From contig NZ_CP011040.1 in assembly GCF_000238255.3 (NCBI RefSeq), positions 1,178,001-1,242,000 of the forward strand: a DNA stretch of 64,000 nt, read 5' to 3'. The position numbers and the translations under genes were made by a program. Each line of letters starts with the position of its first letter. The first letter of the stretch is position 1. The notes under the pieces are model-generated. The model worked only from the letters and a program-made list of their open reading frames with translations, was not told the DNA's origin and did not search any database. This document shows, piece by piece, positions 1-64,000 of the stretch. The DNA is from Pseudoalteromonas spongiae UST010723-006. Its GTDB lineage: Bacteria > Pseudomonadota > Gammaproteobacteria > Enterobacterales > Alteromonadaceae.

Positions 1-488
1 TCAACAGCCGCAGTTAACCACTGGGCTGCTTTCTCCGGTTGATAAACAACACTCGTCTCATTGCTATAGCGACTCGCCAATTTACGCTGCGCGTTTACCG
101 AGCCATTACGCGCTGCTTTTAAATAATAATCAAACGCCAGGCGTTTACGCTTTTCAACATCAACGCCAACAACTTTTCCAAGTTCATACGTAAGGGCGAG
201 ATTAAACGTTGCCTCCGCGTGACCCTGTTCATCGGCAAGAGTTAAATATTCGAATGCTTTTTGTTTATTTTTAACGACCCCTTGTCCTTTAGCGAACAAG
301 GTTGCCAAGATAAAATTTGCTTCTGCGTTATCATCTTCTGCTAATTCGGCACATTTATAGCGCGCGTTTATATAATCCGCATCGTTAAACGCGCGGGTGC
401 ATTCATTATCAAACTGGGGCGTGTACTGGGCTTTAACAGCCGTAAATGGCGTTAAAAGTAGCAAGCAAAACAGGAAATGTATTTTCAT
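1..488 (-). CDS. Sel1-like repeat secreted protein, C-terminus cut by window edge
   Basis: The reading frame opens with ATG at 488 on the minus strand and runs off the left edge, so the C-terminus is not visible. It begins with a typical signal peptide (MKIHFLFCLLLLTPFTAVKA). Helical repeats follow, with alanine/leucine/glycine patterns such as ANFILATLFAKGQGV and ATFNLALTYELGKVVGV, which are Sel1-type TPR-like units. Such proteins usually act as periplasmic scaffolds for protein-protein contacts; the partner here cannot be told. It lies downstream of greA in the same direction but behind a strong terminator, so it is probably a separate transcript. Confidence 0.75.
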   Translation of the reverse strand, partial: MKIHFLFCLLLLTPFTAVKAQYTPQFDNECTRAFNDADYINARYKCAELAEDDNAEANFILATLFAKGQGVVKNKQKAFEYLTLADEQGHAEATFNLALTYELGKVVGVDVEKRKRLAFDYYLKAARNGSVNAQRKLASRYSNETSVVYQPEKAAQWLTAAV

Positions 489-501
489 AACGCTAAAACA
501 A

Positions 502-527
502 AAAAGCTCGGTAATAACCGAGCTTTT
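502..527 (-). terminator. Intrinsic terminator downstream of greA
   Basis: Perfect 10-bp inverted repeat, AAAAGCTCGG (502-511) and CCGAGCTTTT (518-527), with a six-base loop. On the minus strand it is followed by a T-rich tract, and on the plus strand by TTTTATA, so it could work both ways. It sits between the greA stop and the Sel1 gene. Confidence 0.85.
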
Positions 528-532
528 ATAAG

Positions 533-1009
533 TTAGATGTATTCTACTTCTGTGATTTCGTACTCAACCGCACCATTTGGGGTTTTGATTGTTACTGCAT
601 CATCGATTTCTTTACCGATTAATCCACGGGCAATTGGTGAGTTAAATGAAATCAGATTATTTTTAATGTCTGCTTCATCATCACCAACGATGCGATAAGT
701 CGTTTCTTCGTCAGTATCAACGTTAACGATAGTAACGGTTGCACCGAAAATCACTTTGCCGTTATTTTGCATTTTAGTAACGTCAATAATTTGAACCGTT
801 GATAGTTTTGCTTCAATCTCTTGAATACGGCCTTCACAAAAACCTTGCTCTTCACGCGCTGCGTGGTATTCAGCATTTTCTTTTAGGTCACCGTGTTCAC
901 GCGCTTCTGCAATATCAGCGACAATTTTAGGACGGCGTACCGTTTTTAATTCATTTAACTCGTCACGCAGTAATTGTTCACCACGTACTGTCATTGGTGT
1001 TTGTTGCAT
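533..1009 (-). CDS. greA: Transcription elongation factor GreA
   Basis: 158-residue protein, the usual GreA length, co-linear with the E. coli protein from [14 protein letters not shown] to the end. The N-terminal coiled coil carries the [20 protein letters not shown] stretch at its tip, where the acidic residues reach the RNA polymerase active site. The C-terminal FKBP-like domain contains the [11 protein letters not shown] segment. GreA stimulates endonucleolytic cleavage of backtracked RNA so that stalled polymerase can resume. The frame is open for 19 further codons upstream, but those codons cross the carB terminator and are not GreA-like, so the ATG at 1009 is chosen. The gene follows carB, an order common in gammaproteobacteria. 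Confidence 0.97.
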
Positions 1010-1035
1010 TATTCTTCCTAGAACTCTTTCACAAT

Positions 1036-1060
1036 AAAAGCCCGGATTAACCGGGCTTTT
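1036..1060 (-). terminator. Intrinsic terminator of the carAB operon
   Basis: AAAAGCCCGG (1036-1045), five-base loop, then CCGGGCTTTT (1051-1060): a perfect 10-bp GC-rich stem about 55 bases past the carB stop. On the minus strand it is followed by a short T-rich run. It separates carB from greA and implies that greA has its own promoter between it and 1009. Confidence 0.8.
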
Positions 1061-1114
1061 TATCATTTCTACTTTAATTGTCTTAGTCTATATCAAAAAA
1101 TATAGACGGGGCAA

Positions 1115-4100
1115 TTAATTTACACGCTTGTGTAGCTCTTGTACCGACGATACCGTTGAACGGTCATCAGCAGCATGTGCTTTACAGTTAGCAAATGCGG
1201 CATTAAGCGTTGTTGTGTAGTTTACTTTACCTTGCAGAGCACCACGACGAAGTACTTTAGAGTCTTCAATCGCTTGACGACCTTCAGTGGTGTTTACAAT
1301 GTAGCTGTACTCACCATTCTTGATACGGTCAAGAATATGAGGACGACCTTCGTAAACTTTGTTTACACGACGCGCTTCAATGCCTGCATCTTCAAGTGCT
1401 TTTGCTGTGCCGCCAGTTGCGTCAAGCTCAAAGCCTAAATCACGCATGGTACGTGCTAATTCAACAATACGCTTTTTATCGCTGTTACGAACGGATAGTA
1501 ACGCACGACCACCACGAGGCATTACGTTACCTGCACCAAGCTGTGCTTTAGCAAATGCGTCAGCGAATGTGTCACCTACACCCATAACTTCACCTGTTGA
1601 ACGCATTTCAGGACCACGCATTGGGTCAACGCCAGGGAATTTAGCGAACGGAAGTACAACTTCTTTTACGCTGTAATATGGAGGAATGATTTCTTTCGTT
1701 ACACCTTGGCTTGCAAGAGACTGACCCGCCATACAACGTGCCGCTACTTTAGCAAGTGCAACACCTGTTGCTTTAGACACAAAAGGAACAGTACGTGCAG
1801 CACGTGGGTTTACTTCAATTAAGTATACTTCGCCATCTTTAACAGCAAACTGCGTATTCATTAAGCCAACAACGCCAAGCTCTAATGCCATGCGAGTTAC
1901 TTGGTCACGCATGCGGTCTTGGATTTCAGGGCTTAGTGAGTATGCTGGTAGTGAACATGCTGAGTCACCTGAGTGAACACCTGCTTGTTCGATGTGTTCC
2001 ATGATACCACCGATGATCACTTGCTCACCGTCACAGATAGCATCTACGTCGATTTCGATTGCGTCATCTAAGAAGCGGTCAAGTAATACTGGCGCTTCAT
2101 TTGAAGCTTGTACTGCTTCAGTCATGTAACGACGTAAATCATCTTCGTCGTATACGATTTCCATCGCACGACCACCCAGTACATATGAAGGACGCACAAC
2201 TAGTGGGAAGCCGATTTCAGCAGATTTAGCTACCGCTTCTTCAAGTGAAGTCACTGTTGCGTTTTCAGGCTGAAGTAGGTCTAAACGCTCAACCATTTGT
2301 TGGAAGCGCTCACGGTCTTCTGCACGGTCGATTGCATCTGGCGAAGTACCAATGATTGGCACACCGTTCGCTTCAAGTTCACGAGCAAGCTTAAGTGGTG
2401 TTTGACCACCGTACTGCACGATTACGCCTTTTGGCTTTTCAACACGTACGATTTCTAATACGTCTTCTAGCGTGATTGGCTCGAAGAATAAACGATCTGA
2501 TGTGTCGTAGTCAGTAGAAACCGTTTCAGGGTTACAGTTAACCATAATCGTTTCATAACCGTCTTCACGCATTGCAAGGGCTGCGTGTACACAACAGTAA
2601 TCGAATTCAATACCTTGACCGATACGGTTAGGGCCACCGCCGATAACCATGATCTTATCTTTATCAGACGGGTTCGCTTCACACTCTTCATCGTACGATG
2701 AATACATGTAAGCTGTGTCTGAGCTGAATTCTGCCGCACAGGTATCTACGCGCTTGTAAACTGGTAATACTTCAAGCGTGTGACGCTTTTTACGTACTTC
2801 AGCTTCGCTAACACCAAGAAGTTCAGCAATACGCGCATCCGCAAAACCTTTACGCTTTAAGCTGCGTAGGAAGTCTTTGTTAAGACCAGCCATGCCGCCT
2901 TCAACGATTTTTGCTTCGTCTTTGATGATGTCTTCGATTTGTACTAAGTACCAACGGTCAATCTTAGTCAGTTCGAATACGTCTTCAACGCTCATACCAT
3001 GACGCATTGCATCAGCAACGTACCAAATACGCTCTGCACCTGGCTCACGTAATTCACGTACGATTTTTTCTTTCGCGTTCGGGTCGTCAAGCGCAACGAT
3101 TGGGTTGAAACCCGTTGCGCCAACTTCTAAGCCGCGAAGTGCTTTGTGTAATGATTCTTGTTGGTTACGGCCAATCGCCATAACTTCACCAACAGACTTC
3201 ATCTGAGTCGTTAGACGGTCGTTAGAACCTGCGAATTTTTCGAAGTTGAAACGCGGGATCTTAGTTACAACGTAGTCGATTGACGGCTCGAACGATGCAG
3301 GTGTTGCGCCACCCGTGATATCGTTTTGAAGCTCGTCTAGCGTGTAACCTACTGCTAATTTTGCAGCGATTTTTGCAATTGGGAAACCTGTTGCTTTTGA
3401 TGCAAGTGCAGATGAACGTGATACACGTGGGTTCATTTCGATGATAACCATACGGCCATCAGCTGGGTTTACACCAAACTGTACGTTTGAACCACCTGTT
3501 TCAACACCGATTTCACGAAGAACCGCCATCGATGCGTTACGCATTAGCTGGTATTCTTTGTCTGTTAGTGTTTGTGCTGGAGCTACCGTGATTGAATCAC
3601 CTGTGTGAACACCCATAGGGTCGAAGTTCTCGATAGAACATACGATGATACAGTTGTCGTTTTTGTCACGAACAACTTCCATCTCGTATTCTTTCCAACC
3701 TAGTAAGCTTTCATCAATAAGAAGTTCGCTTGTAGGTGAAAGGTCAAGACCACGGGTACAGATCTCTTCGAACTCTTCCATGTTGTAAGCAACACCACCA
3801 CCGGTACCACCCATAGTGAAAGAAGGACGAATAATACATGGGAAGCCAATACGCGTTAGCGTGTCACGTGCTTCATCCATTGAGTGTGCGATTTCTGCGC
3901 GAGGACACTCAAGGCCAATCGCCTTCATCGCTGCATCAAAACGCTCACGGTTTTCTGCTTTGTCGATTGCATCTGCAGTTGCACCGATTAGCTCAACGCC
4001 GTGCTTTGCAAGTACGCCGTGCTTATCTAAATCAAGTGCACAGTTAAGTGCAGTTTGACCACCCATAGTCGGTAGTACTGCATCTGGCTTTTCTTTTTCG

Positions 4101-4333
4101 ATGATGCGCTCAACTACTTCCCAGTGAATTGGCTCGATGTAAGTTGCATCAGCCATTTCTGGGTCAGTCATGATAGTAGCAGGGTTAGAGTTTACTAAGA
4201 TTACGCGGTAACCTTCTTCTCTTAGTGCTTTACACGCCTGTGCGCCTGAATAATCGAATTCACATGCCTGACCGATAACAATCGGACCTGCACCTAAAAT
4301 TAAAATACTTTTTATGTCATTACGTTTTGGCAT
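1115..4333 (-). CDS. carB: Carbamoyl-phosphate synthase large subunit
   Basis: 1072 residues, practically the E. coli CarB length. It holds two homologous ATP-grasp halves: the N-terminal carboxyphosphate half (start [19 protein letters not shown]) and the C-terminal carbamoyl-phosphate half (from about residue 560, [20 protein letters not shown]). An oligomerisation linker lies between them and a C-terminal MGS-like allosteric domain follows ([20 protein letters not shown] onwards), the site where UMP and ornithine act in E. coli. It uses ammonia tunnelled from CarA, bicarbonate and two ATP to make carbamoyl phosphate for arginine and pyrimidine synthesis. It starts 17 bases after carA and is surely co-transcribed. 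No lesions are seen. Confidence 0.98.
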
Positions 4334-4350
4334 TTTAGTCTCAGTCCTAA

Positions 4351-5481
4351 TTATTTACGTTCTTGCATTAAGTCGATGAAATGGTCAAATAACGGTGCTG
4401 CATCGTGAGGACCTGGGCTTGCTTCAGGGTGACCTTGGAAGCTAAACGCTGGCTTATCAGTGCGGTGAATACCTTGTAATGTGCCGTCGAATAATGAAAC
4501 GTGCGTTGCACGTAAATTTTCAGGAAGTGTGTCTTGGTCTGCCGCGAAACCGTGGTTTTGCGCAGTGATCATTACCACATCGCGGTCTAGGTCTTTAACC
4601 GGGTGGTTACCACCGTGGTGACCAAATTTCATTTTTACTGTCTGCGCGCCTGAAGCAAGAGCAAGTAACTGATGACCTAAACAAATACCAAAAATTGGTG
4701 TATCTGTTTCAAGGAAAGTTTTAATTGCTTCAATTGCATAAATACACGGCGCTGGGTCACCAGGGCCATTTGATAAGAAGATGCCATCAGGGTTAAGTGC
4801 AAGTACGTCAGCAGCAGGGGTTTGTGCTGGTACAACAGTTAACTTACAACCGCGGTCAACTAACATACGTAAAATGTTACGTTTTACACCGAAGTCGTAT
4901 GCCACAACGTGGAATTTTGCATCTTCATCGCTCAGAGTTTTAAACCCTTCGCCCAACGTCCAACTTGTTTCGTTCCAAGTGTACTGTTCTTTTGTACACA
5001 CTACTTTAGCAAGGTCCATACCTTTAAGGCCTGGGAATGCTTTTGCCGCTTCAAGTGCTTTTGCTTCATCAACATCACCTGCGATGATACAGCCGTTTTG
5101 TGCGCCTTTGTCACGTAAAATACGAGTTAGCTTACGCGTATCAATATCAGCAATACCTAGGATGTTGCGTGATTTAAGATACTCATCTAACGATTGCTCA
5201 TTACGGAAGTTGCTTGCAAGCAGCGGAAGGTCGCGAATAACTAGGCCTTTAGCCCAAATTTTTGAAGCTTCTTCATCTTCGCTATTGGTACCTGTGTTAC
5301 CGATATGTGGGTAAGTTAAAGTAACAATTTGTTCAGCGTAAGATGGATCGGTTAAAATTTCTTGATATCCAGTCATTGAAGTATTAAAAACTACTTCACC
5401 AACTGAGATACCCTCAGCACCAATGGCAGTACCGCGAAATACCGTGCCGTCTTCAAGGACTAACAGAGCGGATTTAGACAA
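4351..5481 (-). CDS. carA: Carbamoyl-phosphate synthase small (glutaminase) subunit, TTG start
   Basis: 376 residues. An N-terminal CPSase small-chain domain is followed by a class I glutamine amidotransferase domain with the nucleophile in [14 protein letters not shown] and the His/Glu partners in [13 protein letters not shown]. It hydrolyses glutamine and passes ammonia to CarB. The start codon is TTG (5479-5481), set by a very strong AGGAGG five bases upstream. From memory, E. coli carA also uses TTG. The N-terminus [16 protein letters not shown] aligns with known CarA, and no in-frame ATG serves. The leader contains a terminator hairpin ending 17 bases before the start, which suggests attenuation. 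Confidence 0.97.
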
Positions 5482-5498
5482 GTTGACCTCCTAACAGT

Positions 5499-5535
5499 AA
5501 AAAACGGGCAAAATTTGCGTAAAATTCAACCCGTT
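5499..5535 (-). promoter_or_regulatory. Probable carAB leader attenuator (terminator hairpin plus T6)
   Basis: Read on the minus strand: AACGGG (5535-5530), a near-continuous inner stem (TTGAATTT against AAATTTTG, with wobbles and one mismatch), loop TACGC, then CCCGTT followed by six T residues. The hairpin ends only 17 bases before the carA start codon, leaving no room for a promoter after it. Transcripts of carA must therefore cross it, so it is best read as an attenuator. A late dapB terminator is the alternative. No leader peptide was recognised. Confidence 0.6.
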
Positions 5536-5567
5536 CAATCGACCTAACGCCCTAGAGAAAGCGCTAG

Positions 5568-5573
5568 ATTATA
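5568..5573 (-). promoter_or_regulatory. Candidate -10 element of the carA promoter
   Basis: A perfect TATAAT on the minus strand, preceded by TTT and an AT-rich tract, about 90 bases upstream of carA. The -35 position at 17-18 bp spacing has no good TTGACA match. Transcription from here would give a leader of about 80 bases that contains the terminator hairpin at 5499-5535. No convincing ArgR box was found. Confidence 0.4.
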
Positions 5574-5698
5574 AAATTTTGGCAAATTCCAAGTATTTTA
5601 GATGAAATCTGAAAAAAGGTCTAATAAAAAATCAGAAAAAATTAAAAATAACGTGTTTAACAGAAAATTTACTTTAACCTGCCAAAAAATTCAGTTAT

Positions 5699-6499
5699 CT
5701 ACCTAAAACCAAGCACATCTTGCATAGTATAAAGTCCAACTGGTTTATTATGTAACCAAGCCGCAGCCCTTACAGCGCCTTTAGCAAAGGTCATTCGAGA
5801 GCTTGCTTTATGAGTAAGTTCGAGTCTTTCGCCGTCAGCCGCAAAATAAGCCGTATGTTCACCAACTATATCGCCGCCACGCATCACAGAATAGCCAATT
5901 TCTTTTTGACTTTTCGCCTGTTCATCTTTTGAGCGGTCAAAAACTGCGACTTCATCGTGTTGCCAGCCTTTTGCCTCAGCAATGGCTTCGCCAATCATTA
6001 ATGCCGTGCCAGACGGCGCATCAATTTTATGTTTGTGGTGCAATTCGAAAATTTCGATATCAATATCGTCTGCCAAGGTTTTTGCCGCAGTTTTAACCAG
6101 GTTCTCAAGTAAATTGATTCCAACTGAGTAATTGCGAGAAAAAACAATTGGGATTGATTTTGCAGCAGTTTCAAGCTCCGCCATATCATCCGCGGTTAAA
6201 CCGGTCGTGCCAATTACCATTGGAATATTATGTGCCACCGCGTAGGCTAAGTGTTTTTTCATGCCTTCAGGTAGTGTGAAATCAATAATTACGTCAGTGT
6301 CAGCGCTTACACTCGTTTCATCACTAAAGGTAACTGTGCTGTCGCCTTGGTTAATGAAATGCTTAACGGCTTGTCCAAGTAATTCATTGTTAGCGCGCAC
6401 AGCGGCACATACTAATTCTGTTGACTCATTGTTGATGCTTGCTTCACAAAGTGCGCGGCCCATTCGGCCATTCGCCCCAAACACTGCGATGTTTATCAT
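5699..6499 (-). CDS. dapB: 4-hydroxy-tetrahydrodipicolinate reductase
   Basis: 266 residues, close to the usual 270. The N-terminal Rossmann fold (INIAVFGANGRMGRAL) binds NAD(P)H. The signature FELHHKHKIDAPSGTALMIG holds the catalytic His pair, the Lys and the PSGTA substrate loop. It reduces the dapA product on the way to meso-diaminopimelate and lysine. It lies upstream of carA in the same direction with a 217-bp gap; the E. coli order is the same. The start at ATG 6499 gives the canonical N-terminus. It is divergent from the NhaC-family transporter gene. Confidence 0.96.
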   Translation of the reverse strand: MINIAVFGANGRMGRALCEASINNESTELVCAAVRANNELLGQAVKHFINQGDSTVTFSDETSVSADTDVIIDFTLPEGMKKHLAYAVAHNIPMVIGTTGLTADDMAELETAAKSIPIVFSRNYSVGINLLENLVKTAAKTLADDIDIEIFELHHKHKIDAPSGTALMIGEAIAEAKGWQHDEVAVFDRSKDEQAKSQKEIGYSVMRGGDIVGEHTAYFAADGERLELTHKASSRMTFAKGAVRAAAWLHNKPVGLYTMQDVLGFR

Positions 6500-6651
6500 A
6501 ATTTTCTCTACTTTTGTTCGGTTAAATGCGTTAAACCTGACGCTTTCATAATCTCGGATAAAGTTTGTTTGATATTACCCATTAAAGAAAGCCGACCTTA
6601 GCATTTTTTAGCTATTAGTTTTATTCCTTTGCCAATTATAACAAGTTCAAT

Positions 6652-6681
6652 TTGACAAAACATCTAGACATCTATACATTC
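6652..6681 (+). promoter_or_regulatory. Promoter with overlapping MetJ-like operator before the NhaC-family transporter
   Basis: A perfect -35 hexamer TTGACA (6652-6657) is followed at once by three tandem 8-mers resembling the MetJ met box AGACGTCT: AAACATCT (6658-6665), AGACATCT (6666-6673, 7 of 8) and ATACATTC (6674-6681). The -10 (TACATT at 6675-6680, 17-bp spacing) lies inside the third box, so a bound repressor would block the polymerase. The start would be near 6687, giving an untranslated leader of about 150 bases. Confidence 0.6.
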
Positions 6682-6838
6682 GCACATCCATTTTTATTCA
6701 CTCTATTTTTTTGCCAATATCGCTTAAAACTTGCGCTCACGCACAAAACATGGAACAAATAGAACTGAATAAGAAGAAGAAATTTCGGTTATTGCCGGTT
6801 GTTAGCAATAACTTACAAAGTTTCCGTTTGAGGTTTTT

Positions 6839-8155
6839 ATGGATACGCACATTAACAAAACCGCAGCAAAACTCTCGTTGCTGCCGTTACTTACATTTGT
6901 CGGCCTATTTTTAGGGGCGGGTTTATATTTGCAGTCGCAAGGCGTTGATTATGCGTTTTATCAATTGCCAGCGCCCGTAGCGATTTTACCTGCAATTTTA
7001 CTGGCATTTTTACTCAATAAAAAAACTATTAACGAATCGGTAGACACCTTTATAAAGGGGGCGGGCCACAACAATATCATCACTATGTGTTTGATTTATC
7101 TGCTTGCTGGTGCGTTTTCAACGGTCGCAGGCGCGACTGGTGGTGTTGATGCTGTAGTAAACGCAGGCCTTGATTTAGTGCCTCCTGCGTTTTTATTGCC
7201 AGGCTTATTTTTAATCTCAGCAGTAGTGTCAACGGCAATGGGTACATCAATGGGTACGATTGGCGCCATTGGTCCAATTGCCTATGCACTCTCAGTCAAA
7301 ACGGGGCTTGATCCTGCGCTTGTTGCCGGTACGGTAGTGTCAGGTGCAATGTTTGGCGACAACTTATCAATTATTTCAGATACCACGATTGCCGCTACGC
7401 GCACGCAAGGCTGTGAAATGAAAGATAAATTCCGCGAGAACCTAAAAATTGCCGTACCCGCCGCTGCGTTAACTGTATTACTGTTAGCCTTTTTAACGCC
7501 TGAACCTGAAATCATTGATGTTAAGGATTACGACTTATTATTAGTATTACCTTATGCATTTATTTTGGTGCTTGCAGTCGCAGGCTTGAATGTGTTTGTC
7601 GTGCTGTTTAGTGGCATTGTGTTTGCCGGTTTAATGGGCTTTACTGGTGACTACCAAGGTGGTCAATTTGTTAAAGATATTTACGAGGGCTTTAAAGGCA
7701 TGCAAGAAATTTTCTTGTTGTCGATGTTTATTGGCGGCCTGTCTGAGTTTATTCGTGTAAATGGTGGCCTTGATTATATCGCTCACAAAATTCAAAAAGG
7801 CACTGCTGTTGTTGCTAAATGGAATCGTAAAGTAGCCGACCAGTTTGGTATTGCTGCGTTAGTACTTACTTCTAATTTATGTATTGCAAACAATACAGTA
7901 TCAATTATTGTCGCAGGCCCAATTGCGAAAAAGCTTGCTGAAGACGGCAATATTCCGGCTAAACGCTCAGCAAGTTTGCTCGATATTTTCGCCTGTGTAA
8001 TGCAAGGCAGTTTGCCATACGGTGCACAAGCACTATTACTTGGCGCAACTTTCCATATTACGCCTTGGGATGTTGCAACCAGCTCTTACTATTGCTTTAT
8101 TTTAGCCTTTGTTGCGCTGGCAATAATTGCTTTTTATAAGCGCAACGAAGCCTAG
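6839..8155 (+). CDS. NhaC-family transporter, probable methionine transporter (MetT-like)
   Basis: 438 residues with about eleven hydrophobic segments. The family signature GAMFGDNLSIISDTTIAATR is in the middle, and a second conserved segment, SNLCIANNTVSIIVAGPIA, lies near the C-terminus, as in NhaC-type sodium-coupled carriers. By fold alone it would be called a Na+/H+ antiporter. The MetJ-like boxes on its promoter fit the group that comparative genomics has proposed as methionine importers (MetT) in Vibrio and Shewanella relatives. The start at 6839 follows GAGG at a good distance. It is monocistronic, closed by a strong terminator at 8181. The methionine role is inference from the operator; the family is secure. 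Confidence 0.85.
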   Translation: MDTHINKTAAKLSLLPLLTFVGLFLGAGLYLQSQGVDYAFYQLPAPVAILPAILLAFLLNKKTINESVDTFIKGAGHNNIITMCLIYLLAGAFSTVAGATGGVDAVVNAGLDLVPPAFLLPGLFLISAVVSTAMGTSMGTIGAIGPIAYALSVKTGLDPALVAGTVVSGAMFGDNLSIISDTTIAATRTQGCEMKDKFRENLKIAVPAAALTVLLLAFLTPEPEIIDVKDYDLLLVLPYAFILVLAVAGLNVFVVLFSGIVFAGLMGFTGDYQGGQFVKDIYEGFKGMQEIFLLSMFIGGLSEFIRVNGGLDYIAHKIQKGTAVVAKWNRKVADQFGIAALVLTSNLCIANNTVSIIVAGPIAKKLAEDGNIPAKRSASLLDIFACVMQGSLPYGAQALLLGATFHITPWDVATSSYYCFILAFVALAIIAFYKRNEA

Positions 8156-8180
8156 TTTCGCTTTTAACGATTCCGTGTTT

Positions 8181-8205
8181 GGCGCTCAAATGAGCGCCTT
8201 TTTTT
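8181..8205 (+). terminator. Intrinsic terminator of the NhaC-family gene
   Basis: GGCGCTC (8181-8187) pairs with GAGCGCC (8192-8198) across a four-base loop, followed by seven T residues. It lies 26 bases after the transporter stop and is an ideal Rho-independent terminator. Confidence 0.92.
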
Positions 8206-8618
8206 AACTTTTTAATGTACTGTTTGGTCAAAGGGCGCAACCGCTAAGCAAAACCTCTATTACTTAATACCGAGTTAAAAGGAAAACCTAGACTATTCTA
8301 AGGCTAAAAAACCTCTGTTATTCCGGCTTTTTTTCATAAGCACATCGTCTAGTTCAAGTTCTCTTGTACCTTAAATTACGTACAATTTCGCCATATTAAG
8401 AATTAAACAGATTCAGTTTTGGATAACGAAGTACTACTCTCGATTATTACTGATTTCGGCTTTAATTTTCTCTGCATTAAAATTGTAATAAGAAAATTCG
8501 CCTTAAACTCTGTAATCACTACGCCCTATAACTATTAAAATACCCTTCTACTATTAAATTTAGACAGTTGCACTATTCCTTATTCAGGTCTGATACCAAA
8601 TAACACTTGCATTTAATT
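8206..8618. other. Gene-free spacer before the zinc-regulated gene
   Basis: About 410 AT-rich bases between the transporter terminator and the Zur-like boxes. I see no open frame with a ribosome site, no RNA gene and no strong repeat. A weak promoter for the next gene should lie near its right end. Confidence 0.5.
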
Positions 8619-8656
8619 GTTATAGTATAACATAATAACTAACGTTACCATATAAC
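8619..8656 (+). promoter_or_regulatory. Two Zur-like operator boxes
   Basis: TGTTATAGTATAACA (8618-8632) is a perfect 7-1-7 palindrome. Its 13-base core GTTATAGTATAAC differs by one base from the gammaproteobacterial Zur core GTTATAATATAAC. A second, weaker copy GTTACCATATAAC (8644-8656) matches 11 of 13, and the two start 25 bp apart on the same helix face. They lie directly upstream of a histidine-rich zinc chaperone-like lipoprotein, which supports zinc-dependent repression. Confidence 0.75.
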
Positions 8657-8673
8657 ATTACAAGGATAAAAAG

Positions 8674-9963
8674 ATGACACGTAAAGCGCTTGCAAGTGCT
8701 ATTTTGGTTTCCCTACTGAGCGCCTGCGGTTCAGACAAGCACACCGTAATTGACAATACTCCGGTTGTAGATCAGCCTTCTGAGCCTCATCCAGAACTTG
8801 AATTACCTGCGGGTCGCCTAGCGATCAACTCTCCCGGTTCGAATCAAGTTAGTATTTATGATTTAACTAGCAATCAAGTCATTAACACATTTTCTGTTAC
8901 TAACACTGTATCTGCACTTTATGCCAGCCCTAATGGTCGCTATGCGGTAGCAATTCAGCGTAACGATAACCTAGTTGAATTTATTGATGGCGGTATTTAT
9001 TTAGAAGAACACGGCGATCATCATGATCTGCATGAAGATGCCCCATCTGCTAACTCGTTTGAATTACTCGATGTAAAACCAACGCACTATGTGCCTGTTG
9101 GTGAGCAAGCATTGGTATTTTTTGACGGTGATAAAGACGCATCTGCAGATGCCGGGTTTGCAATTATTTCTGACGAAAGTATTACTGAAAGCCGCATTGT
9201 TGCTGAACACCATTATGAAACCTATCAACACGGTACAGGACAAATTCGTGATGGCTTCGTACTTGCCACTATTCGTGATGTAAACAGTGAAACATCGTTA
9301 CCTGAAACAATTGGTTTATTTGAAGTACATAACGATCACTTCCACCAAGAACAAACATTTGAACACGCGTGCCCTGATCTTCACGGTAGTTTCCAAACTG
9401 AAGACTATATCGCGTTTGCGTGTAATGACGGCGTTGTAAAAGTAAAACAAGAAGGTGAGTTATTCACGTCTAGCAAAATCGCTAACCCAGAAGAATTACC
9501 AGTCGGAGTGCGCATTGGTAAATTTATTGGTAGCAAGGAAAACAACACGATTATCGGCTTATCACGCGGGGGCGTATTTGCTGTTGATTTAACAACAGAT
9601 GAAATTAGCCCATTCCAATGGCAAGCTGAAGGTATTACTAGCTACTTAGCGTACGGTGTTAGCGGTGATGAAGAATCAATCGTCGTATTAGACGAAGCTG
9701 GCTATATTAATGTGTATAACCAAGAATCGCAGTGGCAAAGTGTCGCACGTTTCGCCGCGATTACGGAACTAGATGCTGAAAAAAGCGCTAAGCTTATTGC
9801 AAATAAAGCAAATAATCACGTTTACCTAGCGTACGGCAATACCGTGTATCAAATTGATATAGAACATCAAACAGTTGATGAAGTTGCAACCTTTGAAGAT
9901 GGTATTGGCAACCTAACTTGGTTAGGCGCGTTTGAAGAAGAAGAGCACGAACACGACCATTAA
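8674..9963 (+). CDS. AztD-like zinc metallochaperone lipoprotein
   Basis: 429 residues. The signal peptide ends in a lipobox (LLSAC, Cys18), so it should be anchored to a membrane on the periplasmic side. The rest looks like a seven-bladed propeller of YncE/AztD type (NSPGSNQVSIYDLTSNQVI). A His/Asp-rich flap, EEHGDHHDLHED (about residues 111-122), resembles the zinc-binding loop of AztD, with a second acidic-His tail (EEEEHEHDH) at the C-terminus. AztD hands zinc to the AztC solute-binding protein, but no aztABC lies here. Two Zur-like boxes precede it, so expression under zinc starvation is expected. The family call rests on remembered sequence similarity plus the operator. Confidence 0.75.
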   Translation: MTRKALASAILVSLLSACGSDKHTVIDNTPVVDQPSEPHPELELPAGRLAINSPGSNQVSIYDLTSNQVINTFSVTNTVSALYASPNGRYAVAIQRNDNLVEFIDGGIYLEEHGDHHDLHEDAPSANSFELLDVKPTHYVPVGEQALVFFDGDKDASADAGFAIISDESITESRIVAEHHYETYQHGTGQIRDGFVLATIRDVNSETSLPETIGLFEVHNDHFHQEQTFEHACPDLHGSFQTEDYIAFACNDGVVKVKQEGELFTSSKIANPEELPVGVRIGKFIGSKENNTIIGLSRGGVFAVDLTTDEISPFQWQAEGITSYLAYGVSGDEESIVVLDEAGYINVYNQESQWQSVARFAAITELDAEKSAKLIANKANNHVYLAYGNTVYQIDIEHQTVDEVATFEDGIGNLTWLGAFEEEEHEHDH

Positions 9964-10045
9964 TAAGCGCATATTTTATATTTAAACAAAAAAATACGCT
10001 TATCGGTTTAACGCTTTCACTTTGGTTTCCCATTAAAGTGATCTT

Positions 10046-10074
10046 AATGCCGGCAAGGCTACATTGCCGGCATT
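10046..10074. terminator. Hairpin after the AztD-like gene
   Basis: Perfect 11-bp stem AATGCCGGCAA (10046-10056) and TTGCCGGCATT (10064-10074) with a seven-base loop, between the convergent AztD-like and GrpB-like genes. The T tract is short (TTCTTTAT), so it may act as a modest terminator or a 3-prime stabiliser for the plus-strand transcript. Confidence 0.6.
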
Positions 10075-10129
10075 CTTTATCTGAAACTTCCTAATAAAAT
10101 TTAAAACAGTTAGATAAAAACTGACTGAT

Positions 10130-10651
10130 TTACGCTAAACGTGCCAATACGTCTTTCACAAAAGGCGATTTTGCTTTGCCGTAGTCATCTTGAACGGTAT
10201 TACCTTCAGCTAGTACCGCTTTCTTTTTTGCTTCATAAGCAGCTCTATCTTCTGGATTTTCGAGCATATGTTGTTTGTAAGCGACTTGTTTTAAATGCTC
10301 TTCGCTATTGTGTTCAATAACATGTAAATGCACATTAAACACTTCACCATTATATTTAACGCCTATGTCTTTACGCGGGCGTGTTGCTGGAAAAGGCTTA
10401 TTACTGTGTTGGTCAACAAAGCCAAACTGCTTGATGTATTCGACTGCCGATTCCAATTCACCTGGTTGATATAAAATAGAAATATCAATGATGCCCTTGC
10501 CGGCAACATAAAATGATGACGAGCCAAAATGTAAAAAGGTAAAACGAGGATCATCAAGGCGTTGCATAATATGCGTTGCGACGGTTAAAAATTCTTCTCG
10601 CCAAGGGTTAAAGCTAGCTGGCACTAATTTATAACTACAAAATTCAATCAT
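10130..10651 (-). CDS. GrpB/UPF0157 family nucleotidyltransferase-fold protein
   Basis: 173 residues. The stretch FLHFGSSSFYVAGKGIIDISI matches the GrpB family motif (HIGSTSVPGLAGKPIIDI), and VHLHVIEHNSEEHLKQVAYK matches the family's second block. The fold belongs to the nucleotidyltransferase superfamily, but the biological role of the family is poorly known. The first Gly-Ser pair is kept, although the usual proline of the loop is replaced (FYVAGK). The start at 10651 has no overlap with other genes. A Fur box about 105 bases upstream could affect it or the divergent RNA candidate. Confidence 0.75.
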   Translation of the reverse strand: MIEFCSYKLVPASFNPWREEFLTVATHIMQRLDDPRFTFLHFGSSSFYVAGKGIIDISILYQPGELESAVEYIKQFGFVDQHSNKPFPATRPRKDIGVKYNGEVFNVHLHVIEHNSEEHLKQVAYKQHMLENPEDRAAYEAKKKAVLAEGNTVQDDYGKAKSPFVKDVLARLA

Positions 10652-10754
10652 TGAAATGTCTTAAAAACAATTTTGTTTAATATAACGCTTTGTTAGTTAG
10701 CGATAAATAGTTTCTCGGTAGATGAAGTTTATTTGTTACAGATCAATAAACACT

Positions 10755-10773
10755 ATTGAGAATAATTATCAAT
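10755..10773. promoter_or_regulatory. Fur box between the GrpB-like gene and a candidate small RNA
   Basis: ATTGAGAATAATTATCAAT is a 19-bp palindrome with one mismatched pair. It is the 7-1-7 Fur consensus TGATAAT-N-ATTATCA with a single change. A weaker palindrome TATCAATCTGATA follows at 10788-10800. The only plausible targets are the minus-strand GrpB-like gene and a plus-strand transcript ending at 11004. Confidence 0.7.
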
Positions 10774-10824
10774 TCACTTAAAATAAATATCAATCTGATA
10801 CAGTGTTTTTGTCTAAAATAATGC

Positions 10825-11004
10825 CAATTCAGTTAGCGCAGTTATATTGCTAAACACCTTATGTGCTAACAATTCGTGATTTCGGTGAAGTGGTTTAACT
10901 GTGCCTGTATTTACACACCTTCCCTGGTTTTTAGTAACGATGGGCTGTAATTCAGCCTTATTCCACTAAGTTAACAAACCAAAGGGCACGCACGTGCCCT
11001 TTTA
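10825..11004 (+). ncRNA. Candidate Fur-controlled small RNA
   Basis: No protein frame is supported here. The segment starts below a Fur box (10755-10773) and a TAAAAT -10-like hexamer (10814-10819). It carries a 5-prime hairpin, GTTAGCGCA (10832-10840) with TGTGCTAAC (10862-10870), a small GGCTG/CAGCC hairpin (10943-10957), and a perfect terminator AAAGGGCACG/CGTGCCCTTT (10981-11002) with TTTTATCTTT on the plus strand. The layout is what RyhB-type iron-responsive RNAs show, but no RyhB core sequence was recognised. The 5-prime end is an estimate. The terminator may instead serve the AraC gene on the other strand, where its T tract is poorer. Confidence 0.4.
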
Positions 11005-11042
11005 TCTTTCAAATACATGGGCTGTTGCAAAAACTAACAATT

Positions 11043-11915
11043 TCAATTAATTAAGTTGTGGTTAATGAGTTGTTGACGAAACTTACGCGGCGTACATCCT
11101 TTAAACGCTAGAAAACGACGATTAAAGTTAGACACGTTATTAAAACCGCATTGGTCGCTGATCACCGAAATGGGTGATGAACTGGTCACCAACAGCTTGC
11201 ACGCTTTACCAATGCGTAAACGATTAATAAACTCAGTGAGCGTGCATTCGGTGCGCTGTTTAAAATAGCGATGAAAGTGGTTGGTTGACATATGCGCCAG
11301 TTCTGCAAGTTGATCGGCGTATAAATTATCTGTGTAGTGTTGGTATATAAACTCAATCACTTGGTTAAGTTTGCCGTTATCTTGTTCCATCTGCTTACCA
11401 AATGCGAACATTGGGGTTGATAAAGTAACTTGTTCGACGTCGTGCTGCATTTTATCTAGCAAATCGAGTAATAAAAACAAACGCTGAGTTGCCCCCGCAT
11501 TATCCATAGCTTCAAATAACGCTTTTGCTTCAATTGCGCATTCTTTTGAATACTTAATGCCTTTTAGCGAACGCGCTAACATTGGCAGTAAGCCTTGCAA
11601 TTCTTTATGGTCACGCGCTAGCTTATCAAGCCATTTTACGGGAATTTGCGCTACATACACGATTTGCTCTGAGCCATCTTGGTTTGCTTCAGATTGCCAT
11701 GTGTGCGGTAAATTAGGCCCGACAAAAACCAAATCTAGCTCACCATATTCCTCAATATGATCGCCAATATGGCGCATACCTTTACTGTTTAATGTTAGGC
11801 AAATTTCATATTCAGGATGGTAGTGCCAACTGAACGGCAGATATGGCATCAGGTATTTATGATACCGCCATGACGCATCGGTAGGCGTTATCACCTTTTC
11901 GCAAAATGCACGCAT
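11043..11915 (-). CDS. AraC-family transcriptional regulator of the GlcNAc operon
   Basis: 290 residues. The N-terminal cupin-like sensor region (FSWHYHPEYEICLTLNSKG) binds a ligand, and the C-terminal pair of helix-turn-helix motifs (LAELAHMSTNHFHRYFKQRT and SVISDQCGFNNVSNFNRRF) binds DNA. It is divergent from the FucP-type permease, ROK kinase and GH20 genes with a 646-bp gap between them. It is therefore the natural local regulator, with a GlcNAc or chitobiose-like sugar as the likely effector. This link is by position only. Confidence 0.9.
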   Translation of the reverse strand: MRAFCEKVITPTDASWRYHKYLMPYLPFSWHYHPEYEICLTLNSKGMRHIGDHIEEYGELDLVFVGPNLPHTWQSEANQDGSEQIVYVAQIPVKWLDKLARDHKELQGLLPMLARSLKGIKYSKECAIEAKALFEAMDNAGATQRLFLLLDLLDKMQHDVEQVTLSTPMFAFGKQMEQDNGKLNQVIEFIYQHYTDNLYADQLAELAHMSTNHFHRYFKQRTECTLTEFINRLRIGKACKLLVTSSSPISVISDQCGFNNVSNFNRRFLAFKGCTPRKFRQQLINHNLIN

Positions 11916-12430
11916 AATTTAATAACTAACTTAATTCAATTACTACAAACCATTTCAACAGAATCGTGCATAACAAAAGATACTATTCTATCAAGTAACG
12001 ATACTTTTCAATTTTATCGTTAAGTTGTATTTCAGACTATTCGCTAAAAGTCGAACAAGTATGTACCTATAAAATTAACGGGTTACTTATTAAAGTGGTT
12101 TAAAATAACCTAAATGCTGTGATACCGGCTTCAGCTCCTGTTTTGTTTGGAGTAATTTGATTCGATATTTACAATAAGTAGATCCGCTTATCTCAAAAAA
12201 CTCTCAAAACTTACAACATTTCAGCGGTGATGGGCGCATTCAATTAACGCTCCATCAAAAGTCAAAATCACGCCTGAAACGATCGAAAACTGCAGTTAGC
12301 TTGATTGAAAAGTATTATTAATAAATAGAAAAATACCGCTATCTATTTCTTTATCTTGGCACACTAGATAACGTTTACAGTCTACTCGGTATTTCCCCCT
12401 AAGAAATCACCTTACAGGACATGTAAGCGC

Positions 12431-12492
12431 GAGGCTGTGGCAATCCCCTTGTTTTTGTCTGCCCGTCAAAAATTAATTTTTGTCGCAGCCTC
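12431..12492 (+). promoter_or_regulatory. Structured leader hairpin upstream of the sugar permease
   Basis: The 646-bp gap 11916-12561 has no gene. Near its right end GAGGCTGTGGC (12431-12441) pairs with GTCGCAGCCTC (12482-12492) in an 11-bp stem with two wobbles. The loop contains the self-complementary AAAAATTAATTTTT (12468-12481). It lies about 70 bases before the permease start and could be a 5-prime leader structure or a repeat unit. There is no T tract after it, so it is not an ordinary terminator. The rest of the gap must hold the divergent promoters, which I cannot place firmly. Confidence 0.4.
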
Positions 12493-12561
12493 ACCCATAC
12501 GCTCTTGGCGAACGAAAAATACTAATAAACGAATAAAGCCAATAATAAACAGGAAATAATC

Positions 12562-13806
12562 ATGAAAGCCTATCCCGTCGTGCTCTTAGTCTTAATCACC
12601 TTTTTTGTGATTTCGTTTGTTTCAAACCTACTCGGCCCTATTTTTCCCGCACTGATTGAAAGCTATCAAATTGGTCTGATGTTAGCTGGATTTTTCCCCT
12701 TTGCCTTTTTTGCCGCATACGGCTTAATGTCAATCCCAGCGGGACTAATCGCACAAAAAAAAGGGGAAAAATTTGTTATTTTACTGGCGTTTGCGTTGGC
12801 GGCACTCGGCGCTATATTATTTGTATTATTGCCTAATTTTGCTATGGCAATGTTTGCGCTGTTTACCATTGGCAGTGCGATGGCACTACTACAAGTAGCG
12901 ATTAATCCGCTGCTTCGACGCGCCGGTGGCGAGCAAAACTTTGCCGCTTATTCTGTATCGGCTCAATTATTATTTGGTGCAGCAGCGGCATTATCACCAT
13001 TAGTGTACAGCACTCTGGTTAGCCACATTGAAAATGGTACACCAACTGGGCAACTACTTGCGGCCTTCACTGAACCAAATAAAGCGTGGCTAATTATGTA
13101 TGCGCTATTTGCGGTTATTAGCTTAGTGATGTTGGCCATTACTTTTTTTACTCCAATCGCGCGCGAGCCTCAGCAACAACAGAACAGCAACCTTGCCGAT
13201 TCGTTAGCACTTTTTAAAGACAAAACCGTATTACTGTCTTTTATTGCAATTGCCTGTTATGTCGGTTTAGAGCAAGGCATTGCGAACTCGATTTCGGTCT
13301 TTTTAGAGACTTACCACGGACTTGATCCCAATACCCAAGGCACTGAAGTGGTCAGTCAGTTTTGGTTATTTTTAACCATTGGCTGTGTATTAGGGTTAGT
13401 GCTGTTAAAAGTGCTCGACGCTAAATTAGTGCTAAAACTGTTTTCTCTGGGTGCTGCAGCGTCACTTGCTTGCGCTATTTTTGGCAGCAAGCAAGTTGCG
13501 CTTGTGGCGTTTCCAGCAGCAGGCTTCTTTTTATCAATTATGTGGTCTGTACTGTTCTCACTTGCGCTAAATTCGGTTGCAAACGGTCACAGTGCAGTGT
13601 CTGGTATTTTATGTACTGGCATTATAGGTGGTGCGTTAGCATCGCCGATTATTGGCTTTATCGCAGAGTTTTCAGACGATTTACGTGTAGCACTGTTAGT
13701 GTTGTTTATTCCACTGGGCTTTATTTTCAGCGTTAGTATTTGGGCTAAGCCGCTGATTAAAAATCACACCATTCAATTTAATAAAAAACGTATCGCAGTA
13801 GATTAA
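12562..13806 (+). CDS. FucP-type MFS sugar transporter, probable GlcNAc permease
   Basis: 414 residues with about twelve hydrophobic segments, of the fucose-galactose-glucose:H+ symporter (FHS) branch of the major facilitator family (FFVISFVSNLLGPIFPALI, FAAYGLMSIPAGLIAQKKGEK). It heads an operon with a ROK sugar kinase and a GH20 hexosaminidase, which points to uptake of GlcNAc or chitobiose, the role given to NagP in related marine bacteria. The ribosome site is AGGAAA before ATG. The kinase starts 10 bases after its stop. The substrate is inferred from neighbours. Confidence 0.88.
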   Translation: MKAYPVVLLVLITFFVISFVSNLLGPIFPALIESYQIGLMLAGFFPFAFFAAYGLMSIPAGLIAQKKGEKFVILLAFALAALGAILFVLLPNFAMAMFALFTIGSAMALLQVAINPLLRRAGGEQNFAAYSVSAQLLFGAAAALSPLVYSTLVSHIENGTPTGQLLAAFTEPNKAWLIMYALFAVISLVMLAITFFTPIAREPQQQQNSNLADSLALFKDKTVLLSFIAIACYVGLEQGIANSISVFLETYHGLDPNTQGTEVVSQFWLFLTIGCVLGLVLLKVLDAKLVLKLFSLGAAASLACAIFGSKQVALVAFPAAGFFLSIMWSVLFSLALNSVANGHSAVSGILCTGIIGGALASPIIGFIAEFSDDLRVALLVLFIPLGFIFSVSIWAKPLIKNHTIQFNKKRIAVD

Positions 13807-13816
13807 GAGAGCAGTA

Positions 13817-14683
13817 ATGACTAGTTGCAATACCCCGTTTATTACCTGTGTTGACTTAGGCGGCACTAAACTTGCCATCGCAAACATTGCAGATGGCAAG
13901 ATTATTAAATCGCATACCTTGCCAATTGATGCGAGCTTAAGTAAAGACGACTTTAACGCGTTTTTATTTAATAATTTAGCCCCCTTTGTAACAAAGGCAT
14001 GCCGTGGCATTTGCATTGGTGTGCCAGGCTTAGTCGAGAGTGATAGCGGCTTTGTTATTGAGGTGCTCAATATTAAACACTGGCAAAATGTGGCGCTTAA
14101 AACGCTGCTTGAAGCGCGCTTTGCTCGGCCTGTTTTAGTGCATAACGATGCCAATTGTTTTACCTATGGCATTTATAAGAGCGAAGCCTATCAGGGTTAT
14201 GAAAATTTAGTCGGTGTCACCTTAGGCACAGGCCTTGGCGCGGGCTTAATCTTGAATGGCCGCCTTTATACCGGCAAACAATCTGCCGCTGGCGAGTTTG
14301 GTAGTTTCCCCTATTTAGACGGCATTATCGAAGACTATTGTTCAAGCCAGTTCTTTAAAAAACAAGGTTTAGATGGCGCTGCCACTTATCAGCAAGCACA
14401 AGCAGGTGATAACCGCGCACTGGCGGTGTTTGCCGAACTAGGTAAGCATTTAGGCCACGCACTAGTACAAGTAGTGCAAGCGTTTAACCCTGAAAAAGTG
14501 GTGTTTGGCGGTGCAATCGCCAAAAGTGCCCCACTGTTTATTGATGCGTTACAGCAAGCATTACTTAAGCAACTGCCGCAAAGCGTTTATAGCGCACTGC
14601 AAATTCATTACACCCAAGATACAAATACTGCGCTGTTTGGCGCTTATCAGCTTTTTTTAGAAGAGGTAGCAACAGGTGAATAA
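13817..14683 (+). CDS. ROK-family sugar kinase lacking the zinc motif
   Basis: 288 residues. The ATP-binding signature VDLGGTKLAIANI is at the N-terminus, the catalytic Asp is in LVHNDANCF, and the second glycine motif is GTGLGAGLILNGRLYTG. The usual ROK zinc finger (CxCGxxGCxE) is absent. At that place it has GEFGSFPYLDGIIEDYCSSQF, so this is a zinc-free ROK. In context it should phosphorylate GlcNAc, or a related hexose, freed by the hexosaminidase. Its last 8 bases overlap the GH20 start, which suggests translational coupling. Confidence 0.88.
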   Translation: MTSCNTPFITCVDLGGTKLAIANIADGKIIKSHTLPIDASLSKDDFNAFLFNNLAPFVTKACRGICIGVPGLVESDSGFVIEVLNIKHWQNVALKTLLEARFARPVLVHNDANCFTYGIYKSEAYQGYENLVGVTLGTGLGAGLILNGRLYTGKQSAAGEFGSFPYLDGIIEDYCSSQFFKKQGLDGAATYQQAQAGDNRALAVFAELGKHLGHALVQVVQAFNPEKVVFGGAIAKSAPLFIDALQQALLKQLPQSVYSALQIHYTQDTNTALFGAYQLFLEEVATGE

Positions 14684-17222
14684 GTTATTAGCCCTTTCTG
14701 TTTTATGTGTAGTAACACCGAAGCTTGTCAATGCCAACCAACACACCATCGATACGCTTGCCAACGAGCTTGATGTTAACTATCGCTTAATTAGTGCCAG
14801 CCCCAAAAGTTGCCCAGGCGATGAAAAAAAGTGTTACTTATCTGAGTTAACACTGACCAACCCAAGTGACCTTAAAGACACCAACTTTGCCATATTTTTT
14901 AGCCAATTGATGCCAATTTATGCTGTGGAATCACCGCACTTTGATATTAGCCATATCAACGGCGACGTTCACAAAATTTCCGCAAAAAAACACTTTAAAG
15001 GGTTTACTAAAAATACCCCAGAGGTGATCCATTTTTACAGCAAAGATTCGCAAATTACCCGTTCCGAATTTATGCCAAACTACATTATTAGCGATAGAGC
15101 TGCGAGCGATAAGGTAACTGCACGCAAGATTAAAAGCACCCATACTCGCATAGATCCTGAAACCGGTCTTGAGCGCCAGCCCTACCTTGCGCCATTTACC
15201 TCACTTGCGCAGTTACGCGTAAGCAAACAAGACCAAACGCCGTGGATGTCGCCACAATATCTCTATCAAACGCAGTTAAAACCGAGCCTTAACACGGCGC
15301 CAGTGAGTTTAATCCCGAAACCAAGTCGCCTTAACATTAATTCAGCCGATAATCTTGTAAAGCTCAGCAAGGGGCTAAACCTGTCACCTGAGCTTGCCAA
15401 CAATAACGCGCTGTCTGCGGCGTTAACACGCCTTGAACTGTTCGGTATTGGCCATTCCAAAACAGGCATTCCAACACAACTTAACATTGATAATACACTC
15501 GCCAATGAGGCCTATCAGTTAACCCTAGCGCCCAATGCCATTACCATCACAGCGAGCAGCAACACCGGTGCATTTTACGCACTAATGTCGATTGCGGGCT
15601 TAGTCAGCCTGGATAATTTAAGCGTACCAAGCCTTACCATAGTTGATGAACCGCATTTTGAATTTAGAGGTTTGCATATTGATGTGGCACGAAATTTCCG
15701 TAGTAAACAGTTTATCTTAGATACCTTGTCACAAATGGCGGCCTACAAACTCAATAAATTGCACCTCCATTTAGCCGACGATGAAGGTTGGCGCTTAGCC
15801 GTTAACGACTTACCAGAGCTGACCGAGGTCGGCGCATATCGCTGTTTTGACTTAACTGAAAGCGAATGTTTATTGCCACAATTAGGCGCAGGTATCGACA
15901 AATCGAGCCCAGTTAATGGCTTTTATAGCAAAGCAGACTACCAAGAGATTTTAAAATTTGCTGCGCTTAACCATATTGAAGTCATTCCATCGCTGGATAT
16001 GCCAGGGCATTCACGCGCTGCGGTAAAAGCCATGGATGCGCGTTACAGAAAATACATGCAAGTGGGCGAGCAACAAAAAGCCGAGCAGTACTGGTTAAGT
16101 GAAGCAAATGACACCACCCAATACTCATCAATTCAGCATTATAACGACAACACTCTCAATGTTTGTTTGCCAAGCACTTATACTTTTATTGAAAAAGTGA
16201 TTGATGAACTTATCGCGATGCACCACGAAGTTGGTGTAGAGCTTGCCACTTATCATATTGGTGCGGACGAAACGGCCGGTGCGTGGCTTAATAGCCCGGC
16301 ATGTAACGCCCTTAAAGCCAGCACACCTGAGCTAACCTCATTTAACGGCTACTTTATTGAAAAAGTATCGCAATTAGTCGCCAGCAAAGGGATAAAAGTA
16401 GCGGCTTGGAATGATGGTTTAGGTGATACTAATCCACAGAATATGCCGTCAAAGGTACAGTCTAACGGCTGGTCGATGATCACCGAGGGTGGCTACAAGG
16501 AAGTACACCAGCAAGCCAATTTAGGCTGGGATATGGTACTTTCTACACCCGAAGTTACCTACTTTGATTTCCCTTACCAAAGCCACCCTGAAGAGCGCGG
16601 CAATCATTGGGCGGCACGTGCCATTGACGGTTATAAAGTGTTTGGCTTTATGCCCGAAAACTTACCTGCTCACGCAGAAATTTGGCAAACCAAAGAGCAC
16701 CTCGCATATCGCGCTGATGATAACCAAGCGCGTCTAAACCAAGGTATTCAATTTAAAGGCTTGCAAGGCCATTTATGGAGCGAAATGTTACGTTCAGATA
16801 ACCAAGCCGAATACATGCTTTATCCGCGCTTATTGGCGCTAGCTGAACGCGCTTGGCACAAAGCCGACTGGCAACTTAGCTACGCTGAAAAAGGGCGTAT
16901 CTATGATAAGCAAAGCGGTGTGTTTACGGCACAAAAACAAGCCGAAAGGGATACTGATTGGCAGCGCTTCGCCGCGTTGGTTGGCTTAAAAGAAATTGCA
17001 AAGTTAGAAAAGCAAGGAGTATTTTATCGCGTACCAACCGTTGCAGCAGCGGTTAATAACGGCAAGCTAGATGCATTTACGCCTTACCCTGGCTTTGCAA
17101 TTGAGGTGCAAGATAAACAAGGCACTTGGCATGCAATTAACCACATCAAAGATGTAAACGATGCTCGTTATATTCGTGCGCGCAGTGAAACACGCGTTGG
17201 TAGAAGTCTTTCGTTAAAATAG
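14676..17222 (+). CDS. GH20 beta-N-acetylhexosaminidase (chitobiase type)
   Basis: 848 residues. Signal peptide, then an N-terminal carbohydrate-binding domain of chitobiase type (about 25-180), a GH20b-like domain, the GH20 TIM barrel (about 330-780) and a C-terminal chitobiase domain. The catalytic Asp-Glu pair is Asp531-Glu532 in YHIGADETAGAW. It releases GlcNAc from chitobiose and chitooligosaccharides by substrate-assisted catalysis in the periplasm or outside the cell. The start is GTG, overlapping the end of the kinase gene. It is the last gene of the operon, before a strong terminator. Confidence 0.95.
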   Translation: MNKLLALSVLCVVTPKLVNANQHTIDTLANELDVNYRLISASPKSCPGDEKKCYLSELTLTNPSDLKDTNFAIFFSQLMPIYAVESPHFDISHINGDVHKISAKKHFKGFTKNTPEVIHFYSKDSQITRSEFMPNYIISDRAASDKVTARKIKSTHTRIDPETGLERQPYLAPFTSLAQLRVSKQDQTPWMSPQYLYQTQLKPSLNTAPVSLIPKPSRLNINSADNLVKLSKGLNLSPELANNNALSAALTRLELFGIGHSKTGIPTQLNIDNTLANEAYQLTLAPNAITITASSNTGAFYALMSIAGLVSLDNLSVPSLTIVDEPHFEFRGLHIDVARNFRSKQFILDTLSQMAAYKLNKLHLHLADDEGWRLAVNDLPELTEVGAYRCFDLTESECLLPQLGAGIDKSSPVNGFYSKADYQEILKFAALNHIEVIPSLDMPGHSRAAVKAMDARYRKYMQVGEQQKAEQYWLSEANDTTQYSSIQHYNDNTLNVCLPSTYTFIEKVIDELIAMHHEVGVELATYHIGADETAGAWLNSPACNALKASTPELTSFNGYFIEKVSQLVASKGIKVAAWNDGLGDTNPQNMPSKVQSNGWSMITEGGYKEVHQQANLGWDMVLSTPEVTYFDFPYQSHPEERGNHWAARAIDGYKVFGFMPENLPAHAEIWQTKEHLAYRADDNQARLNQGIQFKGLQGHLWSEMLRSDNQAEYMLYPRLLALAERAWHKADWQLSYAEKGRIYDKQSGVFTAQKQAERDTDWQRFAALVGLKEIAKLEKQGVFYRVPTVAAAVNNGKLDAFTPYPGFAIEVQDKQGTWHAINHIKDVNDARYIRARSETRVGRSLSLK

Positions 17223-17229
17223 ACTGTGT

Positions 17230-17265
17230 GCGCCGCTTTACGTTTACGCTAGCCTAAAGCGGCGC
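17230..17265 (+). terminator. Terminator hairpin of the GlcNAc operon
   Basis: Perfect 11-bp stem GCGCCGCTTTA (17230-17240) and TAAAGCGGCGC (17255-17265), 14-base loop, seven bases after the GH20 stop. It is followed by AAATAATATAT rather than a T tract, so it may be partly a 3-prime stabilising structure. Confidence 0.6.
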
Positions 17266-17507
17266 AAATAATATATACCGATTTGCTACAAAGGGGTAAC
17301 TTTTAGTTATTTATAACAAAAGTATTAGCTCACCTAGCACCATGATTTAAATGATAAAATAGTACTTTTAAACAGCTTTACACACCTTTTCTGGGGATAA
17401 CCCTCTAATGATTATGGATGAAGGTATTAGTTTCCAAATAGACCAGCGATACTATTTAAATAGCAAACAACCATTTCATCATAAAAGGCTTATTTGTTTT
17501 TTGCATG

Positions 17508-18347
17508 TTAACCCAACTCAAAGGTGGTAATGCCATAAATTTTATCACGTGCGGTAGCGGGTATTGTTTTTTGATACATGCGCATTGTGGCAAACACTAC
17601 ATCCATGCGTTCCGATTCAGCTAAAGAGATTGCCTGTGGGTTGTTTTCGGGCACATCTAAAATAATCTGTTCCCCTTGAATATCCACCTGCAACGCCTGA
17701 AAAAGCGATAATGCAATATCTGGCGAATCAGCAAAAAGCGGCCCTACTTTATAACCTTCCTGACACTTGCGCCTGACTGCATAACCTTTAATTTCACCGT
17801 TTTGTAAAAAGCATACAGACTTACCCTGAGGTTGTAATAACCACGCAGCTAGAAATTGCTCACGCGTAGCACCAAAACATGGCTTATCGTAAGTTAAAAT
17901 ATGAGGAAGATGTTCTTTTTTAATATCAACAACCTGCGCCGAACGAGTTGTCGCATTGGCTAATTTTTGAAAGCGTTTATTCTGATAATAAGGCACGTAA
18001 CCGATGCGCTTGTATATCTCGACATTTTCCAGCACACCATCAATGCCAACATTTCGATCGCCGCAATATGTTAAGCGGTGTTTGGTCAGAGTTAAACCAT
18101 AACCCTTACCTCGATGCTCAGGTGCAACAATATACAAGCCACAAAACGCATACGTGTGATCATAAGTGACCGCACTGCCAACTGCGACAATTTCACCATT
18201 TAACTCTCCAACAAAAAAGCCATTGGGATCTGCCAAATAAAACAGCTCAGCATCGTTTAAACCTGGGTTCCAACCTTCTCTTGCAGCCCAATCAATGGCG
18301 ATTTTTAGCTCATCAGCCAACATAGGACGAATTGTAAATTCTGACAT
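17508..18347 (-). CDS. YitH/HolE-type GNAT N-acetyltransferase
   Basis: 279 residues. The N-terminal GNAT domain has the acetyl-CoA loop APEHRGKGYGLTLTKHRL (about 75-92). A second C-terminal half (ILTYDKPCFGATREQFLAAWL) is typical of the YitH/Acetyltransf_18 two-domain group. The substrate is unknown. It stands alone, downstream of nothing on its strand, with a 216-bp upstream gap shared with the divergent small gene at 18565. Confidence 0.85.
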   Translation of the reverse strand: MSEFTIRPMLADELKIAIDWAAREGWNPGLNDAELFYLADPNGFFVGELNGEIVAVGSAVTYDHTYAFCGLYIVAPEHRGKGYGLTLTKHRLTYCGDRNVGIDGVLENVEIYKRIGYVPYYQNKRFQKLANATTRSAQVVDIKKEHLPHILTYDKPCFGATREQFLAAWLLQPQGKSVCFLQNGEIKGYAVRRKCQEGYKVGPLFADSPDIALSLFQALQVDIQGEQIILDVPENNPQAISLAESERMDVVFATMRMYQKTIPATARDKIYGITTFELG

Positions 18348-18564
18348 GAAACCCGCTCTTTATAGTTGAAAATCAAATTATTTGAGTGTGATTCTTAACA
18401 GCCTAACGTCTATGCTATCATCTGTAAATTAAACGGATTAAAAACAAAATAGTGTACTGTTGTTTACCTTGGAGATAAAAAATACTTAACTAATTTAAAA
18501 ATCAGCCGACATCTATCGCGTATGGCCTAAATCTATTTGCTTTATTAATTAACCAAGGACAGTA

Positions 18565-19011
18565 ATGAGCATTTCTAGCATCAGTAGTATTCATACTACT
18601 ACCTCACAAAAAACAAATCCGGATAACAACATTGATAGTGCTGAAAACAAACAAGCTGACGAAGAAAATAGCGATGTTCAGGTATCAATCTCAACAGAAG
18701 CATTTAAAAAATTAAAAGAAAGTAATAACCCTGAAAGTGATAAAAAATCTGAATTACCTGAACATATTCAACAAATGATCAAAGCAATTGAGCGCATCGT
18801 TGAACAAATCAAAGTAGCAGAACAAACACTAATTGAGGCCAAAAGTGCAGATTATGAAAGTGAAGAAGTAAAACAAGCAACATTGGATGGCCATCAAAGC
18901 CATTTAAACTCTCTTGAGATTGCTCGTTTTGATGCAGTTAGAGCATTACAAGAAGCAATGAAAGAAGCTGGCATTCAAGACATGAGTATCATAGCAGATT
19001 TAATGAAATAA
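18565..19011 (+). CDS. Hypothetical coiled-coil protein
   Basis: 148 residues, highly charged, no signal peptide. A low-complexity Ser/Thr/Asn N-terminus is followed by QVSISTEAFKKLKE and a long predicted helical region (about 70-140) rich in Glu, Lys, Ile and Ala with heptad-like spacing. The layout loosely recalls FlxA-like proteins, but I do not claim it. AAGGACAG before the ATG is a fair ribosome site. It is followed by a LuxR regulator in the same direction 230-250 bases on. Confidence 0.7.
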   Translation: MSISSISSIHTTTSQKTNPDNNIDSAENKQADEENSDVQVSISTEAFKKLKESNNPESDKKSELPEHIQQMIKAIERIVEQIKVAEQTLIEAKSADYESEEVKQATLDGHQSHLNSLEIARFDAVRALQEAMKEAGIQDMSIIADLMK

Positions 19012-19259
19012 TATTTTTTTACAGTGTGACAATGAACAACAAGTAAAAATTTAAGTTCTTTAGTGTTATTCTTAGTACTTATTTTATCTGGGCGAAAACA
19101 CTTCATTTTGAGCCAAAAAATAGCTAAGCAATGAAGGTTTGGTTAAGTAGAGAATAGTTGAGTATGTAAGTTTATTAATAATTAACGATTCTTACTCCGC
19201 TTTGAGCAATTTAGGTAAATACGCTATGTTAAAACGCCCTATTGTTAATAAAACGCGAT

Positions 19260-20060
19260 ATGCCTCAATCAGAATTTAATAATCTACTTGCTGACTCTAT
19301 TTCCTCTCTTAAATCACTGAGTTTTGCATCTAAACTAATGAACCTAGTCGGTTCCATAATTGATTATGACTGCGCCGTAATTTTGGGTCTACGTGAAGGA
19401 AAACACCCTATATACCTTTACGATTCAATTGAAAGTAATCGTGAGTTACTTTTCTATCATTACCTCACTCGCGCTTTTCAAGATACTCCTTTCTACAAAA
19501 TGTTCAGCAATAACAAACAACAAGGTGTTTTTGCATTAAAAGACGTTGTTAAATGGGAGCTGGGATTTCAAACATACAGCAATAAATTTTACCTACAAAC
19601 AGGCTGGAAAGATGAGCTAAGTATTCTCATTAATGTTGAAGCAACACGCTGGGTCGTTATCTTTTTAGGTCGCATTCATGCAGGAAGTTCATTTTCGTTG
19701 TTAAACGTCAAGACGTTAGAGTCGTACTTTACAATCATTCAATCTCTATGTAAGCAACATTGGAAACAAACTGAATTCTTGCTTGCTGAGCAAGTCATTA
19801 TACCTGAGTCTTACACAGACAATAGACGAGAGTTTATACGAGAAGCCCTACACTCTTTTGGCAAAGATTTACTTTCAACTAGAGAAAAGCAAATTGCCCG
19901 TTTAATCTTACAAGGGCTTGATACTAAAGAGATAGCAAAACAATTAGGCATTGCCGAAGGAACGGTAAAAAACCACCGTAAACGTATCTACGCGCAACTT
20001 AGAGTGACATCTCTCAGTGAACTTTTCCAAATCTTTCTCAATCACATTATTATCCACTAA
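19260..20060 (+). CDS. LuxR-type transcriptional regulator
   Basis: About 266 residues from the ATG at 19260; a TTG at 19242 would add six. The C-terminal LuxR HTH is clear (LSTREKQIARLILQGLDTKEIAKQLGIAEGTVKNHRKRIYAQL, residues about 200-245). The N-terminal 190 residues are not a receiver and were not recognised; they may be a GAF-like sensor. Neither start has a good ribosome site. A 17-codon frame from ATG 19226 overlaps the start and could couple translation. The frameshifted tyrS follows 90 bases later on the same strand and may be its target. Confidence 0.82.
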   Translation: MPQSEFNNLLADSISSLKSLSFASKLMNLVGSIIDYDCAVILGLREGKHPIYLYDSIESNRELLFYHYLTRAFQDTPFYKMFSNNKQQGVFALKDVVKWELGFQTYSNKFYLQTGWKDELSILINVEATRWVVIFLGRIHAGSSFSLLNVKTLESYFTIIQSLCKQHWKQTEFLLAEQVIIPESYTDNRREFIREALHSFGKDLLSTREKQIARLILQGLDTKEIAKQLGIAEGTVKNHRKRIYAQLRVTSLSELFQIFLNHIIIH

Positions 20061-20150
20061 ATTGAGCCATTATCCCTTTAGGGATATATCGCGTTTAAGC
20101 TTGAATTCGTAATCTGTACATCACTAATTTATAAAAATAAGACGTTATAG

Positions 20151-21400
20151 ATGACACTTTTACAGGAACTACAAACACGCGGATTAATTACTCAAGCTAG
20201 CGATTTGGCGCAAATACAGAAGCATCTTAGCCAGTCACAAACTGTTTATTGCGGTTTTGATGCCACCGCAAGTAGTCTACATATCGGGCATTTAGTTCCA
20301 CTCGTTTTACTCAAACGTTTTCAAGATGCCGGACATCGAGTAATTGCTCTTGTTGGTGGTGCAACAGGCATGATTGGCGACCCAAGTTTCAAAACTATAG
20401 AACGCAGTTTGAATGCGAAAGAAGTAGTAAGTGATTGGGCCCAAGAACTCATGACTCAAATTGAGTGTGTACTTACGCCCCATCTAACTAAGCCCATGCT
20501 CATCCTCAATAATGAAGATTGGATGAAAGAAGTTAATGTCATTGATTTTTCCGTGAGGTAGGTAAACATTTCTCACTCAACAATATGCTCAAGCGCGAAT
20601 CTGTTAAGCAACGACTGCTAAGACCTGACCAAGGTATTTCCTTTACAGAATTTAGTTACGGGTTGCTTCAGTCCTTTGATTTTACGGTTCTTAATAGAAA
20701 GTATGGTTGTAGTATACAAATTGGAGGAAATGATCAATGGGGTAATATTGTAAGTGGTATTGACCTGACACGCCGTCTAAATGACAAACAAGCGTTTGGT
20801 TTCACTCTACCGTTAATAACTAAATCTGACGGTACTAAATTTGGAAAAACAGAATCCGGTACAATATGGCTTGATCCGAACAAAACATCTCCATACATGT
20901 TTTACCGGTTCTGGTTATCCGTGGACGATTCTGATGTTTACAACTTACTTAGGTTCTATACTTTTTTGTCCTGTGATGAAATCGACCTGATAGCGGTTAA
21001 GGATAAAGCCTGTAACAATAAACCTAAGGCACAAAAAATTCTTGCGCAACATATGACCCGCTTTGTTCACGGCGACCTTGGAGTACTCAGCGCTGAGCGT
21101 ATTTCAAGAGCCCTCTTCACAGGTAACATAGCCAAACTGAGTTATAGTGATCTAAAACAACTTGAGTTAGATGGCCTTCCAAGTATCGAAAGCTCTCAGC
21201 AAGACATTATCGAATTGCTGGTGGAATCAAAGTTAGCTAAATCAAAGCGTGTTGCAAAAGAGCTAATTAAAGATAAAGCGATTAGTGTAAATGGATCAAA
21301 AATAACATCAGACGATATCCAATTAGGTTTACCATTGACTGATAATCATTGGCTAATTCAGCGTGGTAAGAAGCATTTTTGCTTAATCAAGCGTAAATAA
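20151..21400 (+). pseudogene. Second tyrosyl-tRNA synthetase, interrupted by a one-base frameshift
   Basis: Residues from MTLLQELQTRGLITQ to ENWL-like helices match E. coli-type TyrS: YCGFDATASSLHIGHLVPL (HIGH motif), [24 protein letters not shown] (KMSKS equivalent) and an S4 domain at the end. After VNVIDF the frame runs into TAG at 20559-20561. One extra base in the T5 run at 20546-20550 restores DF(F)[16 protein letters not shown], the exact family continuation, so a single T deletion is the simplest cause. It could be a true lesion, a sequencing error in a homopolymer, or slippage. The housekeeping tyrS is presumably elsewhere. Confidence 0.85.
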
Positions 21401-21410
21401 AAAATAAAAC

Positions 21411-21450
21411 TAATGCGTTTTAACTTTATATTGTTAGAGTTAAACGCATT
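21411..21450 (+). terminator. Hairpin downstream of the tyrS-like gene
   Basis: AATGCGTTTTAACT (from 21412) pairs with AGTTAAACGCATT (21438-21450) with one bulged base, about ten bases after the stop. ATTATTAAAG follows, so it is a moderate terminator for the plus strand. Confidence 0.5.
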
Positions 21451-21593
21451 ATTAAAGTATTTGCTAACAAGTTTTTAGGAATATCCTCAACAAAAAATAA
21501 ACCTTATTAATTGTCTACTTAGTATCAGGTTAGACACAGTTATCAAAACGGTAACTTTCAATTTTTCACATGTCAGTTTTTATCTTAATCAAA

Positions 21594-23282
21594 TCAATCG
21601 GCAATTGTATTATCAATAGAAGTAGCGCAAACTTGATTTCTACCCGCATGTTTTGCTTTGTATAGCTGTTCATCAGCAGCCTTTAAACAACTTATATAAT
21701 CTACTTTGCTTGTTGAACTTGTTGCACATAAACCAATACTAACAGTAACATATTTACTGACTTTAGAAAGCGCATTAGGAAGGGCTAAAGCTTCGACCAT
21801 CTTACATATTTCGTTGGCTACTGTTGTTGCTTGTTCTTTATTTGCTCCTATAAGCAGAGCCGCGAATTCCTCTCCACCATATCGTGCAACAAGGTCCCCA
21901 GTACGACTTATTCGCTCATTTAATGTCTGTGCAACTTTAATTAAATACTCATCTCCCACGTTATGCCCTTGACTATCGTTAACCGATTTAAAAAAGTCTA
22001 TATCGATTAACAATACTGAAACCTCTATGCCTGCTCTCGCGCTTCGAACCCATTCTGTATTTACGTAGTTATCAAAATATCGACGATTTTTAAGCCCAGT
22101 TAAAACATCAGTTTGCGCTATTTTTTGCAGCTGGGTGTTTGCATCTTGTAATTCAGAGGTTTTTGCTTTTACTTTTTGCTCTAAAATTAAATTGCTGTTA
22201 ATGAGTCTGTCCGCCATTTTGTTTAAAGCTTGTGCTAGCTTTCCCAACTCATCATCTGAAAAAAACTCTATCCGTTTAGCTAGATCCCCTTCACTTATCA
22301 TTACGGCAACCTCGGTAATTGATAACACTGGCTGAGTAATTTTTTTCGCCAAAAAAAGTGATGCTAGCAACACAACAAAAACAAGTAATATAATGAGATA
22401 AATAATCAATTGCTGCAGCTCATCATTGAGACCCCGCACTTCTTGCTGATCCATTTTTACAATAATCGCGATATCTAATTCATCCATCTGTCGACTTACC
22501 GCAAATACAGGCTTGTTGCGATAATCTTCTGTCATTATTAGCTGATCGCTTTTATCTCTATACTTACGGTCCATAAATATTGCTGCACTGCTAGATTTTT
22601 CAAATAACTGCGGATGGCTTTCGAAGCGAAGCGGTGTAAAAAACAAGATATTTTTATCCGCAGAACGCGTCGCCATAATCACCTCGCCTGTTTTTCCAAG
22701 CCCTGTGTAATCACGTAAAAATTCATTTAAGCTGTGAGTGTCTACCGACATAACTACAACGCCTATTGTTTCGCCTGTTAAAATTAATGGAGCTGCGAAC
22801 ACAATAGCAGGCACATCGCTTTCTCGCTCACCGAGCAATACGTCAACCGCACGACTTTGTTTTCCTTGTAAGTAAAAGGGCTTGTTAGAAAAATCTAGGT
22901 ATTGCTTGGCCGGGTTACTCGCAGTCAACACTTTGCCATCGATATCTAGAATAAAAATATCTTTAATTGATGATGTTTGCGCGATCGCATCCGTAATAAT
23001 GCGTTGCACCAGTTTCAACTCTTGCGCATCTTTATTGGTTAAATAGTTAGACAACGAAATACGGAGCTGGGTGCGACTTTTAACCAAATTTAGTTTTTCA
23101 AAGTTACTGTCAATAAACGAACTCATGCGTTGATACTGAATATTTGCAATAGACAACAAATGATAAGTTGCAAGATTTTTCACTAACCGCTGAGAGTTAA
23201 AATAATAAACAGACGTAATTATAGTGTGAGTAACAAACCCAAGTAGCAGCAATATCAGTAGTATTTTGTATTTAATGCCCAT
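21594..23282 (-). CDS. Membrane diguanylate cyclase (Cache-HAMP-GGDEF)
   Basis: 562 residues. An N-terminal transmembrane helix, a periplasmic double Cache-type sensor (about 30-280), a second transmembrane helix (LIIYLIILLVFVVLLASLFLA), a HAMP linker and a C-terminal GGDEF domain. The active loop is GGEEF near residue 470, preceded by RTGD at the correct distance for the inhibitory I-site. It should therefore be an active, product-inhibited maker of cyclic-di-GMP controlled by an external signal. It stands alone. Confidence 0.93.
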   Translation of the reverse strand: MGIKYKILLILLLLGFVTHTIITSVYYFNSQRLVKNLATYHLLSIANIQYQRMSSFIDSNFEKLNLVKSRTQLRISLSNYLTNKDAQELKLVQRIITDAIAQTSSIKDIFILDIDGKVLTASNPAKQYLDFSNKPFYLQGKQSRAVDVLLGERESDVPAIVFAAPLILTGETIGVVVMSVDTHSLNEFLRDYTGLGKTGEVIMATRSADKNILFFTPLRFESHPQLFEKSSSAAIFMDRKYRDKSDQLIMTEDYRNKPVFAVSRQMDELDIAIIVKMDQQEVRGLNDELQQLIIYLIILLVFVVLLASLFLAKKITQPVLSITEVAVMISEGDLAKRIEFFSDDELGKLAQALNKMADRLINSNLILEQKVKAKTSELQDANTQLQKIAQTDVLTGLKNRRYFDNYVNTEWVRSARAGIEVSVLLIDIDFFKSVNDSQGHNVGDEYLIKVAQTLNERISRTGDLVARYGGEEFAALLIGANKEQATTVANEICKMVEALALPNALSKVSKYVTVSIGLCATSSTSKVDYISCLKAADEQLYKAKHAGRNQVCATSIDNTIAD

Positions 23283-23475
23283 AGAGTTATCTCAAACAGT
23301 AACCTATTAACCCAACCTTTATATTAGTTGATATTTACAAAGATGCTTCTGGGTGCATTCATACAGGAGGAGGTAAATAGGTTAATTATTTCGATTTGGC
23401 TTAACTATAACCTTAATTTATTGCACGTCCGAATGTGCACTTAGCGATAGCGTAAAAGTAATGAGGGTAAAAATT

Positions 23476-23499
23476 GTGTGATGCCCTATCACATCACAC
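23476..23499 (-). terminator. Terminator downstream of the CBM5 secreted protein
   Basis: Perfect palindrome arms GTGTGATG (23476-23483) and CATCACAC (23492-23499). On the minus strand they are followed by AATTTTTACCC. It lies about 95 bases past the stop at 23595. Confidence 0.6.
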
Positions 23500-23594
23500 T
23501 AATTTAACCTGAGTTTAAGTTAGTCGCTTTAAAAATGTCCATGCACCTCAACTTGCGAGCCAACAACTCTAGCTGAGCCTAAGTAATTTCGTTT

Positions 23595-25772
23595 TTACTG
23601 GCAGTCACTTATAAACTTCCACGGATCACCCGCAGTCGGCACATTATTTTGCGACCACCATTTGGCCTCGAATATTTTGCCTTGATAAGTGACTTGCATA
23701 CCGCCCGTGTAAACCTCTGACGAAAGCCATGCATTTGGACAAGAAACCCCTTGTTCAAAGCTCACAGAAATAGTGTGATTACTACTGATAGCATTAAAGG
23801 TATAAGCATTTGCTGCGTTGACCGTTACCCCATCAACTGTAATGTTTGCCACGCGATAACCACTGTCTGCAACAAAATTAAGTGTGAAGTCAGTGTTACT
23901 TTTTGCTCTTAGCTCGCCATTTGCATTAGGTAGTGGTGAAATACTGCCACCATTACCCACCACTGCCGCTGTTACCGTGTAATACACTGGAATATCGATT
24001 GTCGCGTCACTAAAACTACCATTAACAAATGAAAAGTTTGCTGCACTTAGTGTTGTGACATCGGTATTTTTGAGCACTAGTCGTTTTTGATCGCCTTGCG
24101 ACGCCGCTGCATCAAGTGTAATGACCGTATCCGCCCCCTCTTGCGTTAACACTAGCATCGAAAAACTGTAGTTAAACAGTGGCATACTAATCACAGTTTT
24201 TGCTGCATCAAAACTGTTAACCGACAAGGTCATGTTCCAGCCCCAGTTTTGGCTATTAAGTGGAACAATAAAGCCTAAACGGTCATACCCACCGGTTACA
24301 TTATCAAACATATCTGGCGATAAATCGGCGATGGTTAACCCCACTAACTCAACCGAGCTATAAATGCCGCCATCTGCTGCTTGCACGCCAACCACCAGCG
24401 CATTATCCGTTTCGTACGCTTTTAAATGTTTAAAACCAATCCCTGCAGTGCCCCGAATTTTATCTAAGCGTGGATTAAAGTTATTAACCGTTTGCGAACC
24501 CGACCAAGCAATTTCATAAATTTTTGATTCTGCAATCACAGCACTTGGATTTGCGCTAATTTCAGCGGCGCTCACACCTTCAATCACCACACGTTGATTA
24601 GCAAAGCTAAGCTCTGCACCTGCAGCGACATCAGCTATCTGTAAATTTGCCAATGGCGCAGTTGCTGTCCAATCTCTTAGCACAATAAAATCTTCTGCAA
24701 GGGTGAAACCGCGCACTGTAGTGATAGCGCTGTCATTTTGATGTAACGCAAGCGTATCCACTCCGCCACCTAATATTACAAGATCATTACCCCAGCCAGC
24801 GGATAATGTTTCTGCGTAGCTTGAGCCTTCAATTACATCGTCAAAAGGCGTATCGAAAATGGTATTATAACCACCAAATTTATGTACATATTTAGTGATG
24901 CAAGTGCCTAATTCGTCACACGTAATTTCATCCTTTGTTAATAAACGTGCTGTGCCCCACGCACCGCGTAAATGTGCTGCGGCTAACAACCCCGACATAG
25001 TCGCTTGCACTTGCACTGGATTGCCATTGTCATCAACATCCGGCCAGCTTTTTGTAAGTGCTTCTGCCCATGTCATATTGGCATCACTTAACAATTGCGT
25101 CATCACACCGTAATTAAAATGCATGGCATCGCGAATAACCAATTCTTGTTTTTCTGGCTTAATTAAGTCAGCAAATGAGTTAACACCGTTTTTGCCAACG
25201 AATGTGCCTTGCCAGTTATTAACATCCGTTGCTAAGATTTTATTGCCACCAGAGCCGACGATTTCGACTAACGCTTCAGTTTCGCAACCAATCCACGTCG
25301 AATCATCAACAAAGACATAAAAACTGTCGTATTCAACACCGTCTACGGTAACCACTTTTGGACTGTAATACCCTGCATCAATTAATACTGCTTCACCTAG
25401 CTGATAACCAACAAAGCCCCACGCATTCATTGAGTTGTACTGCATGCTCTTAAACATTTCTGGGTCGTTAGGGGTTTGCGCGTTGTAAAAATGGTCGACC
25501 CCCAATTTAGTGAAAAACTCATTGATGGTCGTTGGCTCGGGGATCATGCTACCAGTTGAGCAATCACGCACCATACGACCGGGTGCACTTACCCGTGCAT
25601 AGTTATAAACAGGATTGTTGAGGTTTTCGAGATAAAAATCGGCGAGATTTGGGTTTATACCCGATTCAAAGTTTCGCAATGAATCTAAAAAGTCTTGAAT
25701 ACCAGTACCTGCATTAACATTACAGCTAATTAATACAGCCAGTGCGCAAGTAGTCATTTTAGCGTGACGCAT
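23595..25772 (-). CDS. Large secreted protein with RTX-like region, repeat domain and C-terminal CBM5 chitin-binding domain
   Basis: 725 residues with a signal peptide ending near VNA. The N-terminal half (about 25-300) begins FLDSLRNFESGINPNLADFY and is unrecognised; the ESGINP segment recalls lysozyme-like folds only faintly. Residues 310-345 (FDDVIEGSSYAETLSAGWGND) look like degenerate RTX/haemolysin calcium repeats. A bacterial repeat domain follows near 600-675 (YYTVTAAVVGNGGSISP). The end, AWLSSEVYTGGMQVTYQGKI with EAKWWSQNNVPTAGDPWKF, is a clear CBM5/12 chitin-binding module. It should act on or adhere to chitin outside the cell. A perfect palindromic operator lies upstream, and it neighbours the GH3/ABC sugar locus. 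Confidence 0.8.
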   Translation of the reverse strand: MRHAKMTTCALAVLISCNVNAGTGIQDFLDSLRNFESGINPNLADFYLENLNNPVYNYARVSAPGRMVRDCSTGSMIPEPTTINEFFTKLGVDHFYNAQTPNDPEMFKSMQYNSMNAWGFVGYQLGEAVLIDAGYYSPKVVTVDGVEYDSFYVFVDDSTWIGCETEALVEIVGSGGNKILATDVNNWQGTFVGKNGVNSFADLIKPEKQELVIRDAMHFNYGVMTQLLSDANMTWAEALTKSWPDVDDNGNPVQVQATMSGLLAAAHLRGAWGTARLLTKDEITCDELGTCITKYVHKFGGYNTIFDTPFDDVIEGSSYAETLSAGWGNDLVILGGGVDTLALHQNDSAITTVRGFTLAEDFIVLRDWTATAPLANLQIADVAAGAELSFANQRVVIEGVSAAEISANPSAVIAESKIYEIAWSGSQTVNNFNPRLDKIRGTAGIGFKHLKAYETDNALVVGVQAADGGIYSSVELVGLTIADLSPDMFDNVTGGYDRLGFIVPLNSQNWGWNMTLSVNSFDAAKTVISMPLFNYSFSMLVLTQEGADTVITLDAAASQGDQKRLVLKNTDVTTLSAANFSFVNGSFSDATIDIPVYYTVTAAVVGNGGSISPLPNANGELRAKSNTDFTLNFVADSGYRVANITVDGVTVNAANAYTFNAISSNHTISVSFEQGVSCPNAWLSSEVYTGGMQVTYQGKIFEAKWWSQNNVPTAGDPWKFISDCQ

Positions 25773-25910
25773 TAGGGTGTCCTTCTTAAAATTGTTTACA
25801 AGTTGCTAATTTTGCAAAAGTTAAATTTAAGTATGCTTAAACAATCGCATTGTCTTGGTTAAACCAGAACTGCGCTAAATCTAATGGTCTAACATAATTC
25901 ACACTAACGC

Positions 25911-25929
25911 TTGACTAAAATTTAGTCAA
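25911..25929. promoter_or_regulatory. Palindromic operator upstream of the CBM5 protein
   Basis: TTGACTAAAATTTAGTCAA is a perfect 9-1-9 palindrome about 140 bases before the start of the CBM5 gene. It shares TTGACTAA with operators before the TonB receptor (28943) and the ABC importer (33661), so it is probably bound by the local ROK repressor. Confidence 0.6.
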
Positions 25930-26138
25930 TATAATTTACTTATTAATTTAACTTTTTATTTACATTTTGAAATGGTGATAATTGTGAGATAAAGATAAGG
26001 CAAACTGGGCAGCTTGCCTTAGGGGAACACGAGCCACTAATCTAAACAACATAATTCGGCCCATCTGTGTTAGACGGATAAACGTTGCTGATGTGGTATT
26101 GGTAATACTTTTGCATTCAACAACTTAGAATATAGCGG

Positions 26139-26160
26139 TTTGAGGCACATTAGCCTCAAA
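26139..26160 (-). terminator. Hairpin just after the TonB receptor stop
   Basis: TTTGAGGC (26139-26146) and GCCTCAAA (26153-26160) form a perfect 8-bp stem nine bases past the receptor stop. The minus-strand T tract is weak. A second stem, TAAGGCAA/TTGCCTTA, follows at 25996-26021. The rest of the 396-bp gap to 25773 holds the operator at 25911. Confidence 0.5.
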
Positions 26161-26168
26161 TCTTTTAT

Positions 26169-28754
26169 TTAAAAGCGAATGCTGGCGCCAACAAAGTAAC
26201 GGGTACCGAATTCATCGACACTGTGAACAATATTGCCCGCCTTAGGTTGACGCAATACCAATGCTTCGTTGAGCAAGTTCACCGCTTCAAATGACATATC
26301 TACATTTTCTGTAACATGCCAAATAACCGATGCATCTAATTGATCATACGCATCATTTAGGCTGTCTAAGCTACTACCATTGTACTGACGGACCCAGTCA
26401 TCACGGTAGTTATAAGCTAAACGTACACTAAACATTTCGTTTTCAAAGTAACCTGATAAGTTAAATGAGTTTTTAGACACTTCTTCAATTGGTACTTCTT
26501 CGCCGGCTGAGTTGGTACGTGCACTGTCGGTATACGTGTAATTAAACTGAGCACCAAAACCATTACCAAAGTCGTGTTGGTATTGTAATTCAATACCTTG
26601 CACATCAGCGGTGCCTACGTTACGAGAACGTGTCACTAAACATTCAGGACCACACCCAGCATAGTTCTCTTTTGCTGTGGTTTGCTCTATGTAATCACTA
26701 ATATTTTTTATAAAGAAAGTCGCACCAACAATCGATGACGGATTAAAATAATACTCTAAGCCCATATCGTATTGGTCTGATTTGTATGGGTTTAATTCAG
26801 GACTGCCCACATTAGCTGTTTGAAAACTTTCAGAGATAATGTCTGCTACTTTCATATCGTCATAGTCAGGACGCGACACCGTCGAGCCTGCTGCAACACG
26901 GAAAATAAGGTCATCTGATAGGTCCATTGCCACATTCACACTTGGCAAGTAATTGGTATAAGACTTTTCAACTTCACCCGCTACGCCGTTAATTTCGCCA
27001 ACTGAAAGAATATCGGTATCGACGATACGCAAGCCTACGTTACCGCGAAAGCCTTCACCTGAAAAATTAGCTTTAACATAGGCCGCGGTAATGTCTTCTT
27101 CTATTGAAAATGCGTCACGTACAGAAATGCTACTAGGCTTGTTTGCCTCGGCATAACGCCAAATATCGCGACTCGCTACTGGAAACGACGACATACTTCC
27201 CGCGCGCCCTTCTGCTGAGTGTAGGCCAGATACAAAACCGCCATTAAAATCAGCTAACGAAAGACCCTCAGCTATTGCCGCTGCAAGGTCAAGATCTTGG
27301 TAATTACCTTGTGATGAAAACGCTTGTTGTTGATATTTTAAACCCGCTTGAATTGACGTTACTAAGTCGCTCTCTAACAAGAAAGTAAAATCAGCCTGGG
27401 CGTAATCAATTTCGTTTTCACGAATGTAATTGATATATGTAAACTCTTGAAATAGATCAAAGTTACTGTGTGAATCAAGATAGGCTGGATTCGTTGGGAT
27501 GAGTTCCAGTGGACCAGCGACATCAAAGCTAAAACTTGAATTTTCGGTGTTGGTGATATCCCCCCACCACGTACTCGACTGCAACGTTTCACCTTTAGCA
27601 TCCGATTTACCAATTACAAAATCAGCAGACCATGTATCCGCCTCATATTCAACGGTAAAGTTAAGCGCATCGGTTTGCATATCAGGTTTTCGCAATACCG
27701 CATTGTTAAAAAGTGGTGCAAGTCCAGCACCTGATGCAAGCGATGTTGCTTGAGTAACAATGCCGTTTGCATTTTCAACTACCGAATCACCTTGCATTTG
27801 GCCAAAACCAACAATGGCAAACATCGCTGAATTGACGTGATCGTTCTTCAATTCAAATAAATTATAATTTAAGTTAAACGATAAATTATCGCTTGGCGCG
27901 TATTGCAATGTCAGTTGAGAGCTTGCACGCTCGCGGTCTTCATCGAATAAAATAGATGCCATAGCGCCATAAGAGCTACGCTCTACGCCAATAGAATCAG
28001 TAAACGTGGCGTTTCCAGCGGGGCCAAAATTCGACAAGGTTTCGCGGTATACCTTTGACTCTTCATTGGAATACGCGAGTAACACACCAAACGTTTCGCT
28101 TTCATTCTTCCAACTGCCTAACGCTGAATACGCAGGCGACCAGTCTTCAGCATTGTTGTGATACATGCCTTCAGCCGACGCAAATACGGTCCCAGCATCC
28201 ATATCGAGCGGTTTACGGGTTTTAAGATTAACCGTACCGCCCATCGCGCCTTCATTAATATTAGATTCAACGGATTTATACACATCCATGCCAGCAATCT
28301 GCTCCGACGCGAGCATTTCAAAGTTAAAGCTGCGGTTCATACCGCCCAAGTCAAACCAACCAACGCTTGCTACATTTTGACCGTTTAATAGCACCATACT
28401 GTGCTCAGGCGCCGTACCACGAATGGTTACTCCGTTCACTTCACCAAATGTTCTAACAACTGTCACACCAGGAATACGTTGTAGTGCATCACCGATGTTT
28501 TTATCGGGAAACTTACCAATATCTTCAGCTGAAATTGAGTCGACAACAGCGTTGGCAAAGCGCTTTGTATTGAGTGCTTTGGTTAAACTTCTGCGAATAC
28601 CACGCACTTCAATGGTCTCAATGTTGTCATTTTCAGCCAGTTGTTTGCTTTCTTGCGCTGACAAATTAAAGGTCATGGCACAAAGCGCTGCACCAATACA
28701 CAATGACAGGCGTGTTGCTTTTAGTGTTACCGCAACAGGTTGGTTAGTCTTCAT
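26169..28754 (-). CDS. TonB-dependent receptor, oligosaccharide type
   Basis: 861 residues. Signal peptide, then a plug domain (VVDSISAEDIGKFPDKNIGD, IPGVTVVRTFGEVNGVTIRG) and a long beta-barrel ending in the aromatic GTRYFVGASIRF. The FPDKN plug sequence is typical of the Xanthomonas/Caulobacter-type carbohydrate receptors. With the GH3 glycosidase and ABC importer upstream and the CBM5 protein downstream, it should bring a chitin- or GlcNAc-related oligosaccharide across the outer membrane. AAGGACAACAAG before the ATG gives the ribosome site. It has its own promoter with two operator copies. Confidence 0.93.
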   Translation of the reverse strand: MKTNQPVAVTLKATRLSLCIGAALCAMTFNLSAQESKQLAENDNIETIEVRGIRRSLTKALNTKRFANAVVDSISAEDIGKFPDKNIGDALQRIPGVTVVRTFGEVNGVTIRGTAPEHSMVLLNGQNVASVGWFDLGGMNRSFNFEMLASEQIAGMDVYKSVESNINEGAMGGTVNLKTRKPLDMDAGTVFASAEGMYHNNAEDWSPAYSALGSWKNESETFGVLLAYSNEESKVYRETLSNFGPAGNATFTDSIGVERSSYGAMASILFDEDRERASSQLTLQYAPSDNLSFNLNYNLFELKNDHVNSAMFAIVGFGQMQGDSVVENANGIVTQATSLASGAGLAPLFNNAVLRKPDMQTDALNFTVEYEADTWSADFVIGKSDAKGETLQSSTWWGDITNTENSSFSFDVAGPLELIPTNPAYLDSHSNFDLFQEFTYINYIRENEIDYAQADFTFLLESDLVTSIQAGLKYQQQAFSSQGNYQDLDLAAAIAEGLSLADFNGGFVSGLHSAEGRAGSMSSFPVASRDIWRYAEANKPSSISVRDAFSIEEDITAAYVKANFSGEGFRGNVGLRIVDTDILSVGEINGVAGEVEKSYTNYLPSVNVAMDLSDDLIFRVAAGSTVSRPDYDDMKVADIISESFQTANVGSPELNPYKSDQYDMGLEYYFNPSSIVGATFFIKNISDYIEQTTAKENYAGCGPECLVTRSRNVGTADVQGIELQYQHDFGNGFGAQFNYTYTDSARTNSAGEEVPIEEVSKNSFNLSGYFENEMFSVRLAYNYRDDWVRQYNGSSLDSLNDAYDQLDASVIWHVTENVDMSFEAVNLLNEALVLRQPKAGNIVHSVDEFGTRYFVGASIRF

Positions 28755-28917
28755 CTTGTTGTCCTTATTATTTATAAGTTTTCAAATGTTATGTGGTCTC
28801 ACTGCCGCTAACCAACTGAAATATCTTTGCATTCTCAGTCAACTCGCTCCGTCAAAGCACTGCCTTCTCCCCAGACGCATGCAATTGCCACTTTAGTTTA
28901 TTTGCATTAGTAAATTA

Positions 28918-28959
28918 TTTTGATTAATTATTCATTAAATCATTTTGACTAATTGTCAA
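28918..28959. promoter_or_regulatory. Paired operator motifs upstream of the TonB receptor
   Basis: TTTTGATTAATTA (28918-28930) and TTTTGACTAATTGTCAA (28943-28959) are direct repeats 25 bp apart; the second contains the palindrome TTGAC-TAATT-GTCAA. The same TTTTGACTAATT occurs before the ABC importer. They lie about 165-205 bases before the receptor start and are probable ROK repressor sites. Confidence 0.55.
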
Positions 28960-28986
28960 GCAATTCTCATTCTTTTTGTTTAATTT

Positions 28987-30585
28987 CTATAAAAGTGACG
29001 CAATGTATTTTGCGGCACAGACACGGCTTGAGTAAGCACAAATGTAAGTCGCCAGTTCCGCATAGTCCGTTAGTTCGTAATCTGAGCGCATAGCAATCAC
29101 CACAACTTGCTTGTCAAAGCGTTTTAGCGCGCGTTGTACTAATTGCTTTTGCTCCGATACATCAAAGCTTTGTCCAGGTAACGGATAATCTTCGGTAACA
29201 ATTACAAGCGGTGTTGAAATTGTCTCATCACAACCTTCAAGTAACGTTAAAAACTCATCAAAAGGTAATAAGTTAACTTTACTTGTGCGCTGTTGTAGGC
29301 CCTGAATAATTGTATCTTTTGCAGATCGGGGATCGTTTGGCCCAATACCTCGACTATTTACTAAGCTGTCATATTTTTTCGGATGCGCGGCAAAGGTGAG
29401 AGTAAACTCACGACCAGTAAGTGGCCAATTCCCCACCTCATTACGCAACACCGAAACGCTACTACTAACCGTCGTTTCAATTAACGCTTCAATATCGTCT
29501 GCAGTTAAGTGATCCGGCGTTTTTGCAACATTAAGCTTGTCGTATTTAAACGACAACACATGGTGTAACCGTTCGTTTATCACTGCTTCATCAAGTTGCC
29601 CTGATTCTACTGCGTGGATCACCCCATTTAACGTAGCAAGTTGCAGCGCTTTATAATCAGTTGCACTGTTTTCATAGTGCTCTTCGCTTAGCATCACTAA
29701 ATGCGCACCTGCTTTTAACGCTAAAATCGCGGCTTCAGCAGGTTGGTAGTTTTTACGCATTGCCCACATATTCATACTGTCGGTTATGATCAGTCCATTA
29801 AAGCCCATTTGTTGCTGTAGCAAATTGGTTAAGATTTTTGATGACAATGTTGCAGGGTAAGTATCGTCAAGCTGTGGGAAGCGAATATGACTTGTCATAA
29901 TCAGCGATACACCGGCATCAATTGCCGCTTGAAACGGTAACAAATCACCCTGTTGCAATTCGCTCAACGTTTTGTCGACGGTTGGCAAACATTGATGGGA
30001 ATCACTATGCGTGTCGCCATGACCTGGAAAGTGCTTTGCCGTTGCCAAATTGCCACCGCGTTTAATACCCCTAACTGCTGCTGCAATATGCGTTGCGACC
30101 TGCTTAGGCGTTTCTCCAAATGAACGCAAACCAATAATCGGGTTATTTGGATTGGTGTTAACGTCAGAGCAAGGCGATAGCAGTGTGTTGTAACCAATTT
30201 CATGCATTTGCTCAGCAAATACCCGATACATTTGCTCAGTTAGCTCTGCTTTATTGGCTTTGCCTAGAGCCAAATTTCCCGGCCCTAAATCGGTGTGCTT
30301 GGCTAAAATACCCCACGAACCTTCTTGGTCAACACACAGCAATAAGGGGGCATCGCACGCACGTAACTGGGCTTGGTGTTGCAGTTCGTCAGCTAATGTT
30401 TTCGCATCTTTAGGTGTGGCAGCGTTGTCATCGGTAATATAAAAACCACCCACATGATGTGATTTCACCAACTGTTTCGCATAATCAATATCGGGCCCAG
30501 CAAATGCCAATACAAAAAGCTGCCCAACTTTTTCAGCTAACGTCATAGTGCTAATTAACTGAGTTACTTTACTGTTATTATTCAT
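28987..30585 (-). CDS. GH3 glycosidase of NagZ-like type (beta-N-acetylglucosaminidase)
   Basis: 532 residues from the ATG at 30585, chosen because GGAG lies six bases upstream; a longer frame to 30633 lacks this. KHFPGHGDTHSDSH holds the His-Asp dyad that marks NagZ-type GH3 enzymes, and the nucleophile Asp is in GLIITDSMNMWAM. A C-terminal GH3-C-like domain follows (about 380-530). There is no signal peptide, so it is cytoplasmic and should hydrolyse sugars brought in by the ABC system encoded just upstream on the same strand. The likely substrate is a GlcNAc-containing disaccharide. Confidence 0.9.
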   Translation of the reverse strand: MNNNSKVTQLISTMTLAEKVGQLFVLAFAGPDIDYAKQLVKSHHVGGFYITDDNAATPKDAKTLADELQHQAQLRACDAPLLLCVDQEGSWGILAKHTDLGPGNLALGKANKAELTEQMYRVFAEQMHEIGYNTLLSPCSDVNTNPNNPIIGLRSFGETPKQVATHIAAAVRGIKRGGNLATAKHFPGHGDTHSDSHQCLPTVDKTLSELQQGDLLPFQAAIDAGVSLIMTSHIRFPQLDDTYPATLSSKILTNLLQQQMGFNGLIITDSMNMWAMRKNYQPAEAAILALKAGAHLVMLSEEHYENSATDYKALQLATLNGVIHAVESGQLDEAVINERLHHVLSFKYDKLNVAKTPDHLTADDIEALIETTVSSSVSVLRNEVGNWPLTGREFTLTFAAHPKKYDSLVNSRGIGPNDPRSAKDTIIQGLQQRTSKVNLLPFDEFLTLLEGCDETISTPLVIVTEDYPLPGQSFDVSEQKQLVQRALKRFDKQVVVIAMRSDYELTDYAELATYICAYSSRVCAAKYIASLL

Positions 30586-30709
30586 GATTTCTCCAAATTT
30601 AGGCCGCAAGAGACCGCTTTTATGAATTAACATAAAAGTAAAAACATTGGTTAAGTGAAACTTTTGCTATTTGGCTTAGCGCTAGCAATCGCGCAAAAGC
30701 CAAAATCCG

Positions 30710-31507
30710 TTAAGCAACCTTGGACGTAGTAACGTCGAGTGCTGTTTTTGCGCCCGTGATTAAACTGACTAAGTCTTCTTTCGTAACATCACAAACAGAT
30801 ACATCGGCAACAGATTGTCCTTGATATAGCACTACTGCCCTATCACAAGTATCAATCACATGCTGCATATTGTGGCTGATCAGAAGCACTGCCACCCCTT
30901 GCGAGCTAATCACATTTATTAATTCATTTACCTGAGCACTTTGCTCAACACCTAGGGCCGCAGTCGGTTCATCCATAATCACAATGTCCGCGCCCCAATT
31001 GACCGCTCTGGCAATAGCAACCGCTTGTCGTTGCCCCCCAGAAAGTGATTGAATTTGCGCCTGAAAGCTTGGAATACGGCTGTTTAAGCGATTAATTGCT
31101 TTTTTAGCGCGCTTTTCCATGGCTTTTTTATCAAGCCAACCAAAGGCACGTAATAGCGGGTTTTTATGCTTTATTTCACGGTTCAAGAATAGGTTATCGG
31201 CAATATTAAACTCTGGCACCATGGCGAGGTCTTGAAACACCGTTTCAATTCCCGCATCACGCGCTTGCTCTGGGTTGGTTATGTGTACGGTTTTATCATT
31301 CACCAAAATACTGCCGCTGTCGGGCGCATGAATGCCTGATATGCAGCGCACCAATGTTGATTTACCCGCGCCGTTATCACCTAACAAACCCACCACTTCA
31401 CCTTTGTTGATTTTAAAGCTGACATTTTTTAACGCAGTTACTGCACCAAAGCTCTTTTTAATGTCTTTTAATTCCAGTGCAACTTGATCTAATGCTGTTC
31501 TAACCAT
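30710..31507 (-). CDS. Sugar ABC transporter ATP-binding protein
   Basis: 265 residues from the ATG at 31507, preceded by AAGGAG; an upstream in-frame start lies inside the permease gene without a site. Walker A is GDNGAGKST, the signature LSGGQRQAVAIARA, Walker B DIVIMDEPTAALG, and the switch His is in LLISHNM. It is a single-domain ATPase of the ribose/fructose-import group, half the size of RbsA. It overlaps the permease by 8 bases, so the two are co-translated. Confidence 0.93.
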   Translation of the reverse strand: MVRTALDQVALELKDIKKSFGAVTALKNVSFKINKGEVVGLLGDNGAGKSTLVRCISGIHAPDSGSILVNDKTVHITNPEQARDAGIETVFQDLAMVPEFNIADNLFLNREIKHKNPLLRAFGWLDKKAMEKRAKKAINRLNSRIPSFQAQIQSLSGGQRQAVAIARAVNWGADIVIMDEPTAALGVEQSAQVNELINVISSQGVAVLLISHNMQHVIDTCDRAVVLYQGQSVADVSVCDVTKEDLVSLITGAKTALDVTTSKVA

Positions 31508-32492
31508 TTTTAATCTCCTTAACACCAATTGCTACGGCAACAATTAATATTAGGCCTCGAGCTATCATCTGTTCATTGGTCGAAAAGCCAGATAAAATCA
31601 AACCGTTATTAATTAAGCCCATTAACCATGAACCAAGCACCGCGCCAATAATACACGCGCGCCCGCCAAATAAACTCGTGCCACCAATGGCAACTGCAGC
31701 AATCACGGTAAGCAAATCTGCCTCGCCTAATGTATAGCGCGCGCCATGTAAGCGACCCGCATATAAAAGCCCTGCAAGCGCTGCTGCCATAGATGAAATG
31801 ACTAAGGCATAAATACGAATGCGCGTTACCTTAATCCCCATAGCAAGCGCCGCTTCAGGGCTGCCGCCAACCGCCAAAAGGTGTCTGCCAAAGGCCAGTT
31901 TGGTTAATGCCACATAACCAATCGCAGCAATAACAACCGTCCATACTAATAACGATGGAATGCCAAATAATTCGCCTGCGCCAAAAAATCCGGTAAAGCT
32001 ACTATTAATAATGGGTACCGATTCTAAATTAGTGAACTGACGCGCAAGCCCTGTGATAACACCCATTGTGCCAAGTGTGATTAATAACGAAGAAACCTGT
32101 AATCGCTCAATTAAAAAGCCATTTATTAAACCGACAAACAAGCCTACGCACATTGCGCCAAGTACCGCCAATGGTATCCCGGTATACTGCAACAAAACCG
32201 CACCGACCAATGCTGATAAGGCCACCACGGCGCCAATAGATAAATCGATATGACCCACAGCGAGCGCAAATGTTAAGCCAACAGCCATCACGGTAATAGG
32301 CGCTGTTTGACGAATAATATTCATAAAATTAGTCAAACTAAAAAATGCGGTGTCATGCAGTACAACGGCAAAAAGCAATAACACGGCGACGAAAATATAG
32401 TAAATAAATAGTTCGCGCTTAAAGGCGTATTTAACGACAAATTCGGCAATGCGCGATTTTGTCTCTATGGTAGTTAAGTCACTGGCACTCAT
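31500..32492 (-). CDS. Sugar ABC transporter permease (RbsC/FrcC type)
   Basis: 330 residues with about eight to ten hydrophobic segments. The conserved block ALAMGIKVTRIRIYALVISS and the tail GGTSLFGGRACIIGAVLGSWLMGLINNGL are typical of ribose-type permeases. It forms the inner-membrane channel for the ATPase at 30710 and the binding protein at 32502, which ends 10 bases upstream. No lesions. Confidence 0.93.
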   Translation of the reverse strand: MSASDLTTIETKSRIAEFVVKYAFKRELFIYYIFVAVLLLFAVVLHDTAFFSLTNFMNIIRQTAPITVMAVGLTFALAVGHIDLSIGAVVALSALVGAVLLQYTGIPLAVLGAMCVGLFVGLINGFLIERLQVSSLLITLGTMGVITGLARQFTNLESVPIINSSFTGFFGAGELFGIPSLLVWTVVIAAIGYVALTKLAFGRHLLAVGGSPEAALAMGIKVTRIRIYALVISSMAAALAGLLYAGRLHGARYTLGEADLLTVIAAVAIGGTSLFGGRACIIGAVLGSWLMGLINNGLILSGFSTNEQMIARGLILIVAVAIGVKEIKNG

Positions 32493-32501
32493 TATTTTTC
32501 C

Positions 32502-33596
32502 TTATTGTTTTAGTGCAAGGTCAAGCATTTTAGGCAATGGCGCTTTAAATGCTTGTTGCCAAATATCAGCAATATTGTCTTTCGTAACAGCATCATATGG
32601 CACCAAAGTAAAGTGCGGTGCAGGTAGGTCTAATGTTGCTAATGCACCTAACTTAGCCATCGTTGCGCCAATAACATAAGGCCTATCGGATATGGTTGCG
32701 AGCATGTTGCGCTGCATCGCCATATCGAGCAAATTATTAACGCCAAGGTCGTGTGTTACTACTTTAATATCGCGATTACCAAATGAACGCAGTGCCTCAA
32801 TAACACCTTCTGCTGCGGCATCCCAAGATACATAAATCACATCCAGATCAGGATGTTGCAAAATCATTGCCGCGGCGATTGCACTTGTTTCATGCTCTTT
32901 AACAAAGCCTTTTTCGACAACAATGTTATGACCCGCTAAGGTGGAAACTTGTTTACGAAATGCGCTATCGCGATTATTGGTAATAAAGTACTTTGCATCG
33001 TGAAAAATCATGCCTATTTTGGCGTTCTCACCAAATGCTTGTTGAATACTTGTTGCTGCAGCTTTGCCCATTCCGAACATATCGTCGGTTACAATGCCAA
33101 CATACTCTTTGCCATGGCGAAAGCCTGGTATTGGGTTACTCAACAGTACTAACTCTGTACCTGCATTGATGGCTTTTTGGTAACTTTGCTTAGTGCTTGT
33201 GCCATCAACACTGAGTGATAACAAAATGTTAGGTTTTAACGCGGTGATATTTTCAAGATCAGCAACTTGCTTGGCCGGATCAAACTGTGCATCAGTACTG
33301 GCAACCACTTTAATGCCAAGCGCTTCAAAAGTATCGCTCGCACCACGAGATACTGCGCTTATCCAAGGGCTTGCACCATGCCAAGCCATAGCAGCTGTAA
33401 GCGATTTTTGTTTAATCTTTTGGGCTTGTTCTTTGCTTATCGTAATTGATTTTGCTTGTTTTGCCTGTTGCCAATCGATATTTTGTTCATCGGCGTGAGT
33501 TGGCATGGCGAAAGAGATGAGTAATCCCGCGGTTATTGGGATTAGTTTTTGTAATTTCCTAATATTTCGCCAAATTGGCTGTCCTTGCTCTTTCAT
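32502..33596 (-). CDS. Periplasmic sugar-binding protein of the ABC importer
   Basis: 364 residues from the ATG at 33596; a TTG at 33617 is possible. It has a signal peptide with a hydrophobic core (LIPITAGLLISFAMPTHA) and the ribose-binding-protein (Peripla_BP_4) fold (LKPNILLSLSVDGTSTKQSY, VIYVSWDAAAEGVIEALRS). It captures a sugar in the periplasm and feeds the permease. It is the first gene of the four-gene operon that ends with the GH3 enzyme. The ligand is not deducible beyond the chitin/GlcNAc-like context. Confidence 0.9.
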   Translation of the reverse strand: MKEQGQPIWRNIRKLQKLIPITAGLLISFAMPTHADEQNIDWQQAKQAKSITISKEQAQKIKQKSLTAAMAWHGASPWISAVSRGASDTFEALGIKVVASTDAQFDPAKQVADLENITALKPNILLSLSVDGTSTKQSYQKAINAGTELVLLSNPIPGFRHGKEYVGIVTDDMFGMGKAAATSIQQAFGENAKIGMIFHDAKYFITNNRDSAFRKQVSTLAGHNIVVEKGFVKEHETSAIAAAMILQHPDLDVIYVSWDAAAEGVIEALRSFGNRDIKVVTHDLGVNNLLDMAMQRNMLATISDRPYVIGATMAKLGALATLDLPAPHFTLVPYDAVTKDNIADIWQQAFKAPLPKMLDLALKQ

Positions 33597-33660
33597 TTTT
33601 GAATTCTTTTTATACAATGGATTTTGTTATATTTATGCAAATGGTTAATTATGTCAAATG

Positions 33661-33676
33661 TTTTGACTAATTAATT
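33661..33676. promoter_or_regulatory. Operator in the ROK repressor / ABC importer divergent promoter
   Basis: TTTTGACTAATTAATT lies between the divergent importer operon and ROK regulator. A partly inverted copy (TTAATTATGTCAAA, 33645-33658) stands just before it, making an imperfect palindrome around 33660. The motif recurs at 28943 and, in part, at 25911. Confidence 0.6.
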
Positions 33677-33773
33677 CTGGCGAAAAATACCAGTTTATAA
33701 TTGCACATCCATCATTACTCAATATATCATCGTTTAAACTTCTGAATTTTGGGATAAAAGCAGGACATTTCTT

Positions 33774-34967
33774 TTGAAAGGATCAAACGCAAAGCAAAAT
33801 AAAGCGCTTAATTTACGCTTAGCCCTGTCCCAAATTGTTGCTTTGGGTCCAATCTCCCGCGTTGAGATCGCTCGAAATACTAATCTGACCAAACAAACAA
33901 TTACCAATATGGTTGAAACCTTATTGGAGCATGATCTGGTGTCTGAAGTTGGCATAAAAAAAGCCGAAGGTGCCGGTAAACCCTCAAAAATGCTCTGTTT
34001 TAATGAGAAAGCGGCGTATTCGATTGCCATTCGCATTATGGAAAATGAGTTGTTTGTGGGTATGTTTAAACTCAATGGTGACTGCATCAATAGCTTAACT
34101 ACGCTATTTTCACCTAATGAGCTGGTGAGTAAAGCCACTTATTTAGTTAACACCTTAGTTAATATTGAAAATATCGATAGCAGCAAGGTGCTTGCCGTAG
34201 GTCTTGCCATGCAAGATAGCAATAACTTTGCATTAGATGCGCACAAAGTAGCAAAAGAAACCCAAGTCGCCCTTGCCGAAAGCCTAAACTTACCTGTTGC
34301 GTTAGAAAGCACCGCATCGGCGTGTGCCGCATACCAAATGCTGTTTGGTGAAGCTCAAACGCTGCAAAGTTTCGTTTATGTACATATAGGTAATCGAGTT
34401 GAATCATCCGTTGTTTATAACCGCGACATTTTGCTAGGTCAAAACGGCCTAACAGGTGCGTTAGGCGATATATTTGTTACTCCCGAAACGGATAACGATA
34501 CTGGCGAACTAGGCCGTTTAAATGACTTTTCATCGCTTAATTCATTAAAAGCGGCGCTCAATATTGATAATCAAAAGCACGATGATTTCTTAGCGAATTT
34601 AACTGCTGATAATAAGCTTCTTGAAAGTTGGGTTAATCGTGCGGAAGAACCAATGCGCATCGCGATTCATACAATAGAGTCTATTTTTAATAGCCAAACG
34701 ATTATTTTAGGCGGCGATATAAACGAATGGTTACTCGATACCTTAATTAAGCAGCTTCGCCCTTACATTCCAAGCATCGCACAATATGGCGAGCGTCAAG
34801 TTATCCGCTTAATTAAAACCCCAGAAGTTAGCCAAATCACGCAAAAAGGTATCGCTACGTTACCACTTTATGCGGCATTAGGCTTTGAGAACCATCATAT
34901 TCTTTACTGCCCAACCGCGCTACAAGCAACTCCTTTGCAGGCACTTATTTACGCGTTAGACGCATAA
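33774..34967 (+). CDS. ROK-family transcriptional repressor
   Basis: 397 residues from a TTG start with AGGAC upstream. The N-terminal winged helix (LALSQIVALGPISRVEIARNTNLTKQTITNMVETL, about 14-48) is followed by a ROK sugar-binding domain, as in NagC/Mlc/XylR. It is divergent from the ABC importer operon and shares its promoter region. It is thus the likely repressor of the importer, TonB receptor and CBM5 genes, released by a GlcNAc-type sugar or its phosphate. It has no kinase role that I can support. Confidence 0.9.
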   Translation: MKGSNAKQNKALNLRLALSQIVALGPISRVEIARNTNLTKQTITNMVETLLEHDLVSEVGIKKAEGAGKPSKMLCFNEKAAYSIAIRIMENELFVGMFKLNGDCINSLTTLFSPNELVSKATYLVNTLVNIENIDSSKVLAVGLAMQDSNNFALDAHKVAKETQVALAESLNLPVALESTASACAAYQMLFGEAQTLQSFVYVHIGNRVESSVVYNRDILLGQNGLTGALGDIFVTPETDNDTGELGRLNDFSSLNSLKAALNIDNQKHDDFLANLTADNKLLESWVNRAEEPMRIAIHTIESIFNSQTIILGGDINEWLLDTLIKQLRPYIPSIAQYGERQVIRLIKTPEVSQITQKGIATLPLYAALGFENHHILYCPTALQATPLQALIYALDA

Positions 34968-34972
34968 AAAAA

Positions 34973-34999
34973 CACTTGCTGGTTGAAGGCAAGTGCTTT
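34973..34999. terminator. Bidirectional terminator after the ROK repressor
   Basis: CACTTGC (34973-34979) and GCAAGTG (34989-34995), nine-base loop. A-run on the left and CTTTTAT on the right. It serves the repressor on the plus strand and possibly the small gene at 35036 on the minus strand. Confidence 0.75.
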
Positions 35000-35035
35000 T
35001 ATGGTTGAGATACTGTAACTGTAAAATTATAAATA

Positions 35036-35212
35036 TTATTTATGACGAATTAAGTATGTCGCTAATGCTGCAACTGAGCCGATAACTACCGCACTTGCCA
35101 TACCTGCACCCACTAATGTGCCAATGGTTGCGCCTAATGCAAAAATTGCGATACCACCCTCTACAAGGTGTGAAACGTCAAAATCGAATGTTGTGTTATC
35201 TGCTGTTGTCAT
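35036..35212 (-). CDS. Small glycine-rich single-helix membrane protein (58 aa)
   Basis: A 59-codon frame with ATG at 35212 and AGGA eight bases before it. A polar N-terminus (MTTADNTTFDFDVSHLVEGG) is followed by one or two hydrophobic segments with small-residue spacing (IAIFALGATIGTLVGAGMAS, AVVIGSVAALATYL) and a basic end (IRHK). The GxxxG patterns suggest packing in a membrane. I do not recognise a family; small holin-like, bacteriocin-like or toxin peptides have this look. It is flanked by terminators on both sides, so it is probably its own transcript. Confidence 0.65.
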   Translation of the reverse strand: MTTADNTTFDFDVSHLVEGGIAIFALGATIGTLVGAGMASAVVIGSVAALATYLIRHK

Positions 35213-35346
35213 GGTCTTAATCCTGTTGTGTTGATGGGTTTAGTATAGGCAGATCCATCAACTGAAAATTGGCTTTGTGTTTAGCGGTAAATTTAAGTGA
35301 TATTTGGTAAAAGCAGGGGATAAAGCGTGTACAGAGTTAAAAATAA

Positions 35347-35378
35347 AAAAGGCGCAAATCTAGTTACTTGCGCCTTTT
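35347..35378. terminator. Bidirectional terminator downstream of the chemoreceptor
   Basis: AAAAGGCGCAA (35347-35357) and TTGCGCCTTTT (35368-35378) form an 11-bp stem with A and T runs at both ends. It lies 20 bases past the chemoreceptor stop. Confidence 0.85.
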
Positions 35379-35398
35379 CACTCAAACACCAAAGCGTG

Positions 35399-37516
35399 TT
35401 AGGTTTTTAGTTGACCCAATTGTTTGTGTTTCTCTTCAACTAAATGTGTTAGTTGTTGCGCCGCTTGTTCAACGGTATCGGCCAGCTGTGACAGTTCTGC
35501 TGCGGCATCTGAAATACCCGTCATATTGACACTTAAATCTTCGGTTACTGCACTTTGCTCTTCCGCGGCTGTAGCGATTTGCGTTACCTCATTTGAAATA
35601 AGGGCAAGCTCATCAACCATTTCACCCATTTGCGACGCGGCTTTAGCACAGTGCGCCATCGCATCGCTAGCTTGCGATACTGATTTTTCGATAATTGATT
35701 CAGATGTGCCAACCTCACTTTGTAGGTTATCGATCAATTGGCTAATTTCATTGGTTGATTCTTGTGTTTTCGACGCGAGCGAGCGAACCTCATCAGCAAC
35801 AACCGCAAAGCCTCGACCTTGCTCACCTGCACGCGCAGCTTCAATTGCCGCATTTAATGCTAGCAAGTTGGTTTGTTCTGCAATCGAGCGGATCACATCA
35901 AGAATATGCGTAATATCATTGCTGCGCTGAGCAACGGCAACAATTGATTCTTTTGCACTGCTTACATATTCGGTCATGGTTTCAACCGAGTGAGATGCAG
36001 CCACAATGCCCTGTTCGCTCTCTTTTACCTTTAAATTGGTATTGTTTGTGGTCATCGCAGCACTTTCTGATGAGCGGGCGACTTCACTGGCGGTCGCACT
36101 TAATTCATTAATCGCCGTAACAACACTATCAATTTCCATATGTTGCATATTTACTTTGGCTTTTATTTCCTGCGCAGCCTGTGATGTATTTGCCGATTGA
36201 CTAAACGAGTTATCCGCCAACTCTTTTAAGCCATCAACCATAGTACGCAGCTTTTGCGTAAACATATTAAAACCAGCCGCCAGAGAAATTAGTTCTTCGT
36301 GTTGCGTAACCGTTAAGTTCACGGTTAAATCCCCTTCACTGCTGGCTAAGTTTTCAATGCGCTGTTTTATATCGGTAATTGGCTGGATAATAGTGCGTAA
36401 AATGACGATTGAAATCGCAATTGCAATTACCGACACCAAAATACCAATAAACATCATGGTGCGGCCTACTGACGCCGTTGCTTTAGCCTGGCTTTGTGCA
36501 AGTGCTACCGCGTTTGCCAATGCGACATTTTTAGGTAATTCTAAAATTAAGCTCCAAGTAGTATTAGCCGCTTTAATATTGATTGGCATAGAAAAAACCA
36601 AATTCTCACCAATCTCAATGTTATCTTGGCGCTTGCGTATTGCCATAATGTTTGTCGCATCGCCATTGGTCAGTGACTCGCTTAACGGGCGCGCCAGCTT
36701 TTTATAGTGACTTGAACCCACAACTAAACCAATATCACTTAAAATAGTCACTTTGGCTTGCCCATTGTAAAGGCTTCGCGAAATGCTTTCGGTAAGTGAT
36801 TGGAATTTAGGTAAATTAATATCACTGCCTACCAAACCAATAAATTTATTATTGCTGATGATTGGCACTGTCAGTGACGTCATCAGTTCAGATTTGCCGG
36901 GCTCAATCTCATAGAGATATGGTTCCATAATACATGGTTTGCGCGTATCCATGGCACACAAGTACCATTCACTTTCTCGAAAACCGAATTCATTTTTTGC
37001 CTGTAAGTATTTTTCAGCAGCATCTTCAACTTGGTGTTGCAATAAGCTGCCATCGTTTTCACGTGTAATGTAAATTTCTAGCGTACCGGCTCCTGGCACC
37101 GAGTGTGTAAATCCAGTGGTAAATTCACTATCACGTTGATCATAACCATTTGCTTCAAACTGCGCATAAATGGACGAAATATCGGGGTTTTTAGCAAGGG
37201 CACCGCGTGTCATTTGATAAACACTATCACGTGATAACGGAGAATTTTCTGCAGTATTGGCCAAGCCACCCGACAAAGTTAATGGAATTTTGTATTCTGT
37301 ATTGATGTAGCCCGCAATCTCCGTGGCATAAAATTGCGTTTTAGCCATTAATTTATCGTTTATTTCTGCAAGCAATACGTCCTGTACTTTAGCGCTTTGC
37401 GTATCATTATTAGTGTTTAATTGAGACCAACTAATAGCAACCAAAGTAATAACCAGTAAAGCCAAAGTTATTGAGATAAACGCTATTAGTTTTGTTTTAA
37501 TTGAGAGGTGATGCAT
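35399..37516 (-). CDS. Methyl-accepting chemotaxis protein (Cache type)
   Basis: 705 residues. Transmembrane helix near the start, a large periplasmic double Cache sensor (about 35-345), a second transmembrane helix ([21 protein letters not shown]), HAMP, and a long cytoplasmic coiled coil. The signalling tip ([20 protein letters not shown]) is intact. It senses an external ligand, often amino acids for this sensor type, and controls CheA. No other chemotaxis gene is near. Confidence 0.94.
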
Positions 37517-37723
37517 AGATGTAGCGACTCTTTTGTTTTTATACTCAATTAAATATAGTCAAACATCAGAGAAATAAGAAGTTTTTTGCGCTAAGTGGCG
37601 ACTATTTGAGCAAACGTATCAACGGCAAAGTTACTGCAATTAACTAATGCGATGTTAAATAACAAAAATACGGTTCAGCTAAATGTTTTTGACGTGTTTA
37701 ATAGGCTTTGCTATCTGCTGCTT

Positions 37724-38743
37724 TTAGCTTGTTTTCTGACTAAAGTCGCAACTTTTCACATAAGCAAACCAGGGGGCGTCAAAACGCGATGATTGCACTT
37801 TTGGTGCTTCAACTGCAAGCAAAATCCCCATCGGCTGAGCAAGGTATTTTTCAACAACCACTTGCTCGCGATAGTCCACAATATAAGCAAACTTTTGTAA
37901 CAATTGAGTACGCTCGGCTGCTGACGTTTTTTGCCCTTTTAACTCTAAATAACGAGCATGAACCCAAGCGAGTAACGCATGTGACCGTTCGTTTGGAAAT
38001 GCCTCTGCTTTTCTTGAAATAGGCGCATACAAACGTTGAAAATTAGTAAGCTGCTCTTGAATTACAAACGTCAGTAGCAGATACGTGCCAGTGTTAATAT
38101 TACCCGCACGTTTATTGATTGAGGTATAGTATTCAAGTGCGTCTCTAAAGCGCTGCTCTGCAACACTAATTTTGCCCTGCTCTAACGCTATTAAACCTAA
38201 ATTGTGGCTTGTCATCCCCATCATATTTACATTGCGGCTTGCCTTCGCAAGCTTAAACGAGTATTCAAACAGGGATTTAGCGCGTTCTAAGTTGTTAACC
38301 TCACGAACTACCAACGCCAAACTGTTGTTTAATATTAATTTTAATCGGTCATTTTTAGCATGCTGATACGAACATTCAAAGCTCAACTGAGCATCTTCCA
38401 AATAATTATTTTTTCGCAGCCAAATGCCAAGTGCACTCGTTACTGTGGTGATATTCTCAGTAAAATACGGATGGTTATGATGCTCAAACAAGTCTTCTAC
38501 CGCCAAATAAAGCTCGTCTAATTTATCTAACGGTAATGCAGCTCGCGCTATCAGTATATTTAAGTCAATTTGTTGTTGTGTTGTTTTCCCAGTAGTTTGC
38601 TGTAATTTAGTTAAAATTTCATAACTTTTTGAGGGTTTAACTGTTAAATAATCCTTGGCTTCTTGCAGCTTTTCATCAATGGGATCTGCTCTCAATAACG
38701 TTGAAAATGTAATTATCAGCAAAAAAACAAAGCGCACAGTCAA
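37724..38743 (-). CDS. Secreted TPR-repeat protein
   Basis: 339 residues. Signal peptide (MTVRFVFLLIITFSTLLRA) then helical TPR-like repeats, clearest at YTSHNLGLIALEQGK-type units (about 175-215). It resembles the periplasmic TPR half of TPR-GGDEF or TPR-kinase proteins, but no enzyme domain or transmembrane helix follows. It may be a partner or a shortened relative. The role is unknown. Confidence 0.75.
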   Translation of the reverse strand: MTVRFVFLLIITFSTLLRADPIDEKLQEAKDYLTVKPSKSYEILTKLQQTTGKTTQQQIDLNILIARAALPLDKLDELYLAVEDLFEHHNHPYFTENITTVTSALGIWLRKNNYLEDAQLSFECSYQHAKNDRLKLILNNSLALVVREVNNLERAKSLFEYSFKLAKASRNVNMMGMTSHNLGLIALEQGKISVAEQRFRDALEYYTSINKRAGNINTGTYLLLTFVIQEQLTNFQRLYAPISRKAEAFPNERSHALLAWVHARYLELKGQKTSAAERTQLLQKFAYIVDYREQVVVEKYLAQPMGILLAVEAPKVQSSRFDAPWFAYVKSCDFSQKTS

Positions 38744-38810
38744 ACCCCATTAGGTACTACAAAAATTAAACCCAAGCCTATTTAGGTATAACACATAGCA
38801 TCAATAAACT

Positions 38811-39287
38811 TTATAACTCTGGCAAATTATTTTCATAAGGTTTACCAGTAAACTCTGCCATATTTTTACACACGTTTAACGCTAGACCTCGCTCTTTTGG
38901 ATTTGCAACCGCAACATGAGTACCATCGTTTAAAACCATATAAACACGGTACCTCTGAGTTGCGGCTTGAGCAGTCATTGCTCTAAAGCCCTTTACGTCT
39001 GTGAGATGATAAATACGGTCAAAAACGGTGTATAGGTTACTTGCCTTAAGCTGAATGGTTTGTGAGCTTAAATTCATACGGCAAACATAGCCGCCAAACA
39101 CGCCAAGCCAGCCCAGCCAACAAAAAAAGCCTGATACCCAAATTGGTAATGACCTAACGGAATCAGAACCTAAAACACTTACAATACCAACAAGTAAAAT
39201 CACTAAACTCAGCAATCGTAACAATAACTTAGCAATACCTGTAACGCGATAAACCGCTTCATCATTAGATAATTTGTTAAAGTACAT
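38811..39287 (-). CDS. Unknown small membrane protein, pair member B
   Basis: 158 residues with two hydrophobic helices near the N-terminus (LLRLLSLVILLVGIVSVLG and WVSGFFCWLGWLGVFGGYV), then a beta-rich cytoplasmic-like tail (MNLSSQTIQLKASNLYTVFD). The shape resembles PH-like membrane proteins. Its start overlaps the stop of the upstream gene by one base, and the two share the same layout, so they form an operon and may interact. I do not recognise a family. Confidence 0.75.
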   Translation of the reverse strand: MYFNKLSNDEAVYRVTGIAKLLLRLLSLVILLVGIVSVLGSDSVRSLPIWVSGFFCWLGWLGVFGGYVCRMNLSSQTIQLKASNLYTVFDRIYHLTDVKGFRAMTAQAATQRYRVYMVLNDGTHVAVANPKERGLALNVCKNMAEFTGKPYENNLPEL

Positions 39288-39985
39288 TAAAGCACACCAT
39301 ACTTAACCAATGCGCCGAGCACGGTAAAAAAGAAAAAGGGCAGTGACAACCTAATGATTGATTTACGATCCCATATTTCAATATACACATCGTTTTTATC
39401 ATTAAGAGTTTCAGTTTGGTCGAGTGGCGTAATATCAAAAGCCTGCATATTGTCAAAACTAAGCGGTGTTTTGCTAGGCCAATTTGAGATGTTTTCTGTT
39501 ACAGGCAACTTATAGTGCAAAGAAAAAAACGCCAACAAAGCGTAGGCATCTTGATAGTCATCGAATACGTAGTTTTGCTCTGCCACGGTTATTTGATACG
39601 GGCCTTTCGTTCCAAGGCTGGTTAATTCGCATGTCAGCGCACTAAAAGGTGTTATCGCACTTCGTTTTTGAAAAAAATGCCAAAGTGATGTTGATAAATA
39701 AACTTGTTGGGTGGCGCTATCAAACTCTAGTAATCGCTTTCGGCCGAATAGCAGCAATGAAATGCCACAAAAGAATATGGCCGAAACGATAAAAGCGAGT
39801 CCGCTTGTTTGATGCAATGCAATTGCCATCACCACACTCGCAATACCAGGCACAAGCGCAACCAATGCAAACAATTTGGAGGTCATTTGACGTCTTGATG
39901 GCAACGTAGTATTGCCATGTGCCGTTATTTTTAGCAAGCGTCTGACCAATTTGGGCAGAGTATGATAATCCATTATTTCAACCAT
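39287..39985 (-). CDS. Unknown membrane protein, pair member A
   Basis: 232 residues. Two N-terminal helices (LFALVALVPGIASVVMAIAL and GLAFIVSAIFFCGISLLLFG), a beta-rich middle (LLEFDSATQQVYLSTSLWHF) and a third helix at the C-terminus (LSLPFFFFTVLGALVKYGVL). The middle segments resemble those of its neighbour at 38811, suggesting an old duplication. An alternative ATG lies four codons in. Unknown role. Confidence 0.75.
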   Translation of the reverse strand: MVEIMDYHTLPKLVRRLLKITAHGNTTLPSRRQMTSKLFALVALVPGIASVVMAIALHQTSGLAFIVSAIFFCGISLLLFGRKRLLEFDSATQQVYLSTSLWHFFQKRSAITPFSALTCELTSLGTKGPYQITVAEQNYVFDDYQDAYALLAFFSLHYKLPVTENISNWPSKTPLSFDNMQAFDITPLDQTETLNDKNDVYIEIWDRKSIIRLSLPFFFFTVLGALVKYGVL

Positions 39986-40181
39986 TACAATTGAGACTAT
40001 TGACTCTGAAACTAGTCATGAAGAGAAACAGAGCCAAGCTTAATATCGACAAAGGTTAACACAAACAGTGCATTAACTGGCTAAAAAGTTACTAAGCGCA
40101 ATTAAACGACCCTACAAAAGCGTACGTTAAATAATTAACTAACGCGCTAATAACCAAAAATGGCAGCGTAAAAGTAATTTG

Positions 40182-41030
40182 TTATGCCGAGATCAGGTTA
40201 CTTAACCACTCACAAAACAAGCGAGCGGGAAGCGTCGCCAACGCGCTTTTATTAGGAATGTAATAACAGAGATCAGACGCAACAGGCAAAGTAGTTAGCT
40301 CACACAATTCTCCGCGTGCCACATAACTTTTGGCTAATGTTTGTGAGCAAAACACGTACCCGCCATGAGCAATGGCCTGTTGCAAAGCAAAAAGCTCTTG
40401 ATCGTACTGGGTTAAGGCTAACGCTTGCGTTATGCCATTTTGGTTACACCACTCAGTTAATGGCACAGGCGGCAAATCGGGATTTTTCCATTTACAGGTA
40501 TAAATATGACTTAACGACGCTAAGTTGTTTTGCTCGCCTGCCGATTTTGCGCGATACATATTAAATACATCGCACTGCAAAATATCTTGGCTATTCACCA
40601 TGCGTTTATCGCCTAAACGAATAGCCACAGCATATTGATTATACTCAACGCTCTCTCCCGTTGAAATCGCAACCTCAATATCACCATGCTTTGCGTTAAA
40701 CTCTGCGAGCGACGGTAACAACACCGAGGCAGCAAATGACGATGTCGTGTTCACATTAACCAACTTACCAATATGCGTGATTTCATCTAACGCCTGTGCA
40801 ATTGTTTGAAAACCGGAATTGGTTGCTTGTGCTAAGCGTTTTCCTAATTCGGTCAATTCTATTTTCCGCGTTTTACGCACAAATAATTGGGTATTTAAAC
40901 GCGCTTCTAGCTTACTTACATGATGCGAAATTGCAGTTGGCGTTAATGCAAGCTCACTTGCTGCTAGTTTAAAACTGCCATGACGCGCCGCCGCATCAAA
41001 TGCTTTTAACGCTTGTAACGATACTTGCAA
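40182..41030 (-). CDS. LysR-type transcriptional regulator
   Basis: 282 residues. The N-terminal winged helix (LQALKAFDAAARHGSFKLAASELALTPTAISHHVSKLEARL) is followed by a substrate-binding-like effector domain. The HTH is of the GcvA-like kind. It is divergent from the azoreductase gene with a 119-bp gap, the usual layout for a LysR regulator and its target. Confidence 0.93.
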   Translation of the reverse strand: MQVSLQALKAFDAAARHGSFKLAASELALTPTAISHHVSKLEARLNTQLFVRKTRKIELTELGKRLAQATNSGFQTIAQALDEITHIGKLVNVNTTSSFAASVLLPSLAEFNAKHGDIEVAISTGESVEYNQYAVAIRLGDKRMVNSQDILQCDVFNMYRAKSAGEQNNLASLSHIYTCKWKNPDLPPVPLTEWCNQNGITQALALTQYDQELFALQQAIAHGGYVFCSQTLAKSYVARGELCELTTLPVASDLCYYIPNKSALATLPARLFCEWLSNLISA

Positions 41031-41149
41031 CGCCTAATTCCACCCTTTCTATAAATAAGTTTTACTCACCTATAAATGATATCAAATCGTTTGTCCAAAG
41101 CCACCTAGAAACGCATTATTCAACACACATTTTTAATAAAGGAAACATC

Positions 41150-41845
41150 ATGACCACAATACTACACATAGATTCAAGCGTTAGAGCGATAGATAACGAT
41201 AATCCCGCACACAACTCACTGTCTAAAAACATTGCTAAAACATTTTTAGACAGCTGGCGAGAAAGCAATCAGATAGATGAATATATTTACCGTGATGTAG
41301 GTGTAAATCCACCTCATTTTATTTCCCAAGATTGGATTGGCGCCGTGTTTACGCCAAGTGACAAAAGAAGTGCAGCGCAACACCAACAATTACAACTGTC
41401 AGATACCCTAATTGATGAACTAACGCGCGCCGATATCATTTTAATGTCAACACCTATGTACAATTACGGCATGCCAGCACAGTTAAAAGCATGGTTCGAC
41501 CAAATCATTCGCATCAATAAAACGTTTGATTTTGATTTAGCCCGTGGCGATCAACCTCTAAGACCTTTACTAAGTGGAAAAACCTTAGTACTGATCACCT
41601 CGTGTGGCGAGTTTGGTTTTGGTAAAGGCGAAGTAAACGAAGCGCACTCACATCTCACACCACATATTCAGACCTTATCGAAATATTTAGGGGTACAAGC
41701 AATGTTTGAAATTGCCTCTGAGTATCAAGAATTCAATGATAAAAGACACCAAGATTCTGTTGCTAAAGCGCATCACGATGCAGCCAAATTGGCAAAGACT
41801 CTAAGCACGCAACGACAGGAAATACAGCATGCCAGCGCAGTTTAA
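41150..41845 (+). CDS. azoR: FMN-dependent NADH-azoreductase family protein
   Basis: 231 residues from the ATG at 41150 (AAGGAAAC upstream); the frame is open further left but without a site and without homology. The flavodoxin-like fold is shown by ILHIDSSVRA, PMYNYGMPAQLKAWFDQIIR and ITSCGEFGFGKGE, as in AzoR. It reduces quinones and azo compounds with NADH through bound FMN, a thiol/quinone stress role. Its end overlaps the deaminase start by 17 bases. Confidence 0.92.
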   Translation: MTTILHIDSSVRAIDNDNPAHNSLSKNIAKTFLDSWRESNQIDEYIYRDVGVNPPHFISQDWIGAVFTPSDKRSAAQHQQLQLSDTLIDELTRADIILMSTPMYNYGMPAQLKAWFDQIIRINKTFDFDLARGDQPLRPLLSGKTLVLITSCGEFGFGKGEVNEAHSHLTPHIQTLSKYLGVQAMFEIASEYQEFNDKRHQDSVAKAHHDAAKLAKTLSTQRQEIQHASAV

Positions 41846-42299
41846 TCAAAATCACATAAGTGCCATAATTTCGCTCGCAGAGAAAAACGTGGCACAAGCT
41901 GGATTACCTTTTTCTGCCATGATTCTTGATGACAAAGGTGAAATATTAAGTACCGGTGTGAATCAAGAATCACAATGTCACGACTGCACGGCTCACGCGG
42001 AAATTCAAGCCATTCGAGCCGCAACGAAAAAATGTCGCCGCTTGAGTCTTGAGGGCAGCACATTAATTGCCTCGGGTGAACCATGCGCCCTTTGTTATAT
42101 GGCTATGTATGTGGCGAAAATATCGCATATCGTGATTTTAACCGACCGATATCAAGCAAGCGCCTATGGGTTTAACTATCTCGCGAGTTACGACAACATC
42201 AATGCACAATTACTCGATAATTTTTCCATAACCTACTTGCAAAACAGTGATGCAATAAGTCCATTCGAGCTATATCGAAAGACACTAAATCAAGGTTAA
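41829..42299 (+). CDS. Nucleoside/guanine deaminase family protein
   Basis: 156 residues of the zinc cytidine-deaminase superfamily. HAEIQAI gives the zinc His and catalytic Glu, and PCALCYMAMYVAKI the two zinc cysteines. The C-terminal half resembles guanine deaminase or small nucleoside deaminases rather than TadA. It overlaps the azoreductase, so the two are expressed together under the LysR regulator. The substrate is unknown. Confidence 0.88.
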   Translation: MPAQFNQNHISAIISLAEKNVAQAGLPFSAMILDDKGEILSTGVNQESQCHDCTAHAEIQAIRAATKKCRRLSLEGSTLIASGEPCALCYMAMYVAKISHIVILTDRYQASAYGFNYLASYDNINAQLLDNFSITYLQNSDAISPFELYRKTLNQG

Positions 42300-42324
42300 A
42301 AAAGGCGCATTAAGCGCCTTTTTT
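42298..42324. terminator. Bidirectional terminator between convergent genes
   Basis: Six A, GGCGC, loop ATTAA, GCGCC, six T: a perfectly symmetric intrinsic terminator that starts within the deaminase stop codon and also ends the minus-strand acetyltransferase. Confidence 0.92.
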
Positions 42325-42333
42325 AAGTTATGT

Positions 42334-42885
42334 TTATGAGTACGATTTATCCTTGGCAAGTAAGCCATACATCGCTGAGTCTGAAATTACCCCATTAATT
42401 TCCCAACGCTGTCTTAACAAGCCTTCTTGCACAAAGCCTAAACGCGTTAGCGCTTTTGCTGATGCATTGTTGTCAGGGTCAATTTCAGCTTCAATTCTCC
42501 TTAAATTCAACTTATTGAAAGCATAATCAATCAGCGCATTTGCAGCTTCTGCTACTATGCCTTTTCCCCAAAAGTCACGACTTATACCGAAACCTATTTC
42601 TGCGCGTTTAGATTCGTTGTCGATACTAAATAGCATGATCTTACCAATCAATGTATTGCTGTCTTTCAAAAAAACACCTAACGTTAATGAACTGTTTTCA
42701 CTCATTGCTCGTGTGCTACTGGTTATAAATTCATGTGCCTGAGACACCTCTCGCCAAGCTTCGGTGTTCCAGTATTTCATAACAATCGGGTCGGAAAAAA
42801 TAGTAAATAGTGAGTTGGCATCGTCATCTGACAATGCTTTTAATATTAAGCGTTCGGTTTCAATTTTAATCTTGTTCAATAGCAT
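42334..42885 (-). CDS. RimJ/RimL-type GNAT acetyltransferase
   Basis: 183 residues from the ATG at 42885, which has AAGGA four bases upstream; the frame is open further but then overlaps the next gene. The start IKIETERLILKALSDDDANSLF and the loop ISRDFWGKGIVAEAANALID are typical of the Acetyltransf_3 family, which modifies protein N-termini or small molecules. The substrate is unknown. Confidence 0.88.
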   Translation of the reverse strand: MLLNKIKIETERLILKALSDDDANSLFTIFSDPIVMKYWNTEAWREVSQAHEFITSSTRAMSENSSLTLGVFLKDSNTLIGKIMLFSIDNESKRAEIGFGISRDFWGKGIVAEAANALIDYAFNKLNLRRIEAEIDPDNNASAKALTRLGFVQEGLLRQRWEINGVISDSAMYGLLAKDKSYS

Positions 42886-42932
42886 TACATCCTTTCTAAT
42901 TTCCATAAAGTTAAGGGGAAAACAATCACGTT

Positions 42933-43538
42933 CTAGGCTAAAACCAACGACAACCCAGTTAACCAAATTAATTGTGCACCATAAGATAAACGCTGATGAA
43001 TGCCGGGGTTTGTTTGCTGATTAATTGCACGCGTCATAGTCAGCAAAAATACAACAGCCGCGACCACCATAATCCAAGAAAACACCTTAAAATGCTGCGA
43101 AATGACATCACTGGTTGGGCTAAGTGCCACCAGTATTGGCGCCACAAGTAACGACAACAACATCACAATGCCTGCAACTGTGTGTATTTTGCAGTTAAAC
43201 GAAGGATTTTCAGTAAAAGGGTCAGCATCCATCGGGAAATAACCCGCAACCCAAGTCGCGAGGCCATGTGCAATAACACACCAGCCAGCACCCGTGACTA
43301 GCAAAGATACGTTTGGTAACTGGATTAAATACCAGCCAAAAAAGCAAAAAAGTAAACCCAATGGGTAATTATTGATACGGGGTGACAATTTTTCTGTTGG
43401 ACAACCCGCAGCACCAAGCTCACTGCAGAACTGCTTAGCATGGTTGTAACCCGCATAATATCGCCCAGCAATAAACACACCTAACACAATCCAGACCGTT
43501 GCAATAAGCCCTGAATAAACTGCCACTTTTTCAAACAT
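42933..43538 (-). CDS. DUF998-like membrane protein
   Basis: 201 residues with about six hydrophobic helices and the conserved loop VAGYFPMDADPF followed by a His-rich segment (NCKIHTVAGIVMLL), which fits the DUF998 family of integral membrane proteins. Function unknown. It lies upstream of the acetyltransferase in the same direction, 47 bases apart, probably one transcript. Confidence 0.78.
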   Translation of the reverse strand: MFEKVAVYSGLIATVWIVLGVFIAGRYYAGYNHAKQFCSELGAAGCPTEKLSPRINNYPLGLLFCFFGWYLIQLPNVSLLVTGAGWCVIAHGLATWVAGYFPMDADPFTENPSFNCKIHTVAGIVMLLSLLVAPILVALSPTSDVISQHFKVFSWIMVVAAVVFLLTMTRAINQQTNPGIHQRLSYGAQLIWLTGLSLVLA

Positions 43539-43604
43539 AAACCACCTTCCTGTGTTATTTCAGTTCCATTTATTTACACTTTCTAATGTCGTTTTTAAAA
43601 AGCG

Positions 43605-44235
43605 TTATTTGCTATGCGTATTTTGCCAAACCATTGGCACAAAACGAATTCCATTTACACTCATTTGAGAGCCTGTTGCCACAAAACCTTGAGACTCATA
43701 AAAAGAAACCGCATTTAACGATGCTTTTAAACTTACTTCGTCTGCGTGTGACGTTGCCATTAGCCGTGCAAGTAATGCTTTACCTACGCCCGTTGCCTGA
43801 TACTGATTATCGACAAACAAGTGCGTTATACCAATTCTGTTAAGTATGAGATCAGGGATAGCGCTGGATAAATGAAATGATAACAAGGCGGAATTTTTCT
43901 TATGTAGTTGTTCTACATTGATAAATTCTAACGCAGTTAGCATGATATTTAGTCCGCTAGGATGATCAGCTACTTAAGTGAATTGGTATTATGTAATTGC
44001 CCTCTCGCATTGCAGCAAAACCAATAAGCTTATTGTAAATCGACGCTTTAACGCTTTGATACTCACTGCGATTGAGCACAGTATTAATGTCTGATTGAAT
44101 GCTAGCAACATACGCGTTTTGCCCGTTGGATTCTAAATACGGCAAAATCGATTGTTGTGATACATCAAGCACTAATGTCGCCAGACTACTGGCATCACTC
44201 TGTGTTGCTGTTTCAAATGTTATTTTCTTAAACAC
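43605..44235 (-). pseudogene. GNAT acetyltransferase gene split by a MITE
   Basis: The N-terminal piece (44235 down to 43966, ending REGNYI then foreign sequence) and the C-terminal piece (from about 43828, THLFVDNQYQATGVGKALLARL) together make one GNAT protein of about 155 residues. Removing 163 bases (a 160-bp element plus one copy of TAA) joins GNYI to THLFVD in frame. The C-terminal open frame that begins inside the element, at 43943, is not a real gene start. The acetyl-CoA loop is in the second piece. Confidence 0.85.
43829..43988. mobile_element. 160-bp MITE with terminal inverted repeats
   Basis: The ends are TACCAATTC and GAATTGGTA. The inverted repeat extends to about 27 bases with gaps (TTAAGTA and GATCA also match). 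It is flanked by TTA on both sides, a 3-bp target duplication. No coding capacity. Probably a non-autonomous element moved by a transposase elsewhere. The TNA duplication would suit an IS5-like source, but this is a guess. Confidence 0.8.
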
Positions 44236-44273
44236 GACTCATCCCTTTTGTGTTTAACCGCATAAAACAATAA

Positions 44274-45131
44274 TTACTCAAGTAGCTGCTTAATACTTTT
44301 GACTACAAGGTCGGCATCGGCGATATGAAGGTGATGCTTGTTTGACTTTGAGTACACGATTGCGCTTTGACTTGAAAGCCTCAAAAAGTCGTGTTCAGCG
44401 CCTGCGTAAAGCGTATCCATTTTTAGCGCAATTTCATCTGGTACAAAAGGCGGATCGTAGCGTTCATCCGGTGCCTTAGCGCGTAACACGATAATCGGTT
44501 TATTTGCAAAACCGTCTGACTTAACCAGCGATTGATAGCTTGCGATATGGTCGACATTTTCCGGCACTTTTTTATACATTGGATCACGCACACTTTGCTC
44601 AAATTGATAGTAACGCGCTAAGTTTTCATCGTCTGTTTTAAAATTTTTCGGCCAGCGTGTTGCCATTGTATAAAAGTAACCAAATGGCGGAGGGTCGATA
44701 AATACCGCACCTTCCACTTTGTCTGCATACTGGTTATTAAACGCTGTGATAATGTAAGAGGCGTAGGAGCCACCAGCAAAATAGTATGGTGGTTTAACAT
44801 TGGCATTGTGCAGCAGCGCGTTAAGGTGTGTCGCCATATCATCAACAGTAAACGGTACTGGGCCTTTTTCACTTTTACCTAACCCTGCACGGTCGTACAA
44901 ACAAATACTAAAATCACTGTGTAAGCGTTTTACATTGTCGAGCCAAACACCATCAGAGCCTGAACGACCAAAACCTTGTTCAATGATGAGTGTCGGTTTA
45001 TCGTTTTCATAACAGGTCAAATACAGCTTAAATCCACCAACATCAAATAATCCTGATTTTGTTGGTTTCAGCTCTTGCGCAATTGTCGTAACACTCATCG
45101 CAAGTGCCCATAACCCAGCAAAAATTTTCAT
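44274..45131 (-). CDS. Secreted alpha/beta hydrolase
   Basis: 285 residues. Signal peptide (MKIFAGLWALAMSVTTIAQ), then an alpha/beta-hydrolase fold: LIIEQGFGRSGSDGVW (oxyanion region), CLYDRAGLGKSE, and the nucleophile elbow YYFAGGSYASYII, where the usual GxSxG reads GGSYA. The catalytic His is probably in GAEHDFLRLS. It should hydrolyse an ester or similar bond in the periplasm; the substrate is unknown. Confidence 0.82.
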   Translation of the reverse strand: MKIFAGLWALAMSVTTIAQELKPTKSGLFDVGGFKLYLTCYENDKPTLIIEQGFGRSGSDGVWLDNVKRLHSDFSICLYDRAGLGKSEKGPVPFTVDDMATHLNALLHNANVKPPYYFAGGSYASYIITAFNNQYADKVEGAVFIDPPPFGYFYTMATRWPKNFKTDDENLARYYQFEQSVRDPMYKKVPENVDHIASYQSLVKSDGFANKPIIVLRAKAPDERYDPPFVPDEIALKMDTLYAGAEHDFLRLSSQSAIVYSKSNKHHLHIADADLVVKSIKQLLE

Positions 45132-45186
45132 GTAAGTTCCCTAAATAACATGTTTTAGTATATTTTTTATTAGGCTCACGTGAGCA

Positions 45187-45540
45187 CTACTTATTTCTTA
45201 TCCAACCAATACTTAATATGTAACGATTACCTTTAATTACTTTAGAAACTCGATGTTCACATGCATCAGGGCGGAAAAATTTAATACGCTCACTGTCGTA
45301 AATCGGTGATGCACATATAAACTCACCACCTTGTTGTGCTTTTTTAAGCACGATATTCAATCGATAATGTTTACCCGACGCAACTTTGTCGGTATGCGCG
45401 GGTATTTCACTGCCGGTTGGGAATTTCAGTAGATAAACATCAAATTTAATTGGCCACACGGCCCCACATAACAGCATTTTATCGTAGCCACTATTTTGAC
45501 GCCCACGTTGCCAACGAAAAAGCCGTGTTGTAAACGGCAT
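45187..45540 (-). CDS. 2-oxoglutarate/Fe(II) oxygenase-like protein
   Basis: 117 residues. IPAHTDK supplies His49 and Asp51, ACEHRVSK His96, and GNRYILSIGW Arg106, the HxD...H...R pattern that binds iron and 2-oxoglutarate. It is shorter than most family members and could be a minimal double-stranded beta helix. It starts one base past the upstream acetyltransferase stop, so the two are translated together. The substrate is unknown. Confidence 0.75.
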   Translation of the reverse strand: MPFTTRLFRWQRGRQNSGYDKMLLCGAVWPIKFDVYLLKFPTGSEIPAHTDKVASGKHYRLNIVLKKAQQGGEFICASPIYDSERIKFFRPDACEHRVSKVIKGNRYILSIGWIRNK

Positions 45541-46101
45541 TTAACAACCAACCTTGCTGCTAACTAGGGAAGATTTTGCCTGTAACGCCTGCTGATTTAA
45601 TTCGCTAAGGCGCAAACTAAACTCAGTGCACGCCAAACTTTGTCCGTTCAAGCGTAAAAAATCGGGTTGCGTACTTGCAGCTTGAAAAGCAAACTTGTGC
45701 AATACGCGCTCTGACGCGGGGTTATTATTGAGTACCTGTGCACGCAGTGTTGTTAAACTAAATTGCTGCGCAGCAACCTTAATTAGCTGCGCTACACATA
45801 AACTGGCGATACCTTGCGAGGTCATGTTTTTTGCTACGCGATAACCAATGTATGCTGTGTCACCTGTTATATCTTTTAAATTTGCGCGCGCCACAATTGC
45901 GTCGTTTTGTATCAATACCGTAGAATAACCGCTTTTCGAACGCATTGTTGCCTCAAGCACAGCAATATGTTTTGAAACGCCAACATTGGAATAAAAATCG
46001 GCATCTCTTGGTGCAATAAATGATTCAAACCACGCTTTATTTTCTAGTTCAAAGTCGAGTAACTGCTTACAATAACTGCTATTAAGGGTTTCAAATTTCA
46101 T
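45541..46101 (-). CDS. GNAT acetyltransferase (RimJ/RimL-like)
   Basis: 186 residues. The middle (VARANLKDITGDTAYIGYRVAKNMTSQGIASLCVAQLI) carries the GNAT strand and a somewhat unusual acetyl-CoA loop (NMTSQGIA in place of QxxGxG). The end LRLNGQSLACTEFSL fits the RimJ/L group. It is paired with the oxygenase gene, abutting exactly. Confidence 0.83.
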   Translation of the reverse strand: MKFETLNSSYCKQLLDFELENKAWFESFIAPRDADFYSNVGVSKHIAVLEATMRSKSGYSTVLIQNDAIVARANLKDITGDTAYIGYRVAKNMTSQGIASLCVAQLIKVAAQQFSLTTLRAQVLNNNPASERVLHKFAFQAASTQPDFLRLNGQSLACTEFSLRLSELNQQALQAKSSLVSSKVGC

Positions 46102-46207
46102 AAATCACCTTACTACCGCGCATCTGCTGCCTTATTGCACTTTGTTATGGCAATGCTCACAGCAGCAAAACAATTGTTATTTGAAAAATGATTTTTTACT
46201 CAACGAA

Positions 46208-46522
46208 TTATTTGCTGCTTTCGATGGTTAAATACTTGTTTTTACCGAATGAAATGTAATACCAAGCGAAAAACATTGCTTCAATAATATTGTTAGCAAA
46301 TGTGTTTTTAACAGTGATTTTTGTGCCACTTAATTCACTTACTTTCACCTCAGCACTGCTACACCAATCGATTTTTGCTTGAATAACTTGGGTATTCGCA
46401 GGCAGCGACACGGTTTGAGTTTTACCTCGTTTAATCACAGCAACTTGTTTACCATCGGCAAATAGTTTGTAATCTCGCGCCATATCTTGGAACTGTTTAG
46501 GTCGGAAAACTTCAATATCCAT
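46208..46522 (-). CDS. Hypothetical protein, beta-rich
   Basis: 104 residues without signal peptide. YKLFADGKQVAVIKRGKTQTVSLPANTQVIQAKID has the alternating pattern of a small beta-sandwich of the kind seen in PEGA-like or 'KLFADG' domains, followed by a hydrophobic stretch (IIEAMFFAWYYISFGK). Unknown function. ATATTTATCC upstream on the coding strand offers only a weak ribosome site. Confidence 0.6.
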   Translation of the reverse strand: MDIEVFRPKQFQDMARDYKLFADGKQVAVIKRGKTQTVSLPANTQVIQAKIDWCSSAEVKVSELSGTKITVKNTFANNIIEAMFFAWYYISFGKNKYLTIESSK

Positions 46523-46654
46523 ATTTATCCTTGTCTCACTAAAAACTACAGGTCATCAGCAAAAGAGCTTAAAGTAATTACCTAAAGACCTCTTTTTACT
46601 AATTTTTTTAGAACTTTAACAAGAAAAAAACGCATTTACTATCGATTAAAAAAG

Positions 46655-46707
46655 GTTACGTTATGCGCTTGAAAAGAGGACTCAAGCGCTATTAGGTTTA
46701 ACGTAAC
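46655..46707 (-). terminator. Long hairpin terminator of the polysaccharide deacetylase
   Basis: Two nested perfect stems, GTTACGTTA/TAACGTAAC (46655-46663, 46699-46707) and GCGCTTGA/TCAAGCGC (46665-46672, 46682-46689), directly after the deacetylase stop. On the minus strand CTTTTTTAA follows. Confidence 0.8.
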
Positions 46708-46709
46708 AA

Positions 46710-47504
46710 TTACCGAGTACGTTTTTGCTGAATATACTGATTTACCTCAGCAACAGGTGCTAACCAAAAGCCGTTTTTAGGATCTTTTAAATATACAATT
46801 AACTGATCTAATGCCTTGCTATCGATAGTGTAAAGCGCTCTATCACCAACTTCGTGACCGGCAAGTACTATCCACGCATCATCAAATCTAGCTCGCTCGA
46901 TAATCGCCTTGATTTCTTCAAACGATTTATTATCGATATCAAACGCGCGGATTTGTGCTGTGTCATAATAATGCGGGTCATTTGCCGTTTCATCATTCCA
47001 CGTTCTGCCGTATTCAAATGACTCAGCAATCAGCGGCACATAGCTTTTTACCGATTCACCGCGGCCCACAAATTTATGACCACACGGATAGGCATAACCC
47101 ACAGGCGCCACACCTGTAATTTGCTCAATTTGCTGTTGCGCTGTTTCAATATCTTTTTCGATAAATGGCAAATCGACTTGTTCTAGCCCTTTGTTCTTTT
47201 CCCGTAACCAGCGAAAATTGCCCGTACATAAATGGCTAGCACTGTGATTCGCAATTTCATGCCCCGCTTTAGCGGCGGCTTGCCACTTGGCTTCTTTGCC
47301 TTTCATTTGCACTGGCATCAAGTAAAACGTGCCCTTAACGTTATGTTTATCTAAAATTGGCAGCCCAACATCAGCTTGGGAGCGGCGCGCATCGTCAAAG
47401 CTCAAACTAACCGCATGCTGCGCGTTATTGGGGTAAAAATCGCCAGCAACTGAAGCGAAACTCGATAACGTTAAACAAATTGCAAAGGAAGAAATAAATC
47501 GCAT
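46710..47504 (-). CDS. Secreted polysaccharide deacetylase (NodB type)
   Basis: 264 residues from the ATG at 47504 (a GTG three codons earlier is possible). Signal peptide (RFISSFAICLTLSSFASVAG), then a NodB domain: SLSFDDARR carries the first Asp pair and EIANHSASHL the His-x3-His metal motif. It should remove acetyl groups from chitin-, peptidoglycan- or xylan-like polymers in the periplasm or outside. It could fit the chitin theme of the region, but is not in an operon with it. Confidence 0.88.
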   Translation of the reverse strand: MRFISSFAICLTLSSFASVAGDFYPNNAQHAVSLSFDDARRSQADVGLPILDKHNVKGTFYLMPVQMKGKEAKWQAAAKAGHEIANHSASHLCTGNFRWLREKNKGLEQVDLPFIEKDIETAQQQIEQITGVAPVGYAYPCGHKFVGRGESVKSYVPLIAESFEYGRTWNDETANDPHYYDTAQIRAFDIDNKSFEEIKAIIERARFDDAWIVLAGHEVGDRALYTIDSKALDQLIVYLKDPKNGFWLAPVAEVNQYIQQKRTR

Positions 47505-47757
47505 AAAACACACTATAAAAAGAATAAGTTAGACACAAACTAACCAGCCACTTTAGTAAATACAAGTGAAAAAAATTTGTATAAACTGAGTTTTAAACAC
47601 CATATTTTAATGCCCTTAAACACCGTAAAAATAATCTTTTGGCCTTTTCCCTTCACGTTTACTGTAAATAACAGATAATCAGTGGTTAACCGTGCATATT
47701 TTTGTATGAAATTTTTAAAAATCGCCTATAGTGTAAAAAATTTTTTTGGATAAATTT

Positions 47758-48639
47758 ATGTGTCGTTTTATTGCGTATAAAGGTGAAGAAGTCACTTTAA
47801 ACGATATTGTTATTTCGCCAACGAATTCGCTTATTGAACAAAGTAAAGACGCGAAAAAGCGTAAAAAGCCGCTCAATGGCGATGGATTTGGCTTAAGTTG
47901 GTACCCAACTCACAACGATCCTTTTCCTGCGCGATTTGTCATCATTGAGCCTGCGTGGAGCAATCAAAACTTGCAACAAATTGCGAGCAAAGTGCGCAGC
48001 CAGTGCTTTTTTGCCCATGTTCGTGACGCATCTGTTGGTATGCCTGTCTCGCAAGCAAATTGCCACCCATTCAATTATCAAAAATACACCTTTATGCATA
48101 ATGGCCGCCTCGACCAATTCGCAAAATTTAGGCGCAATTTACTTAATCAATTATCAAATCGTGCGTTTGATTTAGTGAAGGGAAACACCGATTCAGAGTG
48201 CATTTTTGCCCTCTTTCTCGACACCATTGAATTTGCTGATAATTTGTCGACAGATGATCTAACTCAGGCGCTATATCGTGTCATTGAGAAAATTATTCAA
48301 ATAAGACGCGAAGCAGATGCAAACACCAATGCATTTATTAACTTAGCAGTGAGTGATGGCACATCTATGGTCGCCACGCGTTTTGCAACCGACCGCGAAA
48401 GCCAACCCGCTTCATTGTTTTATAGTCAAGGTAAATTGGCAATTGCAGCAGGCAAAGACTTTAGTTTAAACGGAAATTCAGCGCAAAATACGGTAATCAT
48501 TAGCTCAGAGCCTTTAACGAGTGAACCGCTTACAAATGAAAAAAGCGATTGGATTAAAGTAGCACGTAATCACGCGGTGATTGTTGATGCACGCAATCAG
48601 GTTGTCACCCAAGCAATCCCAATCGATTACCAAACATAG
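47758..48639 (+). CDS. Class II glutamine amidotransferase (YafJ/EgtC-like)
   Basis: 293 residues from the ATG at 47758, chosen because it leaves the catalytic Cys2 (MCRFIAYKG) exposed after Met removal; a TTG 12 bases upstream would not. GDGFGLSWY, ANCHPFNYQKYTFMHNGRLDQF and KGNTDSE are the conserved Ntn-amidotransferase blocks. It hydrolyses glutamine or a gamma-glutamyl amide; the acceptor is unknown. It is the last ordinary gene before the cassette array. Confidence 0.9.
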   Translation: MCRFIAYKGEEVTLNDIVISPTNSLIEQSKDAKKRKKPLNGDGFGLSWYPTHNDPFPARFVIIEPAWSNQNLQQIASKVRSQCFFAHVRDASVGMPVSQANCHPFNYQKYTFMHNGRLDQFAKFRRNLLNQLSNRAFDLVKGNTDSECIFALFLDTIEFADNLSTDDLTQALYRVIEKIIQIRREADANTNAFINLAVSDGTSMVATRFATDRESQPASLFYSQGKLAIAAGKDFSLNGNSAQNTVIISSEPLTSEPLTNEKSDWIKVARNHAVIVDARNQVVTQAIPIDYQT

Positions 48640-48652
48640 TTAAATAACTACT

Positions 48653-48682
48653 GAGATAGCTGTAGTCATTTATAGCTATCTC
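48653..48682 (+). terminator. Hairpin after the amidotransferase gene
   Basis: GAGATAGCT (48653-48661) and AGCTATCTC (48674-48682), perfect 9-bp stem, 13 bases after the stop and followed by GTGAGTTT, a weak T tract. Confidence 0.55.
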
Positions 48683-49067
48683 GTGAGTTTATTGATATCT
48701 AAGTCAAAAAGTAGCGATAAGCGAAATTTAATAATTAATAAAACAACTTCACTTAAGACATTCGGTTTATCATTCAAAATTGATTCGGGTTTAATATAAA
48801 CGCAAAGGAATCTTAGCGGCAGCCTTATTAGAGTTCAGAAATGAGCGAATAGCGCTCTTTCAAAGTTACTTTTCTATTTCGTCAAAGGATATTGCTTGCA
48901 TAGTCCGGAACACGACCCAATCGCTCGTTTTTGTCCTGAGATAAAAGCTATAACCACTGCATTTTGTTAGTATTGGCAAATAGTTAAGAAGTTTGTTACA
49001 AATGAGTCATTCAGAAAAACGAGCGACGCTGTGGTAGAAAAACGCGCGATTCGCTCGCTATAAACAT
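48683..49067. other. Gene-free left border of the cassette array
   Basis: No open frame is supported. A perfect 12-bp inverted repeat TCGCTCGTTTTT (48921-48932) and AAAAACGAGCGA (49015-49026) spans 106 bp, and a further TCGCTCGC copy is at 49051-49058. It may include an old attC or attI-like site, but the usual core boxes are not evident except the crossover GTTAGGTGC at 49068. Confidence 0.45.
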
Positions 49068-49084
49068 GTTAGGTGCACTTGGAA

Positions 49085-49366
49085 ATGCGGAGTTTAGTTT
49101 TAATTTTTGTACTTTTATCAGGGTGCGCAACAAAACCAAATGGCTGTAGTTTCGATCTGAAAGCTTGGGAAAAACCACTTGAGTTACCAGCTTTGTTAAA
49201 CACAGATTTTAAAGCAGACATTAAAAATTGGCACAAAGCTGATAATGGTGATTTATTCTACTGTAAAAGTTATATCGCAGAAGGTATTTGTGGTGCGGAG
49301 TTTGAAATTCATTTTAAACAGCAAAACGGTACATATAAGTCCGAGGAAATAACGTGTATGCAATAG
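49085..49366 (+). CDS. Cassette 1: small lipoprotein
   Basis: 93 residues from the ATG at 49085 (a GTG at 49073 would add four). A short signal with lipobox (LIFVLLSGC) puts Cys at about residue 14, so the product is a lipoprotein. Four or more further cysteines follow in a mostly polar body (KPNGCSFDLKAWEKPLELPA). No family recognised. It is the first cassette gene and lies immediately after the crossover site. Confidence 0.7.
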   Translation: MRSLVLIFVLLSGCATKPNGCSFDLKAWEKPLELPALLNTDFKADIKNWHKADNGDLFYCKSYIAEGICGAEFEIHFKQQNGTYKSEEITCMQ

Positions 49367-49367
49367 C

Positions 49368-49471
49368 GCACCTAACAAGTTAATCAAACAATGGACGCAA
49401 AACAGCAGGCTTGCGCTCATTCTTCGCTTAGTTTAGCCTGCTATTTTTCGACGTTTATTAAGGCGTTAGGT
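49368..49471 (+). repeat. attC site 1
   Basis: R-double-prime GCACCTAAC (49368-49376) to R-prime GTTAGGT (49465-49471), with the inner arms AGCAGGC and GCCTGCT. The core resembles attC 2 and 3 (ATGGACGCAAAAC, TTGCGCTCATTCTTCGCT) and is close to Vibrio-type repeats. Confidence 0.85.
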
Positions 49472-49521
49472 TTTCATAAGGTTTATCACTTAACTTCAAA
49501 GTAAAGATGAGGGAATATTAT

Positions 49522-49722
49522 ATGTCTAAGATCACAGTTGGCGAATTAATCAAAGAGTTAGAATTGTTCAATAAAAATGATACTGTTTGTTTTGGTCCAA
49601 AAGGACACTTTAGTTTTTATCGCACAAAAGACCGTGGAGGTGATGTTCAAATAGAGTTCAACGAATCTCCAGATATTGAGTATGCGTTGTTGCCTAATCA
49701 CCCATTAAAGAATACAACCTAA
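49522..49722 (+). CDS. Cassette 2: small hypothetical protein
   Basis: 66 residues from the ATG at 49522, with GAGGG eight bases upstream; an ATG at 49507 would add five. MSKITVGELIKELELFNKND resembles the start of many small phage or cassette proteins that begin with 'TVGELI-L' and end in a beta sheet (VQIEFNESPDIEYALLP). Function unknown. It lies wholly within cassette 2. Confidence 0.7.
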   Translation: MSKITVGELIKELELFNKNDTVCFGPKGHFSFYRTKDRGGDVQIEFNESPDIEYALLPNHPLKNTT

Positions 49723-49819
49723 CAAGCGCCTTAAAAAATGGACGCAAAACGCTTGGCTTGCGCTCATTCTTCGCTAATTTTAGCCAGGCATTTTCCGTCT
49801 CTTAGGCGGGCGTTAGAGC
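49716..49819 (+). repeat. attC site 2
   Basis: R-double-prime AACCTAAC (49716-49723), R-prime GTTAGAGC (49812-49819). The right end CTTAGGCGGGCGTTAG is the familiar Vibrio-repeat terminus. The inner arms are TTGGCT and AGCCAG. Confidence 0.88.
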
Positions 49820-49833
49820 TTTCTGGAGCATGG

Positions 49834-50778
49834 ATGCGTTGCCAATATAAATTTAAATTAAATGGTCAAGTTAAACCGAATCAAAACACAGATTTTGAAA
49901 TAGATGATTATCGGTTCGAGTTTGTTTTAAAAGATAACCTAATTGACTATATAGTTGTTTCGTTTCCTGTTTCACACCATGACATTCCTCAAGTTAAGGA
50001 AAGTGAAATACCCGGTGTAAATTTCAGCATAAACATAGTTCATCCTAGATGGGAAGAATTAGAAACAATCATGCGCCAAATAGAAGGTATGTGGAGCTTA
50101 TGGGGTGTAGAATCAATAGATATTTCAGGGCATGAAATAGAGTGGATTCCTGAAAATGAATTGGAAAAAGAGCTAATTCAATTAAATAACTTCCAAGCCG
50201 GTAGGCACAAATTTACTCCTGATGAAATTGAACCAATAGGATTTGATTTGTTAGTTAGACCAATAATAACCGCCGTTAAAGATAAAAATCACGATGTAGT
50301 TTTATCCTTCTACAGAAGAGGAACAAACGACATTAAGCGAGAAGAATATATCGAAGCATTTTATGATTTTTACTTCATGCTTGAATCGCATTACGGTAAT
50401 GGAAAAACTAAGAACACAGCTATTGAACGAGAAATGGTTTCCTCCTCAAAACTAGAGGTATTTATAAATAAAATACTTAGAGACCCTAAATATGTTTACT
50501 CTTTACCGTCGGAACTAAGGGCTAAGTACATTGCAGAGTACTCTTTGACATCATCAGAATTCATAAAAAAGATTGTCAAACTTCGCGGCTTTCTTCATCA
50601 CCACAATACGAAACGTAAAGACGGATGGGATCCAGGTAAGCAAAGCGCATATAAATTGGAAGCCTTTATACTTCAAAATATTTGTATTAATGTGGCTATG
50701 GACATATTAAACAATAGTGTTTTTTCTGACCGTATAGTTAATGAATACAAAAACTTGTTTAGCAATAAAAAGCTCTAA
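49834..50778 (+). CDS. Cassette 3: hypothetical protein with HEPN-like C-terminus
   Basis: 314 residues from the ATG at 49834, with GGAG five bases upstream; the frame is open through attC2 but that part is spurious. The first 170 residues are beta-rich and unrecognised (YRFEFVLKDNLIDYIVVSFP). The C-terminal helical part ends KLRGFLHHHNTKRKDGWDPG, an R-x4-H motif in an all-helical context as found in HEPN domains of ApeA-like or Abi-type RNases. Integron cassettes often carry such defence genes. Possible, not proven. Its stop overlaps the attC start. Confidence 0.7.
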   Translation: MRCQYKFKLNGQVKPNQNTDFEIDDYRFEFVLKDNLIDYIVVSFPVSHHDIPQVKESEIPGVNFSINIVHPRWEELETIMRQIEGMWSLWGVESIDISGHEIEWIPENELEKELIQLNNFQAGRHKFTPDEIEPIGFDLLVRPIITAVKDKNHDVVLSFYRRGTNDIKREEYIEAFYDFYFMLESHYGNGKTKNTAIEREMVSSSKLEVFINKILRDPKYVYSLPSELRAKYIAEYSLTSSEFIKKIVKLRGFLHHHNTKRKDGWDPGKQSAYKLEAFILQNICINVAMDILNNSVFSDRIVNEYKNLFSNKKL

Positions 50779-50873
50779 CAAGTCGTTAAAGTAGGACAAA
50801 AACAGTTGGCTTTTGCTCCTTCGTCGCTAATTTTAGCCAACAATTTTATTGCCTCTTAACGCGGCGTTACGAC
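50771..50873 (+). repeat. attC site 3
   Basis: AGCTCTAAC (50771-50779) to GTTACGAC (50866-50873), inner arms AGTTGGCT and AGCCAACA. Its R-prime does not fit GTTRRRY fully and no matching complement follows downstream, so this is probably the last cassette junction. Confidence 0.8.
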
Positions 50874-51014
50874 TGTCCGCTTTTGGCACAAAGCGGAAGT
50901 AACCCTCTGAATTTAATTATGTATCCGACAGTAATGAGCCAATAACGGTTGTTGATAAAACTATTATGAGCATACAAAATGCAAAGCAGAACCCCATTTT
51001 TAAAGGAGAATAGA

Positions 51015-51278
51015 TTGGGATTAAAAGTAAATATGTATTCAGCCAAAACAACGAGCTCTTCATATACTTTAGATATCGAAACTCTTTCTATTGAGTTTGC
51101 AATTGGCACTATTTGTACTGTAATTGCTATTGCGGGTTATCAATCACAATTATTATTAATTTTTATCCCATTTCTTATTATTGCAATTGCCTGTTTTTCT
51201 CTAATTTTAAACAACATACATCAGTATTTTTCAGATAAGAAAAACTGCCAAGGTTCATCTACTAAAAAGTCAGATTAA
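51015..51278 (+). CDS. Small membrane protein, TTG start
   Basis: 87 residues from a TTG at 51015, preceded by AAGGAG; a longer frame from 50979 lacks a site. Two hydrophobic segments (IEFAIGTICTVIAIAGY and LLLIFIPFLIIAIACFSLIL) and a basic polar tail. No family recognised. It follows attC3 by 140 bases in the same direction and may be a fourth cassette whose attC is lost. Confidence 0.65.
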   Translation: MGLKVNMYSAKTTSSSYTLDIETLSIEFAIGTICTVIAIAGYQSQLLLIFIPFLIIAIACFSLILNNIHQYFSDKKNCQGSSTKKSD

Positions 51279-51365
51279 CTGATTTCACAAAGTCTATTGT
51301 ATGGGGATAATTACCACAAACTTTGAGAGGTAACATTCGTTAGCTGTAGAAAGTTATTTTTGCAA

Positions 51366-51428
51366 TTAATGGGGGAGATGTTGATTTTTTCTCTCACGAC
51401 CGAATTTGACACCTTTGCGTCTGCCATT
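51366..51428 (-). pseudogene. Resolvase/serine recombinase C-terminal remnant
   Basis: On the minus strand a short frame reads NGRRKGVKFGRERKNQHLPH then a stop. It matches the linker of Tn3-type resolvases before the DNA-binding domain (KGIKFGRRR). The upstream frame is stopped four codons earlier and nothing else of the enzyme is seen, so this is a scrap. The similarity is short. Confidence 0.35.
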
Positions 51429-51584
51429 CTTGATTTAGTTAGGTTAGATAAATAACACGAAGCTAAGGACTTGCTAGAGTAAATAACTGGGCTTTTACAT
51501 ACCATTAGGGCTAGTTTTTCCTATTTGAACTATCATCAAAATTAAACAAGCCCTATGGTTTTTGTGTAGATAAAGGCGTGAGTG

Positions 51585-51728
51585 CTACTCGTCACTCCAG
51601 TCATCATCGTCATCAAATTTTTTGCGTTTAGATTTGTGACTTAATTTAGCTTTCGGTTTTTCCTTTTTTGCTTTCTTGTGTGCTTTATTCTTCTCAAGAT
51701 AACTACCTTGATTTTGCTCATGCTTCAT
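51585..51728 (-). CDS. Small lysine-rich protein overlapping maoP
   Basis: 47 residues: MKHEQNQGSYLEKNKAHKKA at the start, then a strongly basic middle (KSKRKK) and an acidic end (DDDDDWSDE). It starts with ATG 51728, which overlaps the last 11 bases of maoP in another frame, so it is likely translationally coupled. No family known; charge segregation suggests a nucleic-acid or ribosome-binding tail. The alternative is a frameshifted C-terminal extension of maoP. Confidence 0.55.
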   Translation of the reverse strand: MKHEQNQGSYLEKNKAHKKAKKEKPKAKLSHKSKRKKFDDDDDWSDE

Positions 51729-52056
51729 CGAAACTCTCATACGACCGTGTTACTTCATTGCGAGAACTATTTGCACTCGCTCTGTGGCTCACTTTATATA
51801 GCGCTTTTAAGTACTTGCGCCATAAGCGCACCTCGTATAACCCAGACTCAGCATCCACATTGATGTTATCAACAAAGTTTTGCTCCGCCTCGTTACTCGG
51901 TGCCAATTCGCCACAATACAAGCCGTTTAACGTATAGCCATAATTAATTAAAAAATTTGCCTCAGGAATAGTGAAAAAGCCAGCCCTATCGATGCCACCA
52001 GGAAAGTGTTCATCGTCATAAAATTTTCGACCACCTAATCTAATTTCAGCTGCCAT
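51718..52056 (-). CDS. maoP: MaoP (DUF413) macrodomain Ori-like protein
   Basis: 112 residues. FYDDEHFPGGIDRAGFFTIPEANFL aligns with the DUF413 start of E. coli YifE/MaoP ([20 protein letters not shown]), and GYTLNGLYCGELAPSNEAEQ continues the match. In E. coli MaoP, with the site maoS, shapes the Ori macrodomain. The same role here is inference. The start at 52056 has a short leader with no strong site. Confidence 0.85.
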   Translation of the reverse strand: MAAEIRLGGRKFYDDEHFPGGIDRAGFFTIPEANFLINYGYTLNGLYCGELAPSNEAEQNFVDNINVDAESGLYEVRLWRKYLKALYKVSHRASANSSRNEVTRSYESFDEA

Positions 52057-52407
52057 ATTTTTAATCTCAACATGTTATTAAATTAAACCTTGCCCGCATC
52101 AACTATTGATGCGCTCGCAAGTGAAAAATAGTTAAATTTTTCAAAGAAGAAAATCAAAAAATTATTATCGTGAAGATAAAAATTTGTAGTTAATAAAGGT
52201 TTGAAATGAATGGAAAGAATTTTCATTCTGAACGTTTAGTCACGTTTTAAGTGTGCATTTTATTTTATGAGCTCTACCCTTGCTATAAGATTTACAGATT
52301 CCGGTTGTATTTAATATTATGCCGCTTAACATATTCATTGGATATACCTTCTATTAAGACACTAAGTCCTTTAATATTAATGAGATAAAGTAAAATGGGA
52401 AAATAAA
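52057..52407. other. Gene-free spacer upstream of the unknown secreted gene
   Basis: 351 AT-rich bases between the divergent maoP and the gene at 52408. No open frame with a ribosome site, no RNA gene and no strong repeat seen. Promoters of both genes must lie here but are not clear. Confidence 0.45.
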
Positions 52408-53700
52408 ATGAAAGGTATTTTTATATGTTTGTTATTTATACTTTGCCAAGTAAGCTACGCCAATACTCTATATAGCAGAGCAAGTGAATGCACTGCTGAC
52501 TTAGATGCTGAAGGAAAGGAGTTCAAAACCTCGGTCAATTACAATCGAAGTAAAGACGAGCAAGAACAACTAAATGCAGTAAGAAAAAAACTTTTTACTC
52601 TTATAAAAAAACAATTAAACAAATACCCAAATGGCTTGATTGAACAAAGTGTAATTTTTAAAAGTGACATTGAAACAAGGAAATTAATCGGTACCGTCGT
52701 TGTCAAACCGATTGCAAATTGCTCAGATAAAACCTATGAAATTAACGAAGATAACCTTCGCTTACTGAGTACACTTTTGTCTGAAAATACATTTCCTGCA
52801 ATAAAATTCACTACTGAGCATACATTTGAGGCGCAAATACCAAAACAGATTGAACGCATAAAGTTTGATGGTCAAATATCAAAAAGCGCTATTTTTGGTA
52901 TAGCTGTTGGTGATAGTTACGATGATACCATCACTAAATTAGGAAGGTTTACCTTAGTATGGCCAATTAATAATTCAGTAAAAATGACATTAATTGGGAG
53001 GAATCACCTATTCTTATTTGAAGACAATCAGCTGGTTAATTATCAATATCATAGCAATTTATTACCAATGTCTTTAGCAAATCAACTAGAACTAGAAGCG
53101 ATGGACTTTAAAATTAACCTAGCTTCATCCAGCATCAATATTAAAGATAACCTTTCAGATAAACAAAAAAGCGAATTACAAAACATATTTTCTGACGTAA
53201 CTTTTAGTTCTATTCATCATGATGGTGAAACAACTTTTAGTAGGTTAAATAGTTTTAACATAGGTGAACCAATTGAAATCAAAAACCTCAATAATCTTCC
53301 CTGCTTTGAAAACGATGCTAATTACGATCAGTTTCTGATAAAAAACAAAGATGTAATGGTATCTTTTGTAGATGTAGATAATAAGTCTGCCTTGCTCACA
53401 GGCTGTTTACAAAAGTTTGTGCTATTGGCAAATGGTAACTTAAAAGAAATTGCGCTGTTAGATGAGATATCAAAAGGAAGGGCAAATATCCAAATCATCA
53501 CTAAATTGATAAGCCACTTAAAACCTTGGACATTTAATAATATAAAACATGGGCAATCTGTTGCTGCATTATCTGAGCTTGGTGCAAAAATAGAATGGCA
53601 ACAAGCGGTGTTAGAAACCCCAAACTGGCAAGGAACATTCGAGATTTATGATGAAACTATTTTTAGCGGAAAAGTGATTCCATTTACCACAAGCGACTAA
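52408..53700 (+). CDS. Unknown secreted protein
   Basis: 430 residues with a signal peptide (MKGIFICLLFILCQVSYA). The body is beta-rich with many Asn/Lys/Ser. Cysteines near residues 27, 106, 300 and 334 could form disulfides. No domain was recognised. FGIAVGDSYDDTITKLG (about 165) resembles a repeated 'GISLGDS-DEVIAKLG' module seen in several uncharacterised secreted proteins, and FNNIKHGQSVAALSELGAK (about 380) may be a second copy. It is more AT-rich than its neighbours, compatible with acquisition. Confidence 0.7.
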   Translation: MKGIFICLLFILCQVSYANTLYSRASECTADLDAEGKEFKTSVNYNRSKDEQEQLNAVRKKLFTLIKKQLNKYPNGLIEQSVIFKSDIETRKLIGTVVVKPIANCSDKTYEINEDNLRLLSTLLSENTFPAIKFTTEHTFEAQIPKQIERIKFDGQISKSAIFGIAVGDSYDDTITKLGRFTLVWPINNSVKMTLIGRNHLFLFEDNQLVNYQYHSNLLPMSLANQLELEAMDFKINLASSSINIKDNLSDKQKSELQNIFSDVTFSSIHHDGETTFSRLNSFNIGEPIEIKNLNNLPCFENDANYDQFLIKNKDVMVSFVDVDNKSALLTGCLQKFVLLANGNLKEIALLDEISKGRANIQIITKLISHLKPWTFNNIKHGQSVAALSELGAKIEWQQAVLETPNWQGTFEIYDETIFSGKVIPFTTSD

Positions 53701-53746
53701 CGTACATTAACGGCCTTAATATAATCATGAAGCTGATAACATAAGA

Positions 53747-53781
53747 GGCATTACACACAACACTAGGTTGCGTGTAATGCC
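53747..53781. terminator. Hairpin between convergent genes
   Basis: GGCATTACACACAAC (53747-53761) and GTTGCGTGTAATGCC (53767-53781) form a 15-bp stem with one mismatch and a five-base loop, placed before the isochorismatase-like gene end. No T tract; probably a shared transcription end. Confidence 0.55.
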
Positions 53782-53794
53782 GCACTATTTAGTG

Positions 53795-54454
53795 CTAAAG
53801 TGCGTCGAATGCCTCAACTAAAATTCCTTTCCCAAAGTGATGCAAAATCTCGTCTTCAAAATAATTTTGCTGTTGCTGAGTAAATGCCCCTGTTGCGTCG
53901 GTTACAACATACGTTGTATAACCTTTGTCGTGCGCTTCTCTGAGGGTAGATTCAACACACACATGCGTAGCAAAGCCAGCAAGGTACAGTGATGTAATGT
54001 TATTATTTCTTAGGTAACTATCTAAATTGCTACCAGCGAACGCCGATGCACCTGAGCGTTCTGAAATAACAAACTCACCTGCTTTTGGCTGAAAATTAGG
54101 GTGAATATTTGCCATATCACCTTGCCATGTTTTGGCTTTTTTAATGGCGGCACGTAACCCAAATTGCGCGTTGCCAAAAATTTGATAGTTAGCATCTGGT
54201 TTTAATGTAACGTGTACAATATGCATTTGATGCTGACGTGCTTTTGCTAATAATTGCTGAGATTGGCTAATAGCCTGTGCAAATGCCTTTTTATCTTTAA
54301 CCAATAAGTTTCTTAGTGTGCCTTTTGGCGATACCCATTCATTTTGGTATTCAATCAGTACTAACGCGCTTGTGTTTACCTGTTCTTTTGCTAATACATG
54401 GCAACTAAAATACAAGCAGCAGATGACTATTTGGCAGTTGAGTAAATTTTTCAT
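53795..54454 (-). CDS. Secreted isochorismatase-like cysteine hydrolase
   Basis: 219 residues with a signal peptide (IVICCLYFSCHVLA). The family fold is shown by ALVLIEYQNEWVSPKGTL, LYLAGFATHVCVESTLREAH (catalytic Cys) and the SAFAGSNLD block. Of the Asp-Lys-Cys triad, Asp reads as Glu in LIEYQ and the Lys position seems to be Arg in ISERSGASAF, so activity may differ. It is unusual in being exported. It lies 75 bases after the Crp-like gene on the same strand, perhaps under its control. Confidence 0.8.
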   Translation of the reverse strand: MKNLLNCQIVICCLYFSCHVLAKEQVNTSALVLIEYQNEWVSPKGTLRNLLVKDKKAFAQAISQSQQLLAKARQHQMHIVHVTLKPDANYQIFGNAQFGLRAAIKKAKTWQGDMANIHPNFQPKAGEFVISERSGASAFAGSNLDSYLRNNNITSLYLAGFATHVCVESTLREAHDKGYTTYVVTDATGAFTQQQQNYFEDEILHHFGKGILVEAFDAL

Positions 54455-54529
54455 GACTATTCCTATAAAGTAAATGTAGCAATAGTGTGATTTGATTAAC
54501 CTGCGTTTGCCTTAACATTTGATAAGGCA

Positions 54530-55096
54530 TTAATTTTTGTTTTTTACACGAGATAAGGTAACGTCTGTCATACCAAGATACGAAGCGATGTGTTTAAGCG
54601 GTATTTGTTGACAAAGTGTTGGGTATTTTTTGGAAAAATAAGCGTAGCGTTTTTTCGCGTCTTGCTGCAAAAACATTAATTCGCGCTCTATTTTGTCTTC
54701 TAGCAATTGCGCTGTTAAGTGATGAAATAAGTACTGACTAATATTGCAATCTTTTAATAGTTCAACCACTTTTGCGTAAGCTATATGGTAACCATGTACC
54801 TCAGTCAGAGTTTCAACATAAAAACTCGATGGGCCTGTTATTGCCGACGGCGCAATTGGTGCCAATATGTCACCTTCGCCAAAAAAACCTTTATTTGATT
54901 CTTTACCCTCGGAGTCGAGGTAGTACAGGCGCACAAGTCCGTGTGAGATAACATAAAAATCTTGCCAATGCTCACCTTGGGATAATAACGGCGTGTTTGA
55001 TTTAAAGATTACGGGCTTTAATTCTTTAGCAAGTAAAGCCGCTTTTGCTGCACTAATGCCTTTGGATTCTAAAAATACGGAAAGTGGCATATCCAT
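54530..55096 (-). CDS. Crp/Fnr-family transcriptional regulator
   Basis: 188 residues. The N-terminal cyclic-nucleotide-binding fold (PLLSQGEHWQDFYVISHGLVRLYYLDSEGKE) is followed by a C-terminal winged helix (LKHIASYLGMTDVTLSRVKN). The domain is short, and the arginine and phosphate-cassette residues that bind cAMP are not evident, so the ligand is unknown. It probably controls the adjacent hydrolase. Confidence 0.85.
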   Translation of the reverse strand: MDMPLSVFLESKGISAAKAALLAKELKPVIFKSNTPLLSQGEHWQDFYVISHGLVRLYYLDSEGKESNKGFFGEGDILAPIAPSAITGPSSFYVETLTEVHGYHIAYAKVVELLKDCNISQYLFHHLTAQLLEDKIERELMFLQQDAKKRYAYFSKKYPTLCQQIPLKHIASYLGMTDVTLSRVKNKN

Positions 55097-55257
55097 TTGC
55101 GATACCTATCCAACTTGTTTTGACCACTATACTATTCGCAAACAACTAATAATGCAGTAACGCATTACAAATTATATCCAACCTTTGATAAACCACCGAA
55201 TGTTGGGCGCTTCAAAAATACTACCTACACACCAAATATACTGAGGCAAAACCCTAA

Positions 55258-55287
55258 AAAAAGGTGCTAGCAACGCCAGCACCTTAA
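55258..55287 (-). terminator. Intrinsic terminator of the siderophore receptor
   Basis: On the minus strand AAGGTGCT...AGCACCTT forms an 8-bp stem extended by GC pairs past one mismatch, followed by seven T residues. It lies just after the receptor stop. Confidence 0.88.
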
Positions 55288-55292
55288 AAAGC

Positions 55293-57425
55293 TTAAAACG
55301 TATAATTAGCAGATAACGACACAAGGCGTCCGTTACCCGGCGCTACGCCCCAATCCATGCCCTTTGCCCCAGCCGATACCCAATATTCTTTATCAAATAG
55401 GTTTTCAACTTTAAAGCGTAGCATTAAATTAAGGTCGCTAAAGTCATAACGCACGCCCGTATCAACGCCCGTATCAACGCGCGTATAGCTTGGCAGTGAT
55501 AAGCTGTTTTGTAAGTTTTGTTGGCGCTCACCCACGTAAAAAACACCAATATTGGCGCTTAACCCAGACAAGCCTTTTAGCGAAGCAAAGTTATAATCAA
55601 CAAATAGGTTGCCTTGCGTTTTTGGCACATTATGTGGCTGATTACCATTGATCTATGCTTGCCCCGCTAGCTCTCTAATTTCTGCATCCATAAAGCTGGT
55701 TGAGAATACTAACGATAGGTTCTCGATAATTTCACCATTGGCGTTTAACTCAATACCGCGGTGACGTTGCACACCATCTTGCACAAAGTAATTGGTAGCG
55801 CGATTATGATACTCCAATGACTTTTCGATTTGATAAATCGCAGCGCTAAATGTGGCCTTGTTGAAGCGATACTTTACGCCCACTTCCATTTGCTCACTTT
55901 CTTGCGCACCGAGGTACTGGCCTTCGTTTTCAGCGCCACTGCCAATCACCGCAATGCCGCCTTCGCCTGCGCCTGCGCCTTCGGTATACATACCGTAAAA
56001 TGCCAGCGCATCATTTGGGCTATAATTAATACCCAGCGTTGGTGTGGTATAACTATCATCGTGTGTGCGTACTCGTTGCTCGCCTGGGGCTGTTTTATCA
56101 CGCTGATAGGTTAAATGCCTCACTCCTAAGGTTGCATACACATGATCGCTAAAGTGCACAATATCTGTGATAAATACCGCACGTTCGCGCGATTTTTCTA
56201 GATTCGCATCTGGGATCTCTGGAAACTCAGGGCGCGCTGTATAAACAGGCTCAAACAGGCTTGCAACTGGATTTTCAAGTTCGAACCAACGACCCGAAAT
56301 AGACTCTAAATCACGGTAACTTACGCCAACCACCAGCTCATAATTTATAAAACCGGTTTCTACTTCGCCACTTAAAAAACTGTGCCCAGAGCGTGCTTTA
56401 AACGACTCATTTGGCGTGACTAAAATAGCGGCACTCAGTACCTCCCCTTCAGGTGATGTGGCATAAATATCAGGGAAAATGGTAAAGCGATCATTGTTGC
56501 TTAGCGCCACCTGATTAACCCATTGCCAATTATCATTTAACCAGTAATCCACACGCGCGCCAATATTATAAGTTTCTGTCTCGTACAACGCCCACGGTTG
56601 GCCTAGCAGTACCTCTTGGGTGTCGACATAAGGTGGTAAAAAGGTTTGCCCATTTTCACCATACACTAAGCCAATTAGGGGTTGCGAGACAATCGACTTG
56701 TCGTGAAAATCAAAATCTAGTCTGACAAGCACCTGATCATTTAACTGCCAATCAAATGCACTGCTTAAAAAGTAGCGTTCGGTGTCATCACCGCCGGTAA
56801 AATCACCATTATCTTCTATCGCTGCGTTCACACGATAACCCACATCACTTTGTGCTGATAGCGGGCCGCCCATATCAAGCGACAAATAACGACCATCGCT
56901 GCTGTTAAGTTCTGCACCAAGCTCAATAAATTGCTCAGAGGTAGGTCGTTTGGTTACGTAATTAACCGTGCCACCGGGATTGTTAATCCCTGCAATCACA
57001 CCCGACGGCCCTTTTAGCACATCAATGCGTTGAACATTTTCAAGTGCTACATCTTGGTATGGCGCTAGCGATAAACCATCACGTCGCAGGCCATTATTCC
57101 AATCCAGTTGAAAGCCCCGCAAACTGACAAAATCAAACACAGTACCTATTGAGGTATTTTGTACCGACGCATCATTACTTAGTACCTCACTTAACGTACG
57201 CGCAAGCTGATTATCGATAAATTGTTCTGAAAACGACTGAATGGAAATTGGCAGCTGCAAAGGATCTTTAATGCCCAGGGCAGCGGCGTTCACATCGCGG
57301 GCATCATACATTGGAGCACGTGTGCCCAATACTTCAATATGTTCGAGTGACTTTTCAGTATTGGCATAAAGGGAGAGCGTCAATAGAGAAAGAGGTAAGG
57401 CGCACACGCCATTATTTAACTTCAT
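55293..57425 (-). pseudogene. TonB-dependent siderophore receptor interrupted by an in-frame amber codon
   Basis: One continuous 710-codon frame with a single TAG (55653-55655, codon 591). Before it: signal peptide, plug (LEHIEVLGTRAPMYDARDVN, VLKGPSGVIAGINNPGGTVN) and most of the barrel, of the FpvA/FhuE-like siderophore-receptor type. After it, QPHNVPKTQGNLFVDYNF continues the barrel and the frame ends in the canonical LVSLSANYTF. Losing the last strands should stop outer-membrane insertion unless the amber codon is suppressed. A 12-bp tandem duplication (55454-55477, doubling VDTG) lies in the tail. Confidence 0.88.
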
Positions 57426-57618
57426 GGTTTTAAGGTCCGTTTAAAAAACAAAAAGATACATTATAACATATTATTTTGAAAGCATTAGCCAACACACAGC
57501 TGCCGCTTTTTCCTTTGGATAAAACAGAGAACATCGTTAATTTTTATTTAATATCAATAAATAAGCCCTAAAAATGTAGATTGAACGTGTTCTAATTGAC
57601 ATTAACAAAAACATTAAA

Positions 57619-57633
57619 TGATAATTATTACCA
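57619..57633. promoter_or_regulatory. Fur box upstream of the TonB receptor at 57695
   Basis: TGATAATTATTACCA fits the 7-1-7 Fur palindrome TGATAAT-N-ATTATCA with one mismatch, 62 bases before the receptor start. Confidence 0.7.
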
Positions 57634-57694
57634 CTTTTATTTGATTAAAAGTTTCTACAGTAACGTTTTAAATTTTCTCATTATAAGGATTAAC

Positions 57695-59725
57695 ATGAAG
57701 GCTTTACCTTTTCGGCTAAATACCGTTTTCACAGCCATTTTTATCGCTTCTATTTTCCATGCAGAGGCACAGCAAAGCGCCGATTCAAACGAAATTGAAA
57801 CCATTACTATCTTCGGTGAAAAGAAAGAGCAAACCATCTTTGAGACGGGTTCCAGCGTACACGCATTTGATGCAAATGCATTAAATTCACTAACCAATGT
57901 AAGTGAAATCGATGACTTACTTGAAATCATTCCAAACCTAGTCAGTTCTGGCATGGATAACAATCTGCCAACAGTTCGCGGAATCGATGGTTCTGGCCCG
58001 TCAGTGGGTGGATTGGCGAGTTTTGCAGGCACAGCTCCTCGTTTAAACATGTCCATAGATGGTCGCTCTCTCACTTATTCAGAAATCGCGTTTGGCCCAC
58101 GTTCCTTATGGGATATGCAACAAATTGAAGTCTATTTAGGGCCGCAGAGTTATATTCAAGGGCGCAGCGCATCTGCGGGTTCAATTGTAATGAAATCAAA
58201 TGATCCTGTGTATTATTTTGACAGCGCTATCAAAGTGGGAATTGCGAACCACGATTACCGACAAACCGCAGTAATGGTAAACGCACCACTTGTTGATGAT
58301 GAATTAGCATTACGTTTTAGTGCCGATCGCCAAACTAAAAACAGTCATCTCGATATCGTCAGTTACCAGCCTGCTGGAGATTCTCGCGAAATAAGCACAA
58401 CAAATATTCGCACTAAATTACGCTATGAACCGAGCGCTCTCGAAGAACTCACCTCTACTTTAACGTTTAATTATATGGATACACGTGCGCCACAATCTGA
58501 AAACGAAGTTGGCAGCTTTTTTCCAAAAGAACGTCCTGTTTATGACACCGATTCGACCAGTGCTGATTGGCAAATCGTTTATCAAATTTCCGATGCTGTG
58601 ATCTTTGAAAACAGTGTTAACTACACTGATTTTGGTTATGAGCGAATTACAGACCCTAAAGGCCGCCGCGCTGATTTTATCACTGATGGTGAAGAAATAT
58701 TTATAGAACCGATAATACGTTACAACCCTAGCAATGCGTCATTGTCTGCAATTACGGGGCTGCGCTACTTTGATTCCGCACATGATGACGTGTATACCCA
58801 CAACCGCGGTAAAAATGACATGACGGGAGAAACGACAACTCGTTCAGCTTTTGCCGAAGTGGTGTATAAAGTTAATGCGCAATTTACAGCGACACTTGGC
58901 GGTCGTTATGAAAGTGAAACCGTAACCCGAGTGGTTCCCCTATTCGCACTTGATTATGATGAAACCACCGATGTATTTTTGCCAAAAATAGATATTAATT
59001 TTGCACCAAAAGAAAATCAGGCATTTGGTTTTAAATCAGGAAAAGGGTTTAACTCAGGTGGTGCAGGGTTAAGCTTTAATACGTTTACTGCTCGTGCACC
59101 AATGAAACCTTACAGCTTTGACACCGAGTACGTCTGGAATTACGAACTGTATAGCAGACAGCGATTTTTCCAAAACACGCTCGAGCTAACCTCAAATCTA
59201 TTTTATAACGATTACGATGGTATGCAGATCCTACAAACTCATTCCGACGGTTATGTATCGGTGCAAAACCTCGATAGCGCAAATACTTATGGTGCAGAGG
59301 TAAACCTTCGTTGGCTTGCCCTTGATAACTTAGAGTTATCTGGTGGCGTTGGTTTACTTGAATCTGAATACAAAAAAAACAACACTAATACAAAAGTTGA
59401 AAAGGAACTACCAAGAGCCCCCAGCGCTTCCGCTAACCTTAACCTTGTGTATCGTTTCTTAAATAGCTTCCAGTTTTCGGCTAATGCCAATTACTCTAGC
59501 AGTTACTATTCAGACCGAAATAATATTGAAGCATTAAAAGTAGATGCCTATTGGCGCGCTAATGTGAAACTAGCTTACAAGTTTAATAATGGCCGCATTG
59601 CTTTATATGTAGATAATTTATTTGATGCAGATGATATCACCTTGATAAGCTCTGAGTTTGCACCCGAATCGCCGCTAACGATTACGCCAAGAACCATAGG
59701 CGCAAACTTCGAATATCACTTTTAA
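57695..59725 (+). CDS. TonB-dependent receptor, iron-regulated
   Basis: 676 residues from the ATG at 57695 (AAGGAT upstream); the frame is open further left but crosses the Fur box. Signal peptide (LNTVFTAIFIASIFHAEA), plug (SSGMDNNLPTVRGIDGSGPS, VYLGPQSYIQGRSASAGSIV) and a barrel ending TIGANFEYHF. Placed in an iron region with a Fur box, so the cargo is probably an iron complex, though it differs from the siderophore receptor type of its neighbour. A bidirectional terminator follows. Confidence 0.9.
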   Translation: MKALPFRLNTVFTAIFIASIFHAEAQQSADSNEIETITIFGEKKEQTIFETGSSVHAFDANALNSLTNVSEIDDLLEIIPNLVSSGMDNNLPTVRGIDGSGPSVGGLASFAGTAPRLNMSIDGRSLTYSEIAFGPRSLWDMQQIEVYLGPQSYIQGRSASAGSIVMKSNDPVYYFDSAIKVGIANHDYRQTAVMVNAPLVDDELALRFSADRQTKNSHLDIVSYQPAGDSREISTTNIRTKLRYEPSALEELTSTLTFNYMDTRAPQSENEVGSFFPKERPVYDTDSTSADWQIVYQISDAVIFENSVNYTDFGYERITDPKGRRADFITDGEEIFIEPIIRYNPSNASLSAITGLRYFDSAHDDVYTHNRGKNDMTGETTTRSAFAEVVYKVNAQFTATLGGRYESETVTRVVPLFALDYDETTDVFLPKIDINFAPKENQAFGFKSGKGFNSGGAGLSFNTFTARAPMKPYSFDTEYVWNYELYSRQRFFQNTLELTSNLFYNDYDGMQILQTHSDGYVSVQNLDSANTYGAEVNLRWLALDNLELSGGVGLLESEYKKNNTNTKVEKELPRAPSASANLNLVYRFLNSFQFSANANYSSSYYSDRNNIEALKVDAYWRANVKLAYKFNNGRIALYVDNLFDADDITLISSEFAPESPLTITPRTIGANFEYHF

Positions 59726-59729
59726 ATAC

Positions 59730-59759
59730 AATAAAGCCTGTTTTTAAACAGGCTTTATT
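59730..59759. terminator. Bidirectional terminator
   Basis: AATAAAGCCTGTTT (59730-59743) and AAACAGGCTTTATT (59746-59759), perfect 14-bp stem with T runs on both strands, between the TonB receptor and the SdhD-like gene. Confidence 0.9.
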
Positions 59760-59800
59760 TTTCACATGCACTTTTGTGCACTGGTAATGTTTAACACGGG

Positions 59801-60139
59801 TTAAAACCAAATAATATAGTTACCGAGTGCTGCAATCATTACACTTACCACAATACACAATGTATTGAATAAATAGTTAACGAAACTTCCCTTTACGTAA
59901 TCGCCTGCGATTTGCCAACCTGCCAACATGCTATTAAGCGATAACACAATAAGGCTTATACTTGCGATTACTTTAAACCAATGTGCGTTTAACAAGCCGA
60001 TTAACGATGCATAATCGTCGACAGGAAAAGTAGCGAACACAAAAACAAAACACAGACTAAGTAGCACAATAAATAAATTAGCAACCCGCTGAAAAACCCA
60101 CTGTTTTGTACCGTGACGATTAATGTTTAAACTAACCAA
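59801..60139 (-). CDS. SdhD-like succinate dehydrogenase membrane-anchor subunit, haem ligand lost
   Basis: 112 residues, three hydrophobic helices, matching E. coli SdhD in TKQWVFQRV (QEWVxxR region) and in the gapless second helix to AGWQIAGDYVKG. The axial haem ligand His71 of E. coli SdhD aligns with Asn69, while the quinone-site Tyr83 is kept (Tyr81 in GDYVKG). It overlaps the SdhC-like gene by 13 bases. No sdhA or sdhB is nearby, so it is an orphan anchor. A Fur box precedes the pair. The family match is good; the function is uncertain. Confidence 0.82.
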   Translation of the reverse strand: MVSLNINRHGTKQWVFQRVANLFIVLLSLCFVFVFATFPVDDYASLIGLLNAHWFKVIASISLIVLSLNSMLAGWQIAGDYVKGSFVNYLFNTLCIVVSVMIAALGNYIIWF

Positions 60140-60510
60140 ACCCAGCCTCCTGCAATAATGCTTAACACCAACGCCAAACCAATCGTAACGCGAGAAATCG
60201 CAATGCCACCTGATAACTCTTCAAAATAACCAAATTCCTGAATAAAGTGTTTAACACTTGCAACGCAATAATACGTCAATGCGGTTAACCCACCCCAAAC
60301 TAAAAATTGGATAAAAAATACATCATTAAAATAGGATTTCACTTCGTCAAACTGTTGTTGCGTTCGACTCGCATAATAAATAACAGGGATTAAAGCCACT
60401 GAATAAAACCAAATGATCACTGCACAAATTCGATGCAAAATTGATGCGTAGGCCGTAATCGGTAACGCCATGGTATGAATTGCCAAATTAACTGGCCGCT
60501 TATTTTTCAT
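60127..60510 (-). CDS. SdhC-like succinate dehydrogenase cytochrome b556 subunit
   Basis: 127 residues and three helices. KNKRPVNLAIHTMALPITAYASILHRI aligns with E. coli SdhC (QRPVNLDLQTIRFPITAIAS, then ILHRV); the quinone residues Ser23 and Arg27 and neighbouring His26 are present. VKHFIQEFGYFEE matches the haem-ligand segment, so the His84 equivalent (His88) is kept although its SdhD partner is not. The gene stands first of the pair, 45 bases after a Fur core, and there are no catalytic subunits. It may be an iron-starvation anchor or a ferric reductase-like pair. Confidence 0.85.
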   Translation of the reverse strand: MKNKRPVNLAIHTMALPITAYASILHRICAVIIWFYSVALIPVIYYASRTQQQFDEVKSYFNDVFFIQFLVWGGLTALTYYCVASVKHFIQEFGYFEELSGGIAISRVTIGLALVLSIIAGGWVWLV

Positions 60511-60551
60511 AACATAAAACCAAAATGAAAGAGTGAAAACAAATTAACACT

Positions 60552-60570
60552 AACGATAATCATTATCAAT
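60552..60570. promoter_or_regulatory. Fur box upstream of the SdhC/SdhD-like pair
   Basis: The core GATAATCATTATC (60555-60567) is a perfect 6-1-6 palindrome, equal to the right part of the classic Fur consensus GATAATGATAATCATTATC. It lies 45 bases before the SdhC-like start and is the best Fur match in the window. Confidence 0.8.
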
Positions 60571-60702
60571 CTCATACATTTAAATTAATACCTAATCTCA
60601 CTGTGTTGATGATTAATCAGGCAAGTTCGACACGTTTTTGTATGAAATTGAAAAGAATGGATTGAATAAACACAGTGCACCGACCACATAAAGCTTGATT
60701 TT

Positions 60703-60721
60703 GATAATAGCTATCATTAGC
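60703..60721. promoter_or_regulatory. Fur box upstream of the ECF sigma gene
   Basis: GATAATAGCTATCATTAGC matches the 19-base Fur consensus at 14 positions. It overlaps the first of several possible start codons, which argues that translation begins at 60746 or 60755. Confidence 0.65.
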
Positions 60722-60745
60722 ATTAGCGACAAATTGACTGTTTTA

Positions 60746-61258
60746 ATGATTTCAATGCAGCCTCCCTATACTGCCGAGCGAATTTATCAACATTGCATGC
60801 CGTTAATGCAGCAACACCTCGCCAAAAAAGTAGCATGTAGCGAAACCAGAAAAGATCTTTCGCAAGAGCTTTACCTCAAGCTTATGCTCGTTGAAAACTG
60901 GCATAGCATTGGCAATATTAATGCCTATGTCACAACCATGTTGAACAACTTAATTATTGATTTTTATCGCAAAAGTAGTAAAGAGTTAGTTGATGATGTC
61001 GATCTGGATTCACTTAAAGCCGATACTTGTCCAGAACAATATGTTGGCCAGCACCTGGCCATTGAAAAAATTCAACAACTGCTCGATAAACAAAAGCCCG
61101 AAATAAAAGATTTAATTTGGCGCGCTAAAATCAATGGCGATAGCTGTCGTAATATCGCGTGTGATAAAGGGCGCTCACTAAGTTGGGTTGAAAAGTCATT
61201 GGCTAATTTGCAAAGTAAATGCCGTCAGCTTATTTTAGGGTCGCAGCATAATGATTAA
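60746..61258 (+). CDS. FecI-like ECF sigma factor
   Basis: 170 residues from the ATG at 60746 (or 167 from 60755); neither has a strong ribosome site. Region 2 is seen in DLSQELYLKLMLVENWHSIGN and AYVTTMLNNLIIDFYRKSS, and region 4 in WRAKINGDSCRNIACDKGRS with SLSWVEKSLANLQ. It should direct polymerase to the promoter of the TonB receptor at 62213. Its end overlaps the FecR-like gene by 8 bases. Fur box upstream. Confidence 0.9.
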   Translation: MISMQPPYTAERIYQHCMPLMQQHLAKKVACSETRKDLSQELYLKLMLVENWHSIGNINAYVTTMLNNLIIDFYRKSSKELVDDVDLDSLKADTCPEQYVGQHLAIEKIQQLLDKQKPEIKDLIWRAKINGDSCRNIACDKGRSLSWVEKSLANLQSKCRQLILGSQHND

Positions 61259-62144
61259 ACGCTGGTTAATTCGAGTACAAGCCAAGCGCTGGTTAACAAA
61301 AATGCGCGCTGAGAATGTAACTTACGAGCAACAGCGCGCTTTTGCCGCTTGGTGCAAAAAGTCTAAACAACATCAAGATACCTATTTTGCTGAGCGCGAC
61401 ATATTACTAAACAGCAACAGCAATGAAGCGCCTCGTTTAGGTCATTCATTGGCGTTTTTATCGTTAGTGGCATTTGCGCTGACAATTTGGCTTGTCAAAA
61501 CGCCCAACACCAGCAAAATAGCGCCATCATTGATGTACTTTAGTGCCGAGCAAAGCCCTGTAACCTTAAGCGATGGTTCGGTAATTGAGTTAAAAAAAGC
61601 CACTAAAATTGCCGTTGCTTACAGCCAAAACGAACGCATAATCAAATTGCTTGAAGGAGATGCCTGGTTTGATGTCGCAAGTGACGCTAATCGACCATTT
61701 CGCGTTGAGTTTAATAATAAGCAAGTCACCGCGCTAGGTACGTCTTTTTTGATCAATACGTTAGGCGTTGCAAAAGTGGTTGTAACCGAGCATAAAGTTA
61801 GTGTTACCAACACCCAAACCAAGCAAATGCAGCAACTTGCACAAGGTGAAGGGTTAATTTTATCAAATAAACATTGGCTGAAAATGCACGCAAGCGAAAT
61901 TAATGCGGCACTGGCATGGCGTGATGGCAAACTGATCTTTAATGCAACTCCGCTCGGTGATGCAATTAAGCAGTTACAACCTTTTGTGGATTACAAAATC
62001 AGCGTCGTTAATCAGCAACACCTAAATTTAAAAGTAACCGGTAATGTAAATACACAATCGCCTGAGTTTGCGCTTTCTTTGTTATTGGAAAGCTTAAATT
62101 TAAAGCAAATGCGCAATGCCAGTAACGATCTCATAATTTATTAA
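61251..62144 (+). CDS. FecR-like anti-sigma/signal transducer
   Basis: 297 residues. An N-terminal cytoplasmic sigma-binding part with the DUF4880-like start (RAENVTYEQQRAFAAWCKKS), one membrane helix (SLAFLSLVAFALTIWLV, about 64-82), then the periplasmic FecR domain (VTLSDGSVIELKKATKI) and a C-terminal DUF4974-like part (AWRDGKLIFNATPLGDAIKQ). It relays occupancy of the outer-membrane receptor to the sigma factor. It sits in the standard FecI-FecR-FecA order. Confidence 0.9.
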   Translation: MIKRWLIRVQAKRWLTKMRAENVTYEQQRAFAAWCKKSKQHQDTYFAERDILLNSNSNEAPRLGHSLAFLSLVAFALTIWLVKTPNTSKIAPSLMYFSAEQSPVTLSDGSVIELKKATKIAVAYSQNERIIKLLEGDAWFDVASDANRPFRVEFNNKQVTALGTSFLINTLGVAKVVVTEHKVSVTNTQTKQMQQLAQGEGLILSNKHWLKMHASEINAALAWRDGKLIFNATPLGDAIKQLQPFVDYKISVVNQQHLNLKVTGNVNTQSPEFALSLLLESLNLKQMRNASNDLIIY

Positions 62145-62212
62145 AAATAATTTACGGTTTTTCATTTTTAACGCGTTATAGATAGTAAGAATTATTTCTA
62201 TTAAGGTTAAAA

Positions 62213-64000
62213 ATGAAAATCCTCCCACTTGCATTAGCTATTTCAACAGCCTCTCTTTCTACGATTTATTCACCTGTTGTGCTTGGCAATACGCAAAGTG
62301 TCAATCAGCTTGTTCAATTTGATATTAATGCATCCTCGCTACGCCAAGGTTTAGCTGAATTTACACGCGTTACTGGCATTCAATTATTTGTAAACGATGC
62401 GCTATTAAACGAACAACAAAATGCACCGCTTAAAGGCCAATTTACAGCGGCTCAAGGCCTTACATATTTGCTCAACCAATCAAATTTATACGCTGAGTGG
62501 AAATCACCGCAAGGTGTGGTGCTAAAAGCAAAAGCACCGCAAAATCAACGTTCGCAAACGACGAGCAAACCATCAACAACTGCGTCATTAGATAACATTG
62601 AAGTAGTGCAAGTAAATGGCTCTCGTATGCAACAAGGGCTGACCAGTGTTGCACGTCAAACCAGCTATTTTTCAGCAGCCGATATTTCCAATGCAATGGC
62701 CGCGAATGCAAACTTAGCTCAGGTAATTGGCAAACTAGTGCCCGGTGTATCGCCTGCCAGTCAAACCATGACGAATTTTGGTTTAACATTACGTGGGCGC
62801 AATTTACTGGTGCTGATTGATGGCGTGCCAATGAGCACTAACCGTAATGTGTCGCGCGACCTATTTAATCTTGATCCATCACTGATCTATTCAATTGAGA
62901 TTGTACGTGGTGGTAACGCCATTTACGGTTCAGGCGCAAGCGGCGGTGTGATGTACATCACCACTAAAACGGCTAAGCAATCAAGCACCCAAACACGTGC
63001 AGAATTAAGCACTAGCTTAACTGAAATTTCAAGCGATGCCGCCACCTATAAACTTGGTCAAAGTATTGCTGATCAACGTGATAAGCTGTCGTTTGCAGTG
63101 GACTTTGATATCGCATCGACCGGTGGCTATTTTGATGCAAATGGTGACAGAATTGCACCAGAGCCAAGCCAAGGTGATCTGTTTGACAGCACTCAATTTA
63201 GCCTTCACGGCAAGGTCGGTTATCAGTTTGATAAAAATGCAGAGCTGTTTGCCAGTGTAATGTGGTTTGATTCAAGCCAAGACACTGAGTTCGCGTCAGA
63301 TCCAAGTGTTAACTCGCTGCCATTACATAGCGTAAGTGCAAAACCGCGCAAAGGCCTGGTATTAGCTGAACAAAATAGTGCCGACAACTTAATGTTTAAC
63401 CTTCATTATGTTGACAACGATTTATGGTCGCAGCAGTTTTCTGGCCAGCTTTATTATCGCGACTACGAAACCCGCTTTTATCCGTTTGACGGTCGCCCAT
63501 TCGCCTCTTGGAATCATTTAGGGCAAGTTTACCTTAATGCGCAAGTGCTTGGTTTTAGAAGCGCATTTAGCCTGCCAATTAGCAATCACACCGTTATTTA
63601 TGGCCTAGATGGTAATTTTGAGTCAACTAAAATGCCGATCACAGCATACGACCCAGAAGTATTTGATAACAGTAACGGCTTAGAGTTCGTCAAACTCGAA
63701 GATAAAACCTTTATGCCAGAAACCGATACCAATAACATTGCCGCATTTGCGCAATACAAGTACCACACAGATTGGGGTCTTGATGTAGATGCCGGTGCAC
63801 GTTTTGAACATATTCGTGTTTCGTTCGATGATTTTACAACCCTTGGCCAAGGTAACTCTGTTGATGGTGGCAGCAAAAGCTACGACGGCACTATGCTAAA
63901 CGCTAGCGTAAACTATAGCCTAACCGACAATGTAAAAACCTATATCGCATTTGACCAAGGGTACGAATTACCTGATATTGGTCTGCTACTTCGCTACGCA
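62213..64000 (+). CDS. FecA-like TonB-dependent receptor with STN signalling domain, cut by window edge
   Basis: 596 codons visible; the frame is open to the end. ATG at 62213 with TTAAGG before it. Signal peptide, then an STN domain (FDINASSLRQGLAEFTRVTG, about 39-100), a linker, plug (VIGKLVPGVSPASQTMTNFG, RGGNAIYGSGASGGVMYITT) and the first barrel strands. The STN domain is what contacts the FecR-like protein, so this is the sensor of the system. The ligand is not deducible but, with Fur control of the sigma gene, an iron complex is likely. Confidence 0.92.
   Translation, partial: MKILPLALAISTASLSTIYSPVVLGNTQSVNQLVQFDINASSLRQGLAEFTRVTGIQLFVNDALLNEQQNAPLKGQFTAAQGLTYLLNQSNLYAEWKSPQGVVLKAKAPQNQRSQTTSKPSTTASLDNIEVVQVNGSRMQQGLTSVARQTSYFSAADISNAMAANANLAQVIGKLVPGVSPASQTMTNFGLTLRGRNLLVLIDGVPMSTNRNVSRDLFNLDPSLIYSIEIVRGGNAIYGSGASGGVMYITTKTAKQSSTQTRAELSTSLTEISSDAATYKLGQSIADQRDKLSFAVDFDIASTGGYFDANGDRIAPEPSQGDLFDSTQFSLHGKVGYQFDKNAELFASVMWFDSSQDTEFASDPSVNSLPLHSVSAKPRKGLVLAEQNSADNLMFNLHYVDNDLWSQQFSGQLYYRDYETRFYPFDGRPFASWNHLGQVYLNAQVLGFRSAFSLPISNHTVIYGLDGNFESTKMPITAYDPEVFDNSNGLEFVKLEDKTFMPETDTNNIAAFAQYKYHTDWGLDVDAGARFEHIRVSFDDFTTLGQGNSVDGGSKSYDGTMLNASVNYSLTDNVKTYIAFDQGYELPDIGLLLRYA

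Follow-up and report, generated by a model that had tools for sequence, protein, structure and literature searches.

Pseudoalteromonas spongiae UST010723-006 has a genome of two contigs and 4.75 Mb. The locus described here belongs to its smaller replicon (contig C2, 1.60 Mb) and was analysed within a 64-kb stretch of DNA that we refer to as the window. Two small genes, both read leftwards and overlapping by 13 bases, are found on its minus strand: sdhC2 (60127..60510), coding for an SdhC-like anchor of 127 aa, and sdhD2 (59801..60139), which uses a TTG start and codes for an SdhD-like anchor of 112 aa. Both were defined from the open reading frame list, NCBI profiles, alignment, and AF2/Foldseek. 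The initial annotation had placed an SdhC/SdhD-like pair here, and both products indeed score above the general curated cut-offs of NCBI (TIGR02970 for SdhC, 66.0 bits against 52.3; TIGR02968 for SdhD, 56.4 bits against 41.8). They fall under the cut-offs of the narrower equivalog models of the E. coli type (NF007021 for SdhC2, 101.3 bits against 180; NF007022 for SdhD2, 29.2 bits against 170), and with respect to the gathering score of Pfam Sdh_cyt (PF01127, 25.8), SdhC2 lies above at 60.1 and SdhD2 below at 13.8. The AF2 model of SdhC2 has a mean pLDDT of 90.1 and finds E. coli SdhC as its best Foldseek match, at a TM-score of 0.88-0.89; that of SdhD2 (mean pLDDT 89.3) finds E. coli SdhD chains as best matches, at TM-scores of 0.77-0.78 and an E-value of 1.6e-3 at best. 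Going by profiles and predicted structures, sdhC2 and sdhD2 are thus members of the SdhC and SdhD families with a predicted helical anchor fold.

The genes on either side look like those of an iron-uptake locus in part. Divergent from sdhC2, and identified by open reading frames and profile searches, are a FecI-like ECF sigma factor (60743..61258, plus strand), which scores under the cut-offs of the FecI equivalog models, and a FecR-like regulator (61251..62144, plus strand). A TonB-dependent receptor (62213..64000, plus strand) follows downstream of fecIR and runs past the end of the window; its TIGR01783 match (G000:C2:1240663-1242633) is below cut-off. On the other side, convergent with sdhD2, lies a siderophore-type TonB-dependent receptor (57596..59725, plus strand; TIGR01783, 240.8 bits against a cut-off of 223.5), with a Fur-like site near 57620. 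An inverted repeat between this receptor and sdhD2, AATAAAGCCTG-TTTTTAAA-CAGGCTTTATT (59730..59759, no strand assigned), has a terminator-like appearance and could be the boundary of a two-gene unit; it is a weak call, as it was read by eye and the terminator scan of the locus reported none. A promoter scan returned 4 sites compared with 4.2 in shuffled sequence. Further along, a siderophore-type TonB receptor at 55293-57425 (minus strand) is split into open reading frames of 590 and 111 aa, in a frame with one TAG inside, and is possibly a pseudogene or a sequence error.

Within the 64-kb window, profile searches find no SdhA or SdhB above cut-off, as had been claimed from the letters alone, and the only ones that the genome encodes, one of each, are on the other replicon (C1). 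There they form part of a complete canonical sdhCDAB operon with His/His anchors (SdhC at 1602339-1602698, SdhA at 1600219-1601973, and SdhB at 1599521-1600183); a second SdhA-profile match in the genome, at 306 bits, is far under the cut-off of 727. The possibility raised earlier that a rearranged sdhAB might have the orphan genes as its only anchors does not hold, since sdhAB sit in this canonical operon with anchors of their own. Given the single SdhAB of the genome, the orphans, if they are SdhAB anchors, would use the one encoded on C1; as no gene for a partner lies close by, the simplest assumption is that they dock to the housekeeping SdhAB. The arrangement extends to other orphan-bearing genomes: exactly one SdhB above cut-off is present in 24 of 25, and in all 25 the SdhB genes above cut-off are on another contig or more than 700 kb from the orphan pair. 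The Glaciecola MAG (G705) is the sole one of the 25 to encode two; the second is an SdhB/FrdB-type protein above the TIGR00384 cut-off (G705:C64:7815-8492).

The residues at the haem-binding positions set the pair apart. E. coli SdhC His84 and SdhD His71, both named in the titles of mutant entries in the PDB, are what we take to be the axial ligands of haem b. In alignment with 1nek_C, His84 falls opposite Tyr81 of SdhC2, with the His84Met mutant chain 2wu2_C marking the column, and His71 falls opposite Asn69 of SdhD2, marked by the His71Met chain 2wu5_D. The initial annotation had recognized Asn69 and held that the SdhC ligand was kept; the first of these agrees with our alignment and the second does not. 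The histidine mistaken for the ligand was probably His88 of SdhC2, which aligns with E. coli SdhC His91, presumably not a haem ligand. Thus, both axial-ligand positions of haem b are replaced. In E. coli SDH, each of the two subunits contributes one histidine to haem ligation (PMC3290573). Other positions of SdhC2 retain the E. coli residue (Ser23, His26, and Arg27 for Ser27, His30, and Arg31), with Trp34 at the haem-pocket position Phe38; in SdhD2, Asp80 and Tyr81 correspond to E. coli Asp82 and Tyr83, and Asn21 and Ala73 stand at Ala23 and Gly75.

The replacement is not peculiar to this strain. Among 112 SdhC+SdhD pairs, 83 are His/His, 28 are Tyr/Asn, and one is Tyr/gap (L034, whose sdhD2 is broken); five loci (L055, L056, L113, L115, and L117) formed no such pair and are absent from this number. 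Leaving out the duplicates L120, L182, L183, and L184 and the broken L034, as was also done for the tree and the divergence ranking below, gives 24 orphan pairs that are distinct and intact, drawn from four genera and all Tyr/Asn, compared with none of the 83 canonical pairs, all of which are His/His; as the orphans form one clade, these are not independent counts and a Fisher test is not relied on. The initial annotation had asked whether Asn is conserved at the SdhD ligand column among relatives; it is, in every one of the 24.

Orphan SdhC genes were found in 22 of 108 genomes of the same genus, 46-100% identical to that of the window and each accompanied by a second, canonical match. A search with an alignment of ten orphans led to 62 named loci, of which 21 are orphans (18 from Pseudoalteromonas, and one each from Marinifaba aquimaris, Planctobacterium marinum, and the Glaciecola MAG). 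Every one of the 21 carries Tyr in place of the SdhC ligand and lacks an sdhAB match in its flanks, and 20 have Asn at the SdhD ligand, the exception being L058, from Pseudoalteromonas sp. P1-9. The remaining 41 have His at the SdhC ligand; SdhD was found in 39 of them, with His in each, and an sdhA match lies close behind in 40, with none in the short stretch of L113. P1-9 is the nearest relative among the named loci, with SdhC2 95% identical; its sdhD2 (L034:6082-6327 and L058) is broken, at 81 aa with a frameshift-like end, and its sdhC2 is intact. Wider draws point to a narrow distribution. A class draw of 369 genomes gave one match at E <= 1e-41, the window's own, and an order draw of 394 genomes searched with the SdhD alignment likewise has the window's own standing out alone (152 bits, the next at 78), the loci paired from this draw (L121-L149) being His/His. 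In a family draw of 395 genomes, 181 match at E <= 1e-32, with G000, G063, G081, G518, G705, and G516 at 179 bits or more and the next at 138; six lower matches that were paired (L185-L190) are all His/His. The orphan pair looks confined to the family Alteromonadaceae, with the proviso that these searches may have overlooked orphans of greater divergence.

In a maximum-likelihood tree built from 107 distinct pairs, the 24 orphans group as a single clade (ultrafast bootstrap 98) on a long stem of 0.91; its sister group has a support of only 54. For close pairs of orphans, dN/dS is about 0.02-0.33 in SdhC (all 12 pairs computed) and 0.08-0.34 in SdhD (eight of 12 computed, three saturated, and P1-9 left out). 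These low values indicate that the altered pair is under purifying selection, with the break in P1-9 as the exception.

To see where in the proteins the orphans have changed, the 230 columns of SdhC and SdhD together were ranked by divergence between the 24 orphans and the 83 canonical pairs. SdhC Ser27 and Arg31 and SdhD Asp82 and Tyr83, which we take to be Q-site residues, hold ranks 224, 226, 229, and 230 between them, and are invariant and kept in all 24 orphans. The two haem-ligand columns occupy ranks 1 and 2, followed by SdhD Gly75 to Ala (rank 3; all 24 orphans), SdhD Ala23 to Asn (rank 4; 22 of 24, Thr in the others), and SdhC Phe38 to Trp (rank 6; all 24), while ranks 5 and 7-12, also high, belong to columns with no known tie to haem. 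Ala23 and Phe38 are among the residues selected at 5 A or less from the haem edge in PMC3290573. A remodelling of the whole pocket was considered as a statistical claim and rejected: the seven pocket residues listed by PMC3290573 have, as a set, a mean rank of 82.6 of 230 and no significant excess of divergence (p = 0.098), with Phe38 and Ala23 standing out, together with Gly75, which is outside that list. The pattern is, at the level of aligned residues, one in which the haem site has changed and the quinone site has not.

Could haem still be bound through other residues? SdhC His26 or His88 might serve, in which case the pair would form a cytochrome b whose ligation or potential is altered, and His26 / His88 (the His30 / His91 equivalents) are kept in 24 / 29 orphan rows. 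A study of 2001 by Maklashina is moreover reported to have found that E. coli haem-ligand mutants retain haem. However, the same histidines are equally conserved in canonical copies (82/83 and 81/83, respectively), and hence are not new ligands, and residues next to the haem have changed as well (Ala23 to Asn and Phe38 to Trp), such that we regard this explanation as rather unlikely.

Regulation provides a second line of evidence. A Fur-like site, GATAATGATTATCGTTAGT on the minus strand (60549..60567), precedes sdhC2 with a profile score of 16.7 bits (p = 0.006); of 3000 random pieces of 250 nt, 0.57% score as high. It includes the palindromic 13-mer GATAATCATTATC at 60555-60567, 44 bases before the sdhC2 start, which is the only occurrence of GATAATNATTATC in the 64 kb (0.006 expected), and the perfect Fur-box motif described earlier as lying shortly upstream of sdhC2 is therefore present. 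The profile was built from ten sites that were selected by eye upstream of TonB receptors and fecI in the same genome, with the sdhC2 site excluded, and was applied to the 250 nt before each sdhC; it is a rough one, as the training sites were chosen for their likeness to a Fur consensus. Another Fur-like site (60703..60721, plus strand), closer to the divergent sigma-factor gene, belongs to this training set and so is not independent evidence. A Fur-family protein is encoded in the genome. Rfam RF00057, for RyhB-type sRNA, has no match in the genome; among 14 controls E. coli gave the only match, so the model is perhaps too narrow.

Across relatives, the orphan loci were sorted by their neighbours into ten contexts: the window with L034; the P. 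luteoviolacea group (12 loci, L035-L042 and L044-L047); L043; L048; L049; L050 with L051; L052-L054; L073; L077; and L078. Fur-like sites at p <= 0.025 are present within 250 nt before sdhC2 in seven of the ten, counting the L050/L051 context, where the threshold is passed in L051 only (p = 0.054 in L050). The profile scan found none before sdhC2 in L043 and L052-L054, and a marginal one in L078 (p = 0.06). Canonical sdhC genes, scored in the same manner for the genome's own copy and 16 other loci of the 41 (several near-identical), all gave p > 0.1.

The neighbouring genes are far less constant, and none is conserved beside sdhC2-sdhD2 across the contexts compared. The fecIR-type arrangement is found in the window and, by open reading frame sizes, in L034, and the other contexts differ. 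Neighbours include a TonB receptor (L043), AbgT and chromate transporters (L042, standing for the P. luteoviolacea group), cytochrome bd (L048), a porin and a chemotaxis receptor (L049), an acyltransferase and an ECF-type sigma protein (L050), a ChaN-type haem-binding protein (L073), and a flavodoxin (L078). In Planctobacterium marinum (L077:3202-11107), the pair is set between a PepSY-TM protein and an imelysin, followed by a di-haem oxidoreductase and another imelysin, and this is likely an iron locus. Several of these neighbour types are usual in iron regulons and others are not; the neighbours vary, and often, though not always, appear to have an iron-related look. Thus, of the context suggested at the outset, the Fur-like sites recur in most contexts and the co-occurrence with TonB/FecIR does not. 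The absence of a conserved neighbour also disfavours the proposal in the initial annotation that the pair is a reductase partner of the adjacent TonB receptors, as does the lack of an evident redox centre once the haem ligands are gone. A broader form of this idea is that the pair serves as the anchor of another soluble oxidoreductase, such as a siderophore-iron reductase, and has ceased to work with SdhAB. This would account for the missing sdhAB and for the genes for TonB, PepSY, flavodoxin, or FAD-reductase proteins found close to some copies. It would leave the retained Q-site and the changing neighbours unexplained, and we consider it improbable.

One context invites another explanation. 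In a P. aurantia-type genome (G009; L052 and L196-L197), the surroundings contain FAAL-NRPS and PKS genes, a PvdQ-like acylase (below cut-off), AraC, a formyltransferase-like protein, and two TonB receptors, with sdhC2-sdhD2 directly behind the PKS in L052; L053 and L054 were judged by open reading frame sizes only. We softened an earlier label of siderophore cluster for L052-L054, as the gene content is that of a FAAL-NRPS/PKS locus. Duplicated targets within biosynthetic clusters give self-resistance, and the placement of the pair directly behind FAAL-NRPS and PKS genes in genomes of this type invites such a reading, with spare anchors coming into use when the cell makes or meets an inhibitor of the complex II quinone site. 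The fungal alt-SDHC, which acts in this way against fungicides, is a precedent for an inhibitor-resistant isozyme (PMC6941823). However, it is the haem ligands that have changed, the four Q-site residues examined being unchanged in 24 of 24 orphans, and most contexts have Fur-like sites and no biosynthetic genes nearby. A resistance role for the pair is therefore unlikely in our view.

Our analysis suggests instead that sdhC2-sdhD2 probably encodes a haem-free alternative to the normal membrane anchor, one to which the housekeeping SdhAB docks upon Fur de-repression. A haem-poor anchor pair, induced by iron starvation and swapping into complex II, had been put forward in the initial annotation; the comparative evidence favours that still putative role more strongly than before, because both ligands are lost and because the loss is conserved. 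We infer docking to SdhAB, absence of haem, catalysis, and control by Fur, and the sequence of events may be pictured as follows. When iron falls, Fur would leave the site before sdhC2 and the pair would be made; SdhC2 and SdhD2 would then dock the genome's only SdhAB, and quinone, at the unchanged Q-site, would receive electrons from the last Fe-S cluster. The haem cavity would be closed by side chains, with Tyr81 and Asn69 meeting across the four-helix bundle and perhaps forming a hydrogen bond, as do His156 and Tyr108 in yeast, and with Trp34 and Asn21 filling space in the old cavity. The likely benefit would be that complex II assembly is freed from the haem supply. The haem accounts for one Fe compared with nine in the three clusters of SdhB, and thus assembly without haem is a likelier gain than the saving of iron; the Fe-S clusters of SdhB are still needed with a haem-free anchor. 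As the canonical enzyme stays in the orphan genomes, any benefit is conditional. Note here that the haem-free reading has to accommodate a broken sdhD2 in P1-9, several contexts with no iron-related neighbour, and three of ten contexts with no Fur-like site at p <= 0.025.

Stated in full, the hypothesis is that a Fur-controlled haem-free pair, which evolved once by remodelling of the haem site (Tyr/Asn for His/His, with Trp and Asn beside), recruits the housekeeping SdhAB as an iron-starvation isoform of complex II and so keeps the TCA cycle and respiration running when haem cannot be made. We hold this fuller version with roughly even confidence. The pair could also act in the opposite direction, as an inactive decoy anchor that titrates SdhAB away and shuts complex II down in iron shortage, a condition in which complex II is commonly lowered, for example through the Fur-controlled NrrF in Neisseria (PMC5586341). 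In that case there would be no reason for the Q-site residues to stay invariant across so deep a clade, and we judge a decoy very improbable.

Flavodoxin is an iron-poor substitute used in iron limitation. The fumarase FumC (PMC7064253) is likewise an iron-free or iron-poor substitute under iron limitation, and sdhC2-sdhD2 would resemble both; however, these replace whole proteins, whereas the orphan pair would replace the membrane anchors only, with the Fe-S core kept. The most direct counterpart is the type C SdhC/SdhD of E. coli (cytochrome b556), which shares the general profiles, the predicted folds, and the four Q-site residues. The orphans differ from it in having Tyr/Asn for both ligand histidines, no adjacent sdhAB, and a Fur-like site in most contexts. 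That haem loss is compatible with catalysis and with growth on succinate is indicated by an E. coli SDH engineered to be free of haem (Tran 2007, cited in PMC3290573), which has significant activity and supports growth on succinate, with a fall in rates and with haem stabilising the isolated enzyme. That is a laboratory variant and sdhC2-sdhD2 a natural one; from its activity it follows that a structurally compensated haem-free anchor could maintain complex II function under haem shortage.

A naturally haem-less relative is the type C complex II of Saccharomyces cerevisiae, which has Tyr at one ligand position. In this enzyme, His156 and Tyr108 are hydrogen-bonded directly to each other, alongside three further hydrogen bonds and additional phenylalanines (PMC13066397). 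The likeness to the orphans lies in the type C anchors and the Tyr at a ligand position, with side-chain contacts in yeast taking the place of His-haem-His. In yeast, though, it is the housekeeping enzyme that is haem-less and Sdh3 keeps its His, whereas the orphans have lost both ligands, occur in addition to a His/His enzyme, and have regulatory sites of the iron type. The alt-SDHC of Zymoseptoria tritici (ZtSDHC3) parallels the orphans as an anchor paralog, being a dispensable SDHC that makes a functional enzyme with the other SDH subunits (PMC6941823); it differs in being a single subunit, in being eukaryotic, and in its link to fungicide resistance via a Q-site residue.

In titles and abstract openings, with subscription journals mostly outside the scope of the search, we found no description of an orphan, or natural haem-less Fur-linked, SdhC/SdhD anchor isozyme. 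If the proposed role is true, it would represent a new mode of iron adaptation, in which the anchor subunits of a respiratory complex are exchanged and not the whole enzyme. What haem b does in E. coli complex II has been called highly ambiguous (PMC3290573). The same SdhAB, in the same cell, with either His/His or ligand-less anchors seems to provide a natural experiment, in which the role of haem, and whether it limits assembly under iron starvation, are directly testable.

A different lone SdhC paralog is present in two others of the 108 genomes of the genus, G018 and G039 (L055:8039-8422 and L056:8338-8733). It keeps His84, and neither an adjacent SdhD match nor a Fur-like site accompanies it; the copy at L055 is located behind ruvX, algH-like, and glutathione synthetase genes.
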